A stretch of DNA of 43,475 bases from Ectocarpus siliculosus (taxonomy: Eukaryota > Sar > Phaeophyceae > Ectocarpales > Ectocarpaceae): contig FN649727.1 in NCBI GenBank assembly GCA_000310025.1, forward strand, positions 6,809,201 to 6,852,675, read 5' to 3'. How positions within the stretch are numbered: the stretch's first letter is position 1; the number at the start of each line of letters is the position of its first letter. Under the pieces are notes generated by a model that was given only the letters and a program-made list of their open reading frames with translations, had not been told where the DNA came from and searched no databases. Below are positions 1-43,475 of this stretch, in pieces. Made by a program: the position numbers and the translations under genes.

Positions 1-1115
1 TCGCACCCAAATATCTCTGCTCTGCCGTTCAATGTACCGGTTCTGTCCTTCTGCACAACAATTTTCGACTTGGGTTCCGTGCTCATGCCACCCGGTGAAG
101 TCAACCACGTAGTGGTTCTCTGTTCCTCAAGGGAATTCTGTCTCTTCGTCACACGCAATACCGTTGATTGGAGACTCAAACGCCAAAGCCGTCGCACCCC
201 AAACTCTCTGTTTTGCCGTTCAATGTACGGGTTCTGTCCTTCTGCACAACAGTTTTCGACTTGGTTCCGTGCTCATGCCACCCGGTAAAGTCAACCACGT
301 AACGGTTCTCTGTTCCTCAAGGGAATTCTGTCTCTTTGTCACGTGCAAAACCGTTTGCTAGATCCAAACGACCATACCGTCGCACCCCAAACTCTCTGTA
401 GCTACCGTTCAATGTACGGGTTCTGTCCTTCTGCACAACAATTAATGGCCTTCGTTTCCGTGCTCACGCCACCTGGTAAAGTCAACCACGTACACCCGGT
501 AACGTCAACCACGTAGCGGTTCTCTGTTCCTCAAGGGAATTCTGTCTCTTTGTCATGTGCAAAACATTTTTCTAGATCCAAACGACAACACCGTCGCACC
601 CCAAAATCTCTGTTTTTGCCGTTCAGTGTACCGGTTCTGTCCTTCTGCACAATTTTCGACTTGGTTTCCGTGCACATGCCACCCGGTAGAGTCAATCACG
701 TGGCGGATCTCTGTCCATAAAAGGGCATTCTGTCTCTTTGTAGCATGCATCACCTTTTGCTAGATCCAAACGACAATACGGTCGCAACCCAATCTCTCTG
801 TTTTTGTCATTAAATGTACCGGTTCTGTCCTTCCGCACAACAATTTATCGCCTTGGTTTCCGTGCACATGCCACCCGGTAAGTCAACCACGTACCGGCCC
901 TCTGTCCCTCGAGGGAATTATGTCTCTTTTGTCACATGCAATACCGTTGTTCTGAGATCCAAACGCCAATGCCGTCGCACCCCAAACTCTCTGTTTTACT
1001 CGTCAATGTACCCGCTCCGACCTCCAGCACAAAGTTATGTCGTCTCTGCGGTGCCCCCCTCCGGAACCCCGTTCCGCCCCATGCCTTCCGTGGTAGTTCT
1101 CTCTTGTTCTGCCAA
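1..1115. repeat. Tandem repeat, ~190-bp unit, about 5.8 copies
   Basis: A landmark 'GGTTCTGTCC' recurs at about 39, 230, 419, 633, 821 and (degenerate) 1012, giving spacings of 191, 189, 214, 188 and 191 bp. Each unit also carries 'CACCCGGTAAAGTCAACCACGT' variants, 'CTCAAGGGAATTCTGTCTC' and 'CGTCGCACCCCAAACTCTCTG'. The 214-bp unit contains a short internal duplication near 476-515. The array is cut by the left window edge and fades after about 1115. Open frames here are repeat-derived and do not look like genes. It could be a minisatellite or part of a longer satellite array outside the window. Confidence 0.9.
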
Positions 1116-4068
1116 GCAGTCGATCAATAGCACTCACCATTCCTCCGAAATCTACGGCAATCACAACAGTGCACACATCCCTTCACGTCAAGTCACAACC
1201 ACCGATTCACGGCAAGGTGTTATCCTCGCAAACATCGTGTGCTATTCTCGGGGATGCAGTGCTACGCGTACATCCCCCGAAAGCGACGACCTCGGCTTGG
1301 ACTCCAAGTGGTCATGCGCTCTGGAAGAAGAAGTGTCGTACTGATCTTCGTTGCCCCCATCGAGACCCTTGTGCTCTGTACAATACCGTTCGAGGAACAT
1401 GCGATTGTTTTGGCCAAGCAACACGGCCCCGCACAGCCAATCCGTCGTCCGGCTTGGTGTGCTAGCTGAGCGCGCATGATGACATGGACCGCTGTTCCGA
1501 CGAGCTTAAAGGAATGTCAAGGACGGGTTTCTGCAACAAGGGAGGCTGGCGCGGCTGTTCGTTCGGACAGACAGACGGGAGAGGCGGGAACAGGGCCATA
1601 CAGAAGGAGGCAAGCCCTTCTGGTTACCATCGTTTTTCGCAAGTCAATTCTGGAGCTGCTTCAGTGAAGGGAAAACATTTTCAAGCTTATCCATTGTTGC
1701 ATTCTCCCTGTTTTAGGAAGACAATTTTCAAAGCCCATGCTTCGACTGGCAAACTTATAGGCCTCTCAATAGTGGAACAGGTGATTGAGAGCCCCCCCTT
1801 TGGTTTTGCAGACAAACCAAACCCACGCTTGCACAAAAGCTTGGTGCACCACTCTACCGGGCATTGGCGACTGGGCAGCTGTAGCCACCGTTTTAAAGCG
1901 TACATTTGAACACATGACAACAGATTTCAGACTTCGCACGGCGAAGAACATGCCATTTTGCGTATCAAGACATGTTCGGTGCTCACCTGCGTGGCCAGCG
2001 CACACCGCAGCACCTCTTGAAAAGAAACGTTCGCCGTGAGGTTTCCGTACTGTAGCAAGATCTCCAACCCGTTCAGCATCTTCAAGGATGGTGCTAACAC
2101 CTGTCGAGATAAAAAAATTACGTTTTCTTTCGCGTCACAAGGTTGGGGTTTGCGGTCGGTCCATGTTGCACGACGGCACTTACAGGTCCTTGGCGCTCTT
2201 CGCTTGGGAGATTTGCCTCAAAATGAGTGACAGGTTTGAGGACCCTCAAGCGAAGCATTTACCGATCCTAGATGCACTCCGTTCGGAACTCATCTCCATG
2301 TCTCCAACGCTTTTGGATGACTTGTTTGTCTTATCTCCTTCCTGACGGACGATCAAGACTAGGACGTACGCCTACCACGACCATCAGAAAAATATGGTGT
2401 TCCCCTATCTTGTGCTGTGTCAAACCTCAAGGATAGCGAGGCCCAAACGGATCATGACGTCGTCCAAACGCACAAGGAACAGGTCAAGGGCGCAGAGCGC
2501 CAAGGGCAGGGGGGTATTGCGCGCGTACGCCGTGGTGAACCACTCCGCGCACAGGAACGACATCGGAATCGCCTGGACGGAAGAGGAATCAGGTCGGATA
2601 ATTCGATTGGAATATCGCGGAAGAGAAAATTGTGCGTCGATGTATATAGTGCGGCGTGTTAACCAACTTACAACGCCGGCCCGCTAGTTGGAAACGCCTA
2701 TTTTGAGGAAATGCTCAAGGCCATGGTGTCTCAATGATTGAACATAGGCTATGCAAAACTACCATACACCATGTATTCGTATGGTGGCCGGCCGCTGAGC
2801 CCAGTTTATGCCATGTTTCTTGTTTGTTCGTTTTTTCAAGAACCTGAGCCTCTATTTCTTGTGAGGATGTTTCCTTTTTGAGGCCGGCACTCCATCCGTC
2901 GACGGGTGTTGTGTGGTGATCATCAACAGGGGACTGGCTGCCTGGCTACACATCTCCGACGAGCAACATGCGACACGTGTCCGCTGGTCCGCTAGTAGCT
3001 ACGGTGTGGGTACCAATCCACGGGGACCGGGGCAAAAGGAGGAAACCTTGTGTCAGACGTTGTTGTTTTGGCCGTGGTGGCAAGCGCAAAATGTGCGGAG
3101 TACCTACACCCAATCCGCGAGCTGAACTACATACGCAACGGTTGAATGCGAGAGCGGAAACTCCACCGTGGGGTTTCCCATTTAGGATCCGATTTCTGTC
3201 GTGACCGACGTAATGATGGGTGCTATTATTTGTAACATGTGCGCTGGGCATACGTACGCTGACATCAGCAACGCCGTTTTCGTGTGCGCGTACTCTCGTA
3301 TGACTACATTTTGTGGCGCTTGCGGTTCGCTGAGGGCGGGTAAGCTTCCGTACCTCCTTGCACAGGTGGCCATGAAGTGCCGGCAACCGTCGCTTCAAAG
3401 CCTTCCCGAAGATGCGCACGAGCCGCGGCAGCATCTCGCCCACGACCACCTGCCGGGTCGGCTGGCGAGTGGCAGACCACCACCAACAAGACACATCGTG
3501 CGCGTTAGGTTACAGGCTTCCAAGACTCGACCTCTCTGCGGCAGCTTGCGCATGGAATGCTTGCACAGTTTCCCTGTCGTCAATCTCGTTGTGTGAGGTA
3601 GAGGTTCTTAGCTGGCTTCGCTTGATGGGTCGTGTGTGAGTACAACAACAACAGTATTACCCCCCCCCCTCCCCCTCGATGTTTGCCATCGGGATTGGGT
3701 TTTCGTCGCTTGGCAACGACGTTGTAAAATATGCCAAGTCGCTTCGTGAACTCGGCAACCAGGTTACCGTTTGCTTTTTTTACCTCTGTTTTTTTTTTGC
3801 GGTAACCATGCATGGTGGTAGATCATGTTGTGCGGGGTCGAGAACCCTCACTCCGCGCAAGGGGGATAATCGCACCACGTTGTGTTAGAATGGTCAAGCA
3901 TCCTCGAGCCAGTTACACAGTGCGTATAACTGTCTCTGGAAGTGAAAGCACCAGAAAATATACTAAGTCATACGCAGCTGTCATCCGTACGCAAGAAAGT
4001 AAGCACAAGATGCCGAACACCCTTAGCAGGATGCAGCGCACCCTTCATGCGACTCGCCGAATACCTCA
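1116..4068. other. Spacer with no recognisable gene
   Basis: Only short, overlapping open frames on both strands, none with a recognisable domain, signal peptide or splice logic. A short C-tract (3660-3674) preceded by 'GAGTACAACAACAACAG' resembles the C-tails of the repeat family described elsewhere, but too little flanking sequence matches to call a copy. Confidence 0.5.
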
Positions 4069-4197
4069 CGGCGCTTGGTGATGTGAAAGCCTGGTCCGGT
4101 GAGAACCCGGCGTGCTCCGTCCCGGCTTTGTAGGGATGCGAGGTCAATGGTCTAACGACTACGGCATGCACGACTATGAGTACACCCCCCCCCCCCT
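4069..4197 (+). mobile_element. C-tailed repeat, 3' end copy (subtype 1)
   Basis: About 130 bp nearly identical to 21844-21979: it runs from 'GCTTGGTGATGTGAAAGCC' through 'GGCTTTGTAGGGATGCGAGG' and 'CAATGGTCTAACGACTACGG' to 'TATGAGTACAC' followed by a C-tract. The 'GGTCAATGGTCTAAC...GGCATGCA' core is shared with the copies at 24701 and 40930, which are linked to reverse-transcriptase coding sequence, so this is probably the 3' terminus of a non-LTR element. Sense orientation is taken from that link. Confidence 0.7.
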
Positions 4198-4199
4198 CT

Positions 4200-5864
4200 T
4201 GCTCCGACAAATGCTGGAAATTGTCACCTCTTCCTCCAGTTCGCCCATTTGCCATCCACAGGCCCTGTCCGCACCACCGGTGTCGCGTATAGTGGTGGCT
4301 TTGTCCTCCCGGGGAGAACCGGCGCTGACCACTTTGGAACGGGTATCTCCTTCCGCCATGCGTCGGTGCCCCTGGCCACGAAACGGATATTGGCCATCAC
4401 CGCTCTTCCCCCTAGCAGCAGGTTCGGAGGGCGTTGGGCTCCGAGCAGCACCGAACGCGCGAAAAGTCACCACACGACCCCCGCACAAGTGGTACGCGTC
4501 GAGGAGGTCGACGTCGCCTAGCGGAAACAGAGCCTGCATCACTCGCTCCTGGGAAAGGTCCCCGTTGGGTTTCAGAAGCGTGGAGGCCGTGTCCATGATG
4601 GAGGCACGTTGATATTTCGGAGAGAGTCCCATGGAAGGACCATTCGTTCGTGTACGTACATGTGTACTAGCATCACTCGCGTTTATGGCTCGGTTAGACT
4701 TGATGGCGAAACCATTTTGGTCGAGCGAGTCGCTCTCCATGTCGGACACACCGGGGTGGTTGGAATTCTGTCTTGTCTATGTAGCTTTCACTTTGGGCGC
4801 ATGTGCACCAACACAAAAAAATACTAAGCGAGGTGCTCGTTGCTGCAACAACGAACAGAGCATGTTCTTGTTGACGAGGTACATATGTGACGTGCCCAAA
4901 AGGTACTATCATACATCAGACGATTCGAATATACACGGCACCTGAAGCAAGGTGACCAACGTCGCGTAAGCCATGGCTTCCAGGGGCTCTTGAACGAGCA
5001 CCAGCGCTGCCATGTAGCTTATGCCGGACACGAACTGCAGCGTGGATGCCGTGGCGAAAGCGACTCTGAAGATAGGTGCCAAAGATTGGCAGATGATTAA
5101 CAGGGACGGAGGATACGAGAACAGTTTAGCCGGGAATTGTCCCCCCAAGAGTGGTACCCCGGCGACTGGCGTCCGGAACCTGAACGCGCTTTTTGTTCCC
5201 CCGCTGTATATCGCCACACCGTCCGTCGGTAGTCGCCGAATCAAGTCTATTCGTGGATCGTGGTCTCAAGCTTGACATGTTTTGTGACCCTACCAAGAAC
5301 GCACCTGAACACGGCGTGTTTGGCCCCTCCCGCGAAGTGCGCAGGACATACATGTCCTCCGCCGCCCGACTGAGAGGCCGAAAAAAATCCAGGGCGCGTC
5401 CCGTGGCGTCTCGGCGACATGGTACGATTGACGTCCTTCCACACTCTGGCAGCCAATGCTCTCTTTGCCTTGTTGCAGCCATCAGTATTACTGCCTTTGC
5501 GCGCGCCCTTCCGGCTGCTGATCAAGCGCTGATAGTTGTTCCTGAGTTTACGCTTAACAAGCCCAGTTCTACCTGAGAAATCGGGATAGGTCGAGGTAGG
5601 GGGAAGGAACGCTGAAAATACGAAAAATGCGCCGAGGCAGGCAGACAAGGCGTCCGGCCTGCTTACTCTTCTACAGCCCTCCTTGCTTGCCAACAGCCAG
5701 GCATCGTTAAAAAGAAAGTGCCACCGCGACAACAACACCAGGTAGACGAGGGTTTTGGAGAATAACGGGACTCGACCTAGACATGTCAAAATCACTTTGT
5801 TCCCGTACTTTCGACGTGTGTGCGGTATTACTGTCGTACCCCCGCACTGCGTAGGTCTTTCCAA
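4200..5864 (-). CDS. Uncertain minus-strand gene, membrane-protein-like
   Basis: No family recognised. Three minus-strand open stretches can be joined in phase. One covers about 5864-5310, with hydrophobic stretches such as 'KTLVYLVLLSRWHFLF' and 'ALSACLGAFFVFSAFL'. The second covers about 5240-4950 and contains 'SLLIICQSLAPIFRVAFATA' and 'LQFVSGISYMAALVLVQ', likely membrane spans. It ends at a phase-0 donor CAG|GTGCCG. The third starts near 4780 (acceptor TAG or CAG, phase 0) with a hydrophilic region 'ESDSLDQNGFAIKSN'. An AG|GTGCGT donor near 5308 is phase-compatible with two acceptors near 5190-5210, and a competing frame also reads well, so the first junction is ambiguous. Below about 4450 the frame shifts, suggesting another intron or decay into the repeat at 4197. 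It could be the 3' part of the PDZ gene upstream on the same strand, a separate gene, or a pseudogene. Confidence 0.3.
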
Positions 5865-6207
5865 GGTCCTTGAAACAGGGAGACTACAAATAAATGTAGC
5901 GGGGGTGATTCTTCGTGAGCGACTTTCGTTCTCGATTGCTCAGCTGTGAGCACTCGCAGCCGGCGCCTTTTTACGAAATTCCTCGTGCTATCTTGTGGTG
6001 GACGCGAGGGGTTTGAGCAGGACGATATACTGACCAACAGAACAATTCAAGCATCCAAGACAAGCGGTACTACCACATACTTCGATGTCGGAGCTGCATA
6101 CCGTTTAAGGCATGCTCATCCACCGAGCGTGAACAACCGACCAGTTTCCGAAGTTTTGCCTGCGGACAGACGACGATGTAGAATGATGGTTTCATCTGTG
6201 TGCAGTT

Positions 6208-6621
6208 TCAATGGATCATTTTCGTCAATGACTTGAGCGTCGTGCTCGTGGAAGACACATTCTTATAGATACAGTAGCGACATAACGAAATTGGTAGCCT
6301 CGCTTCGCTATGCTTGGTATCGGGCGCAACACCAACAATGCGTATGGCATACTTCAACGGGAGTACGCTAAGAAGCCCGTCTACGAGGCACGGTGGCATT
6401 CCGGGGTAACCATCACCACCACACAGACACACAATAGCGTTTGCTGCTCAGCAGCGCCAATCTCGTACAAAGTAAGCGTGTGCTCACCCGATCCGAGTGA
6501 GAGTCTGGCGAGAGATTCCTCAGCAGTCTTTGCCAAAGGTGCCCTCTTGACGCTACCAATTCGTGCCACTGCTCCATACCGCCCGATCGGAGTTGCCGTC
6601 GTGCACGCAGTATCACCGCCA
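6208..6621 (-). CDS. Probable further exons of the PDZ-protein gene
   Basis: Two minus-strand exons fit the phases of the upstream PDZ exons. One runs 6621-6488, entered at CCAG|T (phase 2) and left at a strong donor G|GTGAGC (phase 1). It encodes '...PIGRYGAVARIGSVKRAP...'. The next starts at 6380 after CGTAG (phase 1), encodes 'LLSVLPLKYAIRIVGVAP...' and stays open to 6208. No known domain is seen. The phase agreement across both junctions supports coding, but each site is only a prediction. The 3' end of the gene is not resolved; 5865-6207 shows no clear exon. Confidence 0.4.
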
Positions 6622-7186
6622 CTGGACACCCATCCGCTTCGGTCTACAGTATGGTAACGGGTGGCCGAAAGGGAAGCCGGCATGGATTGCCGGAAATCGG
6701 CACATATACGGTGCGTGTTTGAGTTCCTCTGCATGTAGTCGACAGGCGAACGTTTTGCGGAACTTCGTTGAATGCCGTTTTTCTTCGGAAACTGCACGAG
6801 ATGTGAAAGGAACTGGTATCTTGTCTGGCTTCATTTCAAGTGGCGTGACCCAATTTCGGTGGCAAACAATTGTATTCTGTGATAATTCCATGCGAACGAT
6901 CTCTGGTGGCCCAATCTTGTTACTTGTGGCGCGGGGTCGCCTCTACCAACCTCTCTATTTCCGCAACGGCGTTCGTACGCGTACCTCAATCTTTGGCGAA
7001 GGACTTGAAACCACCCGACCAACGCACGAGGCGTTCGGCGGCTGCTTGCCCCCACATCCCGACTTGCCCATCATCCCGCAGCACCCATCCCAACCACCAC
7101 AGTAAGCGACCCGACAGGGGGGCTTGTGTCGAGCTGCACCGCGGCATGTTCCACCGCCGCCATAGCCGTTATCACGGCCGACAAAC

Positions 7187-8716
7187 CTTCGCCCACACGC
7201 GTGTCGAACGAAAGTGAGGCGGGTCGGGCGTTCCGCTTGATCCAAAAGGCTGGCAACCTCTGTAAAGCTTTTCTTCGTCACCTTTTCAATGGGAACGAAA
7301 AGTAAGGTTGAGATGAAAGAATCTGGGTCCGTCAGGAGGCTGCATGGCCATTGTGGGTGTGCTGCAGACGGCTGACAAAGAAACACCAGTTGAAAATTAT
7401 CCCTCAGCCATACGCACATGGAGGTTGTGATTTTCACAAGCATTTCAATCGAGGTCCTTCGAAATGCAACGCGATAGCCTCTGAGGCTCCTCCTACATCA
7501 ATGTACTGATGCAAGCTGTGCGCACCTGCACATTGTCCACACGAACAAGTATATCTCCTTCATCCAGCTCGAGGACTCCCACGACGCTCCCGCGTGATTC
7601 GTTTGGAGGAGAAGGCGCTCCGTTGAGCATGCTGCCTTGGCGAGTGTGAACGGTCGTCGTCGCGTGGTTACGTTCGAGGCCTACCGCCCGAACCTTGATG
7701 AGGCCTGATGATGACGATCTACCGTCGAGCCCTAGATCCAAGACCCTGACTTGGTCGTCGTCCACCTTCCCCGGAAAGTTTGATACAAGCATGGAATGCG
7801 CGAACATCCCACTGTCTGCGGCACAGTCACTCCACGCCTGTTTCAACACAATCGTCTCCCCCACTCGGTAGCTGGCCTCCAGGGAGAGGCCAAGAGGACC
7901 AGAATCAATACGCACAGTGAGTCCACGGCAACCGCATCGGGCGCGCGGCTCATGAATCGCTGTGGACGAGTGCTTGTGTTGGGAGGATCGGGTGTAGTTG
8001 CTGTTTCTTGAACGGAATACGGCAACAGGCTGAGGAGAGAGACTCAATGGGGCAGAATCCCGCGCCTGTGGAGACACGGAAAAGGTGTGGTCCCTAATCA
8101 TCACCGTTGATGATGACGATGCTTTCCCCGCTTGCTCACGAGACCTCGGACCAGGTGGTCCCGGCAATGATAGCAGAGGCGACGAGGCGTGCACGGGAGC
8201 AGCAACGAGAGCGATGTCGCCATCATCACCATGTTGTCCTCTTTCCACCATGATTGTGGCCCCAGTATCTCCGCCCCAAATGTTCTCCCTCTTGCTTTCT
8301 GGCTCTTCGTCACTGTTGCACGTCCCGCTGCGAGTGGATTCCGACGTATACGAATGAGTGCTGTTGTTGTCGTCTCGGAAACCTTGCTCTTCGTCGGCTT
8401 CGCCATAGTTGCAGTTCGATGTCTGCGGGCAATGCCTTAGCTTGATAGGGGATGTTGTTGGCAGGGCCTGCCGAAGTATACAAGAAGAGTATTGCCGCGT
8501 TCTCGACACCCTCTTCCCTGGGAACCACGTCTCATGGTCGCCTTCGTCGGAGTCGTCTTCTTTGCCCTCCTCCGACAAGTTACATCTAGCTGACATCACG
8601 GCCGCGTGGTCGTCATGATCATGACCCACCGACTTCAAGGGATCTGAGATTGGAATACCCTCTGCCTCGTCTGCCCATTGGACCCGTAGCTTCCTTCGAG
8701 CCACGCGCAAGGACAT
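7187..8716 (-). CDS. PDZ-domain protein (partial gene model)
   Basis: Exon A runs 8716-7526 (397 codons) and ends at CAG|GTGCGC, phase 0. Exon B runs 7281-7187, entered after AAAAG and left at AG|GTTTGT, phase 2. An in-frame stop lies upstream of the ATG at 8716, so this is the first usable start. Residues 1-260 are Ser/Asp/Glu-rich and probably disordered. A PDZ domain begins at about 265: 'LTVRIDSGPLGLSLE' gives the carboxylate-binding GPLGLSL loop, 'ELDEGDILVRVDNVQ' the central strands, and, across the intron, 'KSFTEVASLLDQAERPTRLTF' the second helix and last strand. Between the first strands and 'GDILVRV' lies about 90 residues more than a canonical PDZ. PDZ domains bind C-terminal peptides and usually act as scaffolds; the ligand is unknown. 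Exon B stays open to 6955 if unspliced, but splicing to exons at 6621 and 6380 fits better. Confidence 0.7.
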
Positions 8717-9094
8717 GGCGCCATCTGCTCTTGATCGACAGTGCGTGCACGAGCAGAATGCGTCGTGTTTGCCCGAGGTTTTTTACACTCGTCGGCGCAA
8801 TAGATGTACATGTTTTTTTTTTTTTAGCCGTTTTACTATTTCCTATTTCTCCCCGCAGCTGCAAATGACTGCTGTCTGCTGTCTGTTTGCATGTTCGCAC
8901 ATTCTCATGTCCTCCCGATCTCTTGTTGGTTTCATTGGTTCATACACGCATTGCTTCGTTCGTAGTGGTGCTATCGAGAGGCATTATTGTCCTTGAGTTC
9001 ACACAAGTCATGCTCAGTAGGTCAGTAGAGGTGCGCATGGATGCAAGGATCTTCGATGGACTACTGCTGTACTCGGCATGATACGTGCCGGTTG

Positions 9095-9142
9095 GTGTGA
9101 AAGATATGCGGAGGAATCGTGTGAAAGATATGCGGAGGAATA
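9095..9142. repeat. Short direct duplication, 24-bp unit
   Basis: Two adjacent copies of 'GTGTGAAAGATATGCGGAGG' plus 'AAT' at 9095 and 9119. Noncoding context. Confidence 0.8.
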
Positions 9143-11403
9143 ACGCATGTCCATGTTCCATGTCTCCATGTCCGTCTCGGCCTTCCTTGCTTCTGTGATC
9201 TGTGATCGACTTCACCCTTTGTGATCTCTTGGTGTTACAAGGTTTCGTCTGGGTATCCCTATCCTTGCCACTCCCGTGGATACTATACTCCTGGTTGGAC
9301 TATCCTCATCGTTGGTGGATCTGTCTGAATCTTGGCGGCAAGCGCCGTGTTTACACATCACATGACCTTCTTACGCGAGGTACGGCTGCAGCACTTCTGT
9401 CGGCGGCAACAAGCTCTCTGAGCTATCAAACTCGGCTAGTATCGGTAGGTGTCAGCCTCTGCTGCCATCTACAGGGGGACGCACCACAATACCCGTAAGA
9501 CTTGTGGGATGCCTCCTTCGTACGCGAGGACGGCGCGACGCACCACAACAGCAGCAGCAGTACACTTCTGTTTGAGCTGCCATTGACACATGTTTTGACA
9601 ATTACTCTTTGTGGCAGTGCTTGTAACCAATGTATACATTGAAATAACAGCAGTAGTAAAGATGGCGCCCGCATATTTTGCAGGAGGCTCGAGGCGTGTT
9701 GGCTGTCGCAAACTGAGCACGAGTTCATATTTTCCAAGTTCATATTTCGGGCAGGCATCCGCAGAGGGCGAACAGGGGGGGATACGAGCGCCCAACGTGG
9801 CCTTTGTGGACAATAGGGTGCCTTCTTTTTAGGCGACGCCGCCTTTCTACAGGTATATCTTCTTCTACTCTGCTGGTGTACCCCACACAGCTGGAAGTTT
9901 AGACCTACATGTCCCCTTGCACGAAGTCCATGAATAAGGAACAATAGCAGACCCTCGCCGTATAGCTACAATGGTGTTGACGGCCTTCCCCGTGCTCTGT
10001 GATGGTAGGACCCCCCCCCTGCTTCACGGTGCTACTCCCCTCAAGCAAAGGGCGGTTCTTGTTCTTGATACCACGTCGGAACAAGTCTTGTTCTTATGGC
10101 CTAGATTCTGAACTTTTCGAGGCTTGATCTCTTAACTGCCAAGATAATACGCGTGGACGCGACCCGTACTTCTCGGTGGTCCGTTCTGATCATGTGTTGG
10201 TGTGTGTTAACGTGAAGTCCAAGCGACCGACAATGTCTGTATGTAGAAGGTGTTCATTTAGTGGGATCGGCAAACAAAATGCTCTGCCTTCGCCACAACA
10301 CACACACAAAAAGAAACAGGTACAAAACCGCAACCTACAGACCGTTGCAGAAAACCATTGTACTTTTCACAGTGTTGGGAAACACGGTAGTCCGCTTCTG
10401 CTATGCAATACAGTTGGAAAACACAACGGGCTTCCACCAGGCATGTGCCGCATCGTAGAACGCATTCCCCCAAAATTTTCGTTTCTCTCTTGACAACGAA
10501 GCAACTGAGATGCTTCCCTCCCTAGTTGAATGAAGCCGCCCTCACCGTATAGTTTAATTTCTCTTTGATGGCCCCGTTCAAGATGCAGCGAACACAAAAC
10601 AACAAAAAATCCGTTTTTCCGGTGGGGAGGGAGCTAGGCAATTGGAAGACGGGTTTACCTGTACTTCGAGTGTTTCTGTCGACGCCAAAAAGATCAAATG
10701 ATCGGGAAAAGTTCTGAATCTTGGGGTATAGTGTTAGGGTTAGAGTGTTAGAGGCTCTCGCGCCTTCCCGCCGAAATTGGGTGTTGTATCTAGAGACTAT
10801 GTTAACCCAGGACCGATGTTGATGACATAAACCTTGATTAACACACCGTGCTCTTCCAGCACACAAAGACTGAACACATGTGCGTGCTCTCTCTGGAGGA
10901 GCCCCGCACTTGAACCACCAACAGCATTCCCCGCCCGCACACATATTCTCTAGATCGGATCTCGTACAATATCTTTAGTCTGTCCCAAGAGGTCAAGCCT
11001 CGGGCCACATAACGGAAAAATGCACGGATAGGTATGATTGTGAATGTACGAGACCAAGAGGAATAAAGCTGTTATCATAGTCGAGTCGCGTTCATGCTTC
11101 TTTTGTGACTCCAACTTCAATGTCGACGCAATGATGGCGAAGTTTACTGCAGCACCGTCGATTGGTAACAGCACGGCGGTGTACAGCTGCGCATGTAGCC
11201 GGACGTCTGCTTTGACTCGTACACATGTCGGGGATATGTACATGTCCATGTAGACAGCAGCCAAGTGCTATCCCTTCTGTGTTCGCTGTTAGCTACGTAG
11301 ACAAATGAGTAACCAAGCTATGATGACAGTAGGATAGCATGAGCACGTTCGGTCTGTATGCTGGAAAAAGGAGCAGAGACCCACACGCTGTGCGACATGT
11401 TCC

Positions 11404-11460
11404 TGTACGGGCTGTCAGCTTACGGTCGGAATGTACGGGCTGTCAGCGTATGGTCCGAAT
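11404..11460. repeat. Short direct duplication, ~28-bp unit
   Basis: Two adjacent copies beginning 'TGTACGGGCTGTCAGC' and differing at a few positions. Noncoding context. Confidence 0.75.
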
Positions 11461-12977
11461 AAATCTCAGGGGACCCCACCATAGGCGGTGAACTATTCAG
11501 GGTCCGCAACGGTAGATGCATATTTTTTCATTGTTTCTAGCGTTCAAGAGCTCACCAGCGCGCCTATGTCTCTCATGTTCATCTTCTACCTTGAAAATCC
11601 GGTCCTACAAGTAGAGTCGGCGTAATAGCGACATAAAATTGTCTCATCGTTCGGAGGGCCGCCAAGTTGCGTAACAGCACTCAGCCGTGCTCCAACTCTC
11701 GCATCTATCAAGCTGACTTTACTTCTCAGCAAGCACCTGCGGTAAGCTCTCCAGAGCGGCTCAGCCCCACGCGCTACCGCTGCAATATCATCTCCAAGAG
11801 TGCATGCCCACAGAAAAGCCGTGTCTTTCAAACCATGCAACGACAAGACCAAAAACCAGCGATGCAATGTTTCGGATGATTTCTCGTGACCCTGCCAACG
11901 GCTTTGTACTTCTACATGTGCATTTGGGTACAAAACACGTTGCTTCTGCTCTACTCCCACGCATCGACACATTTCTCGCTCTCTCTACTCGAAACTGGGA
12001 TCACACTTCCGGCACAAAAGCTTGTCGGCTGGAACAGTGCAGCTCGGTGCCAGCGATGTTTCCATAGGTTGGTGGTGTTCGTTCCCCCTCTGCAAATAAA
12101 TCATCGCTGACGACGAGCACCTGCCAATATAGAGACAATAAAGATCAACAAACAGCGCTTTGACGATGATATTCAAAAGTTGTTTCTCAACCTAGACCGT
12201 GAGGAGCATAGATCGAGATGTAGAGATAGCCTGCCGATTTTAGAAACGTTTCCTGTACATTTGAGGAGCACTGATCGCCGTATCCCGAAGCTATATCAGC
12301 GCGTGTCGGTTAGATTGTTGTATCCACAGAATCTTGTTTTTAGGGAATGTACACCAACAAGTTGACAAGCTTCGGCTTTTTCGGCTATGACGCGCCGACA
12401 CAAGAAGCGGATGTCGGTGTGGTGTCAAGGAGCGCACTGGTGGTGTGGAACGGCGATAAGAAGACCAATCAACGTGCTACCGCCGTATATATGTGTCAAG
12501 CGCAAAGGTGTGACAATTGAAATGTGCGTTATTGTATACCATCGCGTTTAACGTTGTTTTCCGCATCGAGTTTTCTGAATGTGGAACTAGAGCACTAAAG
12601 TAACCACGCAAGAAACCAACAGACATTAGTCTCTGCTATGCGGGGACTACAGTAGGATGATCATTCAAGTTTGAGCAAACTGAAGTCAACGCCGATCAAA
12701 ATCCTAAAACTCATCCACAGCAGTCGAGGGGAGCTGCTGGTGTCGTTTGGCAAAAGAAGCGTTCTATCAATGTAGAGCGTGTGCAACCAGCCACACGCTC
12801 GTGGTTTCCGGTATTGACGTATTAGATACATACTAGGGGGAACGATTGGCCCCCCGAATGGGGCGGACGGCCAGCGTGCGTGAGATGGGTGCGGCGGTTC
12901 GATAGGAAGAAGAAGTAGACGCGATGATGACATCGCTAAACAAGAAGGGTAAACGAAGGTGGCTTAAACGATGTCAG

Positions 12978-13790
12978 GTCCACGCGTTCGTTGCGTAGAT
13001 CGGTGGTTCCGCAAAAAAAAACGGAAGGAATTGTCGTGGAAAGGTCGATGCCCGATCAACAAACGTAAGGCGGACGGAAGACGGGGGTGGCAAAAAAGTT
13101 GCAAGGAGGGAATTGGGAAAAGACGACGCTGTGTGAACGTGCTCCCGTCAGAAACGGAAAGCCAATCAATACATGTCCTGCTAGTATTCTTTGACACAAT
13201 CGACAGGGCTTCTGACACAGCCTTTCAAACACCCAACAATCTCGAAAGAGAAATTCGCAAGTTGCTGATTGTTCATATTCGGAATTTTTCTATTTTTATG
13301 TTATTTTTTCTCATCAGCGTGAAGTGCGGCCACGGGACACCACCCTGCAACGCGACGTGTAACCTCGCCATGGGTGTCCCCCTCACATGCCATAACATGA
13401 TTTCGCCGCACGTCCATCACGACTACGACGTCATCCCAACCTTCTTTACCGTCGTGCCTACGTGAGGGGGACACCCATGGCGAGGTTACACGTCGCGTTG
13501 CTGGGTGGCGTCCCGTAGCCGCACTTCATGCTGAAGAATAAAAAACGTAGTAGAAGGGAAGTTAGGGTTCACGATACGAGGGCCGCACGTCCGCTACATA
13601 GATTTGTACGTTCTCGGCGTAAATTCTCATATCGGTGTGATTTTTAAGAAGTTCGTCGCGGCAAAAAAAAGTCGAAAAACATTCTTGTGGAAAATGCCGG
13701 TGTTTGACCGTCATATTTTCGTTGTGTGCAAGGCGGACGGAACACAGGGTTCGGAAAAGTTGCCAGCACAGAAGAACTGGGAATGCACCA
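12978..13790. repeat. Diverged direct duplication flanking a fold-back element
   Basis: Segments at about 12978-13120 and 13581-13790 share ordered blocks: 'CGTAGATCGG/CATAGATTTG', an A-run after 'CGC/GGC', 'TTGTCGTGGAAA/CTTGTGGAAAA', 'AAGGCGGACGGAA' and 'AAAAGTTGC'. The second copy is about 60 bp longer between the first and last blocks. A near-perfect inverted repeat (13314-13534) sits between them. The frames are open but lysine-rich and unrecognised. It may be an old dispersed repeat duplicated in place. Confidence 0.45.
13314..13534. repeat. Fold-back element with 73-bp arms
   Basis: The left arm 13314-13386 and right arm 13462-13534 are reverse complements with about 4 mismatches in 73 positions, separated by a 75-bp loop. 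The arms include 'GACGTGTAACCTCGCCATGG' and 'GTGTCCCCCTCAC'. No coding capacity is evident. Such a structure could be a MITE/fold-back transposon or, if transcribed, a long hairpin RNA precursor. No clear target-site duplication was identified at the outer ends. Confidence 0.9.
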
Positions 13791-14399
13791 CGGTATAAGG
13801 AACTCAAAGAGATCAGGGAATGCCGCTGTCAACGGCGGCTCCTGGAGTGAAGAGGTGTTGTGTACGTGGCGAGGGAAGGACGCGAAAAGCTCCAACTTGA
13901 TAGCATTGATTGGTGATGGGTGGGAAAAAATAGTACCGGAAAAAACGAATATATACAGTATATATGGGTCGAAATATTATTGCTGTCTCCATGGACCAGA
14001 CAGGGAAATTAGCCTATCGCGACAACGACTGCTGCATGGGTACCTCCTGCCACACGACAAAGTGTTCTTGACGTCGATGGTCGTCTTGGTTCCGTCGGTG
14101 CGAGTGTTGGTTGTAGGACAGATCGGATGCGTGTGCGAACGTCGGCAGGATGAGGACGTCTACAGTGCACCATTGCCGATAGTTCCCGATTTAAATCGCT
14201 GCGGTGCCACTCCGATACGCGCAATAGCTACTACTGCGCAACACGAACAAACGCCCACGACGACTTTTGACATGCATGGAGAGGAACCACACACGTGGAA
14301 ACTGCGCAGGGCAATCATACTTACTTGCAAAACGTCTTCTTTCTTGCGTGTGTCTGATGGACATAGATCCAAAAATGCAATCAGGACGGTCTAAATGCG

Positions 14400-14760
14400 T
14401 CCACAGCAAGCAGCAGCAGCGGTACACGACAAAGATGTACTGCTGTACATGCTTCAAATACTGCTGAACACTGCTGTAGCGTGCAGTGATGTTCCCCAAC
14501 GGGACGTGCTCCGCGCTGATTCATTATACACGAATATCTCTCTCTGCCAACACATGCGACACGTATGTTTACGGTGGAGTGCATATCTTGCCGTGTCAAC
14601 AGCAGTAGTCGGTTTGCGCGCTGCAGCGGTACACGCCACCGGTGTACTACACATATTTCAAACAACGCTGCACAATGCAGCAGTGTTCCCCGGTAGGACA
14701 GGTTCCGCTCTATTTCGCCACACACCAACAACTCTGTTGGCACATGTGTGTTCACGTCCC
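14400..14760. repeat. Diverged tandem duplication, ~220-bp spacing
   Basis: Blocks such as 'GCAGCGGTACACG', 'CTGCACAATGCAG/GTAGCGTGCAG', 'TGATGTTCCCC/AGTGTTCCCC' and 'CCAACACATG/GGCACATG' recur about 220 bp apart (14413-14565 and 14628-14755). A weaker third echo may lie at 14860-14895. The 245-residue plus-strand frame crossing this area is repeat-derived and not accepted as a gene. Confidence 0.5.
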
Positions 14761-15386
14761 AAACTGTCCGCTGTCGGTTTTGTCGTTATGCAAGAAGGTC
14801 AGCACATGCATCCTTGTCTGGTAGTTGTGCGCGGCGGCAACCATACGTGTATCCGTTTCTCGGCAGCGGCAACAAACACATGCGACAGATTCACGCAAGG
14901 TGGCGTCGTTTTGAAGTATGCTTCGTCTGGTCGCAGGAGGTATCTCATGCAGCCGACGTCGCAAAGATACGCTAGTTGTCCGGTCTACCCACGTATACAT
15001 TTTTTTTTTCGAGCAACTATGTACTCCGGAGTATTGTACTTTTCCATACTAGCAGTAAGACATTTTATCATGACACGACTGCATCTTGTGAGTAGACTTA
15101 CAAATAACATGGTTTACCCCCCTTGGTTTTAGCACGCCCACAACTACAATTTTTTTTGAGCAGCAGGTAGGCCGAGATGCCGTTGCCAGGGCGCATGAAC
15201 TTGCAGATAGACACGCGTTGATGGGAATGTATCATCTTGACCTACTAAACGAAGCACACGACTAAAACTATGATACAAAAACAGGAATTTCTCAGTTCGA
15301 CGGGTGAGACTCACATTGCTACATACGGCAGCAACAGACACCGTCGTCATGGTTGTGCGTCCAGGCACTGACCGGTTGGTTGTAGA

Positions 15387-16076
15387 TTAAAGGATGTTGT
15401 CGTCGTCTCTATTCCTCGTGCTACGCTTCGCAAGCTCTCGCCGCATAACCAGCACCCGGTTGTGGTCCCCGGCGTGGAGCTGGCGAAAGTTGTATCGTGT
15501 TCGGCACATGCCAATGACAAGGCTGAGATAGTAGGCTAAGAGCAAGGCCCACGTAGCCAACGCCACCGACGCCAGGTCTCGAGATTGCAGGAGCCGCAAC
15601 CCCGACAACGTGGTGTGTTCCGGCACCGCGCACCTCCCTGACTGCACACAATCGATCTGAGTGCCCAGAGCGTACGAGGAAAGCGTGTCCAACACAATGG
15701 CCTGCATCATGCCAACCAAGCAGGAGAGCCTAGCTGCTTGATGGGTGTCCACAAACATCCCCACGAACACCAAGCCGAAGTGCAGGACCGGGCGGCCCCA
15801 GCCATAGTTCCACGACGATCCATTGCCAAACGACGTGATTGGAGTGATCACCGGACGGGCCTCCGATGCCGCCACCCAAAACAGCGGAAACAGCAAGAGT
15901 ATGAACGCCCCAGACAAGCAGCGGTAGCACACGATTAACTCCTGCAGCTTGGACAGCTCGTAGCGAGCCTTGGAACGAAAGCACGAGATGTAGGAGAAGG
16001 ACAACATGAAGAGCGCAAAGCCTATGGCGCATGCGATGCCAGCGTTGGTCACGAGGTCTTCGGATTCGGCCACCAT
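15387..16076 (-). CDS. Multi-span membrane protein, unknown function
   Basis: A single uninterrupted frame of 229 residues on the minus strand, starting at the ATG at 16076. Hydrophobic spans are visible at about residues 12-32 (AIGFALFMLSFSYISCF), 51-70 (LSGAFILLLFPLFWVAA), 97-115, 118-137 and 169-191 (VALATWALLLAYYLSLVIGM), so four to five transmembrane helices. The tail is basic (residues 192-222) and ends in 'RDDDNIL'. A luminal or extracellular loop at 139-150 has two cysteines (IDC...RC). I recognise no family. The next gene upstream (Yip1-type) is divergent with 500 bp between the starts. An additional 5' exon cannot be excluded. Confidence rests on the regular alternation of hydrophobic spans and loops in one frame. 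Confidence 0.6.
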   Translation of the reverse strand: MVAESEDLVTNAGIACAIGFALFMLSFSYISCFRSKARYELSKLQELIVCYRCLSGAFILLLFPLFWVAASEARPVITPITSFGNGSSWNYGWGRPVLHFGLVFVGMFVDTHQAARLSCLVGMMQAIVLDTLSSYALGTQIDCVQSGRCAVPEHTTLSGLRLLQSRDLASVALATWALLLAYYLSLVIGMCRTRYNFRQLHAGDHNRVLVMRRELAKRSTRNRDDDNIL

Positions 16077-16576
16077 TGCTCCTGGGGTAGCATAGCTCCA
16101 CGGTACGTAGAGCAGGGAAGACCGGTGCTTGTAGGACGTTGTTCACCCCATAAGCATGGTCGAACGGGCATGAGCATGCATGTCATCGCGGAGGAATTAA
16201 TAAAAGTTGAAACCGAAAAAACACGCCCACCTGCGGATTGTCTGGAAAACCGAGGGGCTCCGCCCGATCAATGAGAAAGCGCGTGCTGTCGTGCTGTGTG
16301 GGGCACTGAACACGTACCAACAGCAGCGCGACACAACCGCAGCTTGTAGTGCACAGAGACAGGCTTAAAGCAGAGAGACAGCCGGCGATACATCCCCCGT
16401 GGGAAAACTTGGCTTCAACGACCCTGGGCTCAAGATGATGGCCACAGTGGAGCGAGATCCAGCAGACTGGGATCCAGGTGAAGAAATTTTCCGTATGTAT
16501 TTCACCCCTCGTCGTGCCGTTGTTCCGGCCTCTTTGTCGATGATAGAGCTAACGAGCAGTGTGAGCGCTTCAGCCC
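16077..16576. promoter_or_regulatory. Divergent intergenic region, probable shared promoter
   Basis: About 500 bp separates the start codons of the minus-strand membrane protein and the plus-strand Yip1-type gene. No clear TATA element was identified. The stretch is inferred to hold both promoters because nothing else fits between the starts. Confidence 0.4.
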
Positions 16577-18812
16577 ATGGTCGTCCTACCCTCGTACCCC
16601 TCCCGCCCTCATGCCTCCTTGTCTCTGCCGCCAACCGTCGTCGCGATTGATCGCATCTCACCAGAGGATTCCCAAAGCGGGCAGAACCTTCTGGGTAAGA
16701 ACCGCGGTGGTGGAAAGGCAGAAGGCGGGCGAGGTTCTCCACCTCCACCTGGCCCCAAGATTAGCATGTGTGGGCTGCTGTCGCTGCAGTACTACCAGCC
16801 GTACTTCGACGTGGACACGAGCGAAGTAAAGACAAAGCTACTGCAGGCGATATGGCCGATGCGCAAGACGGCTTCGTTCCTTGGAGAGGGAGACTCCTCC
16901 AAAGTCGACCTGTACGGCCCGGTTTGGGTGAGTGGACGACGCCATTGTCGTACAAATCGGTCACGTCTACAGTCATGGGGCATGGCATCGACGAATCTGT
17001 TTTCTGCACTGCCGTGTAGCCTTTTCCACGTCCAGATTTACCTGTTTTCAACGCAACAGTAACTTGTTGTGATGCATCCCGGAATCTCCAGCGTCTTCCC
17101 TGTCGGCGGAGATTTACCGACCACGAGAGAGCACTACCGACCCCACGCCCCCCCCTATCTCCAAGATTCTTCGCCTGCAATGGTATGTTGTTGCTCCAGT
17201 TTGACCATCGTTGCGTTTTTCAAACGCACTCCACCATGACACTTGCTTTTTGATGTTGGGTGTCTCTTTAGAATACAACGCTCATGGGGTCGTGTGCCAA
17301 CGACCGCACGTGTGAGGACGTAGCAGGGTAAGGCTTGATCCATCTGTGGCGACACGAGTACACACTTTGTTGGTTCACGTTTCTCCCGCCCGTTCCGACA
17401 CGCACTCCGCGCAGGTGCCCGCGACCCTGATTTTCTTGCTCTCCGTCGCGGTAAACGCCCGACGAGCGATGACGGATGACGCCTCCTTGGGGGAGTTCGA
17501 TGACGTGTCGACGAGCGCTTACTCGGTGCTGGCCTACCTGGCCATCGGTACCGGCGGGCTCTGGGCTTTCTTCCGGACGCACGGCGTGCCTCTATCTTTG
17601 GCCGAGGTACTTGGCCAAGGGCAATATTATTGATTGGGTCTGTGTATTCCGCTTTATTTTTGTAACGGTACAATGTATGGTAACAGGGAGCGCTGCATCC
17701 TGGCACATTCTCAGTGCCAGTCCTATTCCCGTGGGAGAGAGTTTTTCTTGCAAACTCACGGATTTATTTGATCACCCGAGCGTGGCTTGTGCTGCGACAA
17801 ATAATATTTGTATACCTATAGTCGAGTGTGAGCTGCGTGTGCTGTCTGCGTCTAGCCTTGGCGTGCCTCTGCGCCATTATCGACGATGACCTGGTTCGTG
17901 CGTTTTCATCAGACTGGGCACCTTTAACGTATGTGCTGGGTATTGACCTTGTAACCAAGGGCTACGGGAAGAGGCGGAGAGATGGCACCCCCCCCCTAGT
18001 TCGATTTTCAAGCTCGATTGTTTCAAACCCAAGATTGTGCCAACACCATAAATGGTGGTTTTGGGAGCACCTCGTCGACGACTTTCCGTTGACGTATCGG
18101 GCTCGCTCAGCATCCACTTGTTTGAGGAGCAATCGAGCTTTTGAGAGTAGGTCTAGGGGGGCTGCCATCTCTCCGCCTCTTGTGGTATATTTGTTCCTCG
18201 GGTACAGAACAAGCTTGAGAGGGGAAAGAGCGGGGACAACGTTTTAATTTTTGATCTTAGGCTAAGTTGTACACGGCACTGCTGTATGCATATGATGAGA
18301 CACGGCTCCCTTTTTTTGTTTCGTCCTGTGTTCTATACCGATTATTGTATGCAAGAGGGAGGAGCCCGGGAGCTGCCGAGCTTGTACGGCGATGTGATTC
18401 CCCCCTTCTGCTGTTCCCTCCGCGCAGATAGACTATTGTCCTTGTGCATTTGCGGTTGTGTTTTCCACCCCCGCGTTCCTCAACCTCTCTTTTGCTCCGC
18501 CTCCGATTGTTCCTGTTTTTGTTTCGTCGCACCCTCCGTACCGCCCGGCCTGCCTGCGTGCCTTGTCCGCAGGCCCTCAGCGTATACGGTTATTCTCTCA
18601 CCCCTTTCCTAGCGGCGGCCCCGCTCTGCCTGTTGTCCTGGCCGTTCCGATCGTGCGGCCTCGCAGCGGCGAGTCTGGTGGCGGCGATTTTCGTCCTCCG
18701 GAGCTCCTGGCCCCGGCTGCAAGAGCACATGCCCGAGAAGTCTATGGTGCTCCTCTTGACGGCGGTTGCCACCTACCACGTCTTGTGGTTCCTGTTGCTC
18801 ACTGTTGTCTAA
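16577..18812 (+). CDS. Yip1-domain protein (YIPF1/2-like), three exons
   Basis: Exons 16577-16927, 17415-17606 and 18573-18812 (phase 0 throughout) give about 260 residues. Exon 1 ends with 'LSLQYYQPYFDVDTSEV' and 'KVDLYGPVW', the signature of YIPF1/2-type Yip1 proteins just before the membrane domain. Exon 2 adds 'VPATLIFLLSVAVN' and a second span, 'YSVLAYLAIGTGGLWAFF'. Exon 3 starts with 'ALSVYGYSLTPFL' and supplies the remaining spans up to the stop, five in all, as usual for the family. Yip1 proteins reside in Golgi/ER membranes, bind Rab GTPases and help vesicle formation. Donors are GGTGAGT-like and GAG|GTACTT; acceptors GCGCAG and CCGCAG. The N-terminal ~75 residues are low-complexity Pro/Gly; an in-frame stop lies just upstream of 16577, so that ATG is the earliest start without another exon. 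Intron 2 carries a fold-back element (17969-18181). Confidence 0.85.
17969..18181. repeat. Fold-back (MITE-like) element in Yip1 intron 2
   Basis: Terminal inverted repeats of about 50 bp: 'AAGAGGCGGAGAGATGGCA' plus a C-run and 'CTAG' at the left, and its reverse complement 'CCATCTCTCCGCCTCTT' at the right, with 'AAGCTCGATTG' continuing the pairing inward. Total length is about 213 bp and there is no coding capacity. No certain target-site duplication was seen. It lies wholly inside the 966-bp intron 2 of the Yip1-type gene. Confidence 0.75.
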
Positions 18813-20540
18813 GGAACGGGGGTAGATGAAGAACGATCGGTAGTGTTGTTCGACGTTGCACGAATTGTGACGGCCGTACCGTAAGCTATAGAGGTGAAGG
18901 TTCATCCCGGAGTAGACTATTTACCGTGTGTTTGTTCTGGAGTTTACCCGTGCCGTGTGTTTCTTTTTATGTTGTGTGTATCTTTGTCAGGGTGATGTTC
19001 CGAGGGCAGGCTTTTGCTGCCTACAAGTTGGGGGTAGTCTTCTGAAGTTACACATGCGAATTATTTTAGTTTGAAGTAGTCATGATAGGTGCTGGGACAA
19101 AACAAACGTGCTTCGTTATTCCGTTGTTCAAGCAGATTTGATGTTCAGTTTAAGTGTAGTGTACTGTACTTGTGTTTTGGTTTTCGCGACCTTGGCTTCA
19201 AATACCCCACCATTGTATATACGTAGATGATGATGGGGTGTTGCTGACTGGCTTGCGCGCCCCAGCACTGACGACGTGTGCTACTTGACGTGCGGTAGGG
19301 CTGAAATTTTTCGTCCAAAGGCAGGCACGTGTTTTTGCTGAGATGGTGGTGGCGCGGATGGAGAAGTCGTGGAGTGTTGTGCAAGCTTTGAGCAGGCGAC
19401 ACGAGGCAATGGAATGAGGAGTGGTCGAGTGCGTGTTTCTCTGGTCGAAAAGCAAGAAAATAACGGCGAATGTTTCATCGTACTCATACCTGCAGCAGCA
19501 TCCGGAGACCCTCGTGCAGTGGCTGCCGCCGGCCCCTTCTGGCTAGTCATGGCGTGCGTGCACGCCGAGTCCGTTTGTATGTGGGCAATGAGACGAGGGA
19601 TCCAGCCCTCCCATACATTCATGTCTTCCCCTCTCAGCAGTGTAGGTTCCTAAATCGAGACGTTCCAACCTCGCAAGGCAGTTGGCTAGCCTTGCGTACT
19701 CGTTACAGATGTTTTGCCTCTGCTGACGCCGTTGAAAACCACATCATTCAAGGCCGCATGAACTGAAACATACACACCCAAGGTACACGTTTGTTCCGGC
19801 TGCCCGATGGTTGGTCGCTCCTTCTCTGAAGTCGACATTTTTTTCGCCTCCCACGTGGCGTGTGACGTATGTAATGAGTTGCCCCCATCAGTTTGAATCA
19901 GAGTGTTCCTTTCGCACTTGACTTGTCGAAAGGGAAAAGGCACCCACGAGATACATGTAGATTGCGGCACGATGCTTGTTTCGTTGTGATCACATGAACA
20001 GTAGCTACAGTAGATGCGCAGTAAATGGTGGACTATTAGACAACAGAGGCGTATTTAGTTTATTTCCCCCTTTTGAATAAAACAATACGCTCCGGGCAAC
20101 TCATTTTCGACTGGCATGGTGTGCTTGTGTGTATGCATACAAGAGGTCAGATCACGCGCTGCTCTCTCACGAGCATGAAGTCAAGTGTCAAGTGCAGTGT
20201 AGCTGTGTTTTTTTATTTTCTTAGTATGACACAACGAATCCATCTCTATCTGAGAGTCTAAGATATAGATTAGCAATGGATCCATAGCGTCAGAGGAAGG
20301 CTACCTGTATTTCCACGATTTCCCGAGCAGCACACAGCGACATCTCCCCTCTGTGCTGTGTGGGTATAACAGGCACAGCTTGCAAGCTGTGTTTTTAAAA
20401 CTGAGTGGTAGGGGGGGTTCAAATGGTCAACCTGCGTCTCCCCCGCGTTCGCTGAATGCAGTGCATTGCAGATTGCTGTGCTGTGCAACAATCCTCCCTG
20501 GTGTTAGCCTGGCCGGTGGGCCGCTCACGCCGTTGCTACC
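18813..20540. other. Spacer between Yip1-type gene and EXO1
   Basis: About 1.7 kb in tandem orientation. No exon, RNA gene or repeat array was recognised. It must hold the 3' UTR and terminator of the upstream gene and the EXO1 promoter; no specific element could be picked out. Confidence 0.4.
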
Positions 20541-23500
20541 ATGGGGATCACTGGGCTCCTTCCGCTCCTAAAGCCGGTCACCAAGGATGTACATATCAGA
20601 GAGCTCAAGGGTCTGGTGAGCGCCCAGTAATCTGTTTTCAAACACACCCCGCCGCCCGCGCGGCTTGATCAACCGATCCAACTGACCGCTACTGCATGAC
20701 ATTCCCTGCTGCTCGAGTGACCCAGAAATCTGAGCATCGAGATTACTGCATCCCTGTGGTCCCTACTTATCCTGGAACACAGTCTGCTTTCCAATACATG
20801 TGGGCGCAAGTCCCGCCGTGGACTCTCTTGTTGTCGAATGGCAAGCACTCCCTTCTCAGGTCCAAGTTCAAAATTCAAAATTCGACTCGACGGATGTATG
20901 CCACCTGGCTGCTTCCGCATCCACACCATTACCATTACGCCCATTTGCTTGCCGTCCTCCTTCTAGACTGTCGGCGTTGACACGTACTGTTGGCTGCACA
21001 AGGGAATCTACAGCTGCAGCGCGGAGCTTTGCCAGGGAATCGCTACCGACAAGTTCATCAAGTACTGCGTAGAGAGGTAAGGAGACTTCGAGGAACATTC
21101 AATGTTCAATTCCCGTTGTACTTCAGCTGTTGCCCAAGTGCAGCAGCCTCTACTGCTTGTAGGTTGGGATACCCCTTCCGGACCGTTCACTCCACGACAA
21201 AAGGATGGCAAAATCAACTGCTTTCGGCAAGCTGTTAGCAGGACGGTTCCCAAGCCGCCGTTTTCTCGGCATCGTCACTGGCTGTTTATTGCTGCAAAGC
21301 AAGCGAGCTTTGAATTCGGCCCACGGGTGTGGTATCTTGTAACCTTTTTTAACCTCCGATACGTTCGGCTCCCTGCTGTGATTCCTGTCTTCTTTTCAGC
21401 CCGAAACCGTCTGTGTGTGGGGTACGAACAGGCCCAAAATGCTGCAAGATGGTGCAGTTCGTCCAGGCGCAGCGCGATCAAACTGCGCGTTCACCACGCA
21501 CACGACCGGCCCCGAGTCAGTGCGTGTGTTTTGCGTAACCTTCCGGCGGGATAATACACATGTGTGTGTGATACAGCTGCCTGTAAGGCTTTCTCAATCG
21601 ATCATACCCCATGCTTAGGGAGGTGATCACGAGTTTGCCATGTATGTAGGAACCGCGTGGGCTTCCAATGCCAAGCAACGCCTGAGCGCGAACTCCCCTC
21701 CATCAGTTAGGAAGGACACGATTGGACATGGGTGTTCGGCCCACAATGGTCCGTCCTCTCGCGTCAACAACCGCTGAGGCATCCAAACATAAGAGTACGC
21801 TCCCCCCCCCCTCGCCCTCTTGCCGAAAACCAAACGGCGCTTCGCGCTTGGTGATGTGAGAGCCTGGTCCGCTGAGAACCCGGCGTGCTCCGCCCCGGCT
21901 TTGTAGGGATGCGAGGCCAATGGTCTAACGACTACGGCATGCACGAGTATGAGTACACCCCCCCCCCCCCCCTCCCCCCTCACAGGGTTCACCTACTCCT
22001 GAGTCACGGGGTGAAGCCCTACCTGGTGTTCGACGGAGGCCACCTTCCCGCCAAGGCGGGCAAGGAGGAAGAGCGGAGGGCCAGGCGAGAGTCCAACCTG
22101 CAGCGCGGCATGCAGCTGATGAGGGAGGGGAACCCCTCGGGGGCGCACCAGTTCTTCTGCAAGGCCGCCGACGTGACCCCCTTCATGGCGCACCAGGTTA
22201 TCCAGGCGCGTGCATGTATAACAATGAAGATGCCGGGATAATTTACCTCCTATCATTGGTGGTGTGCCCAGTGAAAGACGCCATGATGATCACTAAAATA
22301 CCATATTGATAACCATGATAAATGGCGTTTGTTGTGTGTGTGTGTGTTTTGTCTTCGTCGTTGTGTTGTGTGTTTTCTCTGCTGACACGGTGCCCTCTCC
22401 CTGTCCGGGGGACGCGTGGGGGTGTGCGATCTGTGGCGCCACGAGCATCATGGTGTGCCCGTCACACATGTCACGCGCGCACACACACACCCCTGAGAAC
22501 GAAGATCAAGCCTTGATCGTTTTCACACATTTCACTAATAACTTCTCGAGTGCTTACATGTGGAGCAACAACGACAACTTCAGGCTTCCGGAACCCTTGG
22601 TACAATGGTAACCGCGCGTGGGCTAGAACAAAACAACACAACACTAGCAACAGTAACAACAACAACAACAACAACAACGACGACGACAACAACAACAACA
22701 ATATCAGGTGATCAAGCGGATTCCCGGCGTGCGGTACGTGGTTGCTCCGTACGAGGCGGACGCGCAGCTCGGATTCCTCGCCCGAAACGGCCACGTCGAC
22801 GCCGTCATCACGGAGGACTCGGACATCATGCTCTTCGGCTGCACGCGCGTCGTGTTCAAGCTGGACCGCGACGGGACGGGGCAGGAGGTGGACCTGCGAG
22901 AGGTGTTCTCGCGAAGGTGACCCAGCCGCCAGCGGGAGAGGGGAAAGCGGGAGCGTAAGGAGGGGGGAGAGACAGCTTTGCGTTGCGTCGGGGGTTGGGC
23001 GCGGGGTGAAGGGGCGAGGCGGGGCGGGGAGGGAGAGTAAAGAGGGAGGACCGTGTTGCGTTGCATCCGGGGCGGAGGGTGGGGGGGGGGGGATACTCAT
23101 GTTTTTGTTTTGCATGCCTCAGCGGTTAGATGCCATTGGAACCACGCGTCTACGAGAGGACGGAGCATTGTTCACACGGGGGGGGGGGGCGTCGTGTGGA
23201 GGATTGGTCGCGATTGGTCTACTACATCGATCGGTCTCTTCGCGCGATCTATGCAGAGCGGGTTGTGCACGGGGCAAAGGCTGGGGTGCTGCAACGAGAA
23301 TGTTTTGCCGCATTGGCTGTCTGTTGTACAACTCCCTCGTGGTCGCTGCTTTTGGCCTGTTTGTTGCCCTTGCTTTCCCTTCATGTCCTCAACTTTCTTG
23401 CTGAGCTGGCGCCGACTGAGTTTTTCGTCTTCGTCGAATGTTCCCGGCAGGAACGACGAGCTCGACATGCGCGGCATGAACGAGGACGACCTGATGACGC

Positions 23501-26500
23501 TCTGCGCGCTCTCCGGCTGCGACTATCTCCCTTCGGTGCACGGCATGGGGCTCAAGAAGGCCTACCGGATGGTGTCTCGTCACAAAGAGGCGAGTGCCAT
23601 CGCAGCAAACCCTGCCATCATCTGGGTGGGTATCTCGCCCCACCCACACCGTTGGCAAATTGTTGCTAGAGAACCTTCCTCCAACCAAAATCAGCCGTCG
23701 GACCTATCCTATGGTATGGTTAGTGAGCATAGGAGTGGAAAGAGAGGACGTTTGCTGAGGCCCTGCCGCCCCGTTTCCTCTCCTCTACCCGTGGCAGCTG
23801 CCGAAGATCTTGAGAGCGGTCAAGTTTGACTCCGCAGGGTCTTTCCCCCGTGGCTACGAAGCGGACTTCCAGCGAGCGTTGCTCACGTTCCGACACCAGG
23901 TATCTACGTGTGGCATGATTGTCAATATCGTTGAATCATTCGTGTGGCGAATCGGATAGAAAGAGCGTCACAGTGAAGTGATTGTTTTCCTCGTTTCTCC
24001 GGCGGACAACGTGTTTTTGCAATCCGCGTCTGGTTCTTGACTCCCTCTTGTAGGCTCTCACCCCTATTTTCGCCTCGTGTTTCGCTTGCTATCTGTTGGC
24101 CCCTTTATTTTTTGTCGGGCCCAAGCATGGAAGAATGCTCACCGCGAAAAAAAAAACAGGCCATGAAGATAACGGTGCATACACTCCGCCACCACCTTTA
24201 CGTCCACCGTTTGCGTACGTAAAGGCAGACGTGGCATCAATCACCCTGTGCAGGTTGCCGAGTGTGCGATGGTCCTTCCCTGTCTTCTCTGCGATCCTTG
24301 CTACTGGCGAGATCACCTCCGGCACACCACTTGTCATTGCCGTTGCGATTGCTGTTGTTGTTGATGTTGTCATACTCTACAAACCGTCCCAGTCTCTGCT
24401 CAGTAGCTTGTAACATCCGTACCGGTCTAGCAGACGCGGACGTGGTCGTAGTCACAGGCCAACTACCCAACGAGGGTACATGCAAACTTTGGAAAAGTAA
24501 ACAGAAAGCGAAAGGACCCAGAAAAATCAACAGAGTTGCTTCCCACCATTTTTCTCCCGTGTTTTTGTCGTTGTTTGTTGGTGGTGCGACCCCTGTTCGC
24601 CCACCTTGCTCTGTCTTGGGAACTAGCGATTCACCTCTACCCCCCACCCCCATTCTCCCGGGTAGGCAAAACATGTTGGAGTCAACTACTTTGGCGAAGT
24701 AGTAAGGAACGGCCGGCCATCGTTGGTGATCGGTCCTGTGGGAACAATGCTCCGTCCTCTCGAGGACGCTTGGTCAATGGTCTAACCGCCAAGGCATGCA
24801 AAACATAAGTACGCCCCCTCCCCCCCCCCCCTCGTGCTCGCACCCGTCATGGCAACGACAGCGAGCGTTCGACCCCGTGTCCCGCAGCGTGGTGCACATG
24901 ACGCCGCTGCCGGAGATCTTGCCGAGCGCCATAACGACAGCACCTTCTGCAGCTAACGACGGAATGGGGCCCCGTGATTTGGATCGCGCCGCCGCGCTGG
25001 CCTTCCTGGGTGAGCACTGGCATGGGTCTGTGCTCTTCCAAGTCGTGTCTTATGGCACGGGAGTAGTAGTGGGGGGGAGGGAGGGGGGGTTCCGTTACCC
25101 GCAGCGGAACAGAGTGTGACACATAGCGGTTTGGTCACGTCTCGCAAGGTTAAGGTTATGTGTATTGTTGTCTCCCCGAGGTGCTTCGTTTCACCGGCGT
25201 GCTCCCTCGGTCGAGGTTTTCGCAGTCTGTGTGTCGCCCTATTTGTTGTGAAGGTCATATACCCTTCCGTTTCTGGGCTCGTCACCAGCCGGGGTCACAC
25301 AAGAGGTGACGTACGTCCTAATTCATTTCATCATTTTGTCCCTCGCTCTTCTCTTCTCTCGTTCCTTGTCTCCCTCCTACATACGTGAAGACTACTGCTG
25401 TGTACAGATTTGTAGTTATTTCTTTTTAGTTCGCTGAGGTTCGCTGCGGGCTCTTCAAGTAAAAAAAACGTGAGCTGTGTGAGCTGCTCGAGCTTGGGAA
25501 ACGCCACACCTGGCAGCTGATAGCCAGCTGTGGGCTGGCCCTGCTAATATACTGTGTATTATTGCAACTTGCGTCACCCCCTTCATGACATGTATGGTGC
25601 TCTCATGAGCCCACTCCCGAGGGATCACCTGCATGTACATAAAAACAAACGTGTTTCTCTTATCCAGTGTCGCTCGGCCCCGTGATCTACCTCGTCTGTC
25701 CACCCCAAAGGCCCTCCGGTTGAGCAAGAGAGAGGGTGCGCCGTCGCCGACGGCGACGTGGACCCCATCACCGGGGAGACTTTTTCGGAGATGGGAGGCC
25801 GGGGGGGGGGAAAGGACGGCGCGAAGAGTGAGTTTGAGCTCGAGGGCTGCTGCTGTCGGGCGGCCAAATTTTGCTCCCGCCACAAGGTCCAACCATAATG
25901 AATGGCACCAGTAGGTAGTTGTCGTCGCTGGCCTCTGCATGTTCGTGCCCCGGGTGCAGACGGCCTTGTCTGCCGACTACCACGTGATAGTGAGTACCCC
26001 GGCCCCCTTCCCCTTGCACCTCCTTCTCTCCGGCCACTGTGGCGCGGGAGAATCAATCCGACTCTGCTGTTTCGACCCACCGACAATTTCTCTGTTGACC
26101 GCTTGACAGCACCAGAGAGCGCCATGAGCGAAGCGGCGGCCGCGGCGCTGGCGGCGTGGCGAGGGGGCTCCGTGCCTGCGCCAGGCGGCGGTGGTGGTGC
26201 GGGGAAAACGAAGAAGCTGTCCGCGCAGGGCAACAACCTCACCAAGTACTGGGGCGCGCCGCTGCCCTCCAAGAAGTCTGGCGCCAAGCGTTTCGGCGGT
26301 GGCGTGGCCGCGGGCCGCGGCGGCTTTGAGCTCGGCGGCGCCGGCGGCGACGGCGGCGCGACACCTGACCGCCCCCCGCGAGTGGCAGGCTTCCGCGGTG
26401 GAGGGGCCGCCGCATCCCGAACGCTGGAGAAGGTGCGGACAGAAACGTTGGGCGTCGGTAGCTCTATTTTTGTCACTGGCTGTTTGGTAGAGGGGGCTGT

Positions 26501-28663
26501 GTTTTTTTTTTTGCGGAGGCGTTTGTAGGTGGGATACGAATGATGACACAAAAGGAAGGCTGGGAAAAGGTCACGGGATCTTTTTTTTTGTCCTTGCAGT
26601 CTGTGACTGGACTCTCGGTGCCCCCATGCACTACCACTATCGTAGATCCTTGTAACATTGCTACGTGGACAAATTGAGTGTTTTTGGACTCAGACCCTCC
26701 TACGCCCGTCTCTGCGGACCCTACCCCCCCCCCGCTCCCGCCGTTTGCAACACCCAGAAACTTGATCCGGACAGAGCCAGCCCGGCTCAGTCGCCGGCGT
26801 GCGTGTCCCCCGGCAGCTTCTACGCCGGCGTCAGCCCGTCCCCCCCCCCGCCGCCGGCCACGGCCTCCTCCGGCGAGGTCAACGGGTGCGAGGACAAGGA
26901 GAACCAGGACCCGCTCTCGATGCCACCGCCGCTCGAGGACAATCCATCGGGGGGGCAGGGAGAGGAGGATGACCCGCCCGCTGCTTCGACGAGCAAGTTC
27001 TTTGGCGGCGGTGGCGGTGGCGGCGGCGGTAGGGGGGATGCGGCCGTGCAGTCGTCGTCCGGCCTCCGTAGGCGATTTCGGCCACCTCTCGCTGCGGGCA
27101 GGAGTTCCGCCGCCGGCGCCGCCGCCGGCGGTCGCTCTGCTCTTTGCGGAGGTGTCGGCGGCGGCCATAACGACACCGGAGACACGGGCCCATGGGGAGC
27201 AGCACACTACGCGTATCCTCGCCTCGATGTTCCGCAAGAGACGGCGGCGGTGGCCGGGGCGACTGGCTTGGGCTCAGGCACCGCCACGTGCAGCGGTGGC
27301 GGCGGTGGCGGCGGCGGCCGGCTGAAGCGGAGGCGGACGCTCGGGCTCGGATCGGTGGCACCCAGCGGGATGATCCGCGGCTTGGAAGGGGTGGGGGGCG
27401 GCGGGTCTGGGGGACCCGGTCGGCGCAGCAAAAGCCTTGGAGGTGGGAGAGTAGGAGCGAATTTTACGCTTTCCGCGCATGAAGAGAGTTACGACATGTG
27501 TTTTTGTTGGGTCATCGTACGCCGCAAGCGTTTCCGGGTTCCGGGGTGTCTGTGATCCTGAGTGACGCTTCTTCTGTTCCAAAGCTAAATAGGGAGGCAG
27601 TTGTTGTAGCTGCCAAAGTGAAAGAAAAACAGATCAGCCTTCTCTTCGTTGTTTTGTGCGCTTCGACCGACTTGGTCATTTCAGCAGCTGCCGGCTCTCT
27701 TGTCTCTGCCGTCCTTGTGAGGGTGGACCCCCCCGCGCGTGTGCCAAGATGTACCCCGGCCAATCCCATCCACCGCGCTTCCATCCCGTGCTCCGGAACC
27801 CGACGTAAAATTCGTTCGTTCGGTGCGAGGAAGGTGTACCTAGCGCTGCGAGGTTTGACGACGAAGACGACAACCCTAACGGCAACGACGGTGACGAAGC
27901 AGGCTGTGTCGGAGACGCTAGCGGTGATTGCGTCAACAACCTCTTCGAGAGGTTCGCGGCGAGGCCGCAACATCATCATCATCATCATCCCCCAAAGGCC
28001 ACACCTATTGGTCGACAACCACCAGCAGCACGGAAAAGGCCTGGTACTACTACTGACGGTGATGATGATGATGATGGGGCAGCAACCGTTGCGACAAATG
28101 AGCTCCGTGCCACTGCTTCCCCCGCTACCGCTACGCTCAGCGAGGCAGACGACGACGATCACAACACTAAACCCAAAACGACCGTGCACGCGGGCGGGAC
28201 GGCGGCGGGGGCCAAGGAGGATGGAGCGGCTAGCGATGATGCCCCCTTGCCGGGGGAGCTGTTCGCACAGAAAGCCACTCCTAGCCGTAGCACCCCCCTT
28301 GCTGCTGCGCCATTATCGTCACCGCCTGCTCGTGAGAACTCTCAGGGGAGGACGGCAGATCGACCCCGGGTGGGGGCGGGCGGGGACCATGATGTTGGCG
28401 GCTTAGCAAGCGTGGACGGAAAGAAGAGCGCTACCTGCTGCACCACGACCGCGACACATAACAAGAGCAGTTGCAGCGTTAGAAACCACGAAGACAATAT
28501 TTGTCCCCGTGGAAGTAGCAGTGCGGGTAGCAGCGAGCGAAGGAAGAGTAGAAGTGGTAGCAACAGCGCGACAGGTCGAAGGACGAAGGATTTGGCCGGT
28601 GGGGATGGTGGGTTGACCCCCGACATTTTTGCTCAGTTCATGTATTCACCACCATCGCGATGA
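20541..28663 (+). CDS. EXO1: Exonuclease 1 (XPG/Rad2 family), 11 exons
   Basis: Predicted exons: 20541-20615, 20967-21076, 21986-22196, 22708-22916, 23451-23589, 23798-23899, 24862-25009, 25711-25827, 26110-26432, 26758-27442 and 27834-28663. Phases agree at every join, giving about 982 residues. Exo1 is a 5'-3' double-strand exonuclease and flap endonuclease in mismatch repair and DNA end resection. The N-terminal domain starts MGITGLLPLL; metal-binding acids are D30 (GVDTYCWLH), D78 (VFDGG), E148/D150 (YEADAQ), D169/D171 (TEDSD) and D226 (SGCDY). An H2TH region follows ('GMGLKKAYRMVSRHKE', 'PKILRAVKF'), then 'RALLTFRHQ|RAFDP' and 'GDVDPITGETF', as in plant and fungal Exo1. The C-terminal half is low-complexity with Gly, His and Asp runs, a PIP-like 'NNLTKYW' near residues 412-418 and a basic 'RLKRRRT' near 665 (possible nuclear localisation signal). 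The exon 10/11 join is the least certain. Intron 5 appears to be GC-AG. Confidence 0.9.
21712..21812 (+). mobile_element. C-tailed repeat copy in EXO1 intron 2 (first)
   Basis: Degenerate copy: 'GGAAGGACACGATTGG', 'AATGGTCCGTCCTCTCGCG', 'CAACCGCTGAGGCATCC', 'AAACATAAGAGTACGC' and a C-tract. It matches the 3' end linked to reverse-transcriptase sequence at 40930-41340 (antisense there). It lies 32 bp before a second copy. Confidence 0.65.
21844..21979 (+). mobile_element. C-tailed repeat copy abutting EXO1 exon 3
   Basis: Near-identical to 4069-4197. It ends 'GAGTACAC' then 16 C residues, CT and C6-T, and then directly 'CACAG|GG', the splice acceptor of EXO1 exon 3 at 21986. The repeat tail therefore makes up the polypyrimidine tract of intron 2. 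Confidence 0.75.
22655..22702. repeat. (CAA)n/(CGA)n microsatellite at EXO1 intron 3 acceptor
   Basis: A run of AAC/ACA triplets with three CGA units ends 5 bp before the exon 4 acceptor (ATATCAG|GTG at 22708). The region upstream of the acceptor is therefore purine-rich, without a normal pyrimidine tract. Confidence 0.85.
23080..23190 (-). mobile_element. Antisense C-tailed repeat copy in EXO1 intron 4
   Basis: A G-tract, then 'ATACTCATG...TTTTGCATGCCTCAGCGG', '...ACGAGAGGACGGAGCATTGTTC' and a second G-tract of about 11. It is the reverse complement of the C-tailed family, so its sense strand is minus. Unusually, homopolymer G lies at both ends. Confidence 0.7.
23590..23797 (+). other. Probable GC-AG intron 5 of EXO1
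   Basis: Using donor GAG|GCGAGT at 23590 and acceptor GGCAG|CTG at 23798, the translated join 'SRHKE-LPKILRAVKF' has the same length as the corresponding stretch remembered from plant Exo1. The nearest GT donor, TGG|GTGGGT at 23626, is also in phase but adds 12 residues (ASAIAANPAIIW) inside the H2TH region. The acceptor has a good pyrimidine tract (CCGTTTCCTCTCCTCTACCC). Confidence 0.55.
24701..24832 (+). mobile_element. C-tailed repeat copy in EXO1 intron 6
   Basis: Reads 'AAGGAACGGCC', 'GTGATCGGTCCTGTGGGAAC', 'AATGCTCCGTCCTCTCGAGG', 'GGTCAATGGTCTAACCGCC', 'AAGGCATGCAAAACATAAGT' and then a C-tract ending at about 24832. Translated, 'GDRSCGNNAPSSRGR' then 'VNGLTAKA' closely matches the end of the antisense reverse-transcriptase fragment at 40930-41340. 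The exon 7 acceptor (24861) lies 29 bp beyond the C-tract. Confidence 0.75.
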
Positions 28664-30392
28664 GGAGGAGGTGTGTGCTCCCCCTGGCGTCTAATTTACT
28701 TGCTTGCATCCTTCCTCTCCTATCGGTCGCCCAGCGGTGTATAGTAGAAGTCGCCAGCAAAATATAAGTTACTTAGGTGATCGATGCTCATTCTCAGGGA
28801 GGACGTAGACCAGCAGTCCGCATCTCGTACCTAGCATACCTACCTGCAGGTGCTCGTGGCGATTAGACCGGGGAGAGACGGGCGTCTGAACCCTTTTCTC
28901 GCATTTAAAATTTAATTGAGGAATGCATGCTGCATGCACCTTTTGGAGGCAGAGGCGGTGGCGTAATTACCTCCGCCGGTTTTCTTTCCTGTTCTTGGAG
29001 GGACACGGTTTTATCGTCATTTCTCCCCGGAGTTCAGCATTTTGAGGGGGCGGGGATGCGAATGAAAGTCCACCCACCCCCAAGGACAATTATTGGAGAA
29101 GCCGATGCTTTTGCGAGCACAATAGGCCTCCTGTTTGTCGTCCCACGACCAACTAGGGTGGTGGCAGATGATGACGCTGTAGGACAGTGCCAACAATCGC
29201 GGATCTCTTGGTTGACGGCGCATGTTTATGTTCCAACCATGCAGTGGACAAGCAGCTTTTTCGTCACTCTTGCCGACAACGTACACGGACAGCATGTCCA
29301 TCGTGTGTGCTTTTATATCGGTGAGGCACAACCAGCTGTGTGTGCACGTTTTTATCACAATTCTCGCATCTTTGTGTGAACGTCGGAAGACAAGCGTCAT
29401 TCACTTCCGACTATTTTCAGGGTTGCGAAGAACCCGACTGCGCTCACTCCGAGACTGCCCTTTCAAACATGCACACGTTTCCCAGTATCCGTCAAAAGTT
29501 GCTCATCATTTACGTGTGATGTGGGTAAAGGTGGAGAAGGAGGGGGCACGGGTGCCTGCCCAACCTTGACTCATTCCGTTATTGATGCCGAAACATCTAA
29601 CTCATGGCCAAATCTACGGGTTGAGTGACCAAGACATCCCCATTCTTTTGTTCCACGAGCGGGTGCCGCCGGGCGCAAAACTTGAGAGCGGATGTTTCAA
29701 GGTGTGATTTTTACGATTTTACAAGCCACAACAGCTCGCACGTTTTGTTTTAATTTCCCACGAAAGCCACAACATGCTTAACAAGATGTCGGAAGCACTT
29801 AAGCCTCAACAACACCTCACGTAGTTCGCCTGGGCGACTATTTCAACCAAACTAATGGTGACAAAAAACTCCTGTTTGGGTCGGTCGGATGGACCATGAG
29901 AGAGAAACGAGAGGGAGTGATGTGATACCACCGACAGCAACAGCGGCACAAACTGCGAAAAGAGAAAGGGCTACACGACACACCCGAGCCGCAAGAGTAC
30001 TTCTCCCCTCCCCGTTGCCCAGCTGGGGGAACAGACCAAAAGTCAACATCCAAGCGTTTGCTGAAAGGACTTTCTACAATGAATGTACGACCCCGCGTTC
30101 ACCAACGGAACGCAGAATCCTGGGAAATCCGCTCTGTCCTTAGTAATCAAATGAGCAAAGATCCCTGACGTTCGGTATCATCCGGTTCCCTACGCCCCCG
30201 AACTCTTAAACCCCCGCCGCGAAATTGTCAAAAATACTTTTCACACACCCGACAAAACCCAAACGTGCAAATTACAAGAGACAAAGAACAGATAACACGG
30301 CCAGAATAACGACGACAACCCTCTCATACCAACAGCCTCACGCGCTTCTCTCTTCGCCTACAAACCAAAGCGGTGAAGAAAGTAAAAAACAC
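28664..30392. other. Convergent spacer between EXO1 and actin
   Basis: Both neighbouring genes end here, so it should hold two 3' UTRs and polyadenylation sites. No exon, RNA gene or repeat was recognised; the open frames at 28927-29379 and 29017-29400 overlap on opposite strands and look like chance. Confidence 0.4.
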
Positions 30393-33468
<3,076 letters not shown>

Positions 33469-33757
33469 GTTGAAAAAGTTGAGTTGTTGTGTGTCGACGA
33501 GAAAACTGAGTGTGCGGAGAGGGGCGGGACGAAAAAAGAACAGCTGGGAGAAAAAACGCATCGGGGGATTTCCAAGGGGATCAGGGCCACCGCAAAAAAT
33601 GTAAAACTAGGGGGGGCGGGGGGTACACGATATGGTCTGTCCTCTGCGCTTGGCTCTACTGCTCGCCCGCCACTACTTCTGTGTTGCTCGCGCTACTTCT
33701 ACGGCAGTGAGGGCTGGAGAGGTGCGCTATATTCTAGTTGATGAACACTACGCGGTG
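33469..33757. promoter_or_regulatory. Compact divergent promoter, actin / glycosyltransferase
   Basis: Only 289 bp separates the two start codons, so both 5' UTRs and core promoters must fit here unless an unseen 5' intron exists. A G-rich stretch (33609-33623) and pyrimidine-rich patches are visible; no canonical TATA box was identified. Confidence 0.5.
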
Positions 33758-36700
33758 ATGGTTAGATTTCTGGTGGCATTGTTGGGGGTTGTGGCGGTGG
33801 TGACTGTCTTTCCGGAGGGTAGTGCTGCTGGTGCTGCTGCTGACGAGGAGCAAGGCGGATCCAATGACCAGGTCAAGATTGGAGAGCTGTATCAAGGGAG
33901 GGTCGAACCAAAGGAGTGGATTCCCATCACGCGGAGCAGCACTGCCCCTCAGCCGGTGAGGACCAGAGTGGTACTGGAATAAGTCACAGCAGACGCATAC
34001 AACACGATCAGCTTTCTTGGAGAAGAGAACAAGGAACACGAGCCTGCTGTACCTCACTCAAATCAAGCTGCTGCCGGTTCTCAATCTCCTGTCCCCGTCC
34101 GTCCGTGAGGGGAGCTCGGAACATCGCACATCACCCAGAGGGTTGGGAAGAGAGAGGAGAGCAGGGTCCCCGTGCTTCTACCTGAACGGCTGAACGCAAC
34201 AACTCTAGACCTTGCCTTTGGAAGGTGTTTCTCTACAAATCATATTTGTTGATGTTGTGGACTAATTGTAGACTAACGAAGGAGGGCGCACGCTCGCGCT
34301 CATTATGCATACCGCTGTCGGCTGTCAGTGGTTCCACACTCTCCTCCCTACAGGCTGGCGTCTGAGCCGGTAGCTGCACCGAATCCTGTTCCCTGGACCA
34401 GTTCCCCCAGAGTTGCTGCTGTTTACATGCTGATACGATACCGATGGATCAAAGGCATCCATCACCATGCTGGACCCTAAATGTATGCATACTCACGAGC
34501 CCTTTTTTTCAAATCCTCCATATCCCTCCGCAAATCGTTTTCACTGGTCACTGGTCTCGCTTTGTACTCGTACACCTCAAGAGGAATGCGCCGCTGTCGC
34601 CGCTGAAAGACCTTGTGCAAGACCAATGTTTAGTTCCCTTGTGTACCGGATTGAACAGTTGTGTCGTTTGTATCCTGCCCCGTGTACGGGGCAAACTGAT
34701 GTGGAACTCGGCCGCCACCAATTGGATGTACCGAAACTTAACTTCTGCAACAGAAGTATCTCCTCTCACAGCAGTCAAACAGCAGTGCACTTTCAGACAT
34801 TACGACGTCCCACTCTCGCTTCGTCCCCCCCTCCCCTGGTCGACGCAAAACAACAACAAACGTTAGTATCCCCCCGAAACGGATTCATGGAGCTACACCG
34901 ACACCACCCTGTGGACGGGAATAGCGTCCTTCCGAGACCCGCAGTGCGGCGAGACCCTGTTCAACCTCTTCAGCAAGGCCAGCTACCCGGAGCGCCTGAC
35001 GGCCGGAGTGGTGCAGCAGAACCTGGAGGACGACGAGGGATGCCTGGCGACCTACTGCAGGCTCATGGGCGAAAAGGTGTGCGTTCTTGTTTGTTGCGCG
35101 ATGGCTTTTTGCTTCTTCTCCGGTGGGAATGCTATGCACATGTGCAACCTTTCCGGGCGTGGTGGATGGATGGATGGATGGATGGATGGATGGCGTGTGT
35201 GTGTATTGCTTATTGATTGAAAATGTATACATCAATTAAAATTAAATCCGGCTCTGTGCGTAGGTCCACGGTTCGACAGCTGAACGGCTGTTTCTGTACT
35301 CCTCTGTGTACCCCCCCCCCCCCATTGCTCACGCCGTCGGCTGCTGTGTAGGTTTTTCTGTATTCAACAGGTTTGTGTCTCTGTGTACCCCTACCGCTCA
35401 GGTCTCATACGTTGCAAAGGGATGATCGACTCTGTGTACCCCTACCGCTCAGGTCTCATAACGTTGGAAAGGGATGCTCGAGATTGCTTATTGCGTTGAC
35501 TCTCCAGATCTCCAGGTATTAATTATGTTGGCTCTCCTGCAGGCAGAGAGACGGAAAAACAGATTAACGAAACTAGACATGTATGCGCGTTCGACGGACA
35601 GAAAATATAAAAGCAGAAAGAAAGGTTACAACTGCACTGCAACCGAAGGCGGTCTCGCTTTACACTGCTGCTCTCTCTTCGTTTCTGTCTCTGTCTCCCT
35701 CTCGCTCGCTCTCTCTTGAATACCGTATGGAAGTAAGAGTTATCTGGTGTCATGTTTGCGCGACGACTTATTATGCCGCGTACCGAAGCGGGTTCGAATC
35801 ACGTCTAGCCCCCGTGATTTTCTACCCAAAGAAAATATATGCTCTTGCGTCCCCCAACACTGAAAAGAAAAAAACAAAAAAACGCATCCAACCTTGATTC
35901 GTCGGTGTATACAACCTGTTGTCCAGAGTGTGATTCAAACATACTTCTATATATTTTCGGAAGATACCCAGGAAAAGGCCCAGTTTCCAGTCGGTTTCAA
36001 TCCACTTACTGAAAAGTCTTCAACACATCCCTTTCGACTGAGGTTATATCTCGAACGGGTAGTCTTTCTGTGAGGTTATGTTTACTTTCTAAAAAGTGTA
36101 TACGTCACATGGTGCGGAGAAGAGCCGTCCAACTTGGCATCCTCGCTATACGCGTGTGAAGGAGGCCCAGAGAGTCCGCACTACATATTAGACAAAGGTT
36201 GTAGACGTCTTGACACTTTGCAAGGTGTTCAGGGTGGTGGATGGATGTGTAGATGGCGTGCGTGTCAATAGACGTGTTGGCGTGTGCAAGTTGCGCGGTT
36301 CTCACTGCTGCTGTGTAGGTAGTCAACACCCGCTGAATTTCGTTGCACGCACTATTAGTGCACCTCCGGAGGGTAACCCCGTGGCTCTCGAAACAACGAA
36401 ATCCTGGGCTGGGCACAGCCGCGATCGGCGCTTTTTTTGTAGGCCGTCCGCGGCTCGATTTTCGGTCGTTCTGGGTAGTGGTGTCTGTCGGTCTTGAGAA
36501 ATTTGAAGGGTGGGGTGGCGTCGAGAGGGGAGCTCCTCATGTGTGGTTTTTGCTCGACTTTGGTGGTGGTGCTTCGCACGGGTCAGGTCGAAGCGGCGAA
36601 GTCAGGGCTTGTGATTTTGTCCTCTTTTCATGTCTTCTGCACCCGCACGCGACACCAGGTTTCTTTCATTCTTGCAGTCCCCTATGACTACTTGCAAAGC

Positions 36701-39700
36701 CCGGTTGCTACACATCCAAGTGGGAGCGGAAAAGAGCCCCATACGTCTCCGGAAATTCTTCGACCAGATGTTGCCAACGGCCAGTTATTTTGTACATTGG
36801 CACAATGTTCGTTGTGGAGCAATCGGACTTTGAAAATCGCTGTTGGGGCTGTGCTATCTCTCCTCCTCTTGACGTGAAGTGGCTCGTGGGGTACGAGGCT
36901 GCTGACACGTGCGGGATGGGCTCATCTGTGTGCGCGCGTTCGACGTGGAAAGCGGGAAGAGGATGTTCTTGCCAATCTTCCATCGTGTTTACTCAATATA
37001 CATCTCGCAACTGACGCTCTTATCTCTTCGGCCTTTGGCCGGGTGACGGCTTGTGCGTGTGCCTCACGCTTTGCGCATCTCCCGGCTCCCCATGTTCCGC
37101 CCTGGCTGCCGCGGTGTGGATTGGCGGGAATGACACTCCCTCCTCCAAGGATGGAAAAAAGGACTGCCCTTTCCGTGACAACATCCGCGTCCTTGAGATG
37201 CATGCGTCAGAGGCGCAGGGCCCCTGCTGGGCAAGACACTTGCAGGTGAGTGCACGGCGGTGTGCGCACGTGTTTTGGTGTTGGGGGAGGCACTTACAGC
37301 AGTACATGTTGTACACACGTGATTTCGGGTGGCCAACGTCTTCGTTGACCTTCGCGATTTGGTTGACTTGTGCTTGTGCTCGTCCACAGTGCCCCTTGCA
37401 GGGCCCCGTAAGCCTTCGAGTTTTGGGAATGTTCAGCATCTAGGCTATGTATCGTACTATTGTATTGTTTGCAGTAGCGATCCCTTCGATACACTTGGCC
37501 CGATGTTTTCGGAAAATGTGTGTCTGGGGGCAGGTCACTCCGGAAATCTTGTTACTGTTGAATCGGTTATACCTTAAGGTATGGACCGATTGACCCACCT
37601 CTTGCTTGGCCATCTTCGCGCAACAACAGCGGCAGCAGTTGGTAAGCCATGTGTATGCCGCAACGTAATAAGCTCGGATGGGCCTCAACTATCGACACGA
37701 ATAACCGACGCGACAAAATAAAAAAATCCCCAACAATTTTGCGGTACAGTTATGACCACCATCGAACACGCACTGGCTGCAAGCGATACAAACGTAATGA
37801 ATCCGGCACAACTCATCGAGTGACGAAAAAAATAAATCCGCTGCAACGACGTCGTGAACGATAACAACAACGGTATCCTCCCCTGCAAACCAAACCAACC
37901 CTTCGCCGCCGCTGCTTGCTGCTGTCGTCAGTCGTACCTCCTGGCGGACGAGGAGTTCTGTATGCAGGTGGATAGCCACATGGATTTCGTGGAGGGGTGG
38001 GACATGGCCATGATGGAAGAGTGGGCGGCCACAAACAACGAGTGAGATAAATAAAATCAACTTTCATTTTTTAGTGTATTCGAACAGCAGGAAAAATGTC
38101 GTCGTCTTTGATGCTGTCGTTTGGGAATGCAACTGCTGCGGGCCTAAGGTTTTTCGTTTGTCTGTCTTCGAAATGGTTGTCGCATCACGTGGCTGAGTCC
38201 AACCTTTGCTCCGCCACGTGTGGCGTTTACACGGCCAGGCCCGAAAAAGAACCGCTACAGCAGCTGCAGTATCGCGCGTGTTAGTTTGATGTCCCATTTG
38301 TCTGTCGTTCGGATTGAATCGCGCAACAGGACCGTAAATTCGGAGGCACTCCCACCGCTTTTCTCGCCTCACTTCACGAAAGCTTCACCATTTTACCCCA
38401 AACTGAAGAAGTACATAAATGGATGGCAAACCGACCCAGCTCGCCGCGAACCACACCCGGAGACCGCCAGTCATCGTAGATCGTAGAAGGACACCGGAAA
38501 ATCGTCAAACGTAGTAGTGCTGAAAAGCGCTAGCCGCACAAGAGTTGTTCCCGTCTCCTCCGCCATGTGGATGCATTGTACATGCTACAGTTACAGCGCC
38601 CGCAAGAAATAACAACAGTTTTGATTCCCTCTTGTGGGCTACAAAAGGCCGCGATATAGTAGGTACTGTATTGGTGCAGGGGTTCTCAACCGGGCCCAGA
38701 CAATTTTGCTCAAGGGCTTATGCTTCAAACAGTGTTGAGCGTGAGGTTCGTGTAACTTCTCGAGTGCGAGCACTTATCTGTATATCGCGTTTAACAATCG
38801 CGTGACGTCCCTGCGTCCCTGCATGTTCTGTCGCATCGTGTCGCGGTTTGTCTTGCTGGGTGAAATCCCCGACTCGGCGGTGTGCCTGATTCCACCGCCC
38901 ATAATAACGCCTCCTTCCTGTCGCCCGCACTTTTCTTTTTCTTTTCTTTTTTCTCCGGTGCTGATCCTGGTCGTGCTGCTGCGGAAAAGGTACGGCGTTC
39001 TCAGCACGTACGTCCAGGACTCCAGGGTGCTCGGGGTCAACGTTAGCAAGAAGTGGGAGGTCGCCCACCTGTGCGAGGTTTATTTCTCGCCCTCTCAGCA
39101 GCCCAGGAACCAGCAAGCAAGGGTGCGATAAGAGACAAACAAGGAAGAGGAAGGAGAGAGCGGGGGGGTGGAGGTGGGGGTGATACACACGTACGCATGT
39201 TGTGTACCATAAGATAAAAGACAAAGAAAGAAGAGGAAGGAGAGAGCGGGGGGGTGGAGGTGGGGGTGATACACACGTGCGCGTGTTGTGTACCACCCGT
39301 TTGGTGTCGAGACGAGTGATACATAGGGCATCCTATTTTAGGGGGAGAAAAACATCCCTCTCTTCTCCTCGTGGAGGGAATCGACAGCGTTTACGGTGAT
39401 TCTGATATTTTGTAATGTACAATGAATAGTACAACACTTAAGCACGCTGCGTTATTATTCCATCTCTGTACGGCGAGAGAAAAGATAGGAAGAGGAATAT
39501 ACAAGGCCCCTGGAATGTTATCAATTGTCGGAAACATGTTGTGCCCGCTCGTGTGGGAGAGAGACACATTGAAGGACGAGCCATGGGCCATCGCCTTCAC
39601 AGGGGCTTTGCCTGGTTCGTTGAATCCAACTCCCGAACCGCACATGGCAAACCCGGGTTTTGATACTGGCCAAGCTGCTTGCTTCTCTGCCGCACCTACA

Positions 39701-40860
39701 CACTCCACCGCCGCCCTTGTCGCAGCATCGCTCGAAAGAAGCCCCCCAAGCCATGGATAATCCTTGCCTGTAGTGGCACCCTGATGCTGCTGCTGATGTT
39801 GCTGCTGCTGCTTCTGCTGCTGCTGTTCTGCTGCTGCTGTTGTTGTTGCTGCTGCGGTTGCTGCTACTGCTGCTGCGGTTGCTGCTGCTGCTGTTGCTGC
39901 TTCTGCCGCTGCTGCGGCCGCTGACAGGCCATCCACGAGATGACGGAGCCGAAGCTGACGACAACGTGGGGGGCGGGGTACTCCTTCTCCAAGTGCCACG
40001 CCGAGCGGAGGGTCCCTTACGACCCTAACCTGGACCGAATCTTCGACGGAGAGGAATTCTCGAAGATGGCCAGGCTCTGGACCAACGGGTACGACGTCTA
40101 CACCCCTCGCAGAGGTCACCTCGTGCACGACTACAGCCACCCCCACCACGCACAGGTACGTTATGCACCGGGAAGGCTTGTAGGTGGCCATCATTGTTGG
40201 CAATCCTTGCCGGTGTGATCATGTGCGTATTCACTTGTTGAGCTTCCGCTCTTTCAGGCTTGCAAGTTCCGTGAGCAAGCTCGGCAAGGCCTCAGCGCAC
40301 GGGCGAGAGGGGGGACACGCTCTCCGTCGGTGTCTGCGTTGAGCTTCCCCTTCTTTTTTTTATGCCACCCCAACCACCGAACCGTTCATCGGGGAGGATG
40401 GCGAAGTGTAACCACTTTTGGCATGATCGCATGTGCTGTGCTAAGTACAAGTACCTGTTGGCTCTTCGTTGTTCCGGTACCGGAGTCGAATATTATTTTG
40501 CATTGAACGTTTTTCGCGAGAAGAAAACATTTCCGATGGGGTCATGTTGGGCTTTAGCAGCGTGAGCCAGCAGTCAGCTTGACCACAAGTAGAGGCGGCG
40601 AACTTGCCCTTACCTCCAAACCTTCCCCCCGGCCCCTCTCTTTGCTTTTTTTTGCGGCGCAACTTCAGACGACTTCCTGGAGAAGCAACAAAAAGGTGGA
40701 GGGGGACGGCGGAAAGGACCGACAGAGGTTGGCCAACCAGCGCCTGTGGAACCTGATGGAGATGCCGCGGTCTAGCAAGGAGGGGAGCAAGGAGGTTCAG
40801 GGCGACCCCTGGGGGCTAGGGGATCGGCGGACGCTGGACGAGTTCATCGAGTTCACGGGG
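33758..40860 (+). CDS. Secretory GlcNAc-transferase-like glycosyltransferase (GT60 type), 3' end open
   Basis: Exons 33758-33955, 34867-35076, 37150-37245, 37932-38041, 38990-39122, 39928-40155 and 40669-40860 join in phase to 389 residues so far. The family is that of the Skp1-hydroxyproline GlcNAc-transferase (Pfam GlcNAc). Visible marks: 'LWTGIASFRDPQCGETL' at about 80, 'ASEAQGPCWARHL' near 155-167, the metal-binding D-x-H in 'QVDSHMDFVEGWD' (D182, H184), 'WGAGYSFSK' (263), 'VPYDP' (278), 'FDGEE' (288), 'LWTNGYDVY' (300) and 'WGLGDRRTLDEFIEFTG' at the end. The start at 33758 gives a hydrophobic leader (MVRFLVALLGVVAVVTV), a signal peptide or anchor, so action in the secretory pathway is likely, unlike the cytosolic Skp1 enzyme. 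An in-frame ATG at 33632 exists but would bury that leader. The last exon ends at a plausible donor GGG|GTGAGG; no convincing next exon was found. Read through, the frame stops at 40977 inside a retroelement fragment. Confidence 0.85.
35163..35192. repeat. (TGGA)n microsatellite in glycosyltransferase intron 2
   Basis: About seven perfect TGGA/GGAT units just downstream of exon 2 of the glycosyltransferase gene. Confidence 0.9.
35379..35481. repeat. 51-bp tandem duplication in glycosyltransferase intron 2
   Basis: Two adjacent copies of a unit starting 'CTCTGTGTACCCCTACCGCT' and ending 'AAAGGGATG(A/C)TCGA', at 35379 and 35430, nearly identical. A C14-like tract lies just upstream (35311-35324). 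Confidence 0.85.
35978..36100. repeat. Dispersed repeat, copy 1 (glycosyltransferase intron 2)
   Basis: About 120 bp: 'CCAGTCGGTTTCAATCCACT', 'CCCTTTCGACTGAGG', 'TTATATCTCGAACGG', 'TCTGTGAGGTTATG' and 'TTTACTTTCTAAAAA'. The reverse complement recurs at 41648-41770 with small indels. Confidence 0.8.
39128..39296. repeat. 86-bp tandem duplication with G-rich core
   Basis: Two copies, each with 'AAGAGGAAGGAGAGAGC', a G7 run, 'TGGAGGTGGGGGTGATACAC' and 'GTTGTGTACCA', spaced 86 bp. It begins just after the predicted donor of glycosyltransferase exon 5 (39122). On the minus strand each copy ends in C-rich sequence preceded by 'GTGTATCAC', reminiscent of the C-tailed repeat ends. Confidence 0.85.
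39781..39924. repeat. Long imperfect (CTG)n tract at glycosyltransferase intron 5 acceptor
   Basis: About 140 bp of CTG/TGC triplets with interruptions (CTT, GTT, CGG), running straight into the acceptor 'CCGCTGACAG|GCC' of exon 6 (39928). It is pyrimidine-rich enough to serve as the acceptor tract. The long minus-strand Ala/Gln/Thr-rich frame over it is a by-product. Confidence 0.9.
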
Positions 40861-40929
40861 GTGAGGCTGGCTTTTTTTCACGTTTTTGTGGGACAAGTGG
40901 TTGAAGAGCGGGTCCCAGCGACACTCTTG

Positions 40930-41560
40930 GGGCGCGGGGGGTGCGTCCTCTTATGTTTTGGATGCCTTAGCGGTTAGGCCATTGACCACGTGTCCTCGAG
41001 AGGACGGAGCGTTGTTCCCACAGGGCCTATCACCGATGGTCAATCGTTCCTTCCTAGTTTGCCAAAGGTGGCTCAAAAACGTCTGGCCTAGTCTATCTAT
41101 CCTTTCGATATCACTTCCCGCCTCTTCAACCCACTTCCAATGCCCCAGTACAGCTACCGTCTTCTCCTGGCTCTTCCAGGCCTCAAACACATCCCTGTAC
41201 CTTCCCTCTACTTTTCCCAGCTCAGTCATGTACACTTTCCTCTCCTTCTTGTACAACCGACATTCCGCTACGACATGAGCACGGTCTTCGCACTCGGAGC
41301 CGCAATCACATTTAAATCTTGTCGGGGTGGGGTATGTAATAGACGCGTCAGTTAGTCATGTGGCCGTTCGTCACCTGAGGAACAGCAGAGTCTGTTTTAG
41401 TCCCTTGTTTTTCTTCCTGATGGAGAAATGCTGCCGGCTAACGTACTCTCGAAGCAACGCGGCAATCATATCGCTGGAAAACGGTCCCCCCGCATACCAA
41501 AGAACTCGAACCGTCTGCGGCGGCGGTGGTCCGAGGACAGACCGTTGCCACCCCTCAGCT
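40930..41560 (-). mobile_element. 5'-truncated LINE fragment (reverse-transcriptase C-terminus)
   Basis: On the minus strand, 'RFKCDCGSECEDRAHVVAEC' followed by 'RLYKKERKVYMTELG' resembles the Cys/His zinc-knuckle end of LINE-type reverse transcriptases. Translation continues to 'SHLWQTRKERL', 'GDRPCGNNAPSSRGH' and 'VNGLTAKASKT', stop, then a C-rich end near 40930. Upstream (41345-41560) related sequence such as 'QVTNGHMTN' is readable only with frameshifts and stops. The element is therefore a dead fragment, inserted antisense to the glycosyltransferase gene. It defines the 3' end of the C-tailed repeat family seen elsewhere. Confidence 0.75.
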
Positions 41561-41647
41561 CAGGCTCAACGTCGGGCTATTTAGTTACACGTGGTGGGGT
41601 GCCTTGGGGGCCTACTACTGCCTTGGGGGCGTGCGTGCATGTTTTTT

Positions 41648-41770
41648 TAGAAAGTAAACATAACCTCACAGAAATACTATTTAGCCGTTCGAGATATAAC
41701 CTCACTCAGTCGAAAGGGAAGTTGTGCAGTTTTTTCAGTAAGTGGATTGAAACCGACTGGAGACTGGGCT
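41648..41770. repeat. Dispersed repeat, copy 2 (inverted relative to 35978-36100)
   Basis: Reverse complement of copy 1: 'TTTAGAAAGTAAACATAACC', 'TTCGAGATATAACCTCACT', 'CAGTAAGTGGATTGAAACCG'. The copies differ by small indels, including a 4-bp 'CACT' insertion. Confidence 0.8.
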
Positions 41771-43475
41771 TATTTTGAGTTTGTGTAAGCCTTACACTGA
41801 GTTATCAGTGATGCCAGTTGGTGCTAAGAACAGAAGCATCTGTATAGGGGGATACATTCTTAACACATCCCCTGTAGTTTTGTACTGGGTCGACGACAGA
41901 ACTATCGGGGAGAAGCTCTCCGTTATGTCATGTGTTATAGAATGTGGCCTTCACAGGGAACATGGCGCAGTGTCGTTTGACAACTTGCTGTTTATAGAAA
42001 GTACTTCGTACTGCTGTTTTGAGACGATATGAATCTAGACTACAGGTATGTACAGCAGTAGGACTGTTGTACACCCATTAAAATGTTTTTTTTTTTATTT
42101 CAAAAGTTGGAGTTGTACTGTAGATTTGAGTATTTAGCAGCTGTTTCTCGCTCATTTTGAAATTTACAATGTTATATGTTGTTCATCGCGTGTGATGAGT
42201 GTAGGTGAAACGCGTTGAAGGGGAGGGAGATACATAGGATAGCAGGTTCGGAGTGATATGGATTTGCAGCAATGGAGTTTTGTCCTCCTTGTGTGTAGTG
42301 TATCAGCGAGGCAAATGAGCAGGCGGCGGTCAGCACAGCAAGTAGAGTTGCAGTCAATGTAGATAGAACTTCCCTGTTTTTCTTCGAAATGTGCGTGTCG
42401 AAGAGTGTCGTCGAGACCATTTGTAGCGTGTCTCAGCCATGTTGTAGAGCATCCATCATGAAGGGCAGTAGCAGCAGCAACGGGGCGGAGTCGATTTGTA
42501 GTGGATCTTAACTGGTACACGGCGAAAGGTACACACGCGTTGTATCCAAGTACATGTTTTGTTTCTGTTTTGTTTCTTTCGAAAACCCAACAAGTTATAA
42601 TAGTGTCTTACACAAAGAGGCATGGCACGAAGATCATGGAAAATATTCACCACACGGAAGGATTCACAGCACCAATTTCCAAACAACGATACGATAAACC
42701 GCGCGAGTAGTGACCCCCGCGTTCGTTGAAGGGAAGCCGCCGTCCAGCTTTGAACACGTTACATCTACTCGGCCGTCTGTCTGAATGAGACATCGATGTT
42801 GTTGCATACCTGTGTCGCTTTGGTATGCCGTCGCCGACGCATCTAAGTGTGTATGTAGATGGGCAGCACAACCGAGGCGGATAGCCAGGTTGAACCGAAC
42901 CTCTTCTTCCCGAAAAAAAAAGCACACTGGATGCTGCATCCCGGTAGTCGAGCTTTTACAGAACCGCGTGTTCTCGCCACATGCTGTGCTGCAGAATGGG
43001 CGAACAACGATCGCACCCCCTCCCCCCCCCCCCGTCTGTACGCTGTATTATATAATACGGACTAGTAGTATATTGAGTTTCTGTCTTTCTGCATTTTTTT
43101 TATAGTGATATTCAATATTCAGTCCAAAATTGTATGATTCTAGTGATCCAGAGTTCAATGCCACTTATTGAATATGTGATGTAGAATGCGTTCGTAATAT
43201 CATAGTGGGGCGTACACAGAACACGACGTATACTAACCCAATAACTGCCCGGGGGATATCGGCAGGATTCTAGTGTACAGACTATTCAAAATTAAACTAA
43301 GTTCTGACTGCTTTTCTTCAGCTGCCACTTAAAGTTAATCGTGGCGACTGGCATGGTAGATGCATATATGTTGTTGTTCGCAGTACTACCTATGGTGGCC
43401 AGTTATTCGTATTCGAATGATAAACCTATTCAATCAATTCCTGTATCGACATTGTTAATCCCATCTTCCATCCTT
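41771..43475. other. Right-end region, no firm gene
   Basis: More AT-rich than the gene-bearing part. A plus-strand frame at 41775-42032 (85 residues, 'ICIGGYILNTSPVVLYWVDD') reads protein-like but matches nothing I know. A good acceptor-like site (CTTTTCTTCAG) ends near 43320 and could lead into a terminal glycosyltransferase exon, but the encoded sequence is not recognisable. A C-tract lies at 43016-43032. Confidence 0.4.

Follow-up and report, generated by a model that had tools for sequence, protein, structure and literature searches.

An EXO1 gene on the plus strand

The window analyzed here is a stretch of 43,475 nucleotides from Ectocarpus siliculosus (contig FN649727.1, positions 6,809,201 to 6,852,675 of the forward strand). 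It carries an EXO1 gene, in which seven exons were placed by reading frame and protein alignment and an eighth is predicted:

20541-20615, plus strand: exon 1
20967-21076, plus strand: exon 2
21077-21985, plus strand: intron 2 (GTAAGG...CACAG), 909 nt, set by frame and gapless alignment
21986-22196, plus strand: exon 3
22708-22916, plus strand: exon 4
23451-23625, plus strand: exon 5
23798-23899, plus strand: exon 6
24862-25009, plus strand: exon 7
about 25711, plus strand: predicted start of exon 8

When spliced, exons 1-7 (20541-25009) give an open product of 343 amino acids that contains XPG_N (1.8e-23) and XPG_I (1.2e-22) in Pfam searches and aligns over residues 1-322 with Exonuclease 1 of PDB entry 3qea, which we take to be the human protein (E = 1.6e-76). 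The alignment is gapless at both the exon 2/3 and the exon 6/7 joints. The first-pass annotation had proposed that an acceptor with the sequence CACAG joins exons 2 and 3 in frame, and the model agrees: splicing from the donor that follows 21076 to the acceptor whose last base is 21985 keeps the two exons in frame. Of the nine AGs listed in the interval 21876-22038, all but two, which end at 21985 and 22003, would break the frame, and use of the second would remove six residues from the aligned stretch. The sequence thus gives good support to 21985 as the predicted acceptor of exon 3.

Pyrimidine fractions in the tract region range from 0.67 to 0.81 at four of the five EXO1 acceptors that lack the element tail described below. 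The fifth, that of intron 3, has a fraction of 0.33 and no pyrimidine tract; an (AAC)n array (22627-22707) reaches almost to it. Since this acceptor follows the array without a tract, a pyrimidine tract seems not to be strictly required in EXO1. An acceptor-like sequence with a strong tract, TTCCTGTCTTCTTTTCAG, lies at 21382-21399 within intron 2 with no modeled exon after it, and perhaps marks a cryptic or alternative exon.

C-tailed repeat copies in and around EXO1

A profile search of the window recovered six copies of two related repeat families, A and B; the profile was built from these same six copies, and the next match has an E value of 1.5.

4054-4196, plus strand: copy A1, C12 run at 4185-4196, no acceptor identified beside it (profile 1.2e-27)
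21701-21811, plus strand: copy B1, C10 run at 21802-21811 (profile 9.6e-19, alignment, duplication test)
21820-21972, plus strand: copy A2, C15 run at 21958-21972, 13 nt before exon 3 (profile 6.1e-27, alignments)
21973-21985, plus strand: last 13 nt of intron 2, TCCCCCCTCACAG, outside the sequence common to A1
23081-23177, minus strand: copy B3, antisense in EXO1 intron 4 (profile 4.1e-22)
24634-24663, plus strand: C/T-rich flank directly 5' of B2 in intron 6, pyrimidine 0.80 and C 0.60 over 30 nt
24664-24831, plus strand: copy B2 in intron 6, C12 run at 24820-24831, 30 nt before exon 7 at 24862 (profile 9.9e-28)
40936-41355, minus strand: copy B4, the longest, C6 run, true 5' end undefined (profile, ORF)

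B1 lies directly upstream of A2 in the same EXO1 intron 2. On the minus strand B3 is flanked by a C12 run on both sides (23081-23092 and 23178-23189). Judged by eye, A1 and B4 may be antisense to neighboring genes. Runs of 10-13 C residues were also found at 3660-3669, 35311-35323, and 43022-43033, where no copy was recognized.

Exact patterns found no external copies in viral contigs, and a DNA search of phage records found none either. One pattern run against genome contigs gave a single 19-base match, in a bacterial MAG, against about 15 expected by chance given the size of the collection; this match was not used.

Anatomy of the element

The B copies share a common 3' core and differ in their 5' extents, which is the pattern of 5'-truncated LINEs. 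All six copies end in a simple tail of variable length, with C-runs of 15, 12, 12, 12, and 10 nt, and of 6 nt in B4. B4 contains an open frame of 134 amino acids (41355-40954) that ends in TAA, 9 nt before the C6 run, and B2 retains this reading frame and its TAA, 5 nt before the tail. Within the B4 frame is a CX1CX8HX4C motif, which occurs twice elsewhere in the six-frame translation of the window. Motifs of this type are typical of LINE C-termini, and the B4 frame is read here as the putative C-terminal end of a LINE protein. At the three codon positions B2 and B4 differ at 3, 2, and 3 sites, which gives no coding signal. The B4 frame had no Pfam match below an E value of 0.2 and no PDB match below 0.07; in viral contigs, 11 pattern matches to the B4 protein were obtained, none of which was confirmed, and in phage records there were none. 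A single-sequence fold of the frame was uninformative (mean pLDDT 36), and all copies in the window are too short to contain a reverse transcriptase or endonuclease. Because credible relatives are lacking and the fold is uninformative, it is from this anatomy that we infer the copies to be short 3'-terminal pieces of a non-LTR (LINE-type) retrotransposon that has a C-tail. The A copies have the core and tail of the B copies but an in-frame stop further upstream, and may represent a related LINE or a dependent short element.

An origin from a SINE or tRNA was considered, as the core sequence TGGTCTAAC resembled a pol III A box, and was rejected. ARAGORN found no tRNA in the window, and the three Rfam matches obtained at E values up to 5 all lie outside the copies and belong to no relevant family; moreover, the B4 frame reads through TGGTCTAAC to its stop.

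Ectocarpus is reported to contain thousands of copies of LINEs and LINE-dependent elements, including some very short families, many of them intronic (PMC12477816). Like the copies described here, its RTE-X, RTE, and CRE LINEs and LINE-dependent elements are abundant, often short or 5'-truncated, and often located in introns; none of the passages listed from that study mentions a C-tail at acceptors.

Copy A2 and the intron 2 acceptor

A2 is 93% identical across 135 nt to positions 4071-4205, and a gapped alignment of A1 with A2 reaches about 20 nt further 5' (88% over 160 columns). Both copies begin near the sequence CTYGCCGAA (at about 4054 and 21820), A2 having 7 extra nt. The C15 run of A2 is followed by TCCCCCCTCACAG and then by the GG that opens exon 3. 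The first-pass annotation had described a repeat running straight into this acceptor, with its end at 21979; the sequence bears out the copy with its C15 tail and the acceptor, but the shared repeat ends at about 21972. TCCCCCCTCACAG is similar to TCGCCCTC, which lies 5' of A2, and the two may constitute an imperfect target-site duplication.

The last 25 nt of intron 2 contain 22 pyrimidines. Twelve belong to the C-run and ten lie beyond it, in sequence that is not common to A1, so the earlier proposal that all pyrimidines within 25 bp of the acceptor derive from the C-tail does not hold. The more limited claim, that the tail sits where the pyrimidine tract of an in-frame acceptor is expected, is borne out by position and sequence: the tail lies directly before the AG of an acceptor that EXO1 needs.

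The branch point of intron 2 probably also lies within the element, together with most of the tract, since the C-run ends only 13 nt before the exon, and these 13 nt contain no likely branch point. Going upstream from the acceptor, the first AG is one inside A2 that ends at 21953, which leaves 32 nt before exon 3 (TACA, the C-run with its context, and the 13 nt), and a branch point outside the element is therefore unlikely. A branch point close to the tail is more likely, unless it lies upstream of the AGs within the element. One candidate of that kind, CTAAC at about 21925, is less likely because two AGs, ending at 21947 and 21953, intervene before the acceptor.

It could be supposed that splicing uses another AG and that the C-tail plays no part. 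Tracts composed only of C are thought to be weaker than U-rich tracts, and use of the 21985 acceptor in RNA is predicted here from the DNA. However, the conserved protein requires the exon 2/3 joint, and the sole other in-frame AG among the nine listed, that at 22003, deletes six of its residues; we regard this as very unlikely.

Sense copies end near acceptors

All three sense copies within the seven modeled EXO1 introns end near an acceptor. The distance from tail to exon is 13 nt for A2, 30 nt for B2 in intron 6, and 13-21 nt for B1 if A2 is discounted; as now placed, B1 stops 174 nt short of the acceptor. A single 3' end placed at random in the 4141 nt of EXO1 intron (a total that counts intron 7 one base too long) would fall within 30 nt of an acceptor with P = 0.051. 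The derived probabilities are about 1.3e-4 for three copies, 2.6e-3 for two independent introns, and 0.0075 with B1 as now placed; like the flank tests below, these position tests are post hoc and based on few copies.

C-rich sequence flanks the insertions on their 5' side

In the 20 nt preceding the 5' ends of A1, A2, B1, B2, and B3, the mean C content is 0.61 versus 0.267 in background windows (P printed as 0.00000), with the 5' ends set by eye and the background windows overlapping. B4 was excluded, its 5' end being undefined. The upstream flank of A2 is the tail of B1; with A2 dropped, the mean is 0.562 (P = 1e-5). A run of at least four C residues occurs in these 20 nt in four of the five copies, compared with a background of 0.065. 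The exception is A1, whose 5' flank is weakly C-rich (0.45, P = 0.086). The 30-nt flank of B2 at 24634-24663 is matched by background fractions of only 0.012 for its pyrimidine content and 0.005 for its C content, and we read it as the likely older pyrimidine tract of intron 6. Beyond the tails, on the 3' side, the enrichment in C is weaker than on the 5' side (0.43 over 20 nt, P = 0.003), and counting all pyrimidines over 30 nt gave P = 0.10, or 0.27 without A2. The C-rich 5' flanks, with a less marked 3' side, suggest that priming by the tail takes place on pre-existing C/T tracts.

Target-site duplications could not be established, as the flanking sequence is too simple. For A2, P was 0.024 against random sites and 0.25 against shuffles. 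For B1 the values were 0.042 and 0.106 with A2 taken out, and otherwise 0.36 and 0.68, or 0.07 and 0.29. These two cases are suggestive at most, and duplications at A1, B2, B3, and B4 were not significant against random sites or shuffles.

The same observations bear on a further proposal of the first-pass annotation, that the element created or moved the intron 2 acceptor, or gave rise to the intron itself in the manner of introners. The main tract of the present acceptor, and probably its branch point, are contained in the element, and intron 2 also has, further upstream, an unused acceptor-like site (TTCCTGTCTTCTTTTCAG, last base 21399). Nevertheless, both the donor and the AG that is used are outside the element, the protein has neither an extra nor a missing residue at the exon 2/3 joint, and the flanks were already C-rich. 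Four of the six copies (A1, B3, B4, and B1 as now placed) have no identified acceptor after the tail. Introners resemble the EXO1 case in being mobile elements that contribute splice signals, but an introner creates an intron and either carries or recruits the two splice sites (PMC9860276). Here the element (21820-21972) is not the intron (21077-21985): intron 2 is a long composite of 909 nt with two insertions near its 3' end. Creation or movement of the acceptor is thus very unlikely.

Proposed target-primed insertion into existing acceptor tracts

The reading that we favor, with confidence somewhat above even, is that the 3' ends of a C-tailed LINE were primed at C/T tracts that already existed, and so landed in acceptors rather than creating them. 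The C-tail of the RNA would pair with a G-rich 3' end at a nick and thereby enter target-primed reverse transcription, and insertions would thus fall in C/T tracts on the sense strand of the element. Pyrimidine tracts at 3' splice sites are of this kind, so sense copies would end just before acceptors. In intron 2, a B copy would have landed in the acceptor tract, after which an A copy would have inserted between the C-tail of the first and the AG. The B copy of intron 6 would have divided a long C/T tract in two. The original AG would be retained, with the tail taking over as the pyrimidine tract, and the branch point of intron 2 would probably come from the element as well.

Alternatively, these may be ordinary intronic insertions that lie near acceptors by chance, with no targeting of tracts, and that are harmless as the AG is kept. 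In Ectocarpus, 34.1% of transposable element bases are reported to be intronic and 81% of genes to have a genic insertion (PMC12477816). There are only three sense copies, target-site duplications are not established, and the intron 3 acceptor, lacking a tract, indicates that tract changes may be neutral. Against chance placement stand the location of all three EXO1 sense copies near acceptors and the C-rich 5' flanks, and we hold it to be possible but doubtful.

The favored insertion of C-tailed 3' ends into existing tracts can be extended to a family that homes genome-wide, in sense orientation, into acceptor pyrimidine tracts through priming by its RNA tail while keeping the AG. This broader proposal is speculative, and we consider it unlikely. 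Were it true, 3' splice sites would be renewed repeatedly, tail for tract, with the splicing signal itself serving as the safe site. Genome-wide enrichment of sense copies at acceptors would mean that a retroelement targets a splicing signal and replaces it with its own tail, and would tie target-primed insertion to 3' splice site turnover and intron lengthening. If there is no such enrichment, the EXO1 copies are one more instance of tolerated intronic insertions.

Comparison with known retroelement tails at splice sites

The use of retroelement tails as pyrimidine tracts is already known from antisense Alu elements and the merle SINE. The closest case is the merle SINE at the intron 10/exon 11 boundary of dog PMEL, where the original acceptor is contained in a 15-bp duplication and poly(T) acts as the tract (PMC7349775). 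Like A2, it is a retroelement at an intron/exon boundary whose homopolymer tail has the role of a tract. It differs in being antisense, in having poly(T), and in disturbing splicing when the tail is long, whereas the EXO1 insertions are in sense orientation, C-tailed, from two families, and of no known effect. In antisense Alu exonization the element tail likewise provides the polypyrimidine tract (PMC2639721), but the Alu is antisense and generates new exons, while at EXO1 the AG is outside the element and the exon belongs to a conserved protein. In an exonized mouse L1, a short truncated copy provides an acceptor with a tract derived from its polyadenylation signal (PMC2176070); there the site is antisense, inside the element, and begins a new exon, unlike that of EXO1. 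Among the literature matches listed, as represented by titles and the beginnings of abstracts, none describes a C-tailed element at acceptors. EXO1 differs from these cases in the sense orientation, in the C-tail, and in having one acceptor with copies of both families and another acceptor of the same kind in the same gene.

Other features of the window

Pfam was searched with 20 of the 101 stop-to-stop ORFs of at least 120 amino acids, and with the B4 frame as a 21st. Among the 20 ORFs, actin was clear, TFIIA and GlcNAc matches were below cut-offs, and 17 had no match. The actin gene lies on the minus strand at 30399-33462 in at least three parts, with tblastn identities of 80.4%, 81.9%, and 74.4%; an Rfam match to mir-3533, below cut-off, is located inside its coding sequence. 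The TFIIA match below cut-off is in a 275-amino-acid ORF on the minus strand, which contains a CTG/CAG array at 39781-39923. An inverted repeat at 13304-13544 has 83-nt arms that are 92% complementary and 75 nt apart, and a tandem satellite with units of about 190-214 nt occupies positions 1-1047.
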